A stretch of 64,000 nt of DNA from Enterococcaceae bacterium (GTDB taxonomy: Bacteria; Bacillota; Bacilli; Lactobacillales; Enterococcaceae), in the NCBI GenBank assembly GCA_022649665.1, contig JALCOL010000010.1:1-64000 (forward strand). The letters are read 5' to 3'. Positions within the stretch are counted from its first letter, which is position 1; the number at the start of each line of letters is the position of its first letter. Below the pieces are notes generated by a model. It ran no database searches. It worked only from the letters and a program-made list of their open reading frames with translations, and had not been told where the DNA came from. This document shows positions 1-64,000 of this stretch, one piece after another. Position numbers and translations under genes: made by a program.

Positions 1-35
1 CCATTCAAAAAAATGGGGGAAGAATGGGGGAAAAA

Positions 36-66
36 CGGAAAAAAGAAGCCTGGCTCGAAAGCCAGA
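36..66 (-). terminator. Rho-independent terminator of lepA
   Basis: Read on the minus strand, a 6-bp stem (CTGGCT/AGCCAG, loop of four) lies directly after the lepA stop and is followed by a T-rich run. Confidence 0.75.
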
Positions 67-79
67 CCCCTTGATACTA

Positions 80-1918
80 CTACTTTTCATCCTCGTCCAT
101 CTTCAAAACGGCCATGAAGGCTTCTTGTGGAACTTCGACGCTGCCGATCTGTTTCATGCGCTTCTTTCCTTCTTTTTGTTTTTCAAGAAGTTTGCGCTTT
201 CGACTGACATCCCCACCATAGCATTTTGCTAAGACGTTTTTGCGCAGCGCTTTGATGTCGCTTCGAGCAACAATCTTTTGCCCGACTGCGGCTTGGATCG
301 GCACTTCAAATTGTTGGCGCGGGATCAATTTTTTAAGTTTTTCAACGATCGCTTTACCGCGTTCATAAGCAAAATCTTTATGGACGATAAAGCTCAGCGC
401 ATCGACTTTTTCACCGTTCAAAAGAATATCCATCTTGATCAAGTTGCTTTGACGATAGCCGTTCATTTCATAATCAAGCGACGCATAGCCCTTCGTACTC
501 GACTTTAATTTATCAAAGAAGTCAAAAACGATCTCGGAGAGCGGCAGATTATAGATCACGTTGACGCGATATTCATCGAGATAGTCCATCGTCACGAACT
601 CGCCGCGCTTGCGTTGGGAAAGCTCCATGACTGGTCCGACGTAATCGTTCGGCACCATGATCGACGCTTTGACAAATGGTTCTTCGACTGATTCGATCAC
701 GCCAGGATCCGGAAAATCGGCCGGATTATCAACTTCGACTTGTGTCCCGTCCGTCTTATTGACGTGATAAATTACTGAAGGTGCTGTTGTGATCAGCGAA
801 AGATTGAACTCGCGTTCCAAGCGTTCTTGGACGACATCCATATGCAGCATCCCTAAAAATCCGCAGCGGAAGCCGAAGCCCAGTGCTTGGGACGTTTCCG
901 GTTCAAACTGAAGAGCAGCATCGTTCAATTGCAATTTTTCCAAGGCTTCACGCAGATCATTATAGCGGGAAGTATCGATCGGATAGAGGCCGCAATAGAC
1001 CATCGGATTCATCCGGCGGTATCCTGGCAGTGCTTCTTTGGCCGGATTATCAGCAAGCGTGATCGTATCCCCGACCCGTGTATCTTGCACCGTTTTGATT
1101 GCCGCGGTCAAATAGCCGACATCGCCGACCATTAAATAGTCACTCGGCACGGCTTTCGGTGAAAACACACCGACTTCAGTGACTTCAAACTGCTTGCCGT
1201 TACTCATCAGCTCGATCGTGTCGCCGACGCGGACAACGCCGTCCATCACGCGGATGTTCAAAACGACTCCGCGATAAGAATCATAGATCGAGTCGAAGAT
1301 CAATGCTTTGAGCGGTGCTTCCAAATCACCCGTCGGTGCTGGAATGTATTTCACGATTTTTTCCAGCAGCTCATCGATTCCGACACCGGTCTTTGCACTG
1401 GCAAGGACTGCTTCTGAAGCATCGATCCCGATCACGTCTTCGATTTCTTTTCGGACGCGCTCCGGATCAGCAGCCGGCAGATCGATCTTGTTGATGACCG
1501 GCAAGATCTCCAGATCATTATCGATCGCCAGATAGACATTTGCCAGCGTTTGCGCTTCGATCCCTTGGGCAGCGTCGACGACTAAGACGGCTCCTTCGCA
1601 AGCGGCCAAAGAACGCGAGACTTCATAAGAAAAGTCGACGTGTCCCGGTGTGTCGATCAAGTGAAAGATATACGTTTCGCCGTCATTGGCATGATAATGC
1701 AATTCCACGGCATTCAATTTAATAGTAATCCCGCGTTCACGCTCCAGATCCATTGAATCCAAAAGCTGCTCTTGCATGTCGCGAGTCGCCACAGTATGAG
1801 TTTTTTCCAAAATGCGATCGGCCAAGGTAGATTTCCCGTGATCAATATGGGCGATGATCGAGAAATTGCGGATTTTTCCTTGACGTTGTTTCATTTCCGC
1901 GATATTTTCGTTTGTCAT
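80..1918 (-). CDS. lepA: Elongation factor 4 (LepA), ribosome-associated GTPase
   Basis: The 612-residue product is the usual length for LepA/EF4, a translational GTPase that acts on stalled or mistranslocated ribosomes. The GTPase domain opens with the P-loop [10 protein letters not shown] near residue 24, followed by DTPGH and NKID; EF-G-like domains and the LepA-specific C-terminal domain (ending in a Lys-rich stretch) follow. ATG start preceded by GGGGAA. It is transcribed alone from an extended -10 promoter (positions 1951-1956) and has its own terminator. No anomaly seen. Confidence 0.97.
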
Positions 1919-1950
1919 TGATTCCCCTACTTTCAGTTAGTCCAACATCT

Positions 1951-1956
1951 ATTATA
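1951..1956 (-). promoter_or_regulatory. Extended -10 element of lepA
   Basis: Minus-strand TGTTATAAT (TGN extension plus TATAAT) lies about 35 bases upstream of the lepA start; no good -35 box is visible, as expected for an extended -10 promoter. Confidence 0.6.
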
Positions 1957-2026
1957 ACAAGGGCACCCGTGAATGGAAAGTCCTTTCGCCGATGGTTTGC
2001 GGCCCTTCATATCGGGACGGGCATGC

Positions 2027-2032
2027 TATAAT
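2027..2032 (+). promoter_or_regulatory. Extended -10 element of the YjdF-like gene
   Basis: TGCTATAAT, a perfect extended -10, is placed 30 bases before the GTG start of the membrane protein gene and is divergent to the lepA promoter. Confidence 0.6.
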
Positions 2033-2061
2033 ATAGATATTATTAAAAGGAGTGGTTCGTC

Positions 2062-2745
2062 GTGAAGATCAAAGACTTGAAAGGATTCGAAAAAATATTT
2101 TTCTGGGGAGTGCTATTATTTGGGATCAGTGCCTTTTTTGCAAATATTATCAAAATTTTCATTTTTCCAGCGGTTCAAACCTATAAAACGGTCGCCTTTG
2201 AAATGATCCCCGGAGTGCTGTTGATGTTTCTGCCATTTGTTTTAGCTAAATTCACCCATTTAGTGATCCCGCAAACGATGCGGATCTTCTACTGGTTTTT
2301 CTTATTTATTTCTGTTTATCTGGGTACCGGCTACTTAGTGATCTCGCATATCTCTTTTTGGGACAAGATCTTGCATGCGACAAGTCCGATCCTCTTGACC
2401 GGTGTCGGCTACGGCATGATCGGGATGTATCTCGGGAAAGATGAAATAAAAAAAATAAACCCGAATCTTTTTATCGTTTTCGGTTTTGCATTTGCCGGGA
2501 CATGCGGTGTTTTTTGGGAATTTTGGGAGTTTCTTTGCGACTCGGTCGCCAATATGAATTTACAGCGCTATCTTTTATCAAATGGTACCCCGCTGGTCGG
2601 ACGCGCTGCACTGATGGATACGATGGGGGATTTGATCACCAATACCGTTGGTGCTTTGATCATCACTATTTTCTCAGTGGTAAAAGGCCGCCACATGCCG
2701 GGCTACTTTGAGTCCTTTACTTTTGAGCGTTTGAAGAAAAAATGA
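2062..2745 (+). CDS. YjdF/DUF2238-like integral membrane protein
   Basis: A 227-residue protein with about six hydrophobic segments. The motifs WDKILHATSP (about residue 100), GVFWEFWEF (about 150) and DTMGDLITNTVGA (about 190) resemble the conserved WDKxLH, WExxE and DTxxDLxxNxxGA signatures of the DUF2238/YjdF inner-membrane family, whose function is unknown. GTG start with AAGGAGTGG upstream. Monocistronic between its own extended -10 promoter and the terminator at 2761. Family assignment is from motif memory; no role can be stated. Confidence 0.75.
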   Translation: MKIKDLKGFEKIFFWGVLLFGISAFFANIIKIFIFPAVQTYKTVAFEMIPGVLLMFLPFVLAKFTHLVIPQTMRIFYWFFLFISVYLGTGYLVISHISFWDKILHATSPILLTGVGYGMIGMYLGKDEIKKINPNLFIVFGFAFAGTCGVFWEFWEFLCDSVANMNLQRYLLSNGTPLVGRAALMDTMGDLITNTVGALIITIFSVVKGRHMPGYFESFTFERLKKK

Positions 2746-2760
2746 AGCTATGTAACGCAT

Positions 2761-2799
2761 CAGGAGCGAAGACCTCAACGGTCCCCGCTCCTGTTTTTT
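2761..2799. terminator. Terminator between the YjdF-like gene and ppdK
   Basis: CAGGAGCG pairs with CGCTCCTG at 2786-2793, followed by seven T on the plus strand. It ends the plus-strand gene; the same hairpin lies right after the ppdK stop but without a good minus-strand T run. Confidence 0.8.
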
Positions 2800-2801
2800 T
2801 C

Positions 2802-5450
2802 TTAACGTGCTGAGGCTTGGGCTTCAGCTTTTTTTTGTTTCAAAGTGGCTTGTGCAGCTGCCAAACGGGCAACCGGCACGCGGTAAGGCGAGCAGGAAAC
2901 ATAATCGAGTCCAAGTTCGACGCAATACGCGATCGAAGCTGGGTCGCCGCCGACTTCGCCGCAAACACCGACAACCAGATCCGGATTGGCTGCCAATCCC
3001 TTTTCAGTTGCCACCTTCATCAATTGTCCGACTCCTTTGATGTCCAAGGTCCGGAACGGATCGGCTGGAAGCAGTTTGTCTTTCAAGTAAACTGGCAAGA
3101 ATTTCCAAACATCGTCACGCGAGTAGCCGAACGTCATCTGCGTCAAATCGTTCGTGCCGAAGCTGAAGAATTCAGCTTCTTTGGCGATCTCGTCAGCGAT
3201 CAAACAAGCGCGCGGGATCTCGATCATCGTGCCGACATGATATTCGAGCGTCATGCCTTTTTCTTTGAAGACACGCTCAGCGGCCGCTTGGACATATCCT
3301 TTCACGAATGCCAATTCTTCTGCGGTGCCGATCAACGGGATCATGATCTCCGGTTTGATCTGGATATTTTTCGCTTGTGAAACCTCCACGGCAGCTTCAA
3401 TGATCGCTTCCGTTTGCATCACACATACATCCGGGAAGGTGATCGCCAGACGCACGCCGCGGTGACCCATCATCGGGTTCATTTCCTGCAGCTCTTCGAT
3501 TCGTTTTTCAACGAGTACGAGCGGCATTCCAGTTGCGCCGGATAGTTCAGCCATTTCGTCTTCGGTATGCGGAAGGAATTCGTGAAGCGGCGGATCAAGG
3601 AGACGGATCGTGATGTCTTTTTCGCCAGCGGCTGTAAACATTTCTTTAAAATCGCCTTTTTGCGCGACTTTCAATTGCCGCAGCGGTTCTTTTCGTTCTT
3701 CTTCATTATTTGCTAAAATCATTTTGCGCATTGCCAACACCCGGTCTTCAGCAAAGAACATGTGCTCTGTCCGCGCTAAGCCGATTCCAGCCGCGCCGAA
3801 TTCCAACGCTGCCAAGATATCGCGCTTGGTTTCGCCATTTCCTTTGACTTTGAGTGCTGCAACCTTGTCAGCCCAGCCCAAAACTTCTTGAAGCGACGTT
3901 TCCTCGGTCGCCATTTGTGTCGGCAAGACCCCGGCATAGATTTCACCAGTCGTCCCGTCGATCGAAAGATCATCGTCTTTCGTGAATACTTTGTCGCCGA
4001 TCGTAACGGTCCAAGCGTGTTCATCGATCTTCAGCGCTTCGCAACCGACCACGCAGCAAACACCCATTCCGCGGGCAACTACTGCTGCATGGGAAGTCAT
4101 TCCGCCGCGGCTGGTCACGACTGCCTCTGCAACGACCATTCCTTCGATATCTTCTGGTGAAGTTTCGCTTCTGAGAAGCAATACTTTTTCGCCGGCTTCG
4201 CTGCGCTTTTTGGCTTGTTCCGCAGTAAAGCAGATCTTGCCGCTGGCCGCTCCCGGGCTTGCCGGCAAGCCGGTCGCAAGCGGGGTTGCACTGGCAAGTG
4301 CCAAGCTGTCGAATACTGGGTGAAGCAATTGGTCGATCATATTCGGTTCGATCCGAAGAACTGCTTCGTCTTTCGTGATGATCCCTTCGCTGACGAGATC
4401 AACTGCGACTTTCACGGAAGCTTTCGGCGAACGTTTGCCGTTGCGTGTTTGCAAAATAAACAATTTGCCAGCTTCGATCGTGAATTCGATATCCTGCATG
4501 TCTTTATAATGATGTTCCAGAGTATCGCAGATTCCTAAAATCTGCTGGTAGATGCCGGGCATCGCATTTTCAAGAGCACGGATCGGCTGCGGAGTCCGGA
4601 CACCGGATACTACATCTTCCCCTTGTGCGTTGATCAAATATTCTCCGAACAAGCCCGGTTCGCCGGTCGACGGATTGCGGGTGAACAAAACACCGGTTCC
4701 GCTCGTGTCCCCGAGGTTCCCGAAGACCATCTCTTGGATATTGACGGCGGTGCCCAGGTCATCAGGAATATTATTCAAACGGCGATAGGTTTTCGCCCGC
4801 GAATTCAGCCAAGAACTGAACACTGCTTCGATCGCCAAATACATTTGTTCTTTTGGCTCTTGCGGGAATTCGATCCCTTTTTCTTCCTTGATGATGCGTT
4901 TATATTCTTTGATGATCCCTTGCCAATCTTGAGCATCAAGGGCAGCATCATTATCTTTGCCGGTAGCTTCTTTGACTTTATCGATTTCTTTTTCGAATTT
5001 AGCCCCATCGATTTCAAAAACGACATCGCCGAACATTTGGATCAAACGGCGGTAGCAGTCATAAGCGAATGTTTCGTTTCCAGAATTTTTTGCAACCGTC
5101 TGGACAGTCACATCATTCAATCCCAAGTTCAGGATCGTATCCATCATGCCGGGCATCGAGATCGCTGCTCCGCTGCGGACCGAGACCAATAATGGCGAAG
5201 TCGTTGAGCCGAAGGTTTTGCCGGATTTCTTTTGCAGATCATCCAGCGCCTCTTCGATCTGGCGCTTCATGTCCGGCGAAAATTCAGAACGTTCTTTCAA
5301 ATACGTCAAGCAAGCTTCGGTCGTAATGGTAAAGCCATTTGGAATCGGCATCTGAAGCTGCGTCATTTCTGCCAAGTTTGCGCCTTTGCCGCCTAAGAGG
5401 CCGCGCATATCTTTGTTTCCTTCTTCGAAACGGTATACTAGTTTAGTCAA
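2802..5450 (-). CDS. ppdK: Pyruvate, phosphate dikinase
   Basis: 882 residues with a TTG start (TTG ACT AAA) placed after GAAAGGTG; an in-frame GTG seven codons upstream overlaps this Shine-Dalgarno and is less likely. PPDK interconverts pyruvate + ATP + Pi and PEP + AMP + PPi. Visible are the N-terminal ATP-grasp half (GGKGANLAEM), the central swivelling domain with GGMTSHAAVVARG carrying the phosphorylated His (about residue 454) and the Thr two residues before it that PpsR proteins modify, and the C-terminal PEP-binding barrel ending VCGEVGGDPAS. It is divergent from the ccpN-like gene and ppsR, its expected transcriptional and post-translational regulators. Expected role: PEP supply under gluconeogenic conditions. 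Confidence 0.97.
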   Translation of the reverse strand: MTKLVYRFEEGNKDMRGLLGGKGANLAEMTQLQMPIPNGFTITTEACLTYLKERSEFSPDMKRQIEEALDDLQKKSGKTFGSTTSPLLVSVRSGAAISMPGMMDTILNLGLNDVTVQTVAKNSGNETFAYDCYRRLIQMFGDVVFEIDGAKFEKEIDKVKEATGKDNDAALDAQDWQGIIKEYKRIIKEEKGIEFPQEPKEQMYLAIEAVFSSWLNSRAKTYRRLNNIPDDLGTAVNIQEMVFGNLGDTSGTGVLFTRNPSTGEPGLFGEYLINAQGEDVVSGVRTPQPIRALENAMPGIYQQILGICDTLEHHYKDMQDIEFTIEAGKLFILQTRNGKRSPKASVKVAVDLVSEGIITKDEAVLRIEPNMIDQLLHPVFDSLALASATPLATGLPASPGAASGKICFTAEQAKKRSEAGEKVLLLRSETSPEDIEGMVVAEAVVTSRGGMTSHAAVVARGMGVCCVVGCEALKIDEHAWTVTIGDKVFTKDDDLSIDGTTGEIYAGVLPTQMATEETSLQEVLGWADKVAALKVKGNGETKRDILAALEFGAAGIGLARTEHMFFAEDRVLAMRKMILANNEEERKEPLRQLKVAQKGDFKEMFTAAGEKDITIRLLDPPLHEFLPHTEDEMAELSGATGMPLVLVEKRIEELQEMNPMMGHRGVRLAITFPDVCVMQTEAIIEAAVEVSQAKNIQIKPEIMIPLIGTAEELAFVKGYVQAAAERVFKEKGMTLEYHVGTMIEIPRACLIADEIAKEAEFFSFGTNDLTQMTFGYSRDDVWKFLPVYLKDKLLPADPFRTLDIKGVGQLMKVATEKGLAANPDLVVGVCGEVGGDPASIAYCVELGLDYVSCSPYRVPVARLAAAQATLKQKKAEAQASAR

Positions 5451-5495
5451 AGAATACACACCTTTCTTCACTCATGATTTCTGTGCGCCACTCTT

Positions 5496-5539
5496 TGTGA
5501 CGTATTAATTATCATGTAATAAATATATAATACGTCACA
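5496..5539. promoter_or_regulatory. Inverted 12-bp operator pair, probable CcpN-type sites
   Basis: TGTGACGTATTA at 5496-5507 is a perfect reverse complement of TAATACGTCACA at 5528-5539, separated by 20 bases and straddling the ppdK -10. The core TGTGACGTA recurs at 5642-5650 at the neighbouring regulator promoter. Assignment to the regulator encoded at 5674 is inference from position. Confidence 0.75.
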
Positions 5540-5550
5540 TTAATCGTCAA
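5522..5550 (-). promoter_or_regulatory. ppdK promoter
   Basis: Minus strand: -35 TTGACG (5545-5550), 17-base spacer, -10 TATATT (5522-5527). The spacer contains one operator copy and a second copy lies just downstream of the -10, so a repressor bound there would block RNA polymerase. Confidence 0.8.
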
Positions 5551-5606
5551 TAGCTAATATAATTCTTTTTTACCGATATTTAAGCGCTGCCATACTTTGG
5601 TTTATA

Positions 5607-5650
5607 TTGAATAATCGCGAACAGCTACGTATAATATGAAATGTGACGTA
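5607..5650 (+). promoter_or_regulatory. ccpN-like promoter with operator
   Basis: -35 TTGAAT (5607-5612), 17-base spacer, perfect -10 TATAAT (5630-5635). A third copy of the TGTGACGTA motif (5642-5650) covers the expected transcription start, suggesting autoregulation. Confidence 0.75.
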
Positions 5651-5673
5651 CTTTATTAGAAGGAGGTACTTGA

Positions 5674-6312
5674 ATGAAATTCACCGATCGTCAACTGGCG
5701 ATCATCGACATTGTCAAAAAGAGCCAACCCATCAGCGCCGAAAATATCGCTAAAGAGCTGGGCTTTTCCAAAACGACTTTGCGGACCGACCTCTCGGTTC
5801 TGACAATGACAGGTATTTTAGATGCACGGCCGAAAGTCGGCTACTATTATGCGGGCCAGCCGTATGATTCGCTCTTGTTTGACACTCTGTTTGAAGAGAC
5901 GGTCGAAAGTGTCATGATGCCTCCGCTTTTCGTGCAGCAGGAAACTTCTGTCTATGATGCCGTCATCACTTTATTTATGTATGACGTGGGAAGCTTGTAT
6001 GTCCAAGATGAAGAAGAACAATTTGTCGGTGTGATTTCGCGCAAAGATCTCTTGCGCGGCACGATCCATTCCGGCGATGCGAAAGAAACGCCGGTCGCGG
6101 TCATCATGAGCCGGATGCCCAACATTATCACCGTCCATCCGAAAGATCGCCTGATCGATGCCGGATACCTCCTGGTCGAACATAAAGTCGACAGTTTGCC
6201 GGTCACCGACAGCGAAGAACGTACGCATATCATCGGTAAGGTTACCAAAACCCGTTTATTCCATCATTTTATCAAGTGTGGCATGAAAATCGAAGAAGAG
6301 AAAATCAACTAA
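5674..6312 (+). CDS. ccpN: CcpN-like HTH-CBS transcriptional repressor
   Basis: 212 residues: an N-terminal winged helix-turn-helix (about 1-60, ISAENIAKELGFSKTTLRTD) followed by a pair of CBS domains (about 78-135 and 140-200). This is the architecture of Bacillus CcpN (YqzB), an ATP-sensing repressor of gluconeogenic genes; in Bacillus it sits beside yqfL, the PpsR family gene, as here. Strong Shine-Dalgarno AGAAGGAGG and ATG start. ppsR follows 16 bases later, so both are probably co-transcribed. The repeated TGTGACGTA motif at both this promoter and ppdK is the likely binding site. Target and ligand are inferred from family and context. Confidence 0.88.
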   Translation: MKFTDRQLAIIDIVKKSQPISAENIAKELGFSKTTLRTDLSVLTMTGILDARPKVGYYYAGQPYDSLLFDTLFEETVESVMMPPLFVQQETSVYDAVITLFMYDVGSLYVQDEEEQFVGVISRKDLLRGTIHSGDAKETPVAVIMSRMPNIITVHPKDRLIDAGYLLVEHKVDSLPVTDSEERTHIIGKVTKTRLFHHFIKCGMKIEEEKIN

Positions 6313-6328
6313 GTCAAAGGAGCAGAAT

Positions 6329-7156
6329 ATGAATATCATTGAAAAGACAAACCACCCCTTAACGATCTATGTCATTTCCGACTCGGTCGGTGAAACTGCG
6401 CAGAAAGCCTTGAACGCGGTTTTGGTCCAATTCCCCGATACGAAAAAAAGTCGCGAGATCAAACGTTTCCCATTCACGACTGCCGACATTTTGCCGGATA
6501 TCTTAAAAGACGCTCTGCATGACAAAGCGATCGTGCTGACGACGCTCGTCGATCCGAAGCAAGTCCAGATCGTCCATGAATTCTGCCAAAAATCCGGCTT
6601 GATCCACGTAGATTATATGACTCCGCTCATCGAAGCGATCACTCAAAAAACGGGGCAAACTCCGCTCCAAGAAGCCGGTGCCAGCCACAAATTAGACCAA
6701 TCATACTTCAGCCGCATCGAAGCGATCGAATTTGCGGTCCGCTATGACGACGGCAAAGATGCCCGCGGCTTCAATCAAGCCGACTTGGTCTTGATCGGTG
6801 TCTCGCGGACGTCGAAAACCCCGCTCAGCATGTATTTAGCCAATCATAAAGTAAAAGCGGCCAACTTGCCGCTGATCCCCGGGGTTCAGCTGCCGGCCGA
6901 ACTGAAAAATGTACCGAAAGAAAAAATCGTCGCTTTGACCGCTTCCGCACAAAATCTGCAATCGATCCGCCGCAGCCGTCTCTCTTCGCTCGGGATCGAG
7001 GGCGATTCGCGTTATGCCGATTTGGACTATATCAAAAAAGAATTGAGCTATGCCAACGACGTCTTTAACAAGCTTGGCGTCACTCCGATCAATGTCGATC
7101 ATCGTGCGATCGAAGAAGTCGCAACAGAAATCGAAGAAACACATCCCTTGAAATAA
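6329..7156 (+). CDS. ppsR: Pyruvate, phosphate dikinase regulatory protein (bifunctional kinase/pyrophosphorylase)
   Basis: 275 residues of the DUF299/YqfL family. The N-terminus has YVISDSVGETAQKALNAV and the central P-loop-like GVSRTSKTPLSMYLA (about residue 153). Family members phosphorylate (ADP-dependent) and dephosphorylate (Pi-dependent) a Thr next to the catalytic His of PPDK, switching it off and on. The target ppdK is divergent next door. AAAGGAG ribosome binding site; ends at a strong terminator. Confidence 0.95.
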   Translation: MNIIEKTNHPLTIYVISDSVGETAQKALNAVLVQFPDTKKSREIKRFPFTTADILPDILKDALHDKAIVLTTLVDPKQVQIVHEFCQKSGLIHVDYMTPLIEAITQKTGQTPLQEAGASHKLDQSYFSRIEAIEFAVRYDDGKDARGFNQADLVLIGVSRTSKTPLSMYLANHKVKAANLPLIPGVQLPAELKNVPKEKIVALTASAQNLQSIRRSRLSSLGIEGDSRYADLDYIKKELSYANDVFNKLGVTPINVDHRAIEEVATEIEETHPLK

Positions 7157-7159
7157 CAT

Positions 7160-7207
7160 AAAAAGAAGCAAACTGGAAAAATCAAAAAACCAGTTTGCTT
7201 CTTTTTA
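7160..7207. terminator. Bidirectional terminator between ppsR and nfo
   Basis: AAAAGAAGCAAACTGG pairs with CCAGTTTGCTTCTTTT around a 13-base loop. The A/T flanks give a U-tract on both strands, serving the convergent ppsR and nfo genes. Confidence 0.9.
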
Positions 7208-8077
7208 TACTTCCAAACGTTTCGGATCGAATTTGCCGCTGCGCAGCATTTCGATTTCCGCTTTATACGGCGGGTATTTCTTTTCCTCGCCAAGATACGG
7301 CGTCTCTAAGATCTTCGGCACCGTTTCGAGGAGCGGATGGTGTGCGACATGATAGAGCGCATCGAAGCCGATCGTGCCCATTCCGATATTCGCGTGGCGA
7401 TCTTTATGGGCCCCGCGCGGATTTTTAGAGTCATTCAAATGGATGATCTTCAGGCGATCCAAGCCGATCGTTTGATCGAAATGCTTTAAGACCCCGTCAA
7501 AATCATTTTTGATATCATATCCAGCATCATTTGTGTGGCAAGTATCAAAAGTAATGGACAATTTTTCGTTGTGCACTACCCCTGAAATGATCTCGGCGAG
7601 CTGCTCGAATGATGTGCCGACTTCGGTGCCTTTGCCCGCCATGGTTTCCAGAGCGATCTGGACATCTTGGGCCGGATCGATGACTTCGTTCAGGCCTTTG
7701 ATCACGTGTTTCAGCCCGGCTTCGACTCCCGCGCCGACATGTGCTCCCGGATGAAGGGTGATTTGGTGTGCGCCTAATTTCTCAGTGCGGTCGATCTCGC
7801 TTTTTAAAAAACCGATCGCAAACTCGAACATCTCAGGCTTTTTCGTGTTCGCTAAATTGATGATATACGGAGCGTGTACGACAAACTCTTGAATGCCGTG
7901 TTCGTTCATGATTTCATGTGCTTGTGCGATGCTCGCTGCATTGAGTTTGGCGCGCCGCGTGTTTTGCGGAGCCCCCGTATAGATCATAAAAGTATTGGCT
8001 TCATACGAAATCGCTTCTTCGACCGAAGAAACCAGCATTTTTGTACTTGAGAAAGAAACATGTGAACCGATCAGCAA
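7205..8077 (-). CDS. nfo: Endonuclease IV (AP endonuclease)
   Basis: 290 residues; TTG start behind GAGAGGAG. Nfo cleaves 5' to abasic sites in base-excision repair and binds three zinc ions. The family's metal-binding motifs are all present: GSHVS at the N-terminus, LHPGAHVG (about 108), [13 protein letters not shown] (about 143), [12 protein letters not shown] (about 178) and [20 protein letters not shown] (about 214). It lies 14 bases downstream of the HIT-domain gene and may be co-transcribed with it. Confidence 0.96.
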
Positions 8078-8091
8078 AAAAATTCTCCTCT

Positions 8092-8892
8092 CTAAAACCA
8101 GCCGTCTTTTTTCTCCGGATCGATCGGCGTTGGATGCTTTAAATAGGCTAAAAAAGCCGTCCGATACTCTTCAAGCACATCTTCGGTAAATAATTGCGCC
8201 AGATCATAGCCGACTAAATAGGGCGAAACGATAAAGCGCGGCACGATATGGACTTGAAGTCCGTCTTCCCGATCGAAAAAAAATAAATTGTAACTGTACA
8301 TATGGTGCTGACTCATCAAATACTTGATGACGTTTTGCGTCATCAGCGCCACTTCGCGGATCGTTTCCGCAGTCTGATCCGCACCAAGCACATTGAATTC
8401 CATCAAGCCGACATTCGGATATTTTGAAAGATTGACCGCCAGCTTGCCCTTTTCTAAGACAGACATGCCTTGAAGGGTTTCCGGCGTCCAATACTCGTAG
8501 CCGTCGCGTTTCGTGAGCCCGACCAGCTGCAAATGAGCATGTTCGATGCTGCCGCCAGAGAGCGGGCCTTGGTTTTTATAGACTAGGACTGAGCGGTATT
8601 TCCCCGAATTTTTCATTTCCTGCCAGCATTCCCACGCAAATTGAAATACTTCCACCTGTTTTTCCGGCGGATAATTGCTCATATTTGCTTCGTGGTCAGC
8701 CGTCTCGATCAAGACTGTTTGCCCGCTGTCAAGAAGTGTCGGATACTTGTTCCTTGTCCAAATCATGTCGCTTTTTGTTTTGATGATGTTTTCTGTGTCA
8801 TGATAATTGCAGAAAGGACACGCATTTTTGTGGAATAGTGTTTCGGGCTTTTGGTCGCCGATATGGCGATCATAGATCAAAGGTTCTCGCAT
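8092..8892 (-). CDS. GalT-like HIT-fold nucleotidyltransferase (DUF4931-type)
   Basis: 266 residues from the ATG behind ACGGAGGCG; an in-frame start 17 codons upstream has no ribosome binding site. Features of galactose-1-phosphate uridylyltransferase relatives: a CPFC zinc-type motif near residue 26 and the HIT-like [14 protein letters not shown] (about 140), with HVHIVPR-like [12 protein letters not shown] near 230. It is shorter than GalT (about 350-490 residues) and no Leloir genes are nearby, so the substrate is unknown. Members of this group occur as stand-alone genes in Firmicutes. Confidence 0.75.
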
Positions 8893-8973
8893 ACTTCCGC
8901 CTCCGTTCTTATCCATTTTGAAGGTTCCGTGCTCGTTTGTCAAAGACCGCGAATGATTTTTTATTTGAAATAA

Positions 8974-9005
8974 AAAAACTTGGAATCCGAAAATTCCAAG
9001 TTTTT
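8974..9005. terminator. clpB terminator
   Basis: AAAACTTGGAAT pairs with ATTCCAAGTTTT around a short loop; T tracts on both strands, directly after the clpB stop. Confidence 0.88.
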
Positions 9006-9009
9006 CTGT

Positions 9010-11610
9010 TTATTCTGCTTCAGCCGGATGATTTTCAAATACCAGCCGATCATCTAAAACCGTGACTTTTGTCTTCGGCAATACGCGGCCGCTGATGATT
9101 TCTTTAGCAAGCGGTGTTTCGACTTCATTGGTAATGAAACGACGGAGTGGTCGTGCCCCGTAGGCTGGTTCATACGCTTTCTCAGCGATCCAAACTTTCG
9201 CATCTTCTGTGATCGAAAGTTCGATTTCTTGATTTTCCAAGCGTTTCGCCAGTGTTTTGATCATCTTGCCGGCGATTTCTTTGACATTATCCAAGCTGAG
9301 CGGCGTGAATAAGATCGTATCGTCGATCCGGTTCAAGAATTCTGGCTTGAAGTGCCCGCGCAAAAGATTCATCACAGTACTTTTGACGGCTTCCGGGATC
9401 TTGCCGTCTGCGGTGACTCCCGCTAAAAGTTCTTGCGAACCGATATTCGATGTCATGATCAGCACGGTATTTTTGAAATCGACGACCCGGCCTTGCGAAT
9501 CCGTCAAACGGCCGTCATCCAAAACTTGCAGCAGGATATTGAAGACATCCGGATGCGCCTTTTCGATCTCATCTAGAAGCACGATCGTGTATGGATTGCG
9601 GCGGACTGCCTCAGTTAATTGTCCGCCCTCTTCGTAGCCGACATAACCAGGAGGCGCTCCGACTAAACGCGACACAGAATACTTCTCCATATACTCGCTC
9701 ATGTCGATCCGCACCATATGCTCTTCGGAGTCGAAAAGATTTTCCGCGAGTGCTTTAGCCAGCTCAGTTTTCCCGACCCCGGTCGGTCCTAAGAACAAGA
9801 AGCTTCCGATCGGACGGTTCGGATCTTGCAGACCGGCGCGCGAACGCAGAACTGCATCACTGACCGCATCGACAGCTTCATCTTGGCCGATGACCCGTTT
9901 ATGGAGGGTTTCATCCAGCTTCAAGAGCTTCTGCCGTTCGCCTTCGACTAATTTTGCGACCGGGATGCCAGTCAAACGACCAACGACTTGGGCGATTTCT
10001 TCTTCGGTCACTGACTCTTGGACCATTTTCAGATCGTCTTTTTGGGCTTTCTCTTCTTGAGCCTTCAGTTCTTTTTCAAGCTGCGGGATCGTCCCGTGGC
10101 GCAAAACTGCTGCGCGTTCCAAATCATAATTATTTTCCGCATCTTCGAGCTCATGTTTTGCTTTATCGATCTCGGCCCGTTTTGTACTGAGCGCGCTGAC
10201 TTCTTCTTTTTCAGTTTCCCAGCGCATTTTCATACTGTTGGCTTCTTCGCGCAAATCAGCGAGCTCTTCTTGAAGACCGGCGAGCCGTTTCTTGCTGGCA
10301 TCATCGGTTTCTTTTTTCAAAGCCGCTTCTTCGATCTCAAGCTGCATCAGGCGGCGCGTCACTTGATCGAGTTCAGTTGGCCGCGAATTCATTTCGACTT
10401 TGATATTCGCACAAGCTTCATCGACCAGATCGATCGCTTTATCCGGCAGGAACCGGTCAGTGATATAGCGATCAGAAAGCGTTGCCGCGGCAACTAGCGC
10501 ATTGTCGTGGATCTTCACGCCGTGGTGGACTTCAAAGCTGTCTTTTAACCCGCGCAAAATCGAGATCGTATCTTCAAGCGTTGGTTCATGGACCATCACG
10601 CGTTGGAAACGGCGTTCGAGCGCTTTATCTTTTTCCATGTATTGGCGATATTCATCAAGGGTCGTCGCGCCGATCAAATGCAGCTCGCCACGCGCCAGCA
10701 TCGGTTTTAAAATGTTGCCGGCATCCATCGAACCTTCTGTTTTTCCCGCTCCAACGATATTATGGATCTCATCGATAAAGAGCAGGATCCGCCCATCAGC
10801 TTTTTTGATTTCTTTCAAAACCGCTTTTAAGCGCTCTTCAAATTCGCCGCGGAATTTTGCGCCAGCGATCAATGAACCCATATCAAGCGAGAAGATCGTT
10901 TTATTCTTCAAATTGTCCGGCACATCTTTTTTAACGATCCGCTGTGCCAATCCCTCAACGATCGCCGTTTTCCCGACGCCAGGTTCCCCGATCAACACGG
11001 GATTGTTTTTCGTTTTCCGCGAAAGGATCCGGATCACATCGCGGATCTCTTCATCCCGGCCGATCACCGGGTCGCCTTTGCCGCTTTTGACTTGCTGGAC
11101 AAGGTCAACACCATATTTTTCCAGTGCTTTATATTGATCTTCCTGATCTTTTGAGGTCACATGATCGCCTCCACGCATTTCTTCGATATTTTTTTTGATT
11201 TCTTTTTCAGTGATCCCTGATTTATTTAAATACACGGTCAGCGGATAATTTTTGAGCTTCATCAAAGCGAGAAGCACGATTTCCGTTGAAAGAAATTCAT
11301 CTTGGTAGTGTGCACGCAAAGTGTCCGCTTCTTGCAGCAAGCGAAACAGATTTTGCGAAAAATTCTGGCCATATTGGATATTCCCGCCGGACACCGTCGG
11401 ATATTCATCCAGCAGCCGGTCCACTTCCTGCTCCATGCGGTCCGCATCAACACCCATATCGGTATAGAAGTTGCGGCCGAAATGATCCGGCTCCAAAAAG
11501 ATCTTCCAAAGATGAGCGATATCGATCTCTTGGTGGTGTCTAGTGACTGCGACTTGCTGTGCTTCAGCGATCGCTTCCTGCAAAGCAGTTGTCATTTTTT
11601 CAATATTCAA
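9010..11610 (-). CDS. clpB: ClpB disaggregase (AAA+ chaperone)
   Basis: 866 residues, full length. N-terminal Clp-N repeats (1-145), first AAA+ module with GEPGVGKT (about 205) and FIDEIHN, coiled-coil middle domain (about 405-525, Glu/Lys-rich), second AAA+ module with GPTGVGKT (about 605) and ending in the conserved R-P-L-R-R-F-I-like sensor 2 segment. ClpB with DnaK resolubilises aggregated proteins. TTG start after AAGGAGGG. The promoter carries a CtsR-type heptad repeat, so heat-shock control by CtsR is expected. Monocistronic. Confidence 0.97.
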
Positions 11611-11640
11611 GGTATAAGTCCCTCCTTATTCACACTCTTG

Positions 11641-11669
11641 ATTTTACCTTATTGGTCAAATTTGGTCAA
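11641..11669 (-). promoter_or_regulatory. clpB promoter
   Basis: Minus strand: -35 TTGACC (11664-11669), 17-base spacer, -10 TAAAAT (11641-11646), overlapped by the CtsR-type operator. Confidence 0.75.
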
Positions 11670-11670
11670 A
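11654..11670. promoter_or_regulatory. CtsR-type operator
   Basis: GGTCAAATTTGGTCAAA: two perfect GGTCAAA heptads separated by three bases, the arrangement recognised by the heat-shock repressor CtsR. The central trinucleotide TTT departs from the NAN consensus. It covers the -35 box of clpB. Confidence 0.85.
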
Positions 11671-11689
11671 CATTAAAACTCGTAAATAC

Positions 11690-11722
11690 AAAAAAAGCTG
11701 TGACAAAAATTTGTCGCAGCTT
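11690..11722 (-). terminator. Terminator of the pepT-ybhN-like operon
   Basis: On the minus strand an 11-bp stem (core GCTGCGACAAA / TTTGTCACAGC with one mismatch pair) is followed by seven T. Confidence 0.85.
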
Positions 11723-11760
11723 GCTTTTCTTGATAAAACGATGCTTCCAAAACAGCTTCT

Positions 11761-12834
11761 TCATTTCGATTTTTTTTCTTCTTTTTGGAGTTCTTCGACA
11801 GTCGTCCGCAGTTTTTTCTGGTTTTGCCAGGCCGCATAGACCATCCCGATCAAAAACGGCAGCAGATACGTCGCGAAACGGTAAAGCAAAAGCGCACTGG
11901 CCGCTTCGACCGTTCCGACGACCGGTTTGAACAAAAGAACAAAGGCAAAATCAAAGGAACCGATCCCCGCCGGCGAAGGAATGACCCCGGCGATAATGAT
12001 CGCAAAAGAGGTCAACCCGACCGCTTGAAGAAGCGAGATATCGCCCGTCGAGTACAGCACGACATACGGGATCAAAAGCCAAAAAACTACTTTTGCCAAA
12101 CTGCAGAGAGTGACCCGCCATACTAAGCTTCTATTTTGGAGAGCTTCTTCGACCGCTGAACGCAGCTCGCAGATTTCCAAATTCAAGTGATCAACGCGCG
12201 CACGCCATTTTTGACTTTTAAACAGGCGATTCGCGATTTTAAGCAGCAGCACTTGAAAAGAAATATTGATCATCACCCCGAGGATCACAAAAATCATCAA
12301 AGTGCTGAGCAGCAGTCCGAAAAAAATCACCCAAAACATTTTCGGCTCTTGCGCTCGCATAAACGGGAACAGCAGGATCAGACTGATCAAAACGTAGATC
12401 ATCACGACGACTTTATAGAAAACTGTCCGCAATGCGACGATACTGACACTTTTGGAGGGCGGGATGCGGTGTTTATGATAGAAGTGATATTCAGCGACGA
12501 TCGTGCCCGTACTGAAGGTGATCAGCCGAAAGAAGGCCGTATAACAGCTGGCAAAAAAGCCGTCGCGTGCCCGAAAAGCCGGTTGAAACGGACGAGCGAG
12601 CGTCGCGATCGCTTCCCCTTCCATCATTTGATAACTCAATCCTAGGATCGTCGCCATCAATAAGATGTACCAACGGGTCTTGCCGAGTTCAGCGATAATG
12701 TCGCTCAGCGAACCGCGCAGCAAATGGATCACGATCCCAATGATCAAAATGACCACCGCCAAATTCAGCAGCAGTTTCAAACGATCGGACTTCACCGATT
12801 TTCCTCCCTGTGCGGGTGGTTTTGGCTTATCCAT
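11761..12834 (-). CDS. YbhN/UPF0104-family flippase-like membrane protein
   Basis: 357 residues with about eight transmembrane helices. The C-terminal signature [18 protein letters not shown] followed by [15 protein letters not shown] is characteristic of the lysylphosphatidylglycerol synthase TM/UPF0104 family, related to the flippase half of MprF but without a catalytic domain. Substrate unknown. The start codon overlaps the 3' end of pepT by eight bases, so the two are translationally coupled. Confidence 0.85.
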
Positions 12835-14062
12835 TCGCGGCGTTCATTTCTGCGATCTTGATCAAAACATCGACCGCTTTTTCCATACTTTCAAGCGCAA
12901 CGAATTCAAAGCGGCCATGCATATTCTCCCCGCCGGCAAACAGGTTCGGTGTCGGGATCCCCATAAAAGAGATCTTAGAGCCGTCCGTTCCGCCGCGGAC
13001 CGGCTGGATCAACGGCTCGACGTCGACCGCAAGCATCGCCTGTTTTGCCAGTTCAACGATTGACATATCTTTTTCGATCACTTCGCGCATATTATAGTAT
13101 TGATCGTGCATCTTGATTTCGATTCTTTTTTGACCAAAATGTGCATTGAACTTAGCGGCAAGGTCTGTGATCAAACGCTTCTTCGCTTCAAATTTTTGGT
13201 GATCATGGTCGCGGATGATATAGGTCATCGCCGCTTCTTCAGGATTCCCGGACAAATGGATCAAATGGAAAAAACCTTCATATCCCGCTGTATTTTCCGG
13301 CCGAGCATCGGCAGGAAGTTCGTTGTGAAAATCAATCGCCGTCTGGAGCGCATTGATCATTTGCCCTTTAGCGGTTCCCGGATGGACATTTTTCCCGTGG
13401 ATCGTGAGCTGCGCTTGAGCGGCGGAAAATGTTTCATACTCTAATTCGCCGACCACTCCGCCGTCGATCGTATACGCAAAGTCAACATTGAACTGAGCCA
13501 CATCGAAGCGATCAGCACCGACCCCGATCTCTTCATCCGGTCCGAAGCCGACCCGGATCTCGCCATGTTCGATTTCAGGATGTCCCGCTAAATACTCCAT
13601 CGCAGTCATGATCTCAGCGATGCCCGCTTTGTCATCGGCCCCTAAAAGTGTCCGGCCGTCAGTGGTGATCAGTGTTTGTCCCGCATAATTCTTCAGATTT
13701 GGAAATTCTTCAGGCGCCAATTGATATTTTCCGGCTGCATCCAGGTTGATCGCGGAGTGTCCATCGTAATTTTCGATCACATGCGGCGTAACGTTTTCGG
13801 CATTGAAGTCCGCCGTATCCATATGGGCGATCAGGCCGAATGTACGCTGCGGCGTTTTGCTTGTTGCCGGCAAGGTCCCGATCACATAACCGTTTTTTTG
13901 ATTATAAACGACATCTTCCAACCCGATCGTTTTCATTTCGCTTTCCAGCATGTGCGCAAAAGCGACTTGACTGGAAGTCGAAGGAACTGTTTGACTGTTT
14001 TCATCAGACCGGGTTTCGATTTTGACATATTTTAAAAATCTATTTAATAAGTTCGGATACAT
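12827..14062 (-). CDS. pepT: Peptidase T (tripeptide aminopeptidase)
   Basis: 411 residues from ATG TAT CCG; the six-codon-upstream ATG contains the Shine-Dalgarno AGGAGGG, so the inner start is preferred. M20 dinuclear zinc peptidase releasing the N-terminal residue from tripeptides. Metal and catalytic motifs: IAHMDTADF (about 78), [14 protein letters not shown] (about 140), [16 protein letters not shown] (about 172), [16 protein letters not shown] (about 192) and [20 protein letters not shown] near the end. Lies 14 bases downstream of the yqfO gene. Confidence 0.96.
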
Positions 14063-14076
14063 AAATTCCCTCCTGC

Positions 14077-15192
14077 TCAATAAAAGCGAAATGGATTGGT
14101 ATTCGTTTCAGAGATCATAAATTCACAGTCCCAAGCATATTTCTGCTTCCATTTTTCAAATTCTTCAACAAATTTTTCTTTGCACAATTCTTCGATGTAA
14201 TGTCCCGGATCGATCACCGGCAGATGATGCGCCAACATATCGTGACCAGTATGATAATAAACATCCCCGGTAATATATACATCGGCACCCTTCAGCACTG
14301 CTTCCGGATATAATTTGCCGCCGCTGCCGCCGCAGATCGCCACGCGCTGGATCATTTTTTGGGGGTCCTCAGCGATCAAACGCAAACCATCCAATCGGAA
14401 CGCTTCTTTGACTTGGGCAACAAATCGTTCCAGCGGCAATGCCTTTTTGAGCATTCCGACGCGCCCGATGCCATACACTTTTTCCGGGGCGGAAAGGTCA
14501 TAAAGATCGTAAGCCGGTTCTTCATATGGATGCGCTGCGAGCATCGCCTCAACGATTTCTGAGGCCAATGTTTTCGGAAAGACCACTTCGACCTTCTCTT
14601 CAATGACTTCTTCCAGTTTGCCGATTTTGCCGATCGCCGGATGTGCGCCTTTTTCCGGTCGAAAGCGCCCAGTTCCTTCGGCTGAGAAGCTGGCACCGGT
14701 ATAATCTCCTAGCCGGCCCGCTCCAGCTTGCTGCAGCACCTCGCGGATATGGTCAGCATTGGGTGCCGGTACGAATACTGCGAGCTTCTGATAAGGAAAG
14801 CGGTGGGTCTCTGCCAAAAAGTCATCGACTTGCACACCTAATTTTTCTGCAAGCCAATCGTTCAGCCCCGGCTCCATAATATCCATGTTCGTGTGGCAAG
14901 CGAAAACCGCGATATCGTGTTTCAAAAGATCAGCATACATTTTGATTTGCGGGTCATTCGTCGTGAGCCGCTCAATTGGCCGAAAGATCGGCGGATGCTT
15001 CGCAATCAAAAGATCGACTTTTTTTTCGATCGCCTCCGCCACGACTTCCGGACGCACATCGAGCGTCATCATGACGCGCCCGATTTTTTTATCGAGTGTC
15101 CCGAGATGCAAGCCATTCGGATCGCCTTCTTCACCTAAATAAGGAGGGCAAAACAAATTCAGCTGCTCAATAAATGTTCGTGCTTCGATCAT
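14077..15192 (-). CDS. NIF3/YqfO-like protein (GTP cyclohydrolase I type 2 homologue)
   Basis: 371 residues from the ATG behind GGAGGAATT; its ATGA overlaps the trmK stop. The longer in-frame reading runs back inside trmK and is rejected. Two NIF3 halves flank a PII-like insert (about 130-235), as in Bacillus YqfO. The metal motif that is usually HHPxxF reads KHPPIFRP (about residue 64), so one potential ligand His is Lys; [11 protein letters not shown] (about 98) and the C-terminal HH/E segment (GDVYYHTGH) remain. Function unknown; it commonly follows trmK in Firmicutes. Confidence 0.9.
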
Positions 15193-15881
15193 TCCAATTC
15201 CTCCTTGATCCAGCAGACTTCCTCTTCCATTTGCTGGATCCGCTCCAGCGGCGGCTGCTTCGCTTTTTTCAGCTGCGTCAAAATATTTTGGCGATGCTCC
15301 AGTTCTTGATTCCATTTCACGTGGAAGAGCGGATCTTTTTTCGTTAACAGAAGCGGTCCCATCAGGATCTCTTTGCCGGACAAGATCGGACTTGTTCCCT
15401 TTTCTGCAGCAATGATCGCATAGATTTGATGATGTTCAGCGATCATAAACTCGTCTTTGATCCGGTAGTCATGCTGGACCAGCCAGCGGCGGACTTGTCC
15501 TTCATCGATGTTGGGCTCCAACACAAGCGTCTCGGCCGTTGCTAATTTTTCTTGCCCAGCTTCTAAGATTGAACGGATCAAGCTGCCGCCCATCCCGCAA
15601 ATCGTAATCACATCGATTTGGTCTTTTGGATCGATCACGCTGAGTCCATCGCCGAAACGTGCTTCCACATTCGGCGCCAGTTGGTGCTTTTTGATCAATT
15701 TTTCTGCCGAATAAAAAGGCCCGAGCGCAATTTCCCCGGCGACCCCAAAAGTGATCCGCCCCTCTAAGAACAAGTTGACTAAAAGGTACGCATGATCGCT
15801 CCCGATATCGGCCAAGCGGCTTCCTTCCGGCACACAGCCGGCTACTTGCGCCAGCCGTTTTGATAAATGATATTCATTCAA
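15189..15881 (-). CDS. trmK: tRNA (adenine-22-N1)-methyltransferase
   Basis: 230 residues. Starts at TTG after GAGGTGG (the nearby ATG is out of frame). SAM-binding Rossmann fold with motif LADIGSDHAYL (about residue 23) and the family's ICGMGGSLIRSIL (about 94), followed by a C-terminal coiled-coil segment (about 190-228) that binds tRNA. Makes m1A22 in tRNA. Sits downstream of dnaI and overlaps yqfO. Confidence 0.95.
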   Translation of the reverse strand: MNEYHLSKRLAQVAGCVPEGSRLADIGSDHAYLLVNLFLEGRITFGVAGEIALGPFYSAEKLIKKHQLAPNVEARFGDGLSVIDPKDQIDVITICGMGGSLIRSILEAGQEKLATAETLVLEPNIDEGQVRRWLVQHDYRIKDEFMIAEHHQIYAIIAAEKGTSPILSGKEILMGPLLLTKKDPLFHVKWNQELEHRQNILTQLKKAKQPPLERIQQMEEEVCWIKEELE

Positions 15882-15907
15882 ACTGCTTCCACCTCAAACT
15901 TGTACTT

Positions 15908-16864
15908 TTATGCTTCGTCGTCAAAATGTCCATTTCGGCGGTCGGGACCTTCGATATGCATTTCTTCAGCCAAATAGCGGATCCGTTCCATGATGCGCAT
16001 CGCCTTGACCGGTTCTTCGCCGTTTCGGCTCGTCAGCAGATATTCGCTTTGGAGCTGCTTCATCTCTTTGTTGGAAGTAAAGAAAGTCGGCAGCTTTTCC
16101 TGCATGCGATATTGCAAAATAATCGCAAGGACTTCGTCTCTGATCCAAGCAGATTGGCTATCTGCCCCGATATCATCGATCATCAAGACCGGTGCTTCTT
16201 TCGCCGCCTTTAATTTTTGTTTCGTTGTTTTTTCCCCGATCGACTCTTTCATCTCTTGAGCGAAAGTCGGAAAATGCACCAGCATCGAAGCGACGCCATT
16301 TACCGCCAGCTCATGCGCTAAAGCGCCTAACAGATAACTTTTGCCAACGCCGAATGAGCCGTAAAGATAAAGCCCTTTGTGGAAAGCTTTTGGATTTTCC
16401 AAATAGGCTGCGGAGAACTCGATCAGTTTGGCCGCTGCTTGATTGCGGGATCTGCTCGAATGCTTGGCTGAATCAAAATCAGCGAAGCTTGCTTCCCGAA
16501 CATCGCGCGCCATTGTGCTGGCGTGGATATGATTTTTGATCTCGGCCGCTCTGCGTGCAGCGAGCAGCTCTTCTGTCGGCACATAACTTACGTCGATATA
16601 GTGGTGATTGATCACGAGTTTTGGCTCATAACCGGGAGCGATCACTTCAGAAGCTGCTTTGTTGAATTTCTTTTTTTCCTGCACGAATTCATATAATTTG
16701 CTGGCGCTGCGTTCGATCTCTTCTTGGGAAAGTTCACTTTTATGTTTCGTTAAAAACTGCTGGACTTCAGGATCCTGCATAACGTTGCGCATGATCTCTT
16801 CCCAGCGCTGGTCGTATTTTTTGGCTTTCATCAACCGCTGATATTCCGGACCAACTGCTTTCAT
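15908..16864 (-). CDS. dnaI: Primosomal protein DnaI (helicase loader)
   Basis: 318 residues. DnaI loads the replicative helicase DnaC with DnaB/DnaD. The N-terminal helicase-binding domain (about 1-100) is followed by an AAA+ ATPase with Walker A GSFGVGKSYLLG (about 168), Walker B VLMIDDIGAD (about 222) and an Arg-finger region. No cysteines are seen in the N-terminal domain, where Bacillus DnaI has a zinc site. ATG overlaps the dnaB stop (ATGA), a normal primosome operon arrangement. Confidence 0.95.
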   Translation of the reverse strand: MKAVGPEYQRLMKAKKYDQRWEEIMRNVMQDPEVQQFLTKHKSELSQEEIERSASKLYEFVQEKKKFNKAASEVIAPGYEPKLVINHHYIDVSYVPTEELLAARRAAEIKNHIHASTMARDVREASFADFDSAKHSSRSRNQAAAKLIEFSAAYLENPKAFHKGLYLYGSFGVGKSYLLGALAHELAVNGVASMLVHFPTFAQEMKESIGEKTTKQKLKAAKEAPVLMIDDIGADSQSAWIRDEVLAIILQYRMQEKLPTFFTSNKEMKQLQSEYLLTSRNGEEPVKAMRIMERIRYLAEEMHIEGPDRRNGHFDDEA

Positions 16865-18213
16865 TCTGCCTCACCTGACTTTCCTTTCAGTTTCTTCATT
16901 GCATCGTTGAACGCTTGCATGCTTTCTTCATCGACCGGCTGGTATTCTTTCTTTTGCATCCACTGCGGCACTTTTTCTTTTTGGGCTGCCTGTGGTACGC
17001 GTTTTTTTGAACGTTTTGGTTTTTCTTTTTGTTCAGGCTGGCTGAATGACAAAACCCGCGCCAATGCCGCCTCAGCAGAATGGATCCCGCGTTGTTTCCA
17101 GTCGTCGGCGATCGTATGGAACAGCGAACTGTTCAGGGTCGAGCGTCCGCTTTCGACCAGCAGATAATGCATCAAAATATTCAGCACGCCATCTGGCAAA
17201 ATGCCGTTTCGGCTGATATTTTGGACCATACTCAGCTCACCCGGCGTGACCATTCCGCCTTTAGCCTCTTTAAGCGCCCGCAAATAATCCGTTGCGGAAA
17301 ACGATTCCGCTTCCAAAATGATCTGGACCGCGCCGTCTGAGAACCCTTTGTATTTCAGTGCCTGTTTTCTTTCTGCTTTCGAGATCATTTTTGCTGGCTC
17401 TTCTTTAGGCCGGCTCGCTGATTCCAGCGTTTTTTTCGTCAAAAGATGCTCCATTTTTGCTGCATCCAGGAGACTTTGCCCTTGATCAAGCTTCACGACT
17501 TCAAGTGCCAGATCGCGCAGCTGGAATGTACTCAGCTGATACTGTTTAGCAAGCCACAGCAGCCGCTGTTTGGTCGCAGCATCGAGCGGCGAGGGCTTGA
17601 TGTTGAAACGGTCCATTTCTTTTTGAAACAGCTCCCAATCGACCGGGCTCTCAAGCGCTTGCGCCTCTTGGGCGGCGCGGCTTTTATCCACGTAAAGACT
17701 TTGTTTTTGCAAGATCTCAGGATCAAATGCATATTCATCTAAAAATTTTGTTGTTACTTCTTTGCCCGCTGGAATACGCGGGGCCGGCAAATAGCGTTCC
17801 AGGAGTTTATTGAACCGCGGGCCGGTGATTTTCGTGCTGAGGAGCGCACTTAAAAGCTCTTCACTTAAAAAGCGATACGGTGCCAGTGGAATCTGGAGCA
17901 AATATCGATAGCAATTATGCGGAAATTTTTTTGTTTTCTCTTCGGTAAATGTCCGCAACAAGCCGATCCCTTCGAGTTTTTTGCGCGCATCCAGAAAATC
18001 ACGCGGTGAAATCATTAAAACGTCGAGTGCTTCTTCGTGGAGTGTCGTCTCTTCTTTTGAGAGTGTCTCCTGCATCAAGTATAAATACAAACTGCACGCA
18101 GCGCGCCCGATAACTGGGGCGTAAAGATCCATCAAACTGCCGATCTCCATCATTGAAAGCGGCCGCGGCAAATAGACATGAAAAACATCTTGCGGCAACA
18201 ATTTCTCACTCAT
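16861..18213 (-). CDS. dnaB: Replication initiation and membrane attachment protein DnaB
   Basis: 450 residues, close to Bacillus DnaB (472). N-terminal winged-helix domain (about 1-110) and a C-terminal DnaD/DnaB-type helical domain (about 300-400, YLRALKEAKGGMVTPGELSM), then a basic linker (KEKPKRSKKRVPQ). It bridges DnaD and DnaI-helicase at oriC and restart sites. Eight-base overlap with nrdR upstream and four-base overlap with dnaI downstream. Confidence 0.93.
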   Translation of the reverse strand: MSEKLLPQDVFHVYLPRPLSMMEIGSLMDLYAPVIGRAACSLYLYLMQETLSKEETTLHEEALDVLMISPRDFLDARKKLEGIGLLRTFTEEKTKKFPHNCYRYLLQIPLAPYRFLSEELLSALLSTKITGPRFNKLLERYLPAPRIPAGKEVTTKFLDEYAFDPEILQKQSLYVDKSRAAQEAQALESPVDWELFQKEMDRFNIKPSPLDAATKQRLLWLAKQYQLSTFQLRDLALEVVKLDQGQSLLDAAKMEHLLTKKTLESASRPKEEPAKMISKAERKQALKYKGFSDGAVQIILEAESFSATDYLRALKEAKGGMVTPGELSMVQNISRNGILPDGVLNILMHYLLVESGRSTLNSSLFHTIADDWKQRGIHSAEAALARVLSFSQPEQKEKPKRSKKRVPQAAQKEKVPQWMQKKEYQPVDEESMQAFNDAMKKLKGKSGEAE

Positions 18214-18721
18214 CGGCAGACCGATTCTTTTTCAATTCGTCTTTTTCATCTTGACGGTCGGCTTGATCATTTTTTTCCATGATCTCTTGCAGTTCTGCCA
18301 TAAAGGTCGACATGTCTTTGAATTGCCGGTACACACTCGCGAAGCGAATATAAGCGATCTCATCGACCTCCGCTAAATAGTCCATGACATACTCGCCGAT
18401 CAATTTGGTCGATACTTCGCTTTCACCGCTCGCCCGGATTTTATTTTCAACTTTATTGGCGATTTCTTCCATTTTTTTAATTGGGACTGGGCGCTTTTCA
18501 GCTGAGCGGACCAGCCCGCGCAAGATCTTATCACGATTGAATTCTTCGCGAGTCCCATTTTTTTTGATCACTAATAACGGCAGGACTTCGATTTTTTCAA
18601 ATGTCGTAAACCGAAAGCCGCATTCTTCACATTCTCTTCGCCGGCGGATCGCTCGGCCATCATTGACAGAACGTGAATCGATCACGCGGGAATTATTATG
18701 TTGACAGCGCGGACAGCGCAT
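18206..18721 (-). CDS. nrdR: NrdR, repressor of ribonucleotide reductase genes
   Basis: 171 residues; ATG chosen behind GAGGTGG, three codons inside a longer GTG reading. N-terminal zinc ribbon MRCPRCQHNNSRVIDSR ... CEECGFRFTTFE (four Cys) and an ATP-cone domain (about 50-140, VIKKNGTREEF). The C-terminal tail (about 150-171) is charged and longer than usual. Head of the nrdR-dnaB-dnaI run, the common Firmicute order. Confidence 0.96.
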   Translation of the reverse strand: MRCPRCQHNNSRVIDSRSVNDGRAIRRRRECEECGFRFTTFEKIEVLPLLVIKKNGTREEFNRDKILRGLVRSAEKRPVPIKKMEEIANKVENKIRASGESEVSTKLIGEYVMDYLAEVDEIAYIRFASVYRQFKDMSTFMAELQEIMEKNDQADRQDEKDELKKNRSADE

Positions 18722-18788
18722 ATTCTCCACCTCATTTTATTATTTGAACATTTTATGCTGCAACTTTCCAATTATTTGTTAATAAGTA

Positions 18789-18804
18789 TACAACTCATAT
18801 TGTA
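18789..18804. promoter_or_regulatory. Small palindrome upstream of nrdR, possible NrdR box
   Basis: TACAA-CTCATA-TTGTA lies between the divergent nrdR and nuclease genes. It is AT-rich and dyad-symmetric like NrdR boxes but does not match their consensus closely. Confidence 0.3.
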
Positions 18805-18818
18805 CAACATCCTTCGCC

Positions 18819-18847
18819 TTGTTTCACTATTTCGATTCAAGTATAAT
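18819..18847 (+). promoter_or_regulatory. Promoter of the nuclease gene
   Basis: -35 TTGTTT (18819-18824), 17-base spacer, -10 TATAAT (18842-18847). Confidence 0.65.
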
Positions 18848-18892
18848 AATAACCAGCTGTGAACAGCGCATCGTTCATCTGGAGGGACAAAC

Positions 18893-19537
18893 TTGGCTAC
18901 ACGGAATTATAAAAAAAACGGTCCAAAAAATATGATCATTCTCTTGATCGTCTTGCTCTTAGCACTTTTGGGATTTCAACTTCCCGATTCACTTATTACT
19001 GATCTGATCAGTGAAAAAACAGTCGAGAAAACCGAAACGCCCACATATAACAACCCTGGTCCGATTGATCAGGGCAATGCAGCTTTTACTCAAGAAGACC
19101 TGAAAACCTCGGCCAGCTGGATCCAATACGAACCGCTCGATAGTTTGGGAAGGGCAGTCGGCGCTGATGCCCTGCTTGACAAAGCCCGCATCGGGACCGG
19201 CAGCAGTGCCGATCCGAATATCCGACCAACTGGTTTTATCTCGGGGAAAGCACCCTATTATCATTCGCGCGGACATTTGATCGCCCGCGTTTTAGGCGGC
19301 TCCGGCAGTGACCCGCGCAATCTTTGTACGCTTTACCAGCAGCCGGTCAATTCACCTTATATGACAAAATATGAAACACTGATCCGCGACGCTTTAGAGC
19401 GCGGCGACCTTGTGCGCTACCGGGTACGTGTCTTATACGACGGCAATGATCTTTTACCGGCAGCGATCACGTTGGAAGCCAAGAGCGTCAAAATGAACTT
19501 GATCGACTTCAATATCAAAATCGAAAACAAGCGATAG
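18893..19537 (+). CDS. Membrane-anchored DNA/RNA non-specific endonuclease, EndA/DNA-entry nuclease type
   Basis: 214 residues; TTG start behind GGAGGG. One N-terminal transmembrane helix (about 14-34) and an extracellular beta-beta-alpha-metal nuclease domain. The core HSRGHLIARVLGG (about 123) matches the DRGHL catalytic motif with Ser in place of Asp before Arg; DPRNLCTLYQQPVN follows as the metal-Asn segment. EndA homologues degrade one strand during competence or act on extracellular DNA. The next gene follows within 10 bases. Competence role is family inference. Confidence 0.88.
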   Translation: MATRNYKKNGPKNMIILLIVLLLALLGFQLPDSLITDLISEKTVEKTETPTYNNPGPIDQGNAAFTQEDLKTSASWIQYEPLDSLGRAVGADALLDKARIGTGSSADPNIRPTGFISGKAPYYHSRGHLIARVLGGSGSDPRNLCTLYQQPVNSPYMTKYETLIRDALERGDLVRYRVRVLYDGNDLLPAAITLEAKSVKMNLIDFNIKIENKR

Positions 19538-19546
19538 GTGGTACAA

Positions 19547-19930
19547 ATGTTCGAAAAACTCAAACAAAAAATCCCAACCAATGATCCAGTGGCCTTGCTG
19601 AGCATTTTAGAGGAAGAAAGCATTGAGGATTTCCGCGAGATCTTGTTCTTTTCTGATTGGGACCGCGAAGTCCTCGAAGTCAGCCGGGTACTTCATAGCC
19701 CCAACAGCCTCTCAGTTGCCGAACTTGAATACTTTTTTTCTCGCGGCGGTCTCGTGATCGCCCGTTCGCTCGATGGCGATTTTGTTGCCGGCACACGGAA
19801 TGAGACTTGCGTTTGGACAAAAGATCTTTTTGTACCGCTGAGCGAAAACTATCCGCTGCCGCTGATCGACTTTCTGATCCAATATGAACACGGAAAGATC
19901 GCTTCCCATATTTTGCCAATTATTCGCTGA
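19547..19930 (+). CDS. Small hypothetical protein downstream of the nuclease
   Basis: 127 residues from ATG behind AGGTGG; an in-frame GTG three codons upstream overlaps that site. Acidic, no transmembrane segment. Alternating hydrophobic strands and a Phe/Tyr/Trp-rich middle recall SMI1/KNR4-type small immunity proteins, but I cannot establish this. Its position ten bases after a secreted/anchored nuclease makes a regulator or protector of that nuclease a possible role, purely from context. Ends before a very strong terminator. Confidence 0.7.
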   Translation: MFEKLKQKIPTNDPVALLSILEEESIEDFREILFFSDWDREVLEVSRVLHSPNSLSVAELEYFFSRGGLVIARSLDGDFVAGTRNETCVWTKDLFVPLSENYPLPLIDFLIQYEHGKIASHILPIIR

Positions 19931-19961
19931 TTTTTTTATTTGAAAAACAACATTTTAGCGT

Positions 19962-20004
19962 ATCAAGGGGTGTGACGAATTTGTCACACCCCTTGATTTT
20001 TCTT
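19962..20004 (+). terminator. Terminator of the nuclease operon
   Basis: A perfect 15-bp stem (ATCAAGGGGTGTGAC with its complement at 19983-19997), 6-base loop, then a T-rich run. Confidence 0.93.
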
Positions 20005-20006
20005 AT

Positions 20007-20165
20007 TTACATATTAAATCCATTGTTGCCGATATAAACCAGATAACTGTCTATCCTTTCCGATGAAAAATGAAAAACATAATATCTGCCCTTCATCGAG
20101 TGTTCAAGTTCGTTTAAACTGAATACCTTTTTTCCATATGAGACTGGCAGAATATTTTTATTTGG
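20007..20165 (-). pseudogene. C-terminal gene scrap between terminator and CRISPR array
   Basis: Minus-strand open frame of 52 codons with normal protein-like composition (reads ...SYGKKVFSLNEL...RYYVFHFSSERIDSYLVYIG...) ending in TAA, but with no start codon: a TAG lies immediately upstream and further protein-like sequence (YRLPSIYEE, then WVAKIKKCLFRR) continues in the same frame behind a second stop up to about 20260. It looks like the decayed 3' end of a lost gene. I do not recognise the family; it is not an obvious cas gene. The rest of 20000-20265 holds nothing else I can support. Confidence 0.45.
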
Positions 20166-20265
20166 CTATCGCCTAAAAAGACATTTCTTTATTTTTGCCA
20201 CCCACTGTGACGATCCTTATTCCTCATAAATACTTGGTAATCTATATTGATTTGACCCTTCCAGC

Positions 20266-23200
20266 ATTTCAATCCACGCACTCATGAGGAGTGCGACCAA
20301 AGATGATGTACTGCCGCAATATGTAACATGATTTCAATCCACGCACTCACGAGGAGTGCGACGCGCTTCCGCTGGCGGTCGTTTCTGGGCTTAATGGATT
20401 TCAATCCACGCACTCACGAGGAGTGCGACGACCATAGTACCAATCAAAGGATATTCTTTACCTGAATTTCAATCCACGCACTCACGAGGAGTGCGACGTT
20501 AAGCTGATAAACCATAGACATGGTTTTTCCCATTTCAATCCACGCACTCACGAGGAGTGCGACCAACTGATCGCTTTAGTCCAGCAAAGAGCAAGTATTT
20601 CAATCCACGCACTCACGAGGAGTGCGACTTTATAACAAAGTTCCTTTTATTCATTAAAAGAGATTTCAATCCACGCACTCACGAGGAGTGCGACCGCCCG
20701 GGTGCCCTTCTGTCCCTCTGGCGTATTGCGATTTCAATCCACGCACTCACGAGGAGTGCGACCTCACATGATCCGAGTTGCATTATCTTGCTCGATATTT
20801 CAATCCACGCACTCACGAGGAGTGCGACTTCTTTGCTCATTGCTACTAATTTCGGTTATTTATTTCAATCCACGCACTCACGAGGAGTGCGACATGTTGT
20901 ATGCTTTTGCAGCCTCTTTTACTGATGCATTTCAATCCACGCACTCACGAGGAGTGCGACTCTTGGATCAATTTTACGTTTGACAGATACCAACGATTTC
21001 AATCCACGCACTCACGAGGAGTGCGACATTAAGGAGGCGGCTTAAATGTTTATCACAAATATTTCAATCCACGCACTCACGAGGAGTGCGACTATTTTTT
21101 CCAAGCGAAGCCCAGTCGATTTCACTATTTCAATCCACGCACTCACGAGGAGTGCGACGTTTATTTTGGAGATGGGGCAGCCGTGGTCATATATTTCAAT
21201 CCACGCACTCACGAGGAGTGCGACTCGACCGACCAGGGCCCATCTTTGAGCGTGTCGTATTTCAATCCACGCACTCACGAGGAGTGCGACGAAAGCGGTT
21301 CGCGACACGCTCAACACTTTTCTTATTTCAATCCACGCACTCACGAGGAGTGCGACATTTAATCCGTATAAAGATATGACCGTATCCACAATTTCAATCC
21401 ACGCACTCACGAGGAGTGCGACCGAGCCAAGCGGTCGAGCTGTTTGGCTGACTGTTATTTCAATCCACGCACTCACGAGGAGTGCGACCAGAACACGAGA
21501 GCGCGAGCTTGGACAGATTCTATTTCAATCCACGCACTCACGAGGAGTGCGACGTGCCCAGCAGAATCGCCGCTAAGACCAATATCATATTTCAATCCAC
21601 GCACTCACGAGGAGTGCGACGAAATATTTTGATGAGGCGCGCGATCTGGCGCTTATTTCAATCCACGCACTCACGAGGAGTGCGACGCGACTAACGAGGG
21701 TATCAAGCGGACACGGGGATATATTTCAATCCACGCACTCACGAGGAGTGCGACGCTCGGGCGTCAGATAGCAAAAAACTCGATGGATTATTTCAATCCA
21801 CGCACTCACGAGGAGTGCGACGTTATCTGAGATCCCTTCCGTCGAGCTGTCCGCATTTCAATCCACGCACTCACGAGGAGTGCGACCAGCGGCGAATCTA
21901 AACGCGCTGCTTTATCAGATATTTCAATCCACGCACTCACGAGGAGTGCGACATTCGTTTTACAACGCGGGCCGCGCACTCATGCAATTTCAATCCACGC
22001 ACTCACGAGGAGTGCGACTTGGGCGCAAGGTCGCGCCAACGGTCAAAAGAATTTCAATCCACGCACTCACGAGGAGTGCGACGATCGTTGAGCTTCCACC
22101 GAACGGACTCTTGTTCCGCATTTCAATCCACGCACTCACGAGGAGTGCGACAACCTCTTTTCTGATATAATAAATTTAATGACAATTTCAATCCACGCAC
22201 TCACGAGGAGTGCGACTTTGTTCGGCGCTAAACTGGCGCGGATCCACAAAGCATTTCAATCCACGCACTCACGAGGAGTGCGACTTTGTTCGGCGCTAAA
22301 CTGGCGCGGATCCACAAAGCATTTCAATCCACGCACTCACGAGGAGTGCGACATATCGTCGGAGACGGGATCGTTTATGAAGTCGGTATTTCAATCCACG
22401 CACTCACGAGGAGTGCGACCGTATCGTTTGAACAAATCAATTACGCTGTCCAATTTCAATCCACGCACTCACGAGGAGTGCGACGGATTTGGGAGTACGG
22501 GAAACTGAGGAGGAAGAATTTCAATCCACGCACTCACGAGGAGTGCGACAGTACCAGAGTACGATACGGCAAACCTCTTAACTATTTCAATCCACGCACT
22601 CACGAGGAGTGCGACCAACCTTCTTTGTATCCCTGATCGAACGTACCTATTTCAATCCACGCACTCACGAGGAGTGCGACAGAATCAACTGCTCGAAGGG
22701 TTGCAAGTTCCTAACATTTCAATCCACGCACTCACGAGGAGTGCGACGCCACCCGGCTGTCGCCTTCACCGGCGGCTAATGCATTTCAATCCACGCACTC
22801 ACGAGGAGTGCGACGGCATGCGGCTATCAAACACATAATGGAGCTTCGGATTTCAATCCACGCACTCACGAGGAGTGCGACCTACTGCTAGAATCTGATA
22901 AAAAAGCAAAAAAAATTTCAATCCACGCACTCACGAGGAGTGCGACTGAAATGAATAAACAGGATATTTTAAATCAGATTATTTCAATCCACGCACTCAC
23001 GAGGAGTGCGACGCAGTAAACAGTGCCGATATAGCTGCCGTTCCACATTTCAATCCACGCACTCACGAGGAGTGCGACGATCTGCTGCATTATCCCGCGT
23101 TGGCGGAGGACATTATTTCAATCCACGCACTCACGAGGAGTGCGACTGGCGCTCGCTTGCGACGAAAGCGCTGAAAATGATTTCAATCCACGCACTCACG

Positions 23201-26200
23201 AGGAGTGCGACAAAGTCAAAGTAAAAATAAGAGCAGGCTACTTTATTTCAATCCACGCACTCACGAGGAGTGCGACTATACTCCTTCATTTTTAGACTTT
23301 TGATTATCTGAATTTCAATCCACGCACTCACGAGGAGTGCGACTCTATCAAACTGCAGTTCCGTCCACAGAGTATAATTTCAATCCACGCACTCACGAGG
23401 AGTGCGACAGTAGATCTGCCCATAATATCCGCAATATTTTTGATTTCAATCCACGCACTCACGAGGAGTGCGACGCCAAAAGCAGCCGGACGGTAGATAT
23501 AAAGAGTTATTTCAATCCACGCACTCACGAGGAGTGCGACCAAGCGTTACTTTTTTTCGTTTGTCGCGTTTTTATTTCAATCCACGCACTCACGAGGAGT
23601 GCGACAAAAGTATTTCGATTCAAATCCGCTGCAAATCGATTTCAATCCACGCACTCACGAGGAGTGCGACGCTGTTCGAAGCAGATGGACGGAATTGTGA
23701 GGATATTTCAATCCACGCACTCACGAGGAGTGCGACATAATTGATTTACTATCTTATATTCCAGCAATCGATTTCAATCCACGCACTCACGAGGAGTGCG
23801 ACAGCATACTTCGGAATGGATTTCCCAAATCCTATATTTCAATCCACGCACTCACGAGGAGTGCGACCCGACCGCGACGCCTTCCGGTACCCAGACCGCC
23901 ATTTCAATCCACGCACTCACGAGGAGTGCGACAGGTATCCGGTAATGAGGGATCGTTTGAGCCTTGATTTCAATCCACGCACTCACGAGGAGTGCGACCT
24001 TGGAACGAGAAAAAATCGTTATTGACTATCTAATTTCAATCCACGCACTCACGAGGAGTGCGACCGCGCGCAAGCCGTAGCGCCGTTTTGGGAAGCGGGA
24101 TTTCAATCCACGCACTCACGAGGAGTGCGACTCTAATCATTCTTCGTCCTCCTTACGGTTTTGAATTTCAATCCACGCACTCACGAGGAGTGCGACATCA
24201 CGGACGATCGCAGGGGTGGTGATTTACCGATTTCAATCCACGCACTCACGAGGAGTGCGACCTCGCCGACGATCCCGATCATTGTCCCTTTTCGATTTCA
24301 ATCCACGCACTCACGAGGAGTGCGACCACTGCGTCACTTTTGTAGTTTTTTACTTTATCATTTCAATCCACGCACTCACGAGGAGTGCGACATATTATGC
24401 ATGAGTTGTCTAAATATGTAATATAATTTCAATCCACGCACTCACGAGGAGTGCGACCAAGTCTTTGCAGCACTCGGCGGTGAGACAGCGATTTCAATCC
24501 ACGCACTCACGAGGAGTGCGACTTCATGGTCACCTTACCAGCTGAAATCCGTGCATTATTTCAATCCACGCACTCACGAGGAGTGCGACGCGTATATCGT
24601 AGTCGCTGGTTACTTTGATGATCCATTTCAATCCACGCACTCACGAGGAGTGCGACCGTTGCGGGTATCTGTGCTGATTTTAGCTAACTTAATTTCAATC
24701 CACGCACTCACGAGGAGTGCGACAAAAATGGATCTATCAGGCGTCAAAGATATCTGATTTCAATCCACGCACTCACGAGGAGTGCGACAAACGCGGTGGC
24801 GGGATCGAATTGACTGATGAAGCATTTCAATCCACGCACTCACGAGGAGTGCGACAGCCGCATGGTCCGGTTGTCCGAGATCGCACAAGATATTTCAATC
24901 CACGCACTCACGAGGAGTGCGACTTTTTGGGCGGGCAAGGAGTTTCCTTCCCTTTCTTATTTCAATCCACGCACTCACGAGGAGTGCGACGAGATTCCCG
25001 TTTATTGGTGATTTAGTCAATGATATTTCAATCCACGCACTCACGAGGAGTGCGACTATCCATCGTTCAGTATCGCCGCCAATTGTGGAGGATTTCAATC
25101 CACGCACTCACGAGGAGTGCGACCGTAAGCAGATAAATCGCATTGTTTTACTTGATAATTTCAATCCACGCACTCACGAGGAGTGCGACACTAAGAGGTT
25201 GTGCTTCAACTTCTTTTAGCCAAATTTCAATCCACGCACTCACGAGGAGTGCGACCTAGTTAAGGCTTCGATTCTGTGTAGTGTACGCTCTATTTCAATC
25301 CACGCACTCACGAGGAGTGCGACGTGATGACAACCGTCAGGCAATCTTCACTGCCGATTTCAATCCACGCACTCACGAGGAGTGCGACAATCAGTGTTCA
25401 TTAAAACGACAATGGACAAATTATTTCAATCCACGCACTCACGAGGAGTGCGACGCAAACCCCGGCGATTATATAACGGTGATTGATATTTCAATCCACG
25501 CACTCACGAGGAGTGCGACGTTAGGATCAGTGTTGTATGTGCCAACAGCAACAGATTTCAATCCACGCACTCACGAGGAGTGCGACGCTTGACCCTACTT
25601 CCCTCAAGAGGAATAGTCGTTATTTCAATCCACGCACTCACGAGGAGTGCGACCATAGAGCTGATCGAGCATTGCAACCTGTTCATCAATTTCAATCCAC
25701 GCACTCACGAGGAGTGCGACTCTGCCATTTTGACCCAACCGACTTTCGAAACATAATTTCAATCCACGCACTCACGAGGAGTGCGACAGCACCGAACACA
25801 ATCAGCGCTCCACCTAATGCCAATTTCAATCCACGCACTCACGAGGAGTGCGACGATGGCATATAAAAACAACGAGCCTTGTCTTGTAATTTCAATCCAC
25901 GCACTCACGAGGAGTGCGACGGTCAAGTTCAGCCAACGTTGTGCTGCGTGTTTATTTCAATCCACGCACTCACGAGGAGTGCGACGAGCTTGGCGAGATG
26001 CTGGTGCTAAATATTTATTGATTTCAATCCACGCACTCACGAGGAGTGCGACTATATCTTATCCGTTGGCTTTACCCAGTACGGCATTTCAATCCACGCA
26101 CTCACGAGGAGTGCGACTTAAAAGTGAGTACTGGGGCGACACTAGTTATAAATTTCAATCCACGCACTCACGAGGAGTGCGACGATAACAACAAGACGAT

Positions 26201-26715
26201 TATTGACATCATCCCTATTTCAATCCACGCACTCACGAGGAGTGCGACTGAATCTCTGCTGTGTCAAGGTTAAACTTCTTGCATTTCAATCCACGCACTC
26301 ACGAGGAGTGCGACGTGTGACCAGGGCGCTTAAATCGTTCGGCTTTTTCATTTCAATCCACGCACTCACGAGGAGTGCGACGTTACGAAATCAAGGTTTT
26401 TCGGAACGACCAAATATTTCAATCCACGCACTCACGAGGAGTGCGACGTGATCGACAAGCTCATGCAATACGAGATCGATTTCATTTCAATCCACGCACT
26501 CACGAGGAGTGCGACTGAAAGTTGCCCCTTGGTTTGTTAAAAAGAACTATATTTCAATCCACGCACTCACGAGGAGTGCGACAATCTTACACAGGAATTG
26601 GTAAAAAAACAATTTGATTTCAATCCACGCACTCACGAGGAGTGCGACAAAATGAATCAGGAAGCGATCGAAGACGTGACGATATTTCAATCCACGCACT
26701 CACGAGGAGTGCGAC
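20266..26715 (-). CRISPR. Type I-C CRISPR array, 98 repeats and 97 spacers
   Basis: The 32-base repeat occurs 98 times by hand count, with spacers of about 33-36 bases. In the crRNA sense (minus strand) the repeat begins GTCGCACTCC, forms a 7-bp hairpin (CGCACTC / GAGTGCG, 5-base loop) and ends in the 11-base tail TGGATTGAAAT, the 5' handle made by Cas5d in type I-C systems. All repeats appear identical except the leftmost (20266-20297), which has T for C in the loop-side position (CTCATGAGG); this marks the old, leader-distal end, consistent with leftward transcription from a leader right of 26715. One 36-base spacer is present twice in tandem. No cas gene exists in the window. Confidence 0.98.
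22217..22320 (-). repeat. Tandem duplicated CRISPR spacer-repeat unit
   Basis: The 36-base spacer at 22217-22252 is identical to that at 22285-22320; with the intervening repeat this is a 68-base unit duplication, most simply from recombination or slippage between repeats. Confidence 0.97.
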
Positions 26716-26860
26716 CGTGAATAAGTCGAACTTATCTTCGATTTATCCACAAATACAACTTTTTTGAGTTGAATTTAAAAAAAATATTAAAAATAAATGA
26801 GAAAAATATAATCCAGTTTCATTCACACAGAAAAAATTTGGTGCGAAAGAATGGGATATT
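26716..26860 (-). promoter_or_regulatory. CRISPR leader region
   Basis: AT-rich, gene-free sequence abutting the last (newest) perfect repeat on the side expected for the leader. It has long A/T tracts on about 26760-26815. A precise promoter could not be fixed. An inverted heptamer GTGCGAA (26841-26847) / TTCGCAC (26877-26883), with a related TTCGCAT (26866-26872), lies at its outer edge. Confidence 0.6.
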
Positions 26861-26951
26861 TTATGTTCGCATATGGTTCGCACTTGCATCCAAGTCTTCT
26901 GCTACTGCTTTACCTTCATCATCGCAGATTTCCAATGCTTCCGCAATGTAT
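26861..26951 (-). pseudogene. Possible short ORF or gene remnant beside the CRISPR leader
   Basis: A minus-strand frame ending in TAA (26861-26863) reads LKYIAEALEICDDEG then KAVAEDLDASANHMRT, protein-like and helical. The frame continues upstream into the 3' end of the pentapeptide gene in another register without a good start or ribosome binding site; TTG at 26949-26951 is the only plausible start. Either a tiny gene or the tail of a lost one. Family not recognised. Confidence 0.3.
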
Positions 26952-26967
26952 TTCAACGGTTGAATGA

Positions 26968-27594
26968 TTATTCTCTTATGATGACTCCCAGCCCACGGGC
27001 AATCGTGATAGCTTGTTCCTGATCAACGATCAATCCGCGGAGCAGCTCCATTGATAAGCCGATCTGTTCAAATTCATTGCCGGTCAGATCCAATCCTGCC
27101 AGTTTTGTTTTGAACCAGCTGGACTCGCTCAAATCACTGCCGCTGAACCCAAGATTTTTCCAATCAAGTCCGTAAAAATCGGCACCGGTCAGCCGGCAAT
27201 TTTGGAATTGAACGTCTTTTATTTTTGTGTCGCTGAAGGAAGCTAAATTAGCGATACAGTCGATAAATTGACAGTCGCGCAAAAAACCTTCGGCAAAATT
27301 CACACCGATCAGCTTGCAATCTTTAAAGATCACTCGCTGAAAACTTCCGCGGATCCATTCCAAGTTGGAAAAATCGCAATTTTCAAAAATGACATCGCTG
27401 CACTCGAATAATTCAAGCTCAGTACTGTGCATGATCAGCTTTTTGATGCGGCTGTTTTTCAAGATCATATTTCTTGCAGCGTCGCCGCTCAGCTCGCCCC
27501 CTTCGGAATTGATACTGGAAAATACTTTTTCATTTTCCAAAAAGAAGCTTTCAGCATGAAGTGTTGGTAAATTGGGCGGAACGATTGTTTTCAA
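26968..27594 (-). CDS. Pentapeptide-repeat protein (Qnr/McbG-like fold)
   Basis: 208 residues from a TTG start six bases after AGGAGG; the longer ATG reading would begin inside the upstream hairpin and is rejected. Residues about 50-175 follow the A(D/N)LXX-type five-residue periodicity (FENCDFSNLEW, VIFKDCKLIGVNF, CRLTGADFYGLDW, LAGLDLTGNEF), predicting a right-handed quadrilateral beta-helix, and the C-terminus LRGLIVDQEQAITIARGLG is the usual cap. Such proteins can mimic DNA and protect gyrase, but many have no known role. Downstream of alaA behind a partial terminator. Confidence 0.85.
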   Translation of the reverse strand: MKTIVPPNLPTLHAESFFLENEKVFSSINSEGGELSGDAARNMILKNSRIKKLIMHSTELELFECSDVIFENCDFSNLEWIRGSFQRVIFKDCKLIGVNFAEGFLRDCQFIDCIANLASFSDTKIKDVQFQNCRLTGADFYGLDWKNLGFSGSDLSESSWFKTKLAGLDLTGNEFEQIGLSMELLRGLIVDQEQAITIARGLGVIIRE

Positions 27595-27610
27595 TATATT
27601 TCCTCCTGAA

Positions 27611-27652
27611 AGAGCGGCGCTCCGGAAAAGATCCCAGCGCACCGCTCTTTTT
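27611..27652. terminator. Hairpin between alaA and the pentapeptide gene
   Basis: AGAGCGGCGCT pairs with AGCGCACCGCTCT (one bulge, AC). T run is best on the plus strand and weak on the minus strand, so it may only attenuate transcription from alaA. Confidence 0.6.
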
Positions 27653-27676
27653 GATCGTTTATTTTCTTTGAATATT

Positions 27677-28897
27677 TTACTGCCGATATGATTGTAAAAA
27701 TTTAGCTAGCGAAGCGGTCGTATACTCCAAATCGTCCATTTGCGGCAGGTAAACGAGGCGGAAATGATCCGGCTGAGTCCAGTTGAAGCCGCCGCCGTGG
27801 ACCAAAAGAACATGATACTCGTGCAAAAAATCAAGCACGAATCGTTCATCGTCATGGATATTGAATTTTTTCGTGTCGATTTTCGGAAAAATGTAAAAAG
27901 CGGCATGCGGTTTGACAGCTGAGATCCCCGGCAGCGCATTGAGCGCATTATAAATATACTCGCGCTGCTCAAAGATCCGCCCGCCCGGCAGCAAAAGCTC
28001 ATCGACTTCGCCAAAATTATAACCGCCAAGACCTGTCTGGATGATCTGCTGGCTTAAAACGTTTGAACAGAGACGCATCGAACTGAGCATATTCAAGCCT
28101 TCGATATAACCTTTCACATGACCCTTGTCGCCGCTCAAAACCATCCAGCCGCAGCGGAAACCGGCGACGCGATGCGATTTCGAGAGCCCGTTCAGCGTGA
28201 TGCAGAACAGATCGGGTGCAAGGCTTGCGATCGACGTATGTTCGATACCGTCCATCACCAAACGATCATAGATCTCATCAGAAAAAACGATCAAATCATT
28301 TTGCCGCGCAAATTCAGCGACTTCTTGCAGCAATTCTTTCGGATAAACGACACCAGTCGGATTGTTTGGATTGATCAAAACGACGGCCTTTGTCTGCGGA
28401 CCAACTTTCTTTTTCATGTCGTCAAGATCCGGATACCAGTTGGCTGTCTCGTCGCAAACATAATGGACTGGTGTCCCGCCTGCCAAAGATACGGACGCTG
28501 TCCAAAGTGGATAATCCGGCATCGGCAGCAAGACTTCGTCGCCGGCATCCAGCAGTCCTTGCATACACATCGTGATCAACTCGCTGACCCCGTTTCCGGT
28601 ATAAATATCATTGATCGTTACATCCGGCAGCCCTTTGAATTTTGCATAATGCTGGATCGCCTTGCGGGCAGAAAAAATCCCTTTCGAATTTGAATATCCT
28701 TCCGAGCTCCGCACATTGGTGATCAAATCGCGTATGATTTCATTCGGTGCCTCAAAACCGAACGGCGCGGGATTTCCCGTATTCAATTTTAAAATATGGA
28801 TGCCTTCTTCTTCCATGCGGTCAGCCTCTTCAACGACCGGTCCGCGGACATCGTAGCTGACCCCTTCCAACTTGGTTGATTTATCAAAATTTCTCAC
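27677..28897 (-). CDS. alaA: AlaA-type alanine aminotransferase (PLP-dependent, class I)
   Basis: 406 residues from GTG behind GAGGGA, matching the start and length of E. coli AlaA (405). Close family likeness throughout: SYDVRGPVVEEADRMEEEG, LNTGNPAPFGFEAP, INPNNPTGVVYPKELL, and the PLP lysine in NGLSKSHRVAGFR (about residue 240). Transfers the amino group between glutamate and pyruvate. Own promoter at 28934-28962. Confidence 0.93.
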   Translation of the reverse strand: MRNFDKSTKLEGVSYDVRGPVVEEADRMEEEGIHILKLNTGNPAPFGFEAPNEIIRDLITNVRSSEGYSNSKGIFSARKAIQHYAKFKGLPDVTINDIYTGNGVSELITMCMQGLLDAGDEVLLPMPDYPLWTASVSLAGGTPVHYVCDETANWYPDLDDMKKKVGPQTKAVVLINPNNPTGVVYPKELLQEVAEFARQNDLIVFSDEIYDRLVMDGIEHTSIASLAPDLFCITLNGLSKSHRVAGFRCGWMVLSGDKGHVKGYIEGLNMLSSMRLCSNVLSQQIIQTGLGGYNFGEVDELLLPGGRIFEQREYIYNALNALPGISAVKPHAAFYIFPKIDTKKFNIHDDERFVLDFLHEYHVLLVHGGGFNWTQPDHFRLVYLPQMDDLEYTTASLAKFLQSYRQ

Positions 28898-28933
28898 AAG
28901 AGATCCCTCGCTTTTCCATTTTTCTTTCTTTAC

Positions 28934-28962
28934 AAGATACTCTTGTGAAATTGAAAAAGCAA
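28934..28962 (-). promoter_or_regulatory. alaA promoter
   Basis: Minus strand -35 TTGCTT (28957-28962), 17-base spacer, -10 TATCTT (28934-28939). Confidence 0.55.
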
Positions 28963-28986
28963 TCACTTCCGGGGAAACTTCTGCGG

Positions 28987-30276
28987 TTAAACGAAGACTC
29001 GCGTTTCAAACGGATCATAGTTTTGCGGCCGGTTGACCGGATCTCCCATCCACGTTTTGTTGCTGATCAATTCGTGCCATTCTTTGCGCATCACACTTTT
29101 AGGAAAATTGAACAGAGCGCGTTCATTGGATAAATTGATCGCGACTAACAGTCTGCGCTCTTTTGTGACACGTTCAAAAACAAAGACTTGTGGATGATTC
29201 TTCAAATGCAAAAGAAAATCTCCTGCCAATAATTCCGGATATTTTTTGCGAGTCGCTAAAAGTTCGCGATAATATTCAAAAATCGAAAAAGCTTCAGCAG
29301 GCTCACTCAGCTTACGGTAAAATTGACAAGCCGTTTTGGTATTGAAGCGCTCGTTTGAAAGATCTTCCGCCGCTCTTTCCGCTGAGTATGAAGGCGCGCC
29401 GCTGCGCCGAAAAGTGCGCACCTCTTCATAAGCCGGTTCTTCGACTGTCTTGACTCCGAGTCGTTCGATAAACGAGATCCCCATCTCTTGACCTTCATTG
29501 ATCACTGGAACTCCCTTGATCAGGAGCATCAGCGTCGCGATCGCCTTCGCTGAAATCTCGAAAAATTCTGGCTTGATCTGCGAAATAAATTTTTCTTCTA
29601 ATTCTTGATCGATATCGCCATAAACGAAAAATTCTTCGGAAGCCAAAGAATGCGGATTCCGCTGCCATGCATTCAAAGCACATTTAAAAGAAAGGATCGG
29701 TGAAAGTCGCTCCGGTCCTTCTTGTTCTGCCAGAATGTCCATAAGACTCATTGCCTTGATCACTTTTGCTTGATGATCGCTTTCGATTTTCAGCTCATTT
29801 TCTTTCCAGCTGCCAAGCGCTAATACATAGGCATCAGCTGGGATCAGCGACCAAACCGAAATCGCTTTCATAATTTTATTCTGCAATACTAGATCTGGCA
29901 CGTTCAGCTGCTCTCTGCTGTTGAGTGCCGTAAAGCGGAAATCCATGCTGCGCGGCGCGATAAACCAAGCGTCTTGCACACTGTTTTCGCTGCGTAAATC
30001 AACGATGACCCGCAGATGATACTGTTGCAGCGTTTCTACTAAGCGCTGGAACACTGCCGAATCCAGGGCAGCCCAATGCCCATCGGCGTCGCTGATCAAT
30101 AATTTTTCTGGATCTTCTTTGCTGACTTGCAGACCTGACATCCACAAGAAATCAACTTGGAGTTTCGTCAAATATTCAGTTAACTGGAGAAGCTCTTCAG
30201 GTGTTTGCAGCTTCTCGAGATTCCAAGTAAAATAATACCCAACTTTGTTCTTCCACCAATCATCAACATAATACAC
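28987..30276 (-). CDS. Degenerate GH13 (alpha-amylase/oligo-glucosidase) family protein, probably not a hydrolase
   Basis: 429 residues from GTG behind AAAGGGGTGG. The fold is suggested by family landmarks: an N-terminal LTEYLTKLQVDFLWMSGLQ, a late VPVINEGQEMGISF (GH13 usually YQGEEIGM), and YRELLATRKKYPEL followed by a C-terminal beta domain. However the catalytic regions are gone: DLVVNHTS-like region I reads VIVDLRSENSVQ, the nucleophile region GFRxD reads DAYVLALGS, and no FxxNHD is seen. About 100 residues shorter than oligo-1,6-glucosidases. Signal peptide absent. Possible non-catalytic glucan-binding or regulatory protein; function unknown. Confidence 0.7.
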   Translation of the reverse strand: MYYVDDWWKNKVGYYFTWNLEKLQTPEELLQLTEYLTKLQVDFLWMSGLQVSKEDPEKLLISDADGHWAALDSAVFQRLVETLQQYHLRVIVDLRSENSVQDAWFIAPRSMDFRFTALNSREQLNVPDLVLQNKIMKAISVWSLIPADAYVLALGSWKENELKIESDHQAKVIKAMSLMDILAEQEGPERLSPILSFKCALNAWQRNPHSLASEEFFVYGDIDQELEEKFISQIKPEFFEISAKAIATLMLLIKGVPVINEGQEMGISFIERLGVKTVEEPAYEEVRTFRRSGAPSYSAERAAEDLSNERFNTKTACQFYRKLSEPAEAFSIFEYYRELLATRKKYPELLAGDFLLHLKNHPQVFVFERVTKERRLLVAINLSNERALFNFPKSVMRKEWHELISNKTWMGDPVNRPQNYDPFETRVFV

Positions 30277-30414
30277 GAAACCACCCCTTTTCATCTGAAA
30301 AGTATTACCTTTTCATTCTGATAGTAGCATATCCTTTATTTCTTTTCTATTATTAAATAACCTTTTGTCAAATAAAAGAAAAATATTTTTCTTTTTCTGG
30401 TGTTTTATTTATAA

Positions 30415-30442
30415 CAATTTTATAAACATAGTTATAAAATTG
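30415..30442. promoter_or_regulatory. Perfect 11-bp palindrome of unknown purpose
   Basis: CAATTTTATAA and TTATAAAATTG flank a six-base spacer in the 280-base gap between the GH13-like gene and tRNA-Leu. Operator-like in size. The rest of 30277-30516 is AT-rich with a further AGAAAAATATTTTTCT palindrome and no gene. Confidence 0.4.
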
Positions 30443-30516
30443 AGCAGCCGATTTGTGAAATTACTCGCTCACTCTAGTCCTGTCTCGGAGAAATTTTGTT
30501 TTTTTCAAAATTTGAT

Positions 30517-30545
30517 TTGACAAGTCGCAAATTAATCATTAGAAT
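30517..30545 (+). promoter_or_regulatory. tRNA-Leu(CAG) promoter
   Basis: Consensus -35 TTGACA (30517-30522), 17-base spacer, -10 TAGAAT (30540-30545), 12 bases before the mature tRNA. Confidence 0.88.
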
Positions 30546-30557
30546 AAAAGAGCTGTT

Positions 30558-30640
30558 GCGGATGTGTTGGAATTGGTAGACAAGCATGACTCAGAATCAT
30601 GTGAGCTCAGCTCGTGTGGGTTCGACTCCCATCATCCGCA
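30558..30640 (+). tRNA. tRNA-Leu, anticodon CAG
   Basis: 83 bases. Acceptor GCGGATG/CATCCGC plus discriminator A, anticodon stem CATGA/TCATG with loop CTCAGAA (anticodon CAG, reads CUG), long class II variable arm, T-loop GGTTCGACTCC. The 3' CCA is not encoded. Flanked by its own promoter and terminator. Confidence 0.97.
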
Positions 30641-30660
30641 TTTTTATAAATAGTTGATTC

Positions 30661-30700
30661 AAAAAAGGACAAGACCGCCGGATAGGTCTTGTCCTTTTTG
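30661..30700. terminator. Bidirectional terminator between tRNA-Leu and the hxlR-like gene
   Basis: AAAAAGGACAAGACC pairs with GGTCTTGTCCTTTTT around an 8-base loop. Confidence 0.92.
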
Positions 30701-30702
30701 TT

Positions 30703-31020
30703 TTAGCGTACATTTTGCTGGTATGTTTCTCCCCAGCTGATCATCCCGTTGATCATCGGCGCCAAACGCTTCCCAAGATCTGTCAGCGTATATTCGACCC
30801 GCAGCGGCACTTCCGCATAGATCCGGCGGGCAACCAGCCCGTCCGCTTCCAAAGCACGCAGATTATCCGTCAAGACTTTCGGGCTGATTCCATGAACATG
30901 ATGCTTGATCTCGCCAAACCGCTGGGTCCCGTCCAAAAGCACCGAGATGATCAGCGGCTTCCATTTATTGCCGATCACATCGACCGTCAACTCGATCGGA
31001 CACATTTCTTCGCGTTCCAT
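30703..31020 (-). CDS. HxlR-family winged-helix regulator
   Basis: 105 residues from ATG behind GAGGAGG; a longer in-frame start lacks a ribosome binding site. The core CPIELTVDVIGNKWKPLII, RFGEIKHHVHGISPKVLT and LRVEYTLTDLGK are diagnostic of HxlR. A single conserved Cys near the N-terminus (CPIE) is the redox/electrophile-sensing residue in relatives such as YodB and HypR. Divergent from the pirin gene, which is the likely target. Confidence 0.93.
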   Translation of the reverse strand: MEREEMCPIELTVDVIGNKWKPLIISVLLDGTQRFGEIKHHVHGISPKVLTDNLRALEADGLVARRIYAEVPLRVEYTLTDLGKRLAPMINGMISWGETYQQNVR

Positions 31021-31038
31021 TCGGCATTCCTCCTCATT

Positions 31039-31054
31039 GTTACCTATAAGTAAC
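31039..31054. promoter_or_regulatory. Candidate HxlR operator
   Basis: GTTAC-CTATAA-GTAAC dyad in the hxlR/pirin intergenic region, with a further half-site AGTACCTAATT at about 31068-31078 touching the pirin -35 box. Pattern resembles other HxlR-family operators; the assignment is by position. Confidence 0.5.
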
Positions 31055-31076
31055 CAGGGCACTAAATAGTACCTAA

Positions 31077-31105
31077 TTGCGAAATGATATCACACATAGT
31101 ATATT
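31077..31105 (+). promoter_or_regulatory. Pirin gene promoter
   Basis: -35 TTGCGA (31077-31082), 17-base spacer, -10 TATATT (31100-31105). Confidence 0.6.
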
Positions 31106-31197
31106 ATAACCAGACAGTGAAAGATGCAATCCCTCCCGCATCGATTGCTGAGGAACCAAAGAGCGAAAGACACTTTACCTGAGAAAGGATGAATACC

Positions 31198-32055
31198 ATG
31201 ACCATTCGAAAAGTAATGAAAACCGTAAAGGGGCAACCGACGATCGATGGTGCGGGCGTCCATTTGATCCGCGTGATCGGCCCAAATGATGTCAAAGACT
31301 TTGATCCGTTTTTGATGCTGGATTCGTTTGACTCTGAAAATCCCGATGATTATATTAAAGGTTTCCCGATGCATCCCCATCGCGGAATCGAAACGATTAC
31401 TTATTTGATCGAAGGCGAGATTGAACACCAAGACAGCTTAGGCAATAAAGGCGTGATCGGCGCGGGCGCCAGCCAATGGATGACCGCCGGGAGCGGGATC
31501 ATTCACCAAGAAATGCCAGCGCCGGTTCCGCGTCTTTTAGGGTTGCAGATCTGGCTCAATCTGCCGCGCGACAAAAAAATGACCACACCGACCTATTTCA
31601 ATATTGAAAAAGACATGGTGAAGATCAAAGAAGAACCTTTCGGCCGCGTCCATGTGATCGCAGGCGGCTATGATGGGACGGAGGGCATCAAGCCGCTCTA
31701 TCATCCCGCAACGCTATATGATGTTGAAGTGGATGCCGGCAAAGAAGCGGTCCTTCCGACTGATCCGCAAGAAAATGTCTTTATTTTTCTGATCGTCGGA
31801 AATGCTGAGATCAACGGTGAAAAATATGAAGAGAAAACTGCCGTCCTCTTCGGCCAAGGTGATGAGATCAAAGTCAAAGCGGAAGACGATGCTCCGACGC
31901 GCTTCATCTATTTTGCCGGCAAGAAACTGCATGAACCGGTTGCTTGGGGCGGACCAATCGTGATGAATACCCGCGAAGAATTGATGGATGCCTTCAACGA
32001 ATTGAACGATGGCACCTTTATTCAAGAAAACCCTGAAGACCATCACGAAGAATAA
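31198..32055 (+). CDS. Pirin-family cupin protein
   Basis: 285 residues from the second ATG (nine bases after AGAAAGG; the first ATG abuts the ribosome binding site). Bicupin with the iron/metal site in the N-terminal cupin: FPMHPHRGIETITYLIEG (about 55-75) and SGIIHQEMP (about 100). Bacterial pirins include quercetin 2,3-dioxygenase-like and electrophile-response proteins. Divergent pairing with an HxlR regulator suggests induction by oxidative or electrophilic stress, by inference. Confidence 0.93.
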   Translation: MTIRKVMKTVKGQPTIDGAGVHLIRVIGPNDVKDFDPFLMLDSFDSENPDDYIKGFPMHPHRGIETITYLIEGEIEHQDSLGNKGVIGAGASQWMTAGSGIIHQEMPAPVPRLLGLQIWLNLPRDKKMTTPTYFNIEKDMVKIKEEPFGRVHVIAGGYDGTEGIKPLYHPATLYDVEVDAGKEAVLPTDPQENVFIFLIVGNAEINGEKYEEKTAVLFGQGDEIKVKAEDDAPTRFIYFAGKKLHEPVAWGGPIVMNTREELMDAFNELNDGTFIQENPEDHHEE

Positions 32056-32067
32056 TCAAAAAAAGAT

Positions 32068-32096
32068 TTGCTTTTTCGGTGATTCTTTTGTATGAT
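32068..32096 (+). promoter_or_regulatory. Promoter of the 54-residue membrane protein
   Basis: -35 TTGCTT (32068-32073), 17-base spacer, -10 TATGAT (32091-32096). Confidence 0.7.
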
Positions 32097-32112
32097 GGAT
32101 CTACAGGGCAAA

Positions 32113-32132
32113 TGAAAATGATTATCAATGTC
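32113..32132. promoter_or_regulatory. Fur-box-like operator
   Basis: TGAAAAT-G-ATTATCA (32113-32127) matches the Fur 7-1-7 consensus TGATAAT-N-ATTATCA at 13 of 14 positions, and 32114-32132 matches the classical 19-base Fur box at 16 of 19. It sits between the -10 and the ribosome binding site, where binding would block transcription. It is a poorer fit to PerR and Zur consensus sites. Confidence 0.8.
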
Positions 32133-32148
32133 AGAAAGGAGCTTTTTG

Positions 32149-32313
32149 ATGCTGGCGATCGTCGAGATTCTGTTCGCGTCACTTCTGCTGGTCACCTTTT
32201 TTGCTGTTTTTTTAAATGATCATAAGACTTCAATCCAACGAGCAGAAAATCACGCTCACAGCGCTCCTTCTCCGAAAAAAGCTCTTCTTTTTGGCAAGCA
32301 GCAATCAAAGTAG
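32149..32313 (+). CDS. Small membrane protein under a Fur-type operator
   Basis: 54 residues from ATG behind AAAGGAGC. One hydrophobic helix (about residues 2-24, AIVEILFASLLLVTFFAVF) then a basic, His-containing cytosolic or outer tail (NDHKTSIQRAENHAHSA). No cysteine, so it is unlike the Cys-rich FeoB-associated small proteins. Own promoter, Fur-like operator and a downstream hairpin make a complete transcription unit, which supports a real gene. Family not recognised; a role in iron homeostasis is inferred only from the operator. Confidence 0.7.
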   Translation: MLAIVEILFASLLLVTFFAVFLNDHKTSIQRAENHAHSAPSPKKALLFGKQQSK

Positions 32314-32339
32314 GCAATAAAAAAACAGATACTTCTCCC

Positions 32340-32372
32340 ATAAAAGGATTGACATTTAGTCAATCCTTTTAT
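32340..32372 (+). terminator. Hairpin after the small membrane protein gene
   Basis: Perfect 14-bp inverted repeat (ATAAAAGGATTGAC with its complement at 32359-32372), 5-base loop. The T run is inside the stem. It also contains a TTGACA that could serve the following tRNA gene. Confidence 0.6.
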
Positions 32373-32389
32373 AAACTGTATAAGGTCAG

Positions 32390-32474
32390 GCGGATGTGTT
32401 GGAACTGGCAGACAAGCATGACTAAGGATCATGTGGGCATTGCGCCCGTGTGGGTTCGAGTCCCACTATCCGCA
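32390..32474 (+). tRNA. tRNA-Leu, anticodon AAG
   Basis: 85 bases. Acceptor GCGGATG/TATCCGC (one G-T pair) with discriminator A, anticodon stem CATGA/TCATG and loop CTAAGGA (anticodon AAG, reads CUU and, if modified, CUC), class II variable arm GGGCATTGCGCCC, T-loop GGTTCGAGTCC. CCA not encoded. Its 5' half is nearly identical to the tRNA-Leu(CAG) 1.8 kb upstream. Confidence 0.96.
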
Positions 32475-32477
32475 TGA

Positions 32478-32515
32478 AAAGACCTTGAAGGATTTTTCCT
32501 TCAAGGTCTTTTTTT
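32478..32515. terminator. Bidirectional terminator between tRNA-Leu(AAG) and tex
   Basis: AAAGACCTTGAAGGA pairs with TCCTTCAAGGTCTTT, 5-base loop, then seven T. Confidence 0.93.
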
Positions 32516-34691
32516 AATGCTTTATTTCTTTCGCTGCCGGATCAACCATTGAAAGTCCGATCCGGCTTTTTTCGATATCGACTGATAAAACCCAAACATC
32601 AACGATTTGACCAACAGAAACGACATCCAGCGGATTTTTTACAAAGCGCTTGCTGAGATGCGAAACGTGGACCAAGCCGTCTTCTTTCACACCGATATCG
32701 ACAAATGCACCGAAATCAACTACATTGCGGACCGTCCCGCTCATTTTCATTCCCGGTTTCAAGTCTTCGATCTTCAAAACATCGCTGCGCAAGAGGACCG
32801 GCGGCAGATCTTCCCGCGGATCGCGTCCCGGTTGGATCAGCGACTGAATGATGTCTTTGATCGTCGCTTCGCCGGCTTCAAGGCGCACTGCCAGCTCTTG
32901 CGGATCAAGAAGCTTCAGGGTGCTCGTCGCTTCGGGTGTTCCAAGGGTCTGCTTTTTTACACCGGCGAGATCCAAAATATCTTTTGCAAGTGCGTAGCTT
33001 TCCGGATGGATATTCGTATTGTCGAACAGATTTTTTCCTTCAGGGATCCGCAAGAATCCCGCGGCCTGTTCGTAAGCTTTCGGCCCCAGCCGCGGAACTT
33101 TCTTCAGTTGCGGGCGGCTTTCAAACGCGCCGTTTTCTTCGCGAAAGGTGACGATATTTTCTGCGATCGTTTTATTCAGTCCGGAAACAAATTGTAGAAG
33201 CTGGATGCTGGCCGTATTCAAATCGATCCCTACTTGGTTGACAGCGGTCTCCACGACAAACGCCAGCTGGTCTTTCAAGAGCTTCTGACTGACATCGTGC
33301 TGGTATTGTCCGACCCCGACAGCTTGCGGATCGATCTTGACAAGTTCAGCGAGCGGATCTTGGAGGCGGCGGGCAATGCTGACAGCACTCCGTTCTTCTA
33401 CGTGAAGATCGGGAAATTCGCTGCGGGCAACTTCGCTGGCTGAATAGACCGATGCGCCGGCTTCGCTGACGATCGTGTAATAAACTTTTCGGGAGAGTGT
33501 CTTCAATACTTCGCTTACAAATTGTTCTGATTCACGGCTTGCGGTACCATTGCCGATCGCGACGATATCGACTTGATATTTTTCAATCAATTTTTCAAAC
33601 AGCGGACTTGCTTCGCTTCGTTTTTTTTCCGGCGCCGGCTTATGCGGATAAATAACAGATACCGCCAGAAGCTTCCCAGTCGCATCAACAACTGCCAACT
33701 TGCAGCCGGTGCGATATGCCGGATCGAATCCCAGCACGCGTTTTCCCTTCAGCGGCGGTTGCAGCAAAAGGCTCCGCAAATTCTCGCCGAAAACATGGAT
33801 CGCTTGGATCTCAGCAGAAGCGCTCAGCTGCTGACGCAGTTCGCGCTCGATGCTTGGCAGCAGGAAACGCTTCAAGCCGCTTTCGATCGCAGCCTGCATT
33901 AATTCGACATTCTGCGGCTCTTTTGTATGGATCAGCCGCCATTCCAAATAACGCTCGATTTCTTCATTTGGAAAAGCGATCGCGACTTTTAGTATTTTTT
34001 CTTTTTCGCCGCGGTTTAAAGCAAGCGTTCGATATGGCACCATTTTTTTGAATGGTGATTCAAATTCATAATACATCTCGAACGTTTTCTGCGGATCATC
34101 GGCTTCTTTTTTGCGTGAAGAAACGATTTGTCCCTTAGCTTCAGTCTTCTCGCGGATATAGCTGCGAAATTGTGCATTATCGCTGATCTGTTCAGCAAGG
34201 ATCTCTTGAGCACCGAGCAGCGCTTCCGCGATCGTCAGCACTTTTTCGCTGAGCAGTTTTTGCGCGACGACATTAATGGCTTCTTTTCCCTTTTGCTCCC
34301 AGATTCGCGCGGCTAGCGGCTCTAGTCCATTTTCTTTGGCGATCATCGCCTTGGTCCGCCGTTTCTGCTTATACGGCCGGTAAAGATCTTCAAGGGTCTG
34401 CAATTTTTCAGCGCGCATGATCTGTTGTTTTAACGCTGCCGTCAGTTTCCCTTGTGCATCGATCAAGCGCAGGATCTCTTCTTTTCGTTCGGCGACTTTT
34501 TCCTGCATCTGGTATGTTTCCTGGATCGCGTGGATCGCCACTTCTTCGAGATTACCGGTCAATTCTTTCCGGTAGCGGGCGATAAACGGGATCGTATTTC
34601 CGTCTTCCAGCATCTTGATGACCGCTTGGATTTGATGCTTTGAATAATCTTGTAACGCTTCGCTTACTGATTGGATGATTGTCTGATTCAA
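32514..34691 (-). CDS. tex: Tex-family S1 RNA-binding transcription accessory protein
   Basis: 725 residues from TTG behind AAGAGGGAAG; a longer ATG reading would overlap the upstream VOC gene and lacks a ribosome binding site. Domains: helical N-terminus (IPFIARYRKELTG about 25), YqgF/RNase H-like core (GKRVLGFDPAYRTGCKLAVV about 325), helix-hairpin-helix (LNKTIAENIVTFREENGAF about 500) and a C-terminal S1 domain (MSGTVRNVVDFGAFVDIGV about 648). Spt6-like nucleic-acid-binding protein, involved in transcription/RNA metabolism. Third gene of the EIIA-VOC-tex run. Confidence 0.95.
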   Translation of the reverse strand: MNQTIIQSVSEALQDYSKHQIQAVIKMLEDGNTIPFIARYRKELTGNLEEVAIHAIQETYQMQEKVAERKEEILRLIDAQGKLTAALKQQIMRAEKLQTLEDLYRPYKQKRRTKAMIAKENGLEPLAARIWEQKGKEAINVVAQKLLSEKVLTIAEALLGAQEILAEQISDNAQFRSYIREKTEAKGQIVSSRKKEADDPQKTFEMYYEFESPFKKMVPYRTLALNRGEKEKILKVAIAFPNEEIERYLEWRLIHTKEPQNVELMQAAIESGLKRFLLPSIERELRQQLSASAEIQAIHVFGENLRSLLLQPPLKGKRVLGFDPAYRTGCKLAVVDATGKLLAVSVIYPHKPAPEKKRSEASPLFEKLIEKYQVDIVAIGNGTASRESEQFVSEVLKTLSRKVYYTIVSEAGASVYSASEVARSEFPDLHVEERSAVSIARRLQDPLAELVKIDPQAVGVGQYQHDVSQKLLKDQLAFVVETAVNQVGIDLNTASIQLLQFVSGLNKTIAENIVTFREENGAFESRPQLKKVPRLGPKAYEQAAGFLRIPEGKNLFDNTNIHPESYALAKDILDLAGVKKQTLGTPEATSTLKLLDPQELAVRLEAGEATIKDIIQSLIQPGRDPREDLPPVLLRSDVLKIEDLKPGMKMSGTVRNVVDFGAFVDIGVKEDGLVHVSHLSKRFVKNPLDVVSVGQIVDVWVLSVDIEKSRIGLSMVDPAAKEIKH

Positions 34692-34707
34692 ATTGGCTAC
34701 TTCCCTC

Positions 34708-35085
34708 TTAATCAAATTCACTCGAAACGGCGAATGTATTGCCGTCCGGATCGACAAAATTAAAAATGTCATGGTCGCCGACATGCATCAAGCCGCCCAG
34801 ATCGATCCCAAGTTTTTGCATTTTTTCATAAAGCACCTCGATGTTTGGCGTTGAAAAAATGATTGCCGGCGGCGGGGTGATGCTTTCTGCTGCGTAATCT
34901 TCAAAATACTTGCGGTCATAAAGCGCCAGCCGCCACGGACAATCCGGTGTCGGCGAAGTTTCATAGACCAGCGTTCCCTCGCTGACTTCCGCTTCCCGTT
35001 CGGCAAAACCGATCTTTTGCCAAAAATCGGCAGACTTGCGGACATTTTTTACGTAATAAATGATTTTTGCTTCTGCACTGAACAT
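34708..35085 (-). CDS. VOC-superfamily (glyoxalase/bleomycin-resistance fold) protein
   Basis: 125 residues; ATG behind AGGAGGCAG. Two beta-alpha-beta-beta-beta units: IIYYVKNVRKSADFWQKIGF at the N-terminus and IFNFVDPDGNTFAVSSEFD at the C-terminus, the usual VOC landmarks. Putative metal Glu/His positions are incomplete to the eye, so a binding rather than catalytic role is possible. Substrate unknown. Between EIIA and tex with short gaps (13 and 16 bases). Confidence 0.85.
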   Translation of the reverse strand: MFSAEAKIIYYVKNVRKSADFWQKIGFAEREAEVSEGTLVYETSPTPDCPWRLALYDRKYFEDYAAESITPPPAIIFSTPNIEVLYEKMQKLGIDLGGLMHVGDHDIFNFVDPDGNTFAVSSEFD

Positions 35086-35098
35086 TTCTTCTGCCTCC

Positions 35099-35497
35099 TT
35101 AGTCTTCGGCTGCGCGCTCCTCGATCGCTTCCTGCCCTTTAGTTACCAAGTGATCAGCCAAGTCATGGGCGTCTTTGATGAACAACCGGCTTTGCGTACT
35201 TTCGATCAATAGCGGCAAATTGACGCCGGTGATGATCAACGAATTCTGGTAGCCTTTTAATTCGTGCGATGCAGCGCGGTAAGGCGTCCCTCCCAAAAGA
35301 TCGGTCAGCACCAAGAGCCCCTCTGCCCGATGCGCTTCTCGGATAAAGACATCGGCCAGCTTTTTCTGATAATCGCTGAGAGCCTCGCCGTTATAAGGGA
35401 TAACTTGAAAATAATCTTGCTCTCCGGTAATCATTTTTAGTGATTGATACAGGCCGCTTGCGAATTCGCCGTGGCCGGTCAAAATAATACTGATCAT
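35099..35497 (-). CDS. Orphan PTS EIIA component, mannose family
   Basis: 132 residues from ATG behind AAAGAGGCG. EIIA-Man fold: MISIILTGHGEFASGLYQSL holds the His that accepts phosphate from HPr (His9), then LLVLTDLLGGTPYRAA and IITGVNLPLLIE. No EIIB, EIIC or EIID gene is in the window, so it either serves a distant permease or acts as a phosphorylation-state signal. First gene of the EIIA-VOC-tex run; a possible promoter on the minus strand is TTGACT-N18-TATGGT at about 35518-35547. Confidence 0.88.
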   Translation of the reverse strand: MISIILTGHGEFASGLYQSLKMITGEQDYFQVIPYNGEALSDYQKKLADVFIREAHRAEGLLVLTDLLGGTPYRAASHELKGYQNSLIITGVNLPLLIESTQSRLFIKDAHDLADHLVTKGQEAIEERAAED

Positions 35498-35594
35498 TTT
35501 TTTCGCCTCTTTCATCTGCTTACCAAACCATACTATGCCGAAAAGCTGCAAGTCAATGGCTCTTCAAAAATTTAGTGGTCATCTGGTGATTCTT

Positions 35595-35603
35595 TGCTAT
35601 AAT
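35595..35603 (+). promoter_or_regulatory. Extended -10 of the 87-residue gene
   Basis: TGCTATAAT, extended -10, 27 bases before the start codon. Confidence 0.6.
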
Positions 35604-35629
35604 ACATGAGAGAGGAGGAGGAAATTTTC

Positions 35630-35893
35630 ATGGAAGAACAACGCAAAGCTTTGGAAAAACTTATCCTGGATACCAACAATTCGATCTACAAGAATGAGCT
35701 GACTCAAGAGAAAGTTGCTGAACGGCTGAAAAAATTCGCCGATGAAAAAGGCAACGTTTCATATACTGAATTGATCTCTTTTGCAATGCAGGAAACCCGT
35801 GATTATACGACGGCCTTCGTCAGCGATGTAATCATGAATCTCTTCGACCAAGGATACTTGGCCGCACCAAAAAAAGAAGACGAAACAAAATAA
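35630..35893 (+). CDS. Small acidic hypothetical protein
   Basis: 87 residues; the ATG follows GAGGAGGAGG, and a start eight codons upstream would place that site inside the gene. Soluble, helical, charged (Glu/Lys-rich ends). Contains no motif I recognise. The unit has its own extended -10 promoter and ends at the repeat-borne terminator, so it looks like a genuine stand-alone gene. Confidence 0.7.
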   Translation: MEEQRKALEKLILDTNNSIYKNELTQEKVAERLKKFADEKGNVSYTELISFAMQETRDYTTAFVSDVIMNLFDQGYLAAPKKEDETK

Positions 35894-35903
35894 GCTTCAA
35901 GCG

Positions 35904-36066
35904 AAAAGAGGTTGGGACAAAAGTGTCCAGCTTCGAGAAATAAGAAGAAAAATCCGAAAATAGTTTCTTATATTTTTGAGATTTTTCGGCTTATTTCCGA
36001 AGAAGCTGCTTTTGAAACACCGTTTATTCGGAAAAGAGGCTGGGACATGACTTTTGTCCCAGCCTC
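35904..36066 (+). repeat. Dispersed intergenic repeat, copy 1 (full)
   Basis: About 160 bases beginning GAAAAGAGGTTGGGACAAAA, with a middle AATAAGAAGAAAAATCCGAA segment that can fold back on ATTTTTCGG, then CTGCTTTTGAAACACCGTTT ATTCGG and a terminator hairpin. Copies 2 (47154) and 3 (63541) share these blocks. Confidence 0.8.
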
Positions 36067-36073
36067 CTTTTTT
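36036..36073. terminator. Terminator inside repeat copy 1
   Basis: GAGGCTGGGACA pairs with TGTCCCAGCCTC (36055-36066) and is followed by a T run on the plus strand. It ends the 87-residue gene; the convergent 65-residue gene ends at its edge. Confidence 0.9.
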
Positions 36074-36269
36074 ATACTTCTGATGGATGTTCTTCATAGA
36101 CAAAAGTCACATCACCGCCTAAGTGGGCGATCCCTTTAAAATGCGAACGATCTTCCAGCTTGAGCCATGCCTGCCGGAAATCCAAATATTGATCATGAGT
36201 GACAAAGATCTCTTTGATCTCGCCCTCCTTCAGCTGTTTCAGCAAATCAACATAATCTACTTCGCTCAT
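36072..36269 (-). CDS. Small hypothetical protein
   Basis: 65 residues, ATG behind AGGAGGGATT. Soluble, mixed alpha/beta look (FVTHDQYLDFRQAWLKLEDR, then HLGGDVTFVYEEHPSEV). Strong ribosome binding site and clean boundaries support coding. It lies 47 bases downstream of accA with no clear terminator between, so read-through from the fatty-acid operon is possible. Family not recognised. Confidence 0.7.
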   Translation of the reverse strand: MSEVDYVDLLKQLKEGEIKEIFVTHDQYLDFRQAWLKLEDRSHFKGIAHLGGDVTFVYEEHPSEV

Positions 36270-36316
36270 TTGAATCCCTCCTGTTCACAGTATAGCAGAT
36301 TCAAGCCGGACCGTTC

Positions 36317-37102
36317 TCAATATTTGCGGAAACGCTGATAGCGCTCCAGCGTGACCGCTTTGCTAGAGAAGTCCTGCCACTTTGCGAGCTGCTCGCAGAG
36401 TGCGGTCTTGACCATCCGCACCGTTTTCGACGGCGAAAGCTTCTCGCCGTTCAAGCTTTCCGGGAAAACACGGTCGCAGATCTGCATCTCTTTGAGGCTC
36501 GCAGCATCGATCTTCATCAATTCTGCGGCCTCGATACTGCGGGAAGCGTCTTTCCAAAGGATCGAGGCGAACCCTTCCGGTGACAAAACGGCATAAAAAG
36601 TGTTCTCCAGCATCCAGACTTGATTGGCCAAGCCAAGTGCCAAGGCACCGCCGCTGCCGCCCTCGCCGATGATGATCGCCAAGATCGGTACGTTGAGGTC
36701 GCTCATTTGGAGCAGCGACTCTGCGATCGCCGCGCCTTGTCCGCGCTTTTCCGCATCGACGCCGCAATACGCTCCGGCGGTATCGATCAGCGTGACGACC
36801 GGCCGCTTAAATTTTTCAGCCTGCCGCATCAAACGCTGCGCTTTGCGGTACCCTTCCGGATGGGGTGAGCCAAAATTGACCTCCAGATTCTCCTGCAGAT
36901 TTTTGCCTTTTTGGATCCCGATCAAAGTAACTGCTTGACCGTTGATTCGTCCAACGCCGCCCACGATCGCTGCGTCGTCGCCAAATAAGCGGTCGCCATG
37001 GAGCTCTTGAAAATCTTCACTCAACGCAGCGATCCACTCTTTGGCACTCAAGCGTTCAGGGCTGCGTGCTTCGCTCAACAGCTTTTTCAGATCATTCGCC
37101 AT
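36317..37102 (-). CDS. accA: Acetyl-CoA carboxylase carboxyltransferase subunit alpha
   Basis: 261 residues, the short form usual in lactobacilli and streptococci. With AccD it transfers the carboxyl from biotin to acetyl-CoA, giving malonyl-CoA. Crotonase-fold landmarks: [16 protein letters not shown] (about 37), [15 protein letters not shown] (about 105) and [21 protein letters not shown] (about 140). Last gene of the fab/acc operon, overlapping accD by 11 bases. Confidence 0.97.
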
Positions 37103-37973
37103 TTTCGCTCACCTCATTTGTTTGATGGAGCCGCAAAAACTCGGCTAACCGTTCCCGCATCTTTTCCCGCGGGACGATTTGATCAACAAACCCGTGCGCC
37201 AGCAAAAATTCAGCGCGCTGAAAATCATCCGGCAGCTCTTCGCGGATCGTCTGTTCGATCACGCGCCGTCCGGCAAAACCGATCAGACTTTGCGGTTCCG
37301 CCAAGATCAGATCTCCTTGCATCGCAAAACTGGCGGTTACGCCGCCGGTCGTCGGATCGGTCAAGACGCTGAGATACAATAGGCCGGCATTGCTGTGGCG
37401 CTTGACCGCATTCGTGACCTTCGCCATCTGCATCAAGGAAAAGATCCCTTCCTGCATCCGCGCCCCGCCGGAAGCGGAAAATAAGATGACCGGCAGCTTT
37501 TGTTCAGCCGCCCGTTCAAATAACCGCGTGATCTTCTCGCCGACAACAGTTCCCATGCTGCCCATAATGAAATGCGGATCCATGATGCCGATCGCTGTTT
37601 TGATCCCTTCAAGCGCGGCGGTCCCGGTCAGCACCGCATCGTTCAAAGCGGTCTTTTGCTGAGCAGCTGTGAGTTTTTCCGCATAATCTGGAAAAGACAG
37701 CGGATCCTTCGACAAAAGCTCCCCGTCCCATGGAATGAAACTTTTTTCGTCTGCGATCAAAGCCAAGCGCTTCCAAGCGGTGATGCGGTATGCATAGCCG
37801 CATTCCGGACAAGTTTTGCTCTCGCCAAGATCTTTGATATAGATCGTTGCTTTGCAGCGCGGGCACTTGATCCACACATTATCAGGTACCGCCGGCTGCG
37901 AAGCTTTTCCGGGATTTTCCAAGTCGTTTGGAGGAGTGATTCGAATATATTTTCTTTTCTTAAATAAAGGCAA
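37092..37973 (-). CDS. accD: Acetyl-CoA carboxylase carboxyltransferase subunit beta
   Basis: 293 residues; TTG start behind AGGAGG (the intervening ATG is out of frame). N-terminal four-Cys zinc ribbon CPRCKATIY ... [10 protein letters not shown] (about 38-65), then the crotonase-like domain with [20 protein letters not shown] and [20 protein letters not shown]. Partner of AccA. Sits 11 bases downstream of accC. Confidence 0.97.
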
Positions 37974-37984
37974 ACGGCATCCTC

Positions 37985-39361
37985 CTAACTTTCAGCTGTT
38001 TCGTTCTCTTCCCATTCTGGTAAAAATGTTTCCGCAATGAAACTCGTATCATAATTCCCTTGCATAAATTCTGGATGCATCAAAAGATCAAGCTGAAACT
38101 CGCGATTCGTCACGACGCCTTCCGTCACCAGTTCGTTCAGCGCGCGCTGCATTTTCATGATCGCTTCACTGCGGTCCGCCCCCAAAACGATGATTTTGGC
38201 GATCATCGAATCATAAAAAGGCGGGATCGTGTAACCGGAATACATTGCACTGTCGACTCGCAGGCCCAACCCGCCGCTTGGGAGCAGCAGATTTTCGATT
38301 TTGCCGGGCATCGGTGCAAAATGAAACCGCGGATTTTCCGCGTTGATCCGGCACTCGATCGCATGTCCGGAAAAATGGATATCTTCCTGCCGCCAAGCCA
38401 GCTTTTCGCCCGCAGCGATCCGGATCTGGCTTTTGACTAGATCGATTCCAGTGATCATTTCAGTGACTGGATGTTCAACTTGGATCCGGGTATTCATTTC
38501 CATAAAATAAAATTGTCCTGCAGGATCCAATAAAAACTCGACTGTTCCGGCATTTTCATAGCCCGCTGCTTTGGCGGCATCGACAGCGGCTGCTCCAAGC
38601 GCAAGGCGGGTCTTTTCATCGACAAAGATCGCCGGCGCTTCTTCGATCATTTTTTGGTGATTCCGCTGCAGCGAGCAGTCGCGTTCACCCAAATGAACCA
38701 CGCGGCCTTCTGCGCCAGCTAAAATCTGCACTTCGATGTGGCGCGCGGGATAGATCACTTTTTCCAAATACATCGCGCCGTTGCCGAATGCTGCCAGAGC
38801 TTCTTTTTGCGCTGACTGGAATGCTTCCTTTAAGTCTTTCGCAGCAGCCACTTGGCGGATCCCTTTTCCGCCGCCCCCCGCTGATGCTTTGAGCATGACC
38901 GGATAGCCGACGCTTTGTGCGATTTTTTCCGCTTCCTCCGCCGAGTGGATCTCGCCGTCGCTTCCCGGAATGACAGGAACACCAGCGTGATGCATCAATT
39001 TTCTGGCATGGACTTTGTCGCCCATCAAATCGATCGTTTCCGCATCCGGACCGATAAATTTGATCCCGCTAGCTTCGCAGATCTCAGCAAATCGGCTGTT
39101 CTCCGACAAAAAGCCAAATCCGGGATGGATCGCTTCAGCATGCGTGACACCGGCTGCTGAAATGATTTCAGGAATATTCAAATATGACGCATTCGCTTTA
39201 GGCGGGCCGATGCAGATCGCTTCATCCGCCAGCTGGGTATGGAGCGCTTCGGCATCCGCCGTTGAATAGACTGCGACTGTTTCGATCCCCATTTCTTGAC
39301 AAGCATGGATGATCCGAACCGCGATCTCACCGCGATTTGCCACTAAAATTTTTCTAAACAT
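37985..39361 (-). CDS. accC: Biotin carboxylase
   Basis: 458 residues. ATP-grasp enzyme carboxylating biotin on AccB with bicarbonate and ATP. Motifs: [17 protein letters not shown] at the N-terminus, the Gly-rich ATP loop [12 protein letters not shown] (about 159), [19 protein letters not shown] (about 286) with the catalytic Glu/Asn/Arg set. Follows fabZ after seven bases. Confidence 0.98.
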
Positions 39362-39368
39362 GCTTCAC

Positions 39369-39791
39369 CTATCCAATCATGAACGTCAAGCGTCCTTCGC
39401 AAACTTTTTTTGAGTCGACGGTGGCGACCCCTTGTCCGATCCCCGCGCGGCCTTTCAATTTCACGATTTCCACTTCCAAACGCAAAATATCGCCGGGCAC
39501 GACTTTCTGGCGGAATTTTACTTGGTCGATCCCGCCGAAGTAAGCCGTTTTTCCTTTGAATTCTGCTTGCGAAAGCAGTGCGACTGCCCCAGCTTGTGCC
39601 AACGCTTCAACGATCAAAACACCCGGCATGACCGGCTCTCCCGGAAAATGTCCGGCAAAAAACGGTTCATTGATCGTCAGATTCTTTTGTGCGACGACCT
39701 TTTTTCCCGCTTCGATCTCGACGATCCGGTCCAAAAGCAAAAATGGCGGGCGGTGCGGCAAGATTTTCATGATTTCACGCACATCAAGCAT
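39369..39791 (-). CDS. fabZ: 3-hydroxyacyl-ACP dehydratase FabZ
   Basis: 140 residues from ATG behind AAGGTGAAGAG, overlapping the accB 3' end by eight bases. Hot-dog fold with catalytic His in [20 protein letters not shown] (about 46) and the Glu in the same block; [13 protein letters not shown] at the N-terminus. Dehydrates 3-hydroxyacyl-ACP. It is the only dehydratase in the operon. Confidence 0.97.
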
Positions 39792-40257
39792 TCTCTTCAC
39801 CTTCGATCCGGAACAAAAGCTGATCGTATTCTACGACGGCTTCATTCTCGATATTGATTTCTTTCAAGATCCCGCTCACAGGACAAGGGATCTCATTCAT
39901 CACTTTCATGGCTTCAATAATACATAAAATATCGCCTTTTTCAACAGAATCGCCGACTTCTTTGAACTGCGGCGCTTCCGGTTCGGGCCGCAAATACGCG
40001 ACCCCGACGAGCGGCGAGCGCAATTCAGTCCAATCTGCCGAGTGGGCTGGCACTTCTTGCGCTTCCGGCGCTTCGACTGCTGCGGTTTCTGCCGGAGCAG
40101 CCTCTTTTTCGGGCAAAAGCGGTTCATCAGCCCCTTGAAGCTGTTTATTTTCATTTTTGCTCATTTGGATCGTGTCTGTCGAATTTTTCCAAAGGAATTC
40201 ACGTAATTCGGAAGCATCGAACTTTTCGAGCAGTTCTTTGATCTCCTCAAAATTCAT
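39784..40257 (-). CDS. accB: Biotin carboxyl carrier protein
   Basis: 157 residues: N-terminal domain, a Pro/Ala/Glu-rich flexible linker (about 45-75) and a C-terminal biotinyl domain with [17 protein letters not shown], Lys being the biotinylated residue (MKV rather than the common MKM). Overlaps fabF by 11 bases and fabZ by eight bases. Confidence 0.97.
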
Positions 40258-41491
40258 TTGTTTCCTCCCAACGTTTGAAACACAGCACGCCGTTATGACC
40301 GCCGAAACCGAGCGAATTGCTCAATGCATATTGCATCGCGGTCGCTTCGCCGCGCCCGATCAGCACATTTGCACGGATCTTTGGATCCAGATGCTGCGTA
40401 TTGATCGTTCCCGGTGCGAATTGAGTTTCCAAAGCTTTAAGACAAGCGATCGCCTCGATCGCGCCGGCTGCACCCAGTAAGTGTCCCGTTGCGCCTTTTG
40501 TCGAACTGATCAGTGTTTGCGACTCCTCGCCCAATGCTTGCAAGATCGCTTCTGTTTCGGCAACATCATTTGCCGGTGTGCTGGTGCCGTGCGCATTCAC
40601 ATAATCGATCGCCTTGGGAGATATGCCGGCTTCAGTGATCGCCGCTTTCATCGCCATTGCGGCCGGCTCACCGGTCGGGTCAGGCGTCGTCATATGATGA
40701 GCGTCACACGTTGCTCCGTAGCCGACGACTTCACCGAGGATCTCGGCGTTGCGGGCTAAAGCATGGGTCAAACTTTCCAAGACCAGCACTCCGGCGCCTT
40801 CCCCGATGACGAACCCGCTGCGCGCTTCATCAAACGGGATCGAAGCCTTTGCTGGATCGCTTTCGCGGGTCAGTGCTGTCAGTGCACTGAAGCCGCCGAT
40901 CCCGATCTCATCGATCGGTGCTTCGGTTCCGCCAGCTAAAATCGCATCGCTATAGCCAAATTTGATATTGCGGAAAGCTTCGCCGATCGAGTGGGTCGCG
41001 CTTGCGCAAGCGGTGACGGTTGCCGTGCAGATCCCTTTTGCGCCGACCCGCAGTGCCAAGTTTCCGGCGGCCATATTGGCGATCGCCATCGGAACGAACA
41101 AAGGCGAGATGCGCTGCGGCCCTTTGATATGCATTTTGATGATCTGTTCTTGCAGCGTCGTAAGACCGCCGATCCCCGAACCAAGCATCACGCCGATCCG
41201 GTAGGGATCTTCCCTTTCAAGGTCGATGCCGCTGTCTGCGAGTGCTTCTAAGCCGGCATAGATCCCATACCATGAAAAACGATCCATTCTTTTGCTGTCT
41301 TTGTGGACAAGATATTTATCAAATGGGAAGTCTTTGATTTCGCTTGCCACACTTATTCCAGTGGGACCAGCATCAAAACGCTCGATCGGCCCGATCCCCG
41401 ATTTACCGCCAGCTAAGTTTTCCCAAAATATTTGCGGATCATTTCCCAGCGCACTAGTCAACCCAGCGCCTGTCACTACTACTCGTTCCAT
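40247..41491 (-). CDS. fabF: 3-oxoacyl-ACP synthase II
   Basis: 414 residues. Condensing enzyme with the Cys-His-His triad: VTACASATHSIGEAF (about 165), NAHGTSTPANDVAETEAI (about 304) and STKGATGHLLGAAGAIEAI (about 338). Elongates acyl-ACP with malonyl-ACP. No second fabF-like (FabB/FabO) gene is in the operon. Confidence 0.98.
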   Translation of the reverse strand: MERVVVTGAGLTSALGNDPQIFWENLAGGKSGIGPIERFDAGPTGISVASEIKDFPFDKYLVHKDSKRMDRFSWYGIYAGLEALADSGIDLEREDPYRIGVMLGSGIGGLTTLQEQIIKMHIKGPQRISPLFVPMAIANMAAGNLALRVGAKGICTATVTACASATHSIGEAFRNIKFGYSDAILAGGTEAPIDEIGIGGFSALTALTRESDPAKASIPFDEARSGFVIGEGAGVLVLESLTHALARNAEILGEVVGYGATCDAHHMTTPDPTGEPAAMAMKAAITEAGISPKAIDYVNAHGTSTPANDVAETEAILQALGEESQTLISSTKGATGHLLGAAGAIEAIACLKALETQFAPGTINTQHLDPKIRANVLIGRGEATAMQYALSNSLGFGGHNGVLCFKRWEETNEF

Positions 41492-41502
41492 TATAAGCCC
41501 TC

Positions 41503-42234
41503 CTACATTACCAGCCCGCCATCAACGCACAGCACCTGTCCCGTCACATACGGACTCTCTGCCAAATACAAGGCCGTTTTCGCGACATCTTGCGGCGTGC
41601 CGAATGATTGGAGCGGGATTTGCTGTTTCAGCTGCTCTTTGACTTTCTCTGATAATTTCTGCGTCATTTTCGTGTCGATGAATCCCGGAGCGATCGCGTT
41701 GCAGGTGATCCCGCATTTTGCGACTTCACGGGCAACTGATTTCGTCAGACCGATCACGCCGGCTTTGCTGGCAGCATAATTGGACTGGCCAGCATTGCCA
41801 GAAACCCCCGAAACACTCGAAAGATTGATGATGCGTCCAGCGCGCTGTTTGATCATCGGCTTCAGAGCAGACCGGATCATATTGAAAGTCCCGGTCAAAT
41901 TGATATCCAAAACACTTTGAAAATCTTCCGTCGTCATCCGCAGCATCAATTTGTCACGCGTGATCCCGGCATTGTTGACTAAAATGTCGAGGGTCCCGAA
42001 TGTTTCGATCACTTCGGCGATGATTCGTTTGCAATCATCGGCTTCGGCAATATTTCCGCTGACACCGATCACCGGAACTTGATAGTTGTTTTTGATTTCT
42101 TGGATCAGCTCTTGCGGAACTTCACGCGAGCCGTTCAGCGCGATCTGAAAGCCTTGTGCCGCAAAATGTTCTGCGATTGCAAGCCCAATCCCGCGCGTTG
42201 AACCGGTGATCAAAGCTGTTTTTGGTTTATCCAT
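41503..42234 (-). CDS. fabG: 3-oxoacyl-ACP reductase
   Basis: 243 residues, short-chain dehydrogenase: NADP-binding TGSTRGIGLAIAEHF (about 11), NNAGI, catalytic Ser in INLSSVSGVSGNAGQ and Tyr/Lys in SNYAASKAGVIGLT (about 150). Overlaps fabD by eight bases. Confidence 0.97.
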   Translation of the reverse strand: MDKPKTALITGSTRGIGLAIAEHFAAQGFQIALNGSREVPQELIQEIKNNYQVPVIGVSGNIAEADDCKRIIAEVIETFGTLDILVNNAGITRDKLMLRMTTEDFQSVLDINLTGTFNMIRSALKPMIKQRAGRIINLSSVSGVSGNAGQSNYAASKAGVIGLTKSVAREVAKCGITCNAIAPGFIDTKMTQKLSEKVKEQLKQQIPLQSFGTPQDVAKTALYLAESPYVTGQVLCVDGGLVM

Positions 42235-43174
42235 GGTCCACCTCGTTTAAAATGGCTAATGTTTTTTCCAGCGATGCTTGGTCACTGATATTCGCCCGTT
42301 CGATCGCTGGGATCGTTTTGCGCGCAAAATTCGCGATCACTTTCCCGGGACCGATCTCAATCAAAAGTTCTGGTTTCCTTTGGGTGATTTCAATCAGCGA
42401 ATCGGAAAAGCGTACCGGACTTTGGATCTGGCGAAAAAGCATCGCACGGATCTTGTCTGGCGGCACAACTTGTGCGGTAACATTCGTAATCACCGGAAAG
42501 TCCGGCGTTTTGAAGTCGACCTTGTCAAGGGCCGCAGCAAGCTTCTTTGCAGCATCTGCCATGAGCGGCGTATGAAACGGTCCGCTGACGTTCAGCGGGA
42601 TCACGCGTTTCACTCCGCGCGCTTTCAGCGCTTCGCTTGCACGCTCGACCGCTTCGGCTTCGCCGCCGATCACGATCTGCTGCGGCGTGTTGAAGTTCGC
42701 CGGCACAACGATCCCCGAAGTATCCCGGCAGACTTCAGCAATCAGCTCGGCATCAGCATTCATCACCGCAGCCATTTTCCCTTGGCCGGGCGGGACTGCT
42801 TCCTGCATCAATTCCCCGCGCCGGGCGATCAATGGTACTCCTTCGGCAAATGATAAAGCGCCGCTCGCCGTCAGTGCTGTATATTCGCCAAGGCTCAAGC
42901 CCAGTCCGGCAAGCGGCCGAAGCGGGAAGTGCGCCTGAAAGAGCCGCCAGATCGCCGTCGTCAGCACATAGATCGCGGGCTGGGTATATTGTGTCTGGTT
43001 GAGCTTTTCTTCATCATTACAAATGATCTCGCGGAGCGAATAGCCAAGAAGATCCTCTGCTTCTGTAAAGGTTTCATCGACAATGGGCTCGGCAAAAAGA
43101 TCCTGTCCCATTTTCGGGAACTGCGCTCCTTGGCCGCTGAAAGCGACCGCGATTTTCGCTGGACTTTCTACCAT
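42227..43174 (-). CDS. fabD: Malonyl-CoA:ACP transacylase
   Basis: 315 residues. N-terminal VAFSGQGAQFPKMGQDL and the nucleophile elbow GLGLSLGEYTALTASG (about 88), with the catalytic His in NVSGPFHTPLMADAA (about 200). Loads malonyl groups on ACP. Overlaps fabK by seven bases. Confidence 0.97.
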   Translation of the reverse strand: MVESPAKIAVAFSGQGAQFPKMGQDLFAEPIVDETFTEAEDLLGYSLREIICNDEEKLNQTQYTQPAIYVLTTAIWRLFQAHFPLRPLAGLGLSLGEYTALTASGALSFAEGVPLIARRGELMQEAVPPGQGKMAAVMNADAELIAEVCRDTSGIVVPANFNTPQQIVIGGEAEAVERASEALKARGVKRVIPLNVSGPFHTPLMADAAKKLAAALDKVDFKTPDFPVITNVTAQVVPPDKIRAMLFRQIQSPVRFSDSLIEITQRKPELLIEIGPGKVIANFARKTIPAIERANISDQASLEKTLAILNEVDHG

Positions 43175-44121
43175 TCGGACGCTCCTTTCGCAAAGACCGT
43201 GCGGCTTTCTTCCATGATCTCTTGAATGATCGCACGGGCCGGCGCTTCTTCAGCAACCAAGCCGGCGATCTGGCCGGCCATTACCGCGCCATTCACGACG
43301 TCGCCGTCAACGACAGCGCGCCGCAATGCACCGATCCCTAAGTTTTCGAGCACTGAAGGATCCGGTGCAGCTTTTTGCAGCTCTTCACGTTCCAGCCGGT
43401 CATACGATTGGGTCAGCTGATTTTTCAGCCCGCGCACCGGATGCCCGAAATGCTGCGAGGTGATCGTCGTATCGATATCGCGCGCATTTTTGATTTTTTC
43501 TTTATATGCCGGGTGAACCGTGCATTCTTCCGCGAGCAAAAAGCGTGTCCCCATTTGGACCCCTTGTGCACCTAACAGAAAACTTGCGGCCATCCCGCGG
43601 CCGTCGCCGATCCCGCCGGCGGCAATGACTGGGATCTGAACGGCATCAGCGATCTGCGGCACCAAAACCATCGTGGTCAATTTGCCGATATGCCCGCCAG
43701 CTTCCATTCCTTCGGCGATCACAGCATCGGCGCCGATTTTTTGCATCCGTTTCGCCAGCGCGACAGAAGGCACGACTGGGATCACTTTGATCCCGGCGGC
43801 TTTGAATGATTTCATATATTTTGACGGATTTCCGGCTCCAGTCGTCACGACCGGTACTTTTTCACTTAATACTAAATCAATGATTTCTTCGACAAAAGGC
43901 GACAAAAGCATGATATTGACGCCGAACGGCCGATCCGTGATTGCACGTATTTTTTTGATTTCTTCCGCGATTTTTTCGCGCGGAGCATTTCCCGCTCCAA
44001 TGATTCCCAGCCCGCCGGCTTCCGAAACAGCTCCCGCGAGTGAAGCATCCGCGATCCACGCCATTCCCCCCTGAAAGATCGGATAATCGATCGACAACAA
44101 TTCACAAATTTCGTTTTCCAT
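43168..44121 (-). CDS. fabK: FMN-dependent enoyl-ACP reductase II
   Basis: 317 residues from ATG behind AAAGGTGG (three codons inside a GTG reading). Nitronate-monooxygenase-like TIM barrel: YPIFQGGMAWIADASLAG, EGMEAGGHIGKL with the catalytic His (about 143), PVIAAGGIGDGRGMAASFLL and QMGTRFLLAEECTVH. FabK is the triclosan-resistant reductase of streptococci and many lactobacilli. A homologue of the same fold is encoded at 46090. Confidence 0.96.
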   Translation of the reverse strand: MENEICELLSIDYPIFQGGMAWIADASLAGAVSEAGGLGIIGAGNAPREKIAEEIKKIRAITDRPFGVNIMLLSPFVEEIIDLVLSEKVPVVTTGAGNPSKYMKSFKAAGIKVIPVVPSVALAKRMQKIGADAVIAEGMEAGGHIGKLTTMVLVPQIADAVQIPVIAAGGIGDGRGMAASFLLGAQGVQMGTRFLLAEECTVHPAYKEKIKNARDIDTTITSQHFGHPVRGLKNQLTQSYDRLEREELQKAAPDPSVLENLGIGALRRAVVDGDVVNGAVMAGQIAGLVAEEAPARAIIQEIMEESRTVFAKGASEW

Positions 44122-44191
44122 AAGTGCCACCTTTCATCAATATGTATTTGCTGATCAGACCGATCGCGCCTTGATCTTCTCAGCAATGAAA

Positions 44192-44416
44192 TTAAGCTTG
44201 CTGCTTTTCAACGTATTCGACCAAATCTTTGACTGTCGTGATTCCTTCTTCTGATTCGATCTCGATATCGAATTCATCTTCGATTTCATTGATGATTTGG
44301 AAAAGATCCAAACTGTCAGCATCTAATTCCTCTTGGATATTTGTATCAAGTTGAACTTCTTCTGGTGTTTTTCCCAATTCTTCTACAATGATTTTTTGGA
44401 TTTTTTCAAATGTCAT
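44192..44416 (-). CDS. acpP: Acyl carrier protein
   Basis: 74 residues, acidic four-helix protein. The phosphopantetheine Ser lies in [18 protein letters not shown] (about residue 34). Carries growing acyl chains for all Fab enzymes. 70 bases separate it from fabK and 46 from fabH, the loosest gaps in the operon. Confidence 0.97.
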
Positions 44417-44462
44417 AGTGACTCTCCTCTGTGTTTTTATTTTTTATTTTATGCAAACAAGA

Positions 44463-45431
44463 TCAAAGCGTCAGGAGCATCGAACCCCATGTCAAACCGC
44501 CGCCGAATCCTGCTAACAACGTTTTTTGTGTGCCATCGAAACGCAGCTCTCCGTTTTTTGCCAAATCATCCAGTAAAATAGGCAGGCTGGCGGAGCTGGT
44601 GTTGCCGATCTTTGCGATATTGCTCGGACATTTCTCCGGCGTGATCCCTAATTTTTGAGCGATTTTTTCTTGGATCCGCCGATTCGCCTGATGAAGCAGC
44701 AGGAAATCAAGCGCTGAAGCAGAAAGATGATTTTCGTCCAAAAGGCTTTGGATCTGCTCTTTAACGGCTTTCATCGTAAATGCCATCACTGCCCGGCCGT
44801 CCATTTGCAGATATCTTTCCGCTTTGGACTCATCGTGCTCTGAATAATGCGCATTTGGATAGCCGCTCGTCAATACTTGGGAAGTATCGCCGGCGCTTTG
44901 AAGCTTCGACGCCAAGATCATCGGCGTATTGGCAGCTGTTAACAAAACGCCTCCTGCCCCATCACCGAACAAGATCGCGGTGCGCCGGTCTCCCCAGTCG
45001 AGCATCGTCGACATCGTTTCTGTGCTGATCAAAAGTCCCGTTTTGGCCTGTCCGCTATTGAAGAGACTTTCAGCGACAGAAAGCCCAACGACGAATCCCG
45101 AGCAAGCGCTGTTGAGATCGAAAGCGAGAGCATTTTTTGCACCGATCGCCCCTTGGATACTTGCGGCGACCGCCGGCATCGCTTGTTCAGCAGACATCGT
45201 CGTTACGATCACAAAATCAAGTTCCGCCGGGTCGCGGCCCGCGACCAGCTTCCTTGCCGTCTCGATCCCCAGCGATACCGCATCTTCACTAGTCGCAACA
45301 TGGCGGCTTTCAATGCCGGTCCGTTCGCGGATCCATTCGTCGCTCGTCGTTAAAAAGCCGGTCAATTCCTGATTGTGTACTTTCTTTTTTGGAAGCGCAC
45401 TGGCTGTCTTGCTGATTCTCCCATACACCAT
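44463..45431 (-). CDS. fabH: 3-oxoacyl-ACP synthase III
   Basis: 322 residues from ATG behind GGAGGAG, eight codons inside the longest reading. Catalytic Cys in LNSACSGFVVGLSVAE (about 112), His in LLLHQANRRIQEKI (about 246) and Asn in IGNTSSASLPILLDD (about 276). Starts fatty-acid synthesis from acetyl-CoA and malonyl-ACP. Confidence 0.97.
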   Translation of the reverse strand: MVYGRISKTASALPKKKVHNQELTGFLTTSDEWIRERTGIESRHVATSEDAVSLGIETARKLVAGRDPAELDFVIVTTMSAEQAMPAVAASIQGAIGAKNALAFDLNSACSGFVVGLSVAESLFNSGQAKTGLLISTETMSTMLDWGDRRTAILFGDGAGGVLLTAANTPMILASKLQSAGDTSQVLTSGYPNAHYSEHDESKAERYLQMDGRAVMAFTMKAVKEQIQSLLDENHLSASALDFLLLHQANRRIQEKIAQKLGITPEKCPSNIAKIGNTSSASLPILLDDLAKNGELRFDGTQKTLLAGFGGGLTWGSMLLTL

Positions 45432-45447
45432 GTTTCTCCTCCGCTGC

Positions 45448-45888
45448 TTACTCAAATTCTGCGAAATAAAGATGCAGATTTTTTAAAGCCTTCAATAATA
45501 CTGCGCGCTCTTCTTCGCTTAAACTTTCGATCGCTTTTTCGACCATGAGACGATGAAAACGCTCGTGCATCCGATACAACAGCCGGCCATGTTTGGTCAG
45601 CCCCAGTTTGACGACTCGCCGGTCATCTTCAGATCGGAATCGTTCCACGTAGCCTTTTTTTTCCAGATTATTGATCGCCACAGTGAGGGTCCCCATCGTG
45701 ACTTTCAGCTCTTTTGCAACTTCCGACGAAGTCTTTTTGTGATACATCCCGATCGCTTCGATCGTATGCATCTCTTTGATCGATAAATCGGAAAAACGCG
45801 ATTTTTTCAGCTGTTCTTCTTCGATCGTCAGAATATCGTTAAAGACTGTCACGAGAAAACTGTTCACTTGCTTTAACCCTTCATCCAT
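45448..45888 (-). CDS. fabT: FabT, MarR-family repressor of fatty-acid synthesis
   Basis: 146 residues. Winged-helix MarR protein: DLSIKEMHTIEAIGMYHKKT, SEVAKELKVTMGTLTVAINN (recognition helix about 55-75) and the wing RSEDDRRVVKLGLTKHGR. First gene of the fab operon, as in streptococci, where FabT bound to long-chain acyl-ACP represses the operon. FabT-type palindromes lie at its own promoter and at the divergent oxidoreductase promoter. Confidence 0.95.
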   Translation of the reverse strand: MDEGLKQVNSFLVTVFNDILTIEEEQLKKSRFSDLSIKEMHTIEAIGMYHKKTSSEVAKELKVTMGTLTVAINNLEKKGYVERFRSEDDRRVVKLGLTKHGRLLYRMHERFHRLMVEKAIESLSEEERAVLLKALKNLHLYFAEFE

Positions 45889-45906
45889 TTCATCGCCCCT
45901 TCATTT

Positions 45907-45923
45907 AGTTTGATAATCAAATT
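45907..45923. promoter_or_regulatory. FabT box at the fab operon
   Basis: AGTTTGATAATCAAATT: TTTGA-TAA-TCAAA dyad, 19 bases before the fabT start. Matches the known FabT consensus AGTTTGA-N3-TCAAACT closely. Confidence 0.85.
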
Positions 45924-46012
45924 ATTTGACCAACAAAATATATCGAATTTTTTTATAAATTGCAACCTTTTTTTTCGTTTTTTGCTTTTTTCTTCAGAAA
46001 ATCAAGTTTAAA

Positions 46013-46041
46013 TTGACATTTTCCGATTTGTCTCGTATATT
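46013..46041 (+). promoter_or_regulatory. Promoter of the FabK-like oxidoreductase gene
   Basis: -35 TTGACA (46013-46018), 17-base spacer, -10 TATATT (46036-46041). Confidence 0.85.
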
Positions 46042-46048
46042 CATAATT

Positions 46049-46065
46049 AATTTGAACATCAAACT
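46049..46065. promoter_or_regulatory. FabT box at the oxidoreductase promoter
   Basis: AATTTGAACATCAAACT: TTTGA-ACA-TCAAA dyad starting at the expected transcription start, eight bases after the -10. Confidence 0.85.
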
Positions 46066-46089
46066 ATTCAACTATCAAAGGAGATATCG

Positions 46090-47148
46090 ATGAAACTTCC
46101 TGAACTTACAATCGACGACCTTACTGTTCCTGTTCCGATCGTTCAAGGCGGAATGGGGGTAGGAATCAGTCTTGCTTCTTTAAGCGGAAATGTTGCCAAA
46201 GAGGGCGGCATCGGGATCATTTCCGCCGCGCAGATCGGCTTCAAGCGTGCGGACTTTTTTGATCATCCGATCAAAGCCAACTTGGCACAGATCCCGCTCG
46301 AACTTGAAAAAGCACGGAAGATCGCTCCGAACGGCGTGCTCGGCTTCAATATCATGGTCGCCACCAATCGCTATGAAGAATATGTCCAAGCGGCGATCGA
46401 AGCTGGTGCAGATGTGATCATCTCGGGTGCGGGACTTCCATTAAAACTTCCGGCGCTGGCCCAAAATTCGAAGACGAAGATCGCCCCAGTCATCTCCAGC
46501 GCAAAAGCGGCAAAAATTCTTCTTCATTATTGGGAAAAACATTTTGATTTGACGGCCGACTTTATCGTCGTTGAAAGTCCGGCAGCCGGTGGTCACTTGG
46601 GGTTTTCCTATGACGAAGCGGAAATGCCGTTGGCTGATTTTGATCAAGAACTCCCTAAGATCCTGAAAATCGTCGCACGTTTTCGAGATAAATATCAAAA
46701 GTCGATCCCCGTTCTATTTGCCGGCGGCGTATACGATCAAAAGGATATCCTGCATTATCTGGCGCTCGGCTGCAGCGGTGTCCAGATGGCGAGCCGCTTT
46801 GTAACAACCAAGGAATGCGACGCACCCGCATCTTTTAAAGAAGCCTATTTGAATGCAACGGCAGAAGACATTCAAATTATCAAAAGTCCGGTCGGCATGC
46901 CGGGACGTGCCATTCATAATCCGTTTACCGAAAAAATCAAGAGCGGCCCGATCCCGCCGCAGCACTGTTATCAGTGTTTGAGCCGCAAACATTGCGACCG
47001 CAAGACCATTCCGTTTTGCATCTCCAAATCATTGATCGACAGTGCCGCCGGCGATGCACAAAACGGCTTGGTCTTTGCCGGCTCGACCATCGCACGCTTA
47101 AAGGAAATGACAACGGTCCATGAATTAATGAAAGAATTGACAGAATAG
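46090..47148 (+). CDS. Nitronate monooxygenase/FabK-like flavin oxidoreductase
   Basis: 352 residues; ATG behind AAAGGAG. Same TIM-barrel family as FabK: PIVQGGMGVGISLASLSG, the catalytic-His block ESPAAGGHLGF (about 172), IPVLFAGGVYDQKDILHYL and QMASRFVTTKECDAP. Distinctive C-terminal cluster of four Cys and one His (CYQCLSRKHCDRKTIPFC, about 297-314) not present in the operon's FabK, possibly a metal site. Divergent from fabT and under its own FabT box, so co-regulated with lipid synthesis. Likely FMN-dependent; substrate unknown (a 2-enoyl lipid or nitronate are options). Confidence 0.88.
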   Translation: MKLPELTIDDLTVPVPIVQGGMGVGISLASLSGNVAKEGGIGIISAAQIGFKRADFFDHPIKANLAQIPLELEKARKIAPNGVLGFNIMVATNRYEEYVQAAIEAGADVIISGAGLPLKLPALAQNSKTKIAPVISSAKAAKILLHYWEKHFDLTADFIVVESPAAGGHLGFSYDEAEMPLADFDQELPKILKIVARFRDKYQKSIPVLFAGGVYDQKDILHYLALGCSGVQMASRFVTTKECDAPASFKEAYLNATAEDIQIIKSPVGMPGRAIHNPFTEKIKSGPIPPQHCYQCLSRKHCDRKTIPFCISKSLIDSAAGDAQNGLVFAGSTIARLKEMTTVHELMKELTE

Positions 47149-47153
47149 CCAGA

Positions 47154-47216
47154 AGCCGCTTTTGAAATACCGTTTATTCGGAAATAGGCGCCGCGACAAA
47201 CTCATGTCGCGGCTTT
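47154..47216 (+). repeat. Dispersed intergenic repeat, copy 2 (3' part only)
   Basis: GAAGCCGCTTTTGAAATACC GTTTATTCGG plus a terminator hairpin corresponds to the 3' third of copies 1 and 3. Confidence 0.75.
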
Positions 47217-47218
47217 TT
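47190..47218 (+). terminator. Terminator of the oxidoreductase gene
   Basis: GCCGCGACA pairs with TGTCGCGGC, 6-base loop, then five T; carried by repeat copy 2. Confidence 0.88.
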
Positions 47219-47307
47219 GATATACTTCAAACTATAAAAACATTCTGAAAAATGATATAAAATAGATATATGCTCCACTTCGCTATCTTTAGAAAGGAAG
47301 TCTTTGG

Positions 47308-48046
47308 ATGAGCTTGGGAAATTTCATCTATTTTATCATTGCCGGTGTTCTTGGGGGGCTTTTGTCTTCAGTTGCCGGTCTCGCCTCACTTGCTTCTTAT
47401 CCGGCACTGCTCCTGGCAGGTATCCCGCCCGTGGTCGCGAACGTCACGAATACCGCTTCGCTGATTTTTGCCGGGATCGGCGCGACCTTATCCTCTCGCA
47501 AAGAATTGCGCGGTGAAGGGCGCATGATGGCGCTTCTCCTTGCGATCGCCCTCTCCGGCGGCATTTTCGGTTCTTTTCTGCTTTTGGTCGAGTCCCCAAA
47601 AACATTTGAGCATATCGTGCCTTTTTTCATCTTGCTCTCCGGCATTTTACTTCTTATAAGTCGGCGAAATGGTACGGGTAAGCAGATGCCTCCGCTGGCT
47701 TCGCAAAATAAAGGCTTGCTGCTTTTGAAAGGCGTCGGTGTTTTTGTGATCGGCGCTTATACTGGTTACTTTGGTGCCGCCGGCGGTGTAATGATGTTGG
47801 CGCTTTTCAGTTTTGAACGCCTTTAAAAATGTCATGGCTTTTGCCGCCAACTTGATCGCCGCGGTCGTTTTCGCTCTCAACGGCAAAGTCGACTGGCCGA
47901 TCGTTTTGCCATTAGGGCTCGGCTTTTTGATCGGCGGCTACTGCGGGCCGATCATTGTGCGCCATGCCCCGGTAAAAACTTTGCGGATCTTGATCGCTTT
48001 CGGTGCATTCATACTGGCCGGCTATTTATTTTTTGCCGCCTTTTGA
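47308..48046 (+). pseudogene. TauE/SafE-family permease gene, frameshifted
   Basis: The first frame (47308-47826, 172 residues) starts at ATG behind AAAGGAAG and encodes the N-terminal half (GVLGGLLSSVAGLASLASYP, then GAYTGYFGAAGGVMMLALF) of a sulfite-exporter TauE/SafE permease. The second frame (from about 47813) continues with LNAFKNVMAFAANLIAAVVF and two more helices to the usual end. The join near 47813-47826 lacks a few residues normally found before the NAxKNV motif, so a small deletion has shifted the frame. Anion or sulfur-compound export is the family role; the gene is probably inactive unless the shift is an assembly error. Confidence 0.85.
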
Positions 48047-48156
48047 TTTTCGGTATTTTTCTGCTTGTGAAATAAATTGTAATTTCTAAATATTACCGAT
48101 ATAATTATGCTGCTGAATCAGTAAACTCGAATACATATTTTGAAAGGACGAAAAAA

Positions 48157-48912
48157 GTGAAAAAGACAAATCTAGCGGCTTTAGGTGCCGCACTTTTAGT
48201 TCCTGCTGCCGCCTGCCTCCCCGTTTCTCTGCCGGAAGTTTCTGCCAATGCGGCCGCCTCTCAGTCCAGTGCAGATGGTTTCATTAATGAAATCGCCCCC
48301 AGCGCGCAGATCGTGGCAGCAAATCACGGGCTATTCGCTTCGATCCTGATCGCTCAGGCAATGATCGAAAGCGGCAACGGTACGAGCCAGCTTTCACAAG
48401 CCCCTTACTACAACTTTTTCGGAATCAAAGCATATAGCGGCGAAGCTTCCGTTACTTTGGCGACCCAAGAAGTGATCGACGGCAAAACGGTGGTCATGCA
48501 GGAACCTTTCCGCAGCTACGGTGATTTAAGCGGTTCTTTAAATGATTATGCGGCAACGATCCAGCAAAACTTCCCAGGCGCGACCGTCGCAGCCGCCGGC
48601 AATTATCAAACCGCGGCTCAATATCTCGTCGGCCGCTACGCTACCGCTCCAAATTATGCACAAGCCTTGATCCAAACGATCTCTTCTCATCAACTGGACC
48701 ATTTCGATACTGCGAACACAGCAAGCAGCCAGACCACAGCATCTGTTTCCACTGCTGCCCCTGCCGCTTCTTCAGGACAAACTTACACTGTCCAAAACGG
48801 CGACTCTGTTTGGTCGATCGCCCAAAACCACGGGCTTACGATGGAACAGCTGCAGCAGAAAAACGGCATGAGTGACTACTATATTTATCCTGGCCAAACA
48901 TTGAACGTTTGA
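48157..48912 (+). CDS. Secreted GH73 glucosaminidase with C-terminal LysM
   Basis: 251 residues; GTG start behind GAAAGGACG. Signal peptide (1-about 32, basic start, Ala-rich core, cleavage near VSANA). Glucosaminidase domain (about 40-180) with ILIAQAMIESGNGTSQLSQ carrying the catalytic Glu and APYYNFFGIKA. A Ser/Thr/Ala-rich linker (about 188-210) joins one LysM domain (YTVQNGDSVWSIAQNHGLTM to YIYPGQTLNV) that binds peptidoglycan. Cell-wall hydrolase for daughter-cell separation or turnover. Monocistronic with a strong terminator. Confidence 0.94.
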   Translation: MKKTNLAALGAALLVPAAACLPVSLPEVSANAAASQSSADGFINEIAPSAQIVAANHGLFASILIAQAMIESGNGTSQLSQAPYYNFFGIKAYSGEASVTLATQEVIDGKTVVMQEPFRSYGDLSGSLNDYAATIQQNFPGATVAAAGNYQTAAQYLVGRYATAPNYAQALIQTISSHQLDHFDTANTASSQTTASVSTAAPAASSGQTYTVQNGDSVWSIAQNHGLTMEQLQQKNGMSDYYIYPGQTLNV

Positions 48913-48925
48913 TTCTTAGGAAAAC

Positions 48926-48964
48926 AAAAAGATCTCCCAGAAATTTTGTGGGAGATCTTTTTTT
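48926..48964 (+). terminator. Terminator of the glucosaminidase gene
   Basis: AAAGATCTCCCA pairs with TGGGAGATCTTT (48949-48960), then TTTTT. It could also serve the convergent DUF1989 gene. Confidence 0.92.
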
Positions 48965-49049
48965 GATTTAAAAAATGTTCTAAAGTCTTTAGAACAACCA
49001 TAAAACAATGCTCTTTAAAAACGAATGGCGATGCAAAAACTGTTCTGAT

Positions 49050-49643
49050 CTATTCTTGAACCACGATCTTTATCGGCGTACATTCTCCACCATTGCAGCT
49101 GCTTTCAGATACACTGCAGGCAGCTACTGCAAGCAAAACGTCCATTTCAGCGCGCAGCACTATTTTATCTCCAGCTTTGGAGACGGGTTCTTCTACCGAT
49201 ATTTTCCCGTTCGGCAATATTTTTGTGTGCATAAAAATATTAAACGGTGTGATCTCTGCTTTTTTTGTATCAAAAGCTTCGCTTAACGATTGATTGATGT
49301 TTGCCAAGCAATTCGGATGATTTTTGCCCGTGTGATAAAAGAAGTCGTACATTTCCGGTCGGCAGCAAGGATGCAGCAGATCATGCTCTTTGACCTCATC
49401 TTCAATGATCGTAAACATTTGATGATAAAGGTTTGTATAAATCGAATCCCCGGTGCTGATCTTGATACTCTCATTGCAATCGATCGTGACCCCGGCGGAA
49501 AGAAACTCTTCAGGTGTAGTTTGATTTGTCGCAAAAAAATCAACGACCTGCTGCCCTTTCAGATCAATGACCTCGATCAATTCTCCTTTTTTCACCGGAA
49601 TCTTTATCCCGCTTTTTGCTTTGACGATATATTCTTTTTGCAA
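49050..49643 (-). CDS. DUF1989 (urea carboxylase-associated) family protein
   Basis: 197 residues; TTG eight bases after GGAGG is preferred, the ATG codons upstream overlap that site. DUF1989 landmarks: GQQVVDFFATNQ (about 31), STGDSIYTNL (about 63), HDLLHPCCRPEMYDFFY (about 87) and HPNCLANINQSL (about 108), with several Cys/His suited to zinc binding, plus a Cys-rich end (AACSVSESSCNGGECTP). Relatives sit beside urea carboxylase or guanidine/amine genes; none is here. More AT-rich than its neighbours, a hint of separate origin. Confidence 0.85.
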   Translation of the reverse strand: MQKEYIVKAKSGIKIPVKKGELIEVIDLKGQQVVDFFATNQTTPEEFLSAGVTIDCNESIKISTGDSIYTNLYHQMFTIIEDEVKEHDLLHPCCRPEMYDFFYHTGKNHPNCLANINQSLSEAFDTKKAEITPFNIFMHTKILPNGKISVEEPVSKAGDKIVLRAEMDVLLAVAACSVSESSCNGGECTPIKIVVQE

Positions 49644-49725
49644 TTTCTTTTCCTCCATATACAAATATTATTACATATTTTATATTACCATAATCCTCCC
49701 GGCAAAATTCAAGACATTTCGATGC

Positions 49726-49757
49726 ATAAAAAACTGCCCGCGAAATGACGGACAGTT
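49726..49757 (-). terminator. Terminator of the iolA-to-symporter operon
   Basis: Minus-strand AACTGTCCG pairs with CGGGCAGTT, 8-base loop, one internal mismatch, followed by TTTTT. Confidence 0.8.
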
Positions 49758-49785
49758 GGTCGAGCTTTACTCTAAAAAATTTACA

Positions 49786-51387
49786 TCATTTCAAAGCAGC
49801 AAAGCCTAATGGTGAAAAGGCTAAATAGGTCGCGATGACTAGCAGGACCAAGAAAGTTCCGACAAAGAGCGCTTTGCCCCATGGCTTGATATCTACTTTA
49901 GTATCAAAGCTGCGCAATTCGAAGATTCCATCGGGACGCCAGTGTGAAATCAAATACATTACCAGCACGTCCAAGAAGAATAAGATACTAAGAACATACA
50001 AGAAATGGACATCTTTCAAAAAGACTTTTGACAGCGCATACAATACCACGTGCATGGCGATCGTCACTTTCGCGGAAAGCGCGGTGGCGCGTTTCGAATA
50101 AAAAGCGAACAAGATGATCACTAAAAGCGGCATATTGTATAGACCGTTGAACTCTTGGACAAACTGATAGAGTCCCGCTGGTGCAAATGAGATCAATGGC
50201 GCCACGGCGATCGAAATGATTCCCACGATGATCGTCACAGTTTTGCCGGCGCGGGTAACTTGCCGGTCAGTGGCCTTCTTATTGAAGACTGGTTTGTAAA
50301 AATCAAGCGAGAACAACGTTGAAGTCGCGTTCAATGCCCCAGCGAATGAAGAGAGGATCGCTCCGAAAATCACGGCGGCGAAAACGCCAAAGAGCACGTG
50401 TGGCAGAACTTCAGTGACTAGAAATGGATAAGCATTGTCCGGATTGTTCAAAAGTTTATCGCCAAAAATATTTCGGGCAACGATTCCTGGAAAGACTAAG
50501 AACAGCGCACCGAAAACCTTGAACCCACCGACAAGAAAGGCGCCTTTTTGCGCTTCAGCGAGGTTTTTCCCCGATAATGCTTTTTGGACGATCATCTGAT
50601 TCGTACACCAGAAAAAGAGATTATTGAACAGCATTCCGGTGATCAACGTCGGCCACGGCACGATCTTAGAGTCGATCGAACCGACCGAATTCAAAAGCCA
50701 CGGCGTATGATCAACGACATAATCCAAGCCGCCGATAAAACTCCCGCTGCCTAATTTTGTCAGCCCAAGGATCGGGATCAGCAGTCCACAGATCAAAAGC
50801 CCAGCCCCGTAAATCGTGTCGCTGTTCGCACTCAGGGACAATCCACCGATCAAGAGATACAAAATTCCGGTGATCCCGATAAAACCGGCAACGAGAATGA
50901 TCGAGACGATCGGCCGCACCCCGAGCAATTGATCGATATGAAATATTTTATTGAAGACCAGGGCACCTGAGTACAAAACGACCGGTAGAAATGAAACCAT
51001 ATAGGTGATCATAAAAAGGATCGAAATAATGCGTTTAGTAACGGTATCGTAGCGAATCTCCAAAAAGTCCGAGACGGTGTTGATCCCGTACTTAAAATAC
51101 TTCGGCAGAAAAATCAGTGCCAGCGCAACGATCGCGATCGCGGCCGTTACTTCCCATGCCATGACTTCCATCCCTGCTTTATAGCTTTGACCATTTTGAC
51201 CTACGATTTGTTCAGTGGATAAATTGGTCATGATGATCGTTCCGGCGATCGGCAGGGCGGTCAAACTCCGCCCTCCCATAAAGAAGCCTTCCGATCCGGA
51301 TGTGTCGACAGCGCGCGAACGCTTAAAAGCGTAAATCCAAACACAGCCGACGATCACTGCAAAACTGATGACTGAAAACAGATTCAT
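49786..51387 (-). CDS. Sodium:solute symporter (SSS/SLC5 family), likely inositol uptake
   Basis: 533 residues with about 14 transmembrane helices. SSS landmarks: GFFMGGRSLTALPIAGTIIM and NLSTEQIVGQNGQSYKAG (first inverted repeat, about 35-70), and IFGAILSSFAGALNATSTLF (about 340) with the conserved sodium-site Ser/Thr. Resembles the YidK/SGLT-like branch. Last gene of the iolA-B-C-E run, 18 bases after iolE, so inositol or a related cyclitol/sugar is the probable substrate. Confidence 0.88.
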   Translation of the reverse strand: MNLFSVISFAVIVGCVWIYAFKRSRAVDTSGSEGFFMGGRSLTALPIAGTIIMTNLSTEQIVGQNGQSYKAGMEVMAWEVTAAIAIVALALIFLPKYFKYGINTVSDFLEIRYDTVTKRIISILFMITYMVSFLPVVLYSGALVFNKIFHIDQLLGVRPIVSIILVAGFIGITGILYLLIGGLSLSANSDTIYGAGLLICGLLIPILGLTKLGSGSFIGGLDYVVDHTPWLLNSVGSIDSKIVPWPTLITGMLFNNLFFWCTNQMIVQKALSGKNLAEAQKGAFLVGGFKVFGALFLVFPGIVARNIFGDKLLNNPDNAYPFLVTEVLPHVLFGVFAAVIFGAILSSFAGALNATSTLFSLDFYKPVFNKKATDRQVTRAGKTVTIIVGIISIAVAPLISFAPAGLYQFVQEFNGLYNMPLLVIILFAFYSKRATALSAKVTIAMHVVLYALSKVFLKDVHFLYVLSILFFLDVLVMYLISHWRPDGIFELRSFDTKVDIKPWGKALFVGTFLVLLVIATYLAFSPLGFAALK

Positions 51388-51405
51388 AATAGGTCCTCGC
51401 TTTTC

Positions 51406-52290
51406 CTACAGTCCAGTGACCGCATTGATATAGGCACGCGCTTTTTTAGCATAAATAAATGGATTTGCTTTTGCCGGATCTTGTTCTGCCTCAACGATGA
51501 TCCAGCCTGCATAGCCGCTCGCTTTGATCAGCTCCCAAATCGGCTGAAAGTCGATCATGCCATCTCCCGGAATCGTGAATACCCCATCTTTTACGCCTGC
51601 TAAAAAGCTCATTTTTGCTTCTTTCACTTCTTGCATTTTTGCTTCGCGGATGTCTTTAAAGTGAATGTGAAAGATCCGGTCTTGATATTTTTTGAAGATC
51701 GCCAGCGGATCTTCTCCCGAGAAAACCAAGTGTCCGGTGTCAAACAGCAAAAACACTTTTTCAGGATCTGTTTCTGCCATCAAACGATCGATCTCCGCAG
51801 TCGTTTGGACGCCGGTTCCCATGTGGTGATGATAAACGATCTTCATGTCTTTTTCTAACGCCAGCGCACCTAAGCTGTCCAATCCGCTGGTAAGTTTTTC
51901 CCACTCTTCTTCCGTGAAGACTGGCTTCTGATCAAATACGGGAGTTTCCATTTGTCCCTGGACACTGTGCCCTTGTTCGGAAACCACGATCACCTTTGCG
52001 CCCATCGCCGAAAGAAAGTCGCGATGTTTAATGAAGGCTTCTTTTGTTTCTGCATACGGCGCAGTCGTTAAAAACGAGCTGAACCATGCACTCGCGACAT
52101 TCAAGCCGCGCGGCTCCAAATAATTTTCCAGCACTTTCGGATCTTTTGGATATTTATTGCCGATCTCCGTCCCTGTATAGCCGGCTAAAGCCATCTCACT
52201 GATACATTGTTCAAAGCTGTTGTCTTTCCCCAATTCCGGCATGTCGTCATTCGTCCATGCGATCGGTGCGATTCCCAGATTAATCATCAT
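51406..52290 (-). CDS. iolE: Inosose dehydratase
   Basis: 294 residues, xylose-isomerase-like TIM barrel. INLGIAPIAWTNDDMPELG at the N-terminus, GYTGTEIGNKYPKDP, and the metal-site blocks YHHHMGTGVQT (about 155), LLFDTGHLVFSGEDP (about 183) and HIHFKDIR (about 210) fit IolE. Converts scyllo-inosose to 3D-(3,5/4)-trihydroxycyclohexane-1,2-dione, which IolD would hydrolyse; iolD is not in this operon. Confidence 0.94.
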   Translation of the reverse strand: MMINLGIAPIAWTNDDMPELGKDNSFEQCISEMALAGYTGTEIGNKYPKDPKVLENYLEPRGLNVASAWFSSFLTTAPYAETKEAFIKHRDFLSAMGAKVIVVSEQGHSVQGQMETPVFDQKPVFTEEEWEKLTSGLDSLGALALEKDMKIVYHHHMGTGVQTTAEIDRLMAETDPEKVFLLFDTGHLVFSGEDPLAIFKKYQDRIFHIHFKDIREAKMQEVKEAKMSFLAGVKDGVFTIPGDGMIDFQPIWELIKASGYAGWIIVEAEQDPAKANPFIYAKKARAYINAVTGL

Positions 52291-52305
52291 CCCTGATCCC
52301 CCTCT

Positions 52306-53277
52306 TTATTTTCCGTAAGTTCCGGCTTGTTCCTCGATCAAAGTTTCAATTTGCGCGATCGTCGGCATCGCCTCTGAAGAACTGTGCTTGCTGACGACGA
52401 TCGCAGCAGCTGCACTGCCGTACTGAAGCGCTCCAGCAACATCTTTTCCGTGCGCGAGTGCGGTGATCAGTGCAGCAGCATAAGAGTCACCGGCGCCGAA
52501 AGTTTTCAACACGTTCGAGCGGTAAGCATATCCCCGCGTCACTCTGCCCGCTTTTTCATACGCATATGACCCATCAACACCGTGTTTGATAATGATCAAT
52601 TTTGGCGAATATTCGAACAAATACTGGATCGTCGCTTCATTTTTGCCGTTTTCTTTTCCTTCCAGCATATCGAACTCGTCGCGGGTGCCGATCACGATAT
52701 CCGCTTGCTTTGCCGCTAATTGATAGTAGACCGCAACGTCTTCCGCTGATTTCCAAGTATACGGGCGATAATCAAGTTCAAAGATAACTTCGACGCCGTG
52801 ATTTTTTGCGATCGAAAGTGCTTTGAAGATCGCTTCGCGTGACGGACTCTGTGCAAGAGCTGTTCCCGAGATGACCAGCCGTTTCGCAGCGGCCAGATAT
52901 TCTTCTGAAATTTCTTCCGGCTGCAAATAGAGATCCGCGACTTCATCGCGATACATCAAAATGCTGCATTCAGATGGACTTTTGATTTCTGTAAAGGCGA
53001 GTCCTGCTTTATGCCCTGCTTGATCGAAGACCATTCCCGCCGTATTTACACCGACTTCTTCCATGTACTCTTTAATAAATTTCCCGTGCTGATCATCCGG
53101 GATCTTGCCGATAAAGCCGACCTTGAGTCCCAGCTTTGCAGCGCCGATCGCGATATTGGCCGGCGAGCCGCCGACATATTTTGAAAATGTCTTTGTTTCT
53201 TCCATTGGGCGATTGTACTCGACTGCATTCAAATCGATACAAGCCCGCCCGATCGCGATCACATCATATTTTTCCAC
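52306..53277 (-). CDS. iolC: 5-dehydro-2-deoxygluconokinase
   Basis: 323 residues from GTG behind AGGGGA; a longer ATG reading overlaps iolB and is rejected. PfkB/ribokinase fold: VIAIGRACIDLNAVEYNRPM, KYVGGSPANIAIGAAKLGL (about 33) and the catalytic anion-hole block KTFGAGDSYAAALITALAHG (about 255). Phosphorylates 5-dehydro-2-deoxy-D-gluconate in the inositol pathway. Confidence 0.95.
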   Translation of the reverse strand: MEKYDVIAIGRACIDLNAVEYNRPMEETKTFSKYVGGSPANIAIGAAKLGLKVGFIGKIPDDQHGKFIKEYMEEVGVNTAGMVFDQAGHKAGLAFTEIKSPSECSILMYRDEVADLYLQPEEISEEYLAAAKRLVISGTALAQSPSREAIFKALSIAKNHGVEVIFELDYRPYTWKSAEDVAVYYQLAAKQADIVIGTRDEFDMLEGKENGKNEATIQYLFEYSPKLIIIKHGVDGSYAYEKAGRVTRGYAYRSNVLKTFGAGDSYAAALITALAHGKDVAGALQYGSAAAAIVVSKHSSSEAMPTIAQIETLIEEQAGTYGK

Positions 53278-53300
53278 ACGATTTCCCCTTTTCAGATGAT

Positions 53301-54122
53301 TTATTTCCGGTCGATGATCCATGCATGCTGCGGATCATTGTGAAACTTCCAGATTTTTTTCGGTCCTGCCATGATATTCAAGTAATACGAGGAGTATCCG
53401 TCAGGCACCCCGACTGGATGATACCCTTTTGGCACCAAGACTATCTCCCCGCTTTTCACGCACATCGTCTCATCAAGCAGTTCGTCATCGGTATAGACCC
53501 GCTGGAAAACGAAGCCTGCCGGCGGATTCACTTCATGATAATATGTCTCTTCCAAAAGCGATTCCTCCGGCAGCTGATTTTGGTCATGCTTATGCGGCGG
53601 ATAGCTCGACCAGTTCGCACTTTCGGTATACACTTCAACAACTAAAAGTTTTTCAGCGATCTTGCTTTGATCGTTGAGAATATTGCGGACAAAACGCTGA
53701 TTATGATATTTTCCGCGATTTTCTTCCGTCGTATCGCAGGCTTTGATCAGCGTCGGCTTACGTCCTTCTGCGGCAGCCGGCGCTTGGCAATGAATCAGCC
53801 GGCCTTCGCTTTCGCATTCGATTTCGAATTTTTGCTGTGGCGGAACATACAGGCTGTCGGTCGCTTTTTTTTCAAAAACGCTGGCGCGCGTTCCCACCTT
53901 TTCAAAGACTGTTTCGCCGACCGTGATCGTATAGCGGCCAGTCAGTGCGACAATGCACGTTTCATGTGTGGCCGAGAAATGGGAAATTTTCCCGCCGCTT
54001 TTGAGATCGAAGACGTCGGTGGCCACGTAAACGAGCGGACTGTTCTCTTCTGTGATGTGATGGACCAATGTTGCTTTTTCATTGATCGCAAAGTGGAGCG
54101 GACTCCGTTTCAAATCGACCAT
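53301..54122 (-). CDS. iolB: 5-deoxy-glucuronate isomerase
   Basis: 273 residues, bicupin; ATG behind AAGGAGTG. The metal site SSYPPHKHDQNQLPEES (about 172-190) and the late GEIVLVPKGYHPVGVPDGYS are typical of IolB. Converts 5-deoxy-D-glucuronate to 5-dehydro-2-deoxygluconate, the substrate of IolC. Confidence 0.95.
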   Translation of the reverse strand: MVDLKRSPLHFAINEKATLVHHITEENSPLVYVATDVFDLKSGGKISHFSATHETCIVALTGRYTITVGETVFEKVGTRASVFEKKATDSLYVPPQQKFEIECESEGRLIHCQAPAAAEGRKPTLIKACDTTEENRGKYHNQRFVRNILNDQSKIAEKLLVVEVYTESANWSSYPPHKHDQNQLPEESLLEETYYHEVNPPAGFVFQRVYTDDELLDETMCVKSGEIVLVPKGYHPVGVPDGYSSYYLNIMAGPKKIWKFHNDPQHAWIIDRK

Positions 54123-54138
54123 TTTTCACTCCTTCTTT

Positions 54139-55593
54139 CTACAGATTGCTTTGCGGGTATCGTGCGGTAACAACTTTCCGGTGTGTATAGAACTCTGCAG
54201 AGTCTTTGCCGTTGCAGTGCAGGTCGCCGAAGAACGAATCCTTATAGCCGGAAAAAGCGAAGAACGCCATTGGTGCCGGTACACCTAAATTGACTCCCAG
54301 CATTCCGGCATCGATATTCTCGCGGAAATAATGGATCGCGCTGGCATTATTCGTGAAGATGCAGGCCCCGTTTGCAAACGGTGAACGGTTCGCGAGCGCG
54401 ACCCCTTCCTGAACGCCTTTGATGCGGATCACCGACAGCACCGGCGCAAACAGCTCGTCTTGCCAAATCGTCATGGCCGGGGTCACGTCTTCAAAAATCG
54501 TCGGTCCGACAAAATAACCCGTTTGCGGAAGATTCTCCCGGCCGTCCAAGACCAGTTTTGCACCTTCTGCGATTCCCTTAGCGATATAATCAAACGTACG
54601 CTCCTGATTTTCTTTCCGGATCACCGGTCCAAGGAAAACTCCTTCCTCGAGCCCGTTGCCGATTTTGATTTCTTTAGCGGCTTCGAGCAGCTTTTCCATG
54701 AATTCATCCGCGATCGTGTCTTCGATCGCCAGTACTGCGCAAGCCATGCAACGTTCACCAGCTGATCCGAATGCTGCCGCGATCACATTTTTGACTGTTT
54801 CAGCGATATCCGCATCTTGCAGGACGATCGTATGGTTTTTCGCGCCCGTCAGTGCTTGCACGCGCTTCAAGTGCTTCGTACCCTCTTTATAGACATATTC
54901 GCCGACCCCTCTGGAACCAACGAACGAGATTGCTTTGACTAAATCATGTGACAAAAGACCATTCACGACATCATGCGCACCGTGGACGATATTCAAGACG
55001 CCATTCGGCAGCCCGGCTTCAGTAAACAATTCGATCAGCCGTTCGGCCAAGAGCGGTGTTTTTTCGGACGGTTTCAAAATAAACGTATTCCCGCAGGCGA
55101 TCGCCATCGGAAACATCCAGCAAGGAACCATCATCGGAAAATTGAATGGCGAGATCCCGCCGATCACCCCGAGCGGATATTTATAGTTGGTCGCTTCCAC
55201 ATCGGTCGCAATGCTCGAAAGCGAATCCCCCATCATCAAGGTCGGTGCGCCAGCCGCAAACTCCACATTTTCGATCCCGCGCTGCACTTCACCTAATGCT
55301 TCTGAAAGACTTTTGCCGTTCTCTTTGGTGATCAACGTTGCCAACTCTTTCTTATACTTTATGAGTAACTGTTGATAGTTGAACAAAATCCTTGCCCGCT
55401 TTGGAACTGGAACACGGCTCCATGTTTCAAATGCGCGCTGTGCGACTTCGACGGCACCATCCAGGTCCTCTTTTGTCGAAAGCGGTACTTCGCATAGTAC
55501 CTCTTCTGTTGCCGGATTATAAACGGTTTCATATTGAGCGGTCGTACTGGCGATCCATTGACCGTCAATATAATTCTTTAATCTTCTGGTCAT
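54139..55593 (-). CDS. iolA: (Methyl)malonate-semialdehyde dehydrogenase (acylating)
   Basis: 484 residues, the MmsA family. [15 protein letters not shown], the NAD loop [12 protein letters not shown] (about 226) and the catalytic Cys in [14 protein letters not shown] (about 285, RCMA typical of MmsA). Oxidises malonate semialdehyde with CoA to acetyl-CoA and CO2, the last step of inositol breakdown. First gene of the operon; AGGAGGAG ribosome binding site. Confidence 0.95.
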
Positions 55594-55610
55594 TCATGCT
55601 CCTCCTCATT

Positions 55611-55624
55611 CGTAAGTGCTTACA
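55611..55624. promoter_or_regulatory. cre-like site at the iolA promoter
   Basis: Minus-strand TGTAAGCACTTACG overlaps the expected iolA transcription start. It fits the CcpA cre pattern at most positions but has A for G in the central CG. Confidence 0.6.
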
Positions 55625-55629
55625 AGAGT

Positions 55630-55658
55630 ATAGTACTCGAATCATTTCTGCTCGTCAA
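55630..55658 (-). promoter_or_regulatory. iolA operon promoter
   Basis: Minus strand -35 TTGACG (55653-55658), 17-base spacer, -10 TACTAT (55630-55635). Confidence 0.8.
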
Positions 55659-55734
55659 TACTTTTTTGGCATATATTGAGTTATAATTCCAAAAGTTAAT
55701 CATTAAAGGTTCATATATCTATTTTATAAATCAC

Positions 55735-55744
55735 AATATTATCA
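55735..55744 (-). promoter_or_regulatory. Shared iol motif TGATAATATT, copy at iolA/iolR
   Basis: Minus-strand TGATAATATT in the iolA-iolR intergenic region; the same decamer occurs twice in the other iol control region (62320-62329 and 62371-62380). Candidate IolR operator. Confidence 0.5.
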
Positions 55745-55822
55745 GCTTGTACTAAGATTACTAGTTATGTTATAATATTTTTATGCAAGTTTACCTTAAA
55801 AAATCATGAAAGAGAGAGTTAT

Positions 55823-56587
55823 ATGAAATCAAAAAGAATCGATGATATTGGAGAATTAGTGCAAGAAAAGGGAAATGTCTCCATTAAAGAACTTTGTGAA
55901 ATATTCGGTGTTTCTAAAAATACGATCCGCCGCGATATCGATGAACTTGTTCGGAATGGTGCAGTAGAAAAAGTATATGGCGGGATCCGTGCCATAAAGA
56001 ACCCATTGCTTCCTTTTGAACAGCGCCATGATCAGCAGCATCTCCAAAAGAAAAAGATCGGTGAAGTGGCCAGTACCTTTATTGAAGACGATGACATCAT
56101 CTTCATCGATTCCGGAACGACCACTTCGCAAATCATGGACCACGTGCGCGATGATATCCGCATCACGATCCTGACCAACAATCTTGATGTCATCAATCAA
56201 TGTACGAACAAACCAAATGTCACCCTTTTTGTGATGGGTTCGCTCTATAAGCAGGAAACCCGTTCATTCGTCGACATGGACACCAATTTGCAAAATGTGA
56301 ATTTTAATATCAACAAAGCTTTTATCGCTGCGACCGGTGTCTCGATCGCCAACGGTTTGACTAATTCCGATCCGCTGGAGTATGAGATCAAAAAACTAAT
56401 CTGCAGCAAAACAGATAATCTATTCCTTTTGGTCGATGAATCTAAATTTGGCAAGTCCACGCTGCTTACATATTGCCCGCTGGAAAAAATATCAGTATTG
56501 ATCACTTCGGGAAATGTTCCCCGCGACATTCGCGAATTTCTGGAAGAGCATGAAGCAGACATTATGCAAGTCGATGCACCAAAATAA
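55823..56587 (+). CDS. iolR: IolR, DeoR-family regulator of inositol genes
   Basis: 254 residues. N-terminal DeoR helix-turn-helix (GNVSIKELCEIFGVSKNTIR, about 17-37) and a C-terminal sugar-isomerase-like effector domain (DDIIFIDSGTTTSQIMDHV, then LFLLVDESKFGKSTL). Divergent from iolA and flanked by two iol operons, matching IolR, whose inducer in Bacillus is a phosphorylated intermediate made by IolC. A probable -10 TATAAT lies at about 55770. Ends at a bidirectional terminator. Confidence 0.9.
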   Translation: MKSKRIDDIGELVQEKGNVSIKELCEIFGVSKNTIRRDIDELVRNGAVEKVYGGIRAIKNPLLPFEQRHDQQHLQKKKIGEVASTFIEDDDIIFIDSGTTTSQIMDHVRDDIRITILTNNLDVINQCTNKPNVTLFVMGSLYKQETRSFVDMDTNLQNVNFNINKAFIAATGVSIANGLTNSDPLEYEIKKLICSKTDNLFLLVDESKFGKSTLLTYCPLEKISVLITSGNVPRDIREFLEEHEADIMQVDAPK

Positions 56588-56599
56588 CTTTTACCGCCA

Positions 56600-56643
56600 A
56601 AGAGCCTGCGAAAACTCAGAATCGTTTTCGCAGGCTCTTCTTT
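56600..56643. terminator. Bidirectional terminator between iolR and iolG
   Basis: AAGAGCCTGCGAAAA pairs with TTTTCGCAGGCTCTT, 10-base loop. Confidence 0.93.
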
Positions 56644-56648
56644 ATGCG

Positions 56649-57674
56649 CTATTCCGTGTAAAATGCCGGTTTTGCATCGATCGAAATTGCTTCCGTCTTA
56701 CCGCTTTCTTGTGATTTGACCGTTGCATCACTTGCGACCGCTGCTAAATAACCATCCCAAGTCGATGGTCCAGCCGGGGCTTTCCCCGCATTCAAGCGGT
56801 CAAAGAAATCTTGGAACTCGACATCATAGGCCGCTTCAAAGCGCGGTTTCCAATCATAGACGATTTCCGTACTGTATTTGCCAGCTTTGCGCATTGATAC
56901 CGCCGCCGGACTTGGCAGCTCGATCATTCCCAGCTCTCCAGTGATGTCGCAATGGATATCGTAACCATATTGGCAATTCACAAAGACTTCGACTACACAG
57001 ACGACCCCTTTTTTCGTTTGAAAGATCGCGATTTGCGGATCCTTCAAGTTGCCGTTGTCCTGCGTTGCCAAACCAGATTTTTCAGGGAAATACACTTTGA
57101 CATCTTGATAGTCGTCATCCAAAAGCCAGCGCATGATCTCGATCTCATGGATCAATGTTTCAAAAACAGCACGCGCAGTCTTGTAGTCAGCGACTTGCGT
57201 TGCGTTGTAGTGCCGGCAATGAAGCATCAGCGGCCGGCCGATCTCGCCTTTGTCGATGATTTCTTTTAATTCTTGATAGCCGCTGTCATAGCGGCGCATG
57301 AAGCCGACTTGGACCATTTTTTTCTGGCTCCGCTCTTCAGCTTCCATGATCCTTTGGCAGTCCGCCGCACTGATCGCAAGCGGCTTTTCAACAAATACAT
57401 ATTTCCCAGCATCGAGTGCAGCAACCGCCACATCGGCATGCACTTCATTTGAAGCTGTGATCACGACGACTTCGACTTCCGGATCGTTGATCAGTTCATG
57501 ATAATCAGCATAGTCGCGCGCTTTGATCTTGAATTTATCCAATGCTTTCTGCGCCTTGCCTGGAACGATATCGCAAACAGCGACAACGTCTGCTCCAGCG
57601 ATCGCGTTTGCGATCCTTCTTAGATGATCTTCTCCGATAAAACCGATCCCGACGATCCCAACTTTTTTGACCAT
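56649..57674 (-). CDS. iolG: myo-Inositol 2-dehydrogenase
   Basis: 341 residues from ATG behind GGAGGGAAAA. Gfo/Idh/MocA fold: KVGIVGIGFIGEDHLRRI, VEKPLAIS (catalytic Lys about 97), VQVGFMRRYDSGYQELKE, THE-like LIHEIEIMRWLLDDDYQ (about 175), VNCQYGYDIHCDI and the C-terminal KPAFY, all closely matching Bacillus IolG, more than the other four paralogues do. Oxidises myo-inositol to scyllo-inosose with NAD. Last gene of the second leftward operon. Confidence 0.93.
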   Translation of the reverse strand: MVKKVGIVGIGFIGEDHLRRIANAIAGADVVAVCDIVPGKAQKALDKFKIKARDYADYHELINDPEVEVVVITASNEVHADVAVAALDAGKYVFVEKPLAISAADCQRIMEAEERSQKKMVQVGFMRRYDSGYQELKEIIDKGEIGRPLMLHCRHYNATQVADYKTARAVFETLIHEIEIMRWLLDDDYQDVKVYFPEKSGLATQDNGNLKDPQIAIFQTKKGVVCVVEVFVNCQYGYDIHCDITGELGMIELPSPAAVSMRKAGKYSTEIVYDWKPRFEAAYDVEFQDFFDRLNAGKAPAGPSTWDGYLAAVASDATVKSQESGKTEAISIDAKPAFYTE

Positions 57675-57724
57675 GATTTTTCCCTCCAATGATTTATTTG
57701 ATACGACGATCATTCTGTAAGCGG

Positions 57725-58750
57725 CTAGATTTTTGGATAGGTCGGATCGACCGCGACCGGCTGCCCGGTTTCCAATGATTTTTGTGCCGCAACTGCGACC
57801 CGCTGCGCCATGATGACATCGATCCCGGTCGCAAGCAGTTCGCGCTCTTCCAGCAAAGCATGGATGAAAAACTGCATTTCTGCAATGTAAGCTTCGCGGT
57901 AACGCTCGATAAAGCTTGGCAGCGGATTTTTCCTTTTTTCGCTTTTATTTCCATAATACTCGACCGCCGATTCGCTCACATTTTCTGCTTTCAAAAGTCC
58001 TTCAGAGCCGAAAACTTCAACTCTTTGATCATAACCATAAACCGCACGCCGGCTGTTATCGATCAAGGCGAACCCGCCGTTTTCAAATTGCAGTACGATC
58101 GCAAGCGTATCGACATCATTGATCTCAGTCAACGTCGGATCGATCAGCGTCCCGCCTCTGGCATATACTTCGGTGATGTTGCTGCCCATCATATAGCGCG
58201 CCATATCGAAATCATGCATCGTAAAGTCAAACAGCAGTCCGCCGATCCGCTTGATCAGCTCATGCGGCAAAAGGTCCGGATCGCGTGAAGTGATCTTCAC
58301 AAGCTGCGGCTTGCCGATCGCACCGGCGCGGACATTTTCATAGATCGCGTGGAATTGCCGGTCGATTCGGCGATTGAAGCCGATCTGCATTTTTACCTCA
58401 TGATCTTTGACCGCCCGCAACACCCGCAAGCTGGCTTCTTCCGCCAGGTCCATGCTCAGCGGCTTTTCGCAAAAAATATGTTTTCCAGCCTGTGCTGCTG
58501 CGATCGCGATCTCTTCATGAGTATCCGTCGAAGTAAAAATAAAGACGGCTTCGATTTCCTGGTTTGCCAATACTTCTTGATAATCTTGATAAAGTTCCGT
58601 GATCCCCAGGGTATTTAAATTTTCGCGAGCGTCCTCAATAAAAAGATCCGCCACACAAACAACTTCAACTTCGCGGATCGTCTGCAGATTTTCGATATGC
58701 ATCTGCCCGACCCGCCCGGCGCCAATGACGCCGCACTTCAATTTCTTCAT
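57725..58750 (-). CDS. Gfo/Idh-family inositol dehydrogenase paralogue
   Basis: 341 residues from ATG behind GGAGTGGAAAG. NAD-binding CGVIGAGRVGQMHIENL, CEKPLSMD with the catalytic Lys (about 94), IGFNRRIDRQFHAIYE, FDFTMHDFDMARYMMGS (about 175) and DNSRRAVYGYDQRVEVFGSE. Clearly related to the proteins at 61197 and 62509 by these shared blocks. Lactobacilli carry several inositol dehydrogenases with differing stereoisomer preference (myo-, scyllo-, D-chiro-); which one this is cannot be read from sequence. Confidence 0.85.
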   Translation of the reverse strand: MKKLKCGVIGAGRVGQMHIENLQTIREVEVVCVADLFIEDARENLNTLGITELYQDYQEVLANQEIEAVFIFTSTDTHEEIAIAAAQAGKHIFCEKPLSMDLAEEASLRVLRAVKDHEVKMQIGFNRRIDRQFHAIYENVRAGAIGKPQLVKITSRDPDLLPHELIKRIGGLLFDFTMHDFDMARYMMGSNITEVYARGGTLIDPTLTEINDVDTLAIVLQFENGGFALIDNSRRAVYGYDQRVEVFGSEGLLKAENVSESAVEYYGNKSEKRKNPLPSFIERYREAYIAEMQFFIHALLEERELLATGIDVIMAQRVAVAAQKSLETGQPVAVDPTYPKI

Positions 58751-58760
58751 CTTTCCACTC

Positions 58761-59783
58761 CTATAACACAATATCGATCACTTGTCCGGTTTCGGCAGAT
58801 TCTTTGCATGCTTTGGCAATTTGCAAAGCTTTCACGCCATCTTCGACCGAAATATCGGACTGCCGATCGTTTTTGACATTTTCAATAAAATCTTTTAATT
58901 CCGTAATGAATGCTTCCGTAAAGCGTTCTGAAAAACTCTGCATCGCTGGCCGCACGACCCCGGCATCAGTAAACAAAGTGACGAAATCCTTTTCCGGTTC
59001 TTGTGCGATCCGGATCCAGCCGTTTGACCCCATGATCTCCATTTCGACTTGATTGCCATGGGCCGCATGCCGCCCGCCGATCAAAGTCGCCGCCATATTG
59101 TTTTCAAAGCGCAGATTGGCTACCCCGGTTTCAAATTCGTTGATCGCTTCAAGCTCGGGTGCTGCGATATTGTTTCCGATCGACCACGTTTGGACCGGAT
59201 CGCTTCCAGTATACCAGCGGATCAGATCGATATCATGGATGCACATATCCACAAAGATCCCGCCGCTGTCGTTATCAGTCGCAAATTTTGTAAAGCTCTC
59301 CATCCCCGAAATCGGATCGATCCCGTAAGCACGAATATAAATGATCTCGCCGATCCCGCCCGCATCGATGATCTCCTTGGCGTGGCGGTAAGAGGCATCG
59401 AAACGCCGCATAAAGCCTAGCTGGAAGACTTGCTTCGGATGTTCTTGGATTTGACGGCTCATTTCAGCAACTTCATCCATCTCCAAGCCCAGCGGTTTTT
59501 CACAAAAGACATGTTTGCCGGCTTTCAAAGCATACGCCGTCATCTCCGGATGAAATCCTGTTGGAGCGACGATCGCGACCGCATCGATCTCTTCAGCGTC
59601 GATCATTTTTTTGTAGTCGGTGTATGTTTCAACCCCAAAATTTTCTTTCGCATACGATAGCTGTTCTTGATCAAGAGCGCAGACTGCTTTGACATCTGCA
59701 TCCCCGATCAAATTGACCAAGTGATCCGTGTGGACCATCCCTAAACGTCCCAGACCGATCACCGCGATTTTTACTTTTTCCAT
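58761..59783 (-). CDS. Gfo/Idh-family dehydrogenase, divergent paralogue
   Basis: 340 residues, ATG behind GAGGAGG. IAVIGLGRLGMVHTDHL, CEKPLGLE (catalytic Lys about 97), LGFMRRFDASYRHAKE and VDMCIHDIDLIRWYTGSDP (about 180). It lacks the NSRxAVYGYD block of the 57725/61197/62509 group and has GGRHAAHGNQVEMEIMG instead, so it forms a separate branch, probably with another cyclitol or sugar substrate. Ten bases upstream of the next gene, same operon. Confidence 0.85.
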   Translation of the reverse strand: MEKVKIAVIGLGRLGMVHTDHLVNLIGDADVKAVCALDQEQLSYAKENFGVETYTDYKKMIDAEEIDAVAIVAPTGFHPEMTAYALKAGKHVFCEKPLGLEMDEVAEMSRQIQEHPKQVFQLGFMRRFDASYRHAKEIIDAGGIGEIIYIRAYGIDPISGMESFTKFATDNDSGGIFVDMCIHDIDLIRWYTGSDPVQTWSIGNNIAAPELEAINEFETGVANLRFENNMAATLIGGRHAAHGNQVEMEIMGSNGWIRIAQEPEKDFVTLFTDAGVVRPAMQSFSERFTEAFITELKDFIENVKNDRQSDISVEDGVKALQIAKACKESAETGQVIDIVL

Positions 59784-59801
59784 GCTGTTTTCCTCCTCAG
59801 A

Positions 59802-61166
59802 TCATCCTTTGGTGCGGAAATATTCTTCGATTTCTACTAATGTTTTTCCTTTCGTTTCCGGAACCATCGTCGAAACGATCACGATCCCGATCGCTGCGCA
59901 AACTGCAAAACCGTAAAAAGTCGCGTTGATCCCGACTGTTTCGACTAATACCGGGAAAAACAAGCCGACACAGAAGTTCGCGATCCACAAAACAAATACT
60001 GAGATCCCCGAAAACGATCCGCGGAATTTTGCCGGGAAGATCTCCGAGATCAAGATCCACGTTACTGGTCCGACTGCTCCTTGAAAAGCGAAGATGTAGA
60101 TAAATACCAGAATCAAAATGATATACGGCGTAAAACTTTGCCCAGCCAAGATGTTGGACAAAAGAGCAGCTAAAACCAGCGCCGCTGCACAGACCCCCAG
60201 CCCGATATTTTCTAATTTTTTGCGTCCCATCCGGTCAACGACGGATGCACCGACGGTCGAGGCAACAACGCAAATGACCCCGTTCAGCACATTGAAGATC
60301 AAAGAAGCACTTTCGCTGAAGCCATACTTGTTCAAGATCTCCGAGCCGTAATACATGATCGCATTGATCCCGGCAAACTGCTGGACGATCCCTAATAAAC
60401 AGCCGATGAACAGCACTTTCAGTGCCCAACCAGGGATCTTTTCTTTGCCCTTGCTCTCGACCTGTACTTCACCAGTGAATTCCCCGAGCTCTTTGATTCC
60501 TTCACGTTGCGCTGCGTCATCACTGTAGATCGATTTGATCACAGTGATCGCAGCTTCCAGCTTACCGTTTTTTACCAGCCATTTTGGCGACTCGAGCACC
60601 TTCGTCATGCCGATGAGCATGACGATCGCCGGCAATGCTGCAAGACCCATCATGACTTTCCAGATATGCACATTTCCCATGAACACATTTCCCAAAATGG
60701 CATTGATCAGAAAAGCTAAAAATTGTCCGCCGACGATCATGATCTGATTTAAACCGACCATTTTCCCCCGCTGATCCGGGGAAGCGATCTCACCCAGATA
60801 TAATGGAACCACTGCGGAAGCCGAGCCGACCGCCAGTCCCAGGAAAAAGCGCGAGGCAACCAAAAGTGAATAAGAAACAGACAATCCGCACCCAGCAGCG
60901 CCGATCAAGAAGATCCAAGCGATCCAGCGCAATGTCTTTTTGCGGCCGATCTTATCACTGATCGCTCCGCCGAATACCGCCCCAAAAGCCGCTGAAAGCG
61001 TCAGCGCTGAGGAGACGATCCCCTTTTGAAAAGAAGTGATACCTAAATCTTTAACGATAAACTGTAATGAGCCATTGACTACCGCGGTATTATACCCAAA
61101 CAGCAAGGCAGCGATCGTAACGATTGCGGCGATTTGCTTTAAGCGGTTCTTATTTGTTTGCGCCAT
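59802..61166 (-). CDS. MFS sugar-porter family transporter, IolT-like
   Basis: 454 residues, 12 transmembrane helices. Sugar-porter signatures: GGAISDKIGRKKTLR after TM2, VPLYLGEIASPDQRGKMVGL (PESPR-like region), QQFAGINAIMYYGSEI (about 268) and the C-terminal VPETKGKTLVEIEEYF. Placement between inositol dehydrogenases points to inositol:H+ symport like Bacillus IolT. A second, unrelated transporter (SSS) is in the first operon. Confidence 0.9.
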   Translation of the reverse strand: MAQTNKNRLKQIAAIVTIAALLFGYNTAVVNGSLQFIVKDLGITSFQKGIVSSALTLSAAFGAVFGGAISDKIGRKKTLRWIAWIFLIGAAGCGLSVSYSLLVASRFFLGLAVGSASAVVPLYLGEIASPDQRGKMVGLNQIMIVGGQFLAFLINAILGNVFMGNVHIWKVMMGLAALPAIVMLIGMTKVLESPKWLVKNGKLEAAITVIKSIYSDDAAQREGIKELGEFTGEVQVESKGKEKIPGWALKVLFIGCLLGIVQQFAGINAIMYYGSEILNKYGFSESASLIFNVLNGVICVVASTVGASVVDRMGRKKLENIGLGVCAAALVLAALLSNILAGQSFTPYIILILVFIYIFAFQGAVGPVTWILISEIFPAKFRGSFSGISVFVLWIANFCVGLFFPVLVETVGINATFYGFAVCAAIGIVIVSTMVPETKGKTLVEIEEYFRTKG

Positions 61167-61196
61167 CCGTATCCTCCATGATCCTGTATTTTTTCA

Positions 61197-62189
61197 TTAA
61201 AGTGCCTGTACTTTGACTGGTTTCCCCGACTCAAATGATTCTTTGGCAGCTTGCGCGATTTTTACAGCCATAATGCCGTCTTCGATCGTGCAGGCGATCG
61301 GCGCGTTTTCTAAAAGCGATTTTGCAAAGAAGTCTTGTTCCGTCGCATACGACTGCGCGTATCGCTCTAAGAAAAAGTAAACCGGCTTCTCGTGTGCGAC
61401 ATCTTTATTAGAAGAAAAAACAGTATTATGCTCCAAATGATTTGAATTTGCCAGCATCCCTTTTTCTCCAAAGACTTCCACCCGCTGATCATATCCGTAA
61501 ACCGCTTGCCGGCTGTTATCGATGACTCCAAGCGCACCGGTAACAAATTTTAAATTGATGATTGCTGTGTCGATATCACCGTACTTGCGAATCGTCGGAT
61601 CGATCAGTGCCGCGCCGCTTACAAATACTTCTGCTACTTCGCCGAACATGAAGCGTGCCATATCAAAGTCATGGATCGACATATCCATGAATAAACCGCC
61701 TGATTGTTTGACATATTCGATCGGCGGCCCTTCTGGATCCCGCGAAGTGATTTTTAATATTTGTTTCTCGCCGATTTTATCCAATTGTTGATTGATTTGA
61801 TAAAAATCATCATCAAATCGCCGGTTGAAGCCTAATTGAAATTTTACCCCTTGTTTTTTTACTTCATAATACGCTTTCATAATTTCAGTCATTTCGAATC
61901 CGATCGGCTTTTCACAAAAAATATGTTTTTTTGCTTTCGCCGCCTTAATGATCATCGTTGGATGCAAAGACGTCGGCGTGCCGATCAATACTGCTTCCAC
62001 CGCCGGATCTTTTAAAACTTCCCGGTAATCATTGACATACTTGATCGCTGGAAATTTTTCCGCAAAATCAGCAGCCGGTTTGATATCACAAACGTGTGTG
62101 ACCTGATAATTTGGATGATTGATCAGACTTTTAAAATGAACTTGTCCGATTCTGCCGAAGCCGATAATCGCTACTTTGATTTTCCCCAC
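61197..62189 (-). CDS. Gfo/Idh-family inositol dehydrogenase paralogue
   Basis: 330 residues from GTG behind GGAGGAAAG. KVAIIGFGRIGQVHFKSL, CEKPIGFE (catalytic Lys about 92), LGFNRRFDDDFYQINQ, MDMSIHDFDMARFMFGE (about 170) and DNSRQAVYGYDQRVEVFGEK. Same subgroup as 57725 and 62509. First gene of the second leftward iol operon, driven by the promoter at 62284-62312. Confidence 0.85.
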   Translation of the reverse strand: MGKIKVAIIGFGRIGQVHFKSLINHPNYQVTHVCDIKPAADFAEKFPAIKYVNDYREVLKDPAVEAVLIGTPTSLHPTMIIKAAKAKKHIFCEKPIGFEMTEIMKAYYEVKKQGVKFQLGFNRRFDDDFYQINQQLDKIGEKQILKITSRDPEGPPIEYVKQSGGLFMDMSIHDFDMARFMFGEVAEVFVSGAALIDPTIRKYGDIDTAIINLKFVTGALGVIDNSRQAVYGYDQRVEVFGEKGMLANSNHLEHNTVFSSNKDVAHEKPVYFFLERYAQSYATEQDFFAKSLLENAPIACTIEDGIMAVKIAQAAKESFESGKPVKVQAL

Positions 62190-62283
62190 TTTCTTTCCTC
62201 CCATATTGCTGTTTTTTTGATCAATCGGTATTCATCAATATTGAATGGACTGATTTTTATAACCTTTTGATCATTACATGAGT

Positions 62284-62312
62284 ATATTAAACATAATTAT
62301 CCAATTTAACAA
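62284..62312 (-). promoter_or_regulatory. Promoter of the second leftward iol operon
   Basis: Minus strand -35 TTGTTA (62307-62312), 17-base spacer, -10 TAATAT (62284-62289). The following leader to 62190 has TTTTGATCATTACAT near the start site; nothing else is seen in it. Confidence 0.7.
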
Positions 62313-62318
62313 TACTTT

Positions 62319-62381
62319 TTGATAATATTTCAAATTTTATTTGTATCTTAAAATGTTTTTGGCAATTTCTTGATAATATTT
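62319..62381. repeat. Direct repeat of the iol motif
   Basis: TTGATAATATTT occurs at 62319-62330 and again at 62370-62381, centre spacing 51 bases, between two divergent iol promoters. Core decamer shared with 55735-55744. Confidence 0.65.
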
Positions 62382-62392
62382 TGAAATATTAA

Positions 62393-62421
62393 TTGACTAT
62401 TTAGACTGGTTATACTACTAT
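62393..62421 (+). promoter_or_regulatory. Promoter of the rightward dehydrogenase gene
   Basis: -35 TTGACT (62393-62398), 17-base spacer, -10 TACTAT (62416-62421), the same -10 as the iolA promoter. Confidence 0.75.
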
Positions 62422-62426
62422 TTTAC

Positions 62427-62440
62427 TGAAAGCGCTGTCC
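62427..62440 (+). promoter_or_regulatory. cre site (CcpA) at the rightward dehydrogenase gene
   Basis: TGAAAGCGCTGTCC fits TGWAANCGNTNWCA at all but the last base and covers the expected transcription start, so carbon catabolite repression is likely. Confidence 0.8.
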
Positions 62441-62508
62441 AATCTTGAAACGACGGAAGTGCCATTCAGCAAAAAACTTATCAATCATTAAAACTAGGAG
62501 GCAGAATA

Positions 62509-63534
62509 GTGAGTAAATTAAAAATGGGAATCATCGGTTTAGGAAGAATGGGAATGGAGCACGCCAAACACCTCGCTTCGATGCCGGGGAAAGTCGATGC
62601 TCTATGTGCGTGCGCACTGGATGACGAGCAGCTAGCGATCGCACAGGAACTCGGTTTCAAAACAACGTATAAAGATTACAAAAAAATGCTGGATCAAGAA
62701 GACATTGAAGCGATCGTGGTCGCCTCCCCTACTGATCTGCATCCCGAAATGTGCGAATATATCTTAAAACATCCAAAAAAAATCCATATTTTTTGCGAAA
62801 AGCCGCTGGATACCAATGTTGAAGATGAAACGGCAAGCTTGCAAGTCTATCACTTGGTAAAAGAAGCCGGCGTCAAATTTCAAATCGGTTTCAATCGGCG
62901 AATGGACAAGCAGTATCGCAATGCTTATGAACAAATTCAGGCAGGGAACATCGGGACACCGCAAATCGTAAAAATCACTTCACGAGATCCTTTCGTGATC
63001 CCGATCGATCTGATCAAACGAATCGGCGGCCTCCTGGTCGACTTCACGATGCATGACTTTGATATGGCGCGCTATATGATGGGGAGCAATATCAAAGAGA
63101 TCTATGCCAAAGGCGGCATTTTGATCGAGCCCGAGCTTGCGACGGTCAATGATATCGATACGCTGGCGCTTGTTCTCGAATTTGAAAATGGAACATTCGG
63201 TTTGATCGACAACAGCCGGCAAGCGGTCTACGGCTATGATGTCCGGGTCGAAGTTTTCGGCTCAGAAGGAATGCTGAAGATCGAAAATGTAAATGATTCA
63301 ACAGTCGAATATTACAATAAGACGAATGAGTCGCAGAAGAATCCATTGCCGATCTTCATGGATCGCTATGAAGGGGCCTATATTTCTGAGATGGAGCGTT
63401 TCATCTCTTCAGTAGTCAATGACACTCCTGTCGTCTGCTCGATCGAAGATGTGATTTTGGCTCAGCGCGCCGCTGCTGCCGGACTTGAGTCATTGCTCAC
63501 CGGAAAACCGGTCACGATCGATAATCAATTATAA
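62509..63534 (+). CDS. Gfo/Idh-family inositol dehydrogenase paralogue
   Basis: 341 residues; GTG start behind AGGAGGCAG. MGIIGLGRMGMEHAKHLAS, CEKPLDTN (catalytic Lys about 98), IGFNRRMDKQYRNAYEQI, VDFTMHDFDMARYMMGS (about 182) and DNSRQAVYGYDVRVEVFGSE. Nearest relative in the window is the protein at 57725, with which it shares long identical blocks, suggesting duplication. Divergent single gene under a cre site. Confidence 0.87.
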   Translation: MSKLKMGIIGLGRMGMEHAKHLASMPGKVDALCACALDDEQLAIAQELGFKTTYKDYKKMLDQEDIEAIVVASPTDLHPEMCEYILKHPKKIHIFCEKPLDTNVEDETASLQVYHLVKEAGVKFQIGFNRRMDKQYRNAYEQIQAGNIGTPQIVKITSRDPFVIPIDLIKRIGGLLVDFTMHDFDMARYMMGSNIKEIYAKGGILIEPELATVNDIDTLALVLEFENGTFGLIDNSRQAVYGYDVRVEVFGSEGMLKIENVNDSTVEYYNKTNESQKNPLPIFMDRYEGAYISEMERFISSVVNDTPVVCSIEDVILAQRAAAAGLESLLTGKPVTIDNQL

Positions 63535-63540
63535 AAATCG

Positions 63541-63722
63541 GAAAACCGCTTATTTGGATACAGAGGTTGTGACAAAAGTGCTCAACTTCAAAAAATAAGA
63601 AGAAAAATTCGAAAACAGTCATTCATATTTTTGAAATTTTTCGGATTATTTCTGAAGAAACTGCTTTTGGAACACCGTTTATTCGGTACAGGGGCCGTGA
63701 CAATATATGTCGCGGCCCCTGT
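63541..63722 (+). repeat. Dispersed intergenic repeat, copy 3 (full)
   Basis: About 180 bases: CGCTTATTTGGATACAGAGG TTGTGACAAAAGT, the AAAATAAGAAGAAAAATTCG middle block, CTGCTTTTGGAACACCGTTT ATTCGG and a hairpin. Block order equals copy 1; the hairpin stem sequence differs. Confidence 0.8.
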
Positions 63723-63724
63723 TT
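63689..63724 (+). terminator. Terminator inside repeat copy 3
   Basis: CAGGGGCCGTGACA pairs with TGTCGCGGCCCCTG (one G-T type mismatch), 5-base loop, then a short T run. Confidence 0.8.
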
Positions 63725-63737
63725 GGAGGATTCTATC

Positions 63738-64000
63738 ATGACTATTTTCTTTATGCTGCTTGTTTTCGTTGTTGGCGGACTTTTTCCGCTGCAGAGTGCA
63801 GTCAATTTTCAATTGCGGCAGGAAACAAATTCTCCTTTTCTTTCAGGAGCGATCAGCAATTTGATCGGCGCATTGCTGATGCTCGGGCTGGCATTTCTTC
63901 TGAGCAGACAATTCCCGCTAGCTCTTCCGAAAACAACTTCGCATAACTGGTGGATGTGGCTGGGCGGTGTTTTAAGCGCGCTGATCGTCACTACCAGTAT
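63738..64000 (+). CDS. YdcZ/DUF606-type DMT-superfamily transporter (partial)
   Basis: ATG behind GGAGGA; 87 codons are visible and the gene runs off the right edge. Hydrophobic helices with the family opening VVGGLFPLQSAVNFQLRQE, then SGAISNLIGALLMLG and WMWLGGVLSALIVTTS, typical of the small YdcZ/DUF606 branch of drug/metabolite transporters. Substrate unknown. It follows repeat copy 3 and is not part of the iol operons. Confidence 0.85.
   Translation, partial: MTIFFMLLVFVVGGLFPLQSAVNFQLRQETNSPFLSGAISNLIGALLMLGLAFLLSRQFPLALPKTTSHNWWMWLGGVLSALIVTTS

Follow-up and report, generated by a model that had tools for sequence, protein, structure and literature searches.

The type I-C CRISPR array at positions 20266-26715 (minus strand) of the window, the 64,000-nucleotide stretch of DNA analysed here, is most likely an ordinary working array that is served from afar. 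It belongs to the type I-C system of its genome, and we judge it highly probable (about 0.87) that the array is live and is served in trans by a complete type I-C operon on another contig, C1. The sequence-only reading had proposed that cas genes either act in trans from elsewhere or were lost very recently. The first proposal is supported by the intact operon on C1, by the homology between the leaders of the two arrays, by the TTC PAM and by the phage and IS targets that the recent spacers of both arrays share. The second is unneeded; nothing was found in its support, and a tblastn search across 84 kb of the contig detected no cas remnant.

Distant arrays are well documented, and the present array is a further case of them. 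Isolated arrays have been described (PMC5294841), it is not uncommon for long clean arrays to lie far from cas genes (PMC12814883; PMC5294841), and in a survey of 82,981 arrays those with the same repeat within a genome were found to gain spacers comparably whatever their distance from cas (PMC12814883). Like the distant arrays served in trans that these studies describe, the array examined here is clean, lies more than 10 kb from cas genes and has one compatible operon in its genome. Unlike them, it carries a repeat that is near-identical rather than identical to that of the cas-adjacent array, and it is the longer of the two (98 repeats compared with 66). The imperfect identity of the two repeats speaks against function in trans, and divergent repeats are more frequent among distant arrays (PMC12814883). 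Two arrays of slightly different repeat are here apparently kept up to date against the same phages by a single type I-C operon, which makes the genome a clean natural example of such sharing. A local window is insufficient for calling such an array orphaned.

The distant array and its flanks

The array comprises 98 repeats of 32 bp and 97 spacers. All copies of the repeat except one are identical, with the sequence GTCGCACTCCTCGTGAGTGCGTGGATTGAAAT, and the single mismatched copy (CTCATG for CTCGTG; 20266-20297, minus strand) lies at the trailer end. Because this sole mismatch is at one end and an AT-rich leader begins at the other, to the right from position 26716, the array reads leftward. 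The initial description of 98 near-perfect repeats with a clear orientation and an intact-looking leader side is thus confirmed. The repeat did not occur in any of 100 shuffles of the window, and it conforms to the type I-C consensus, with a 7-bp stem and the ATTGAAAT end. The spacers span 32-37 nt and 96 of them are distinct; the remaining pair, o67 and o68 (22217-22320, minus strand; spacers are counted from the leader), is a tandem duplicate in which one repeat-spacer unit with a 36-nt spacer has been doubled.

The genes on either side of the array are ordinary. To the left are nrdR, dnaB, dnaI and, next to the trailer, a gene for a DNA/RNA non-specific endonuclease-like protein (PF13930; 18893-19537, plus strand). 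On the leader side a gene for a pentapeptide-repeat protein (26968-27642, minus strand) is followed by those for an aminotransferase, an amylase-like protein, Tex and a fatty-acid operon. Neither immediate neighbour is related to cas, and the cas3-5-8c-7-4-1-2 genes are missing both from the window and from the next 20 kb of the contig (bases 64001-84000). When 106 cas open reading frames from 17 type I-C loci and seven from C1 were used as tblastn queries, neither a cas gene nor a recognisable remnant was detected in these 84 kb; the best match (E 0.011) was judged to be due to chance. An adjoining cas operon is usual for a type I-C locus, yet it is no defining feature of the array itself. 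The claim that there are no cas genes in 64 kb stands for the window and fails for the genome, which carries an intact operon on C1.

The order of the flanking genes was not conserved among nine family relatives with which an empty-site comparison was attempted. Fragments on both sides of the array, from the space separating the pentapeptide gene from the leader and from that separating the trailer from position 19930, gave no match to PHROGs, and for this reason no mobile-element boundary was drawn beside the array. Two short coding-like stretches without a family match were seen in the same intervals, one on the leader side (26884-26967; IIQPLKYIAEALEICDDEGKAVAEDLDA), which is possibly a remnant, and one past the trailer (20007-20165; SLSYGKKVFSLNELEHSMKGRYYVFHFSSERIDSYLVYIGNNGFNM), which is possibly a gene remnant.

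We also considered that the array and its flanks might have been misjoined, or that the whole contig might be contamination from another organism. Repeats classically give rise to mis-joins, and the assembly is split into 26 contigs, but the array is internal to a contig of 89,483 bp and nearly all of its spacers are unique. In tetranucleotide composition the right flank resembles both the left flank (correlation 0.986) and DNA downstream of the C1 locus (0.981), compared with 0.51-0.61 for relatives, and the contamination estimate is 0.25%. An artefact of this kind is accordingly very improbable.

An intact type I-C operon elsewhere in the genome

The assembly (2.37 Mb, 95% complete) holds three CRISPR-Cas systems in a genome of approximately 2.4 Mb. 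On C1, a complete type I-C operon in the order cas3-cas5c-cas8c-cas7-cas4-cas1c-cas2 lies directly before an array of 66 near-identical repeats at 55246-59567. Its reading frames are open throughout, with no internal stops in any of the operon genes, and encode proteins of 808, 242, 629, 323, 217, 370 and 96 amino acids respectively. Each of them exceeds the NCBIfam cut-off of its cas family; for Cas3 this holds for the core and the HD domains. The Cas8c of this operon is the only one in the 95%-complete assembly. The other two Cas1 genes of the genome are accounted for by a type I-B locus (C8:16000-35999) and a type II-A locus (C12:56500-76499), each of which has its own array with different repeats. 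The distant array is thus not a true orphan, as compatible cas genes of the same subtype are present in complete form elsewhere in the genome. The sequence-only reading had suggested searching the genome for type I-C cas genes and for another array of the same repeat. The search yielded the complete operon and, directly beside it, an array whose repeat proved to be near-identical, with three differences. A second type I-C operon might lie in the small part of the genome that the 26 contigs do not cover.

The differences between the two repeats fall at positions 8, 11 and 16 of 32. Positions 8 and 16 are paired in the stem and have changed jointly, in a compensatory replacement of U-A by C-G, and position 11 is a loop base. 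Both repeat RNAs fold alike into a 7-bp stem, a 5-nt loop and an 11-nt tail, TGGATTGAAAT. In type I-C systems, as is well established, Cas5 cleaves the repeat at the foot of this stem, so that an 11-nt handle remains. Cas5c from the C1 operon would be expected to cut the transcripts of both arrays at the same hairpin to give the same 5′ handle, and the Cas5-Cas8c-Cas7 complex together with Cas3 could then use crRNAs from either array.

The repeat of the distant array is found next to type I-C cas genes in Trichococcus, Exiguobacterium, Bacillus, Neobacillus, Pullulanibacillus and a Defluviitaleaceae MAG. The same-repeat arrays of Trichococcus, Exiguobacterium, Bacillus renqingensis, Neobacillus vireti and Pullulanibacillus resemble the present one in repeat, in spacer length and in a 43-bp leader element described below. 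They differ from it in that they adjoin cas genes, whereas the type I-C cas genes of the present genome lie next to its other type I-C array, on a different contig. It is conceivable, and in our estimate only somewhat short of an even chance, that the array is left over from another type I-C locus, distinct from that on C1 and either native or acquired, that lost its cas genes, and that the C1 system adopted it afterwards. Such an origin would fit a repeat that is identical to those of complete type I-C loci in other genera and unlike that of C1, and also a leader that begins with the inverted repeat normally following the cas2 stop codon. It fits less well with the lack of a cas remnant on either side and with a leader that is closest to that of C1 rather than to those of the loci with the identical repeat; duplication of a leader and array within the genome, without cas genes, is an equally possible origin. 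This possibility concerns the origin of the array and is compatible with its present function in trans.

Targets shared by the two arrays

The first phage matches to the arrays were multiple matches to Lacticaseibacillus phage R3.3 (Coetzeevirus) and to an unverified wastewater clone named 'Listeria phage LM 4-11-1', which, by reading of its proteins, encodes a tnpA and tnpB pair of the IS200/IS605 type. The target set was widened with relatives from viral contigs to a total of 2.0 Mb, and matches were accepted at a threshold that was reached by two of 162 shuffled spacers. Fifteen of the 97 spacers in the distant array match this set, 11 of them to Coetzeevirus-like phages and four (o10, o15, o17 and o23) to the IS200/IS605 element. 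All 15 lie in the leader-proximal block o7-o32 (24590-26282, minus strand), although older spacers had less chance of matching because the phage set was gathered from matches to this array. A 5′ TTC, a known type I-C PAM (PMC8406640), is present at the best match of nine of the 15 spacers (background 0.020; p = 2e-12).

In the C1 array, nine of 65 spacers match the same set, five of them with TTC. Spacers n1, n3, n4, n5 and n6 match the Coetzeevirus-like group, as do those of the distant array, and n8 targets the same kind of IS200/IS605 tnpB element. The newer sections of both arrays thus hold fragments taken from the same parasites with the type I-C PAM, as predicted if one adaptation machinery is shared. 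In the proposed mechanism, Cas4-Cas1-Cas2 of the C1 operon would insert TTC-flanked fragments of phage and IS DNA at both leaders. As the two arrays have no spacer in common, we infer such cross-use from the shared targets, PAM and leader; transcription, processing and interference at the distant array are likewise inferred. Spacers against one phage group follow each other densely, a pattern like that of primed adaptation, which would also need the interference proteins, and this process may have contributed.

These observations bear on whether the array could be a recently orphaned, inert relic whose repeats are clean only because cas loss was recent, and which is neither updated nor used. 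The absence of nearby cas genes would agree with this view. However, the genome has an intact matching type I-C operon, the leader is complete, and the newest identified spacers share a phage group and an IS element with the newest spacers of the cas-adjacent array. The degenerate repeats, lost leader and want of recent shared targets that characterize a decayed relic are not seen, and we regard an inert array as improbable.

A role outside defence, in gene regulation or self-targeting, has been proposed for some isolated arrays (PMC5294841). Here the targets identified are phages and an IS element, and a search of the genome with the whole array, which would have revealed self-targeting, returned only the two arrays; we consider such a role scarcely credible for this array. 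TnpB of the targeted IS200/IS605 element had no match in the genome in a search run without a positive control. At the far end of the contig that carries the distant array, C10:87130-87735 shows weak similarity (26% identity) to the protein that R3.3 encodes at 24366-25658, which is terminase-like by reading, and this region, perhaps part of a prophage, has no matches from the spacers of the array.

An inverted repeat in type I-C leaders

The leader of the distant array (26716-26883, minus strand), a functional-looking sequence at the newest end, aligns over approximately 150 bp with the C1 leader at 73% identity, the top score among the leaders compared. No promoter or terminator was found in a scan of the leader. 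At its distal end, 125 bp from the first repeat, is a 43-bp inverted-repeat element (GTGCGAA ... ACAT ... TTCGCAC; 26841-26883, minus strand), whose counterpart on C1 is 42 bp long. Elements with the consensus GTGCGRA-N5-AG-N3-ACAT-N16-TYCGCAC are present in more than 20 type I-C leaders, including those of both arrays in this genome, and were absent from 1.0 Mb of other sequence. The element is located at the cas2 end of the leader independently of the repeat sequence, and in the cas-adjacent type I-C loci examined it directly follows the cas2 stop codon.

The distance from this inverted repeat to the first CRISPR repeat takes values of 86, 95, 104, 114-116, 125-126, 136 and 146 bp, with a shift of one in those relatives whose repeats are 33 bp. 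Clustering is strongest near a 10-bp period (resultant 0.94 for 20 loci and 0.91 for eight distinct values), a period that was read off post hoc from mutually related loci with kinship ignored. Helix-phased leader motifs are known for some subtypes, and phased leader motifs for CRISPR adaptation were reportedly described by Santiago-Frangos et al. in Current Biology in 2021; the element found here likewise stands at a helically phased distance from the first repeat. We tentatively suggest that the conserved inverted repeat could serve to dock the Cas4-Cas1-Cas2 integrase or a DNA-bending protein, and that its retention might let one operon feed a distant array whose repeat has drifted. This element, whose distances from the first repeat differ by roughly one DNA turn at a time, is the most interesting by-product of the analysis, and in bacteria of this group it could be tested as a recruiting site for the adaptation machinery. 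Across genera of the family, type I-C repeats vary widely (GTCTAGCTC..., GTCGCTCC... and GTCTCACC..., for example) and the leader element stays similar.
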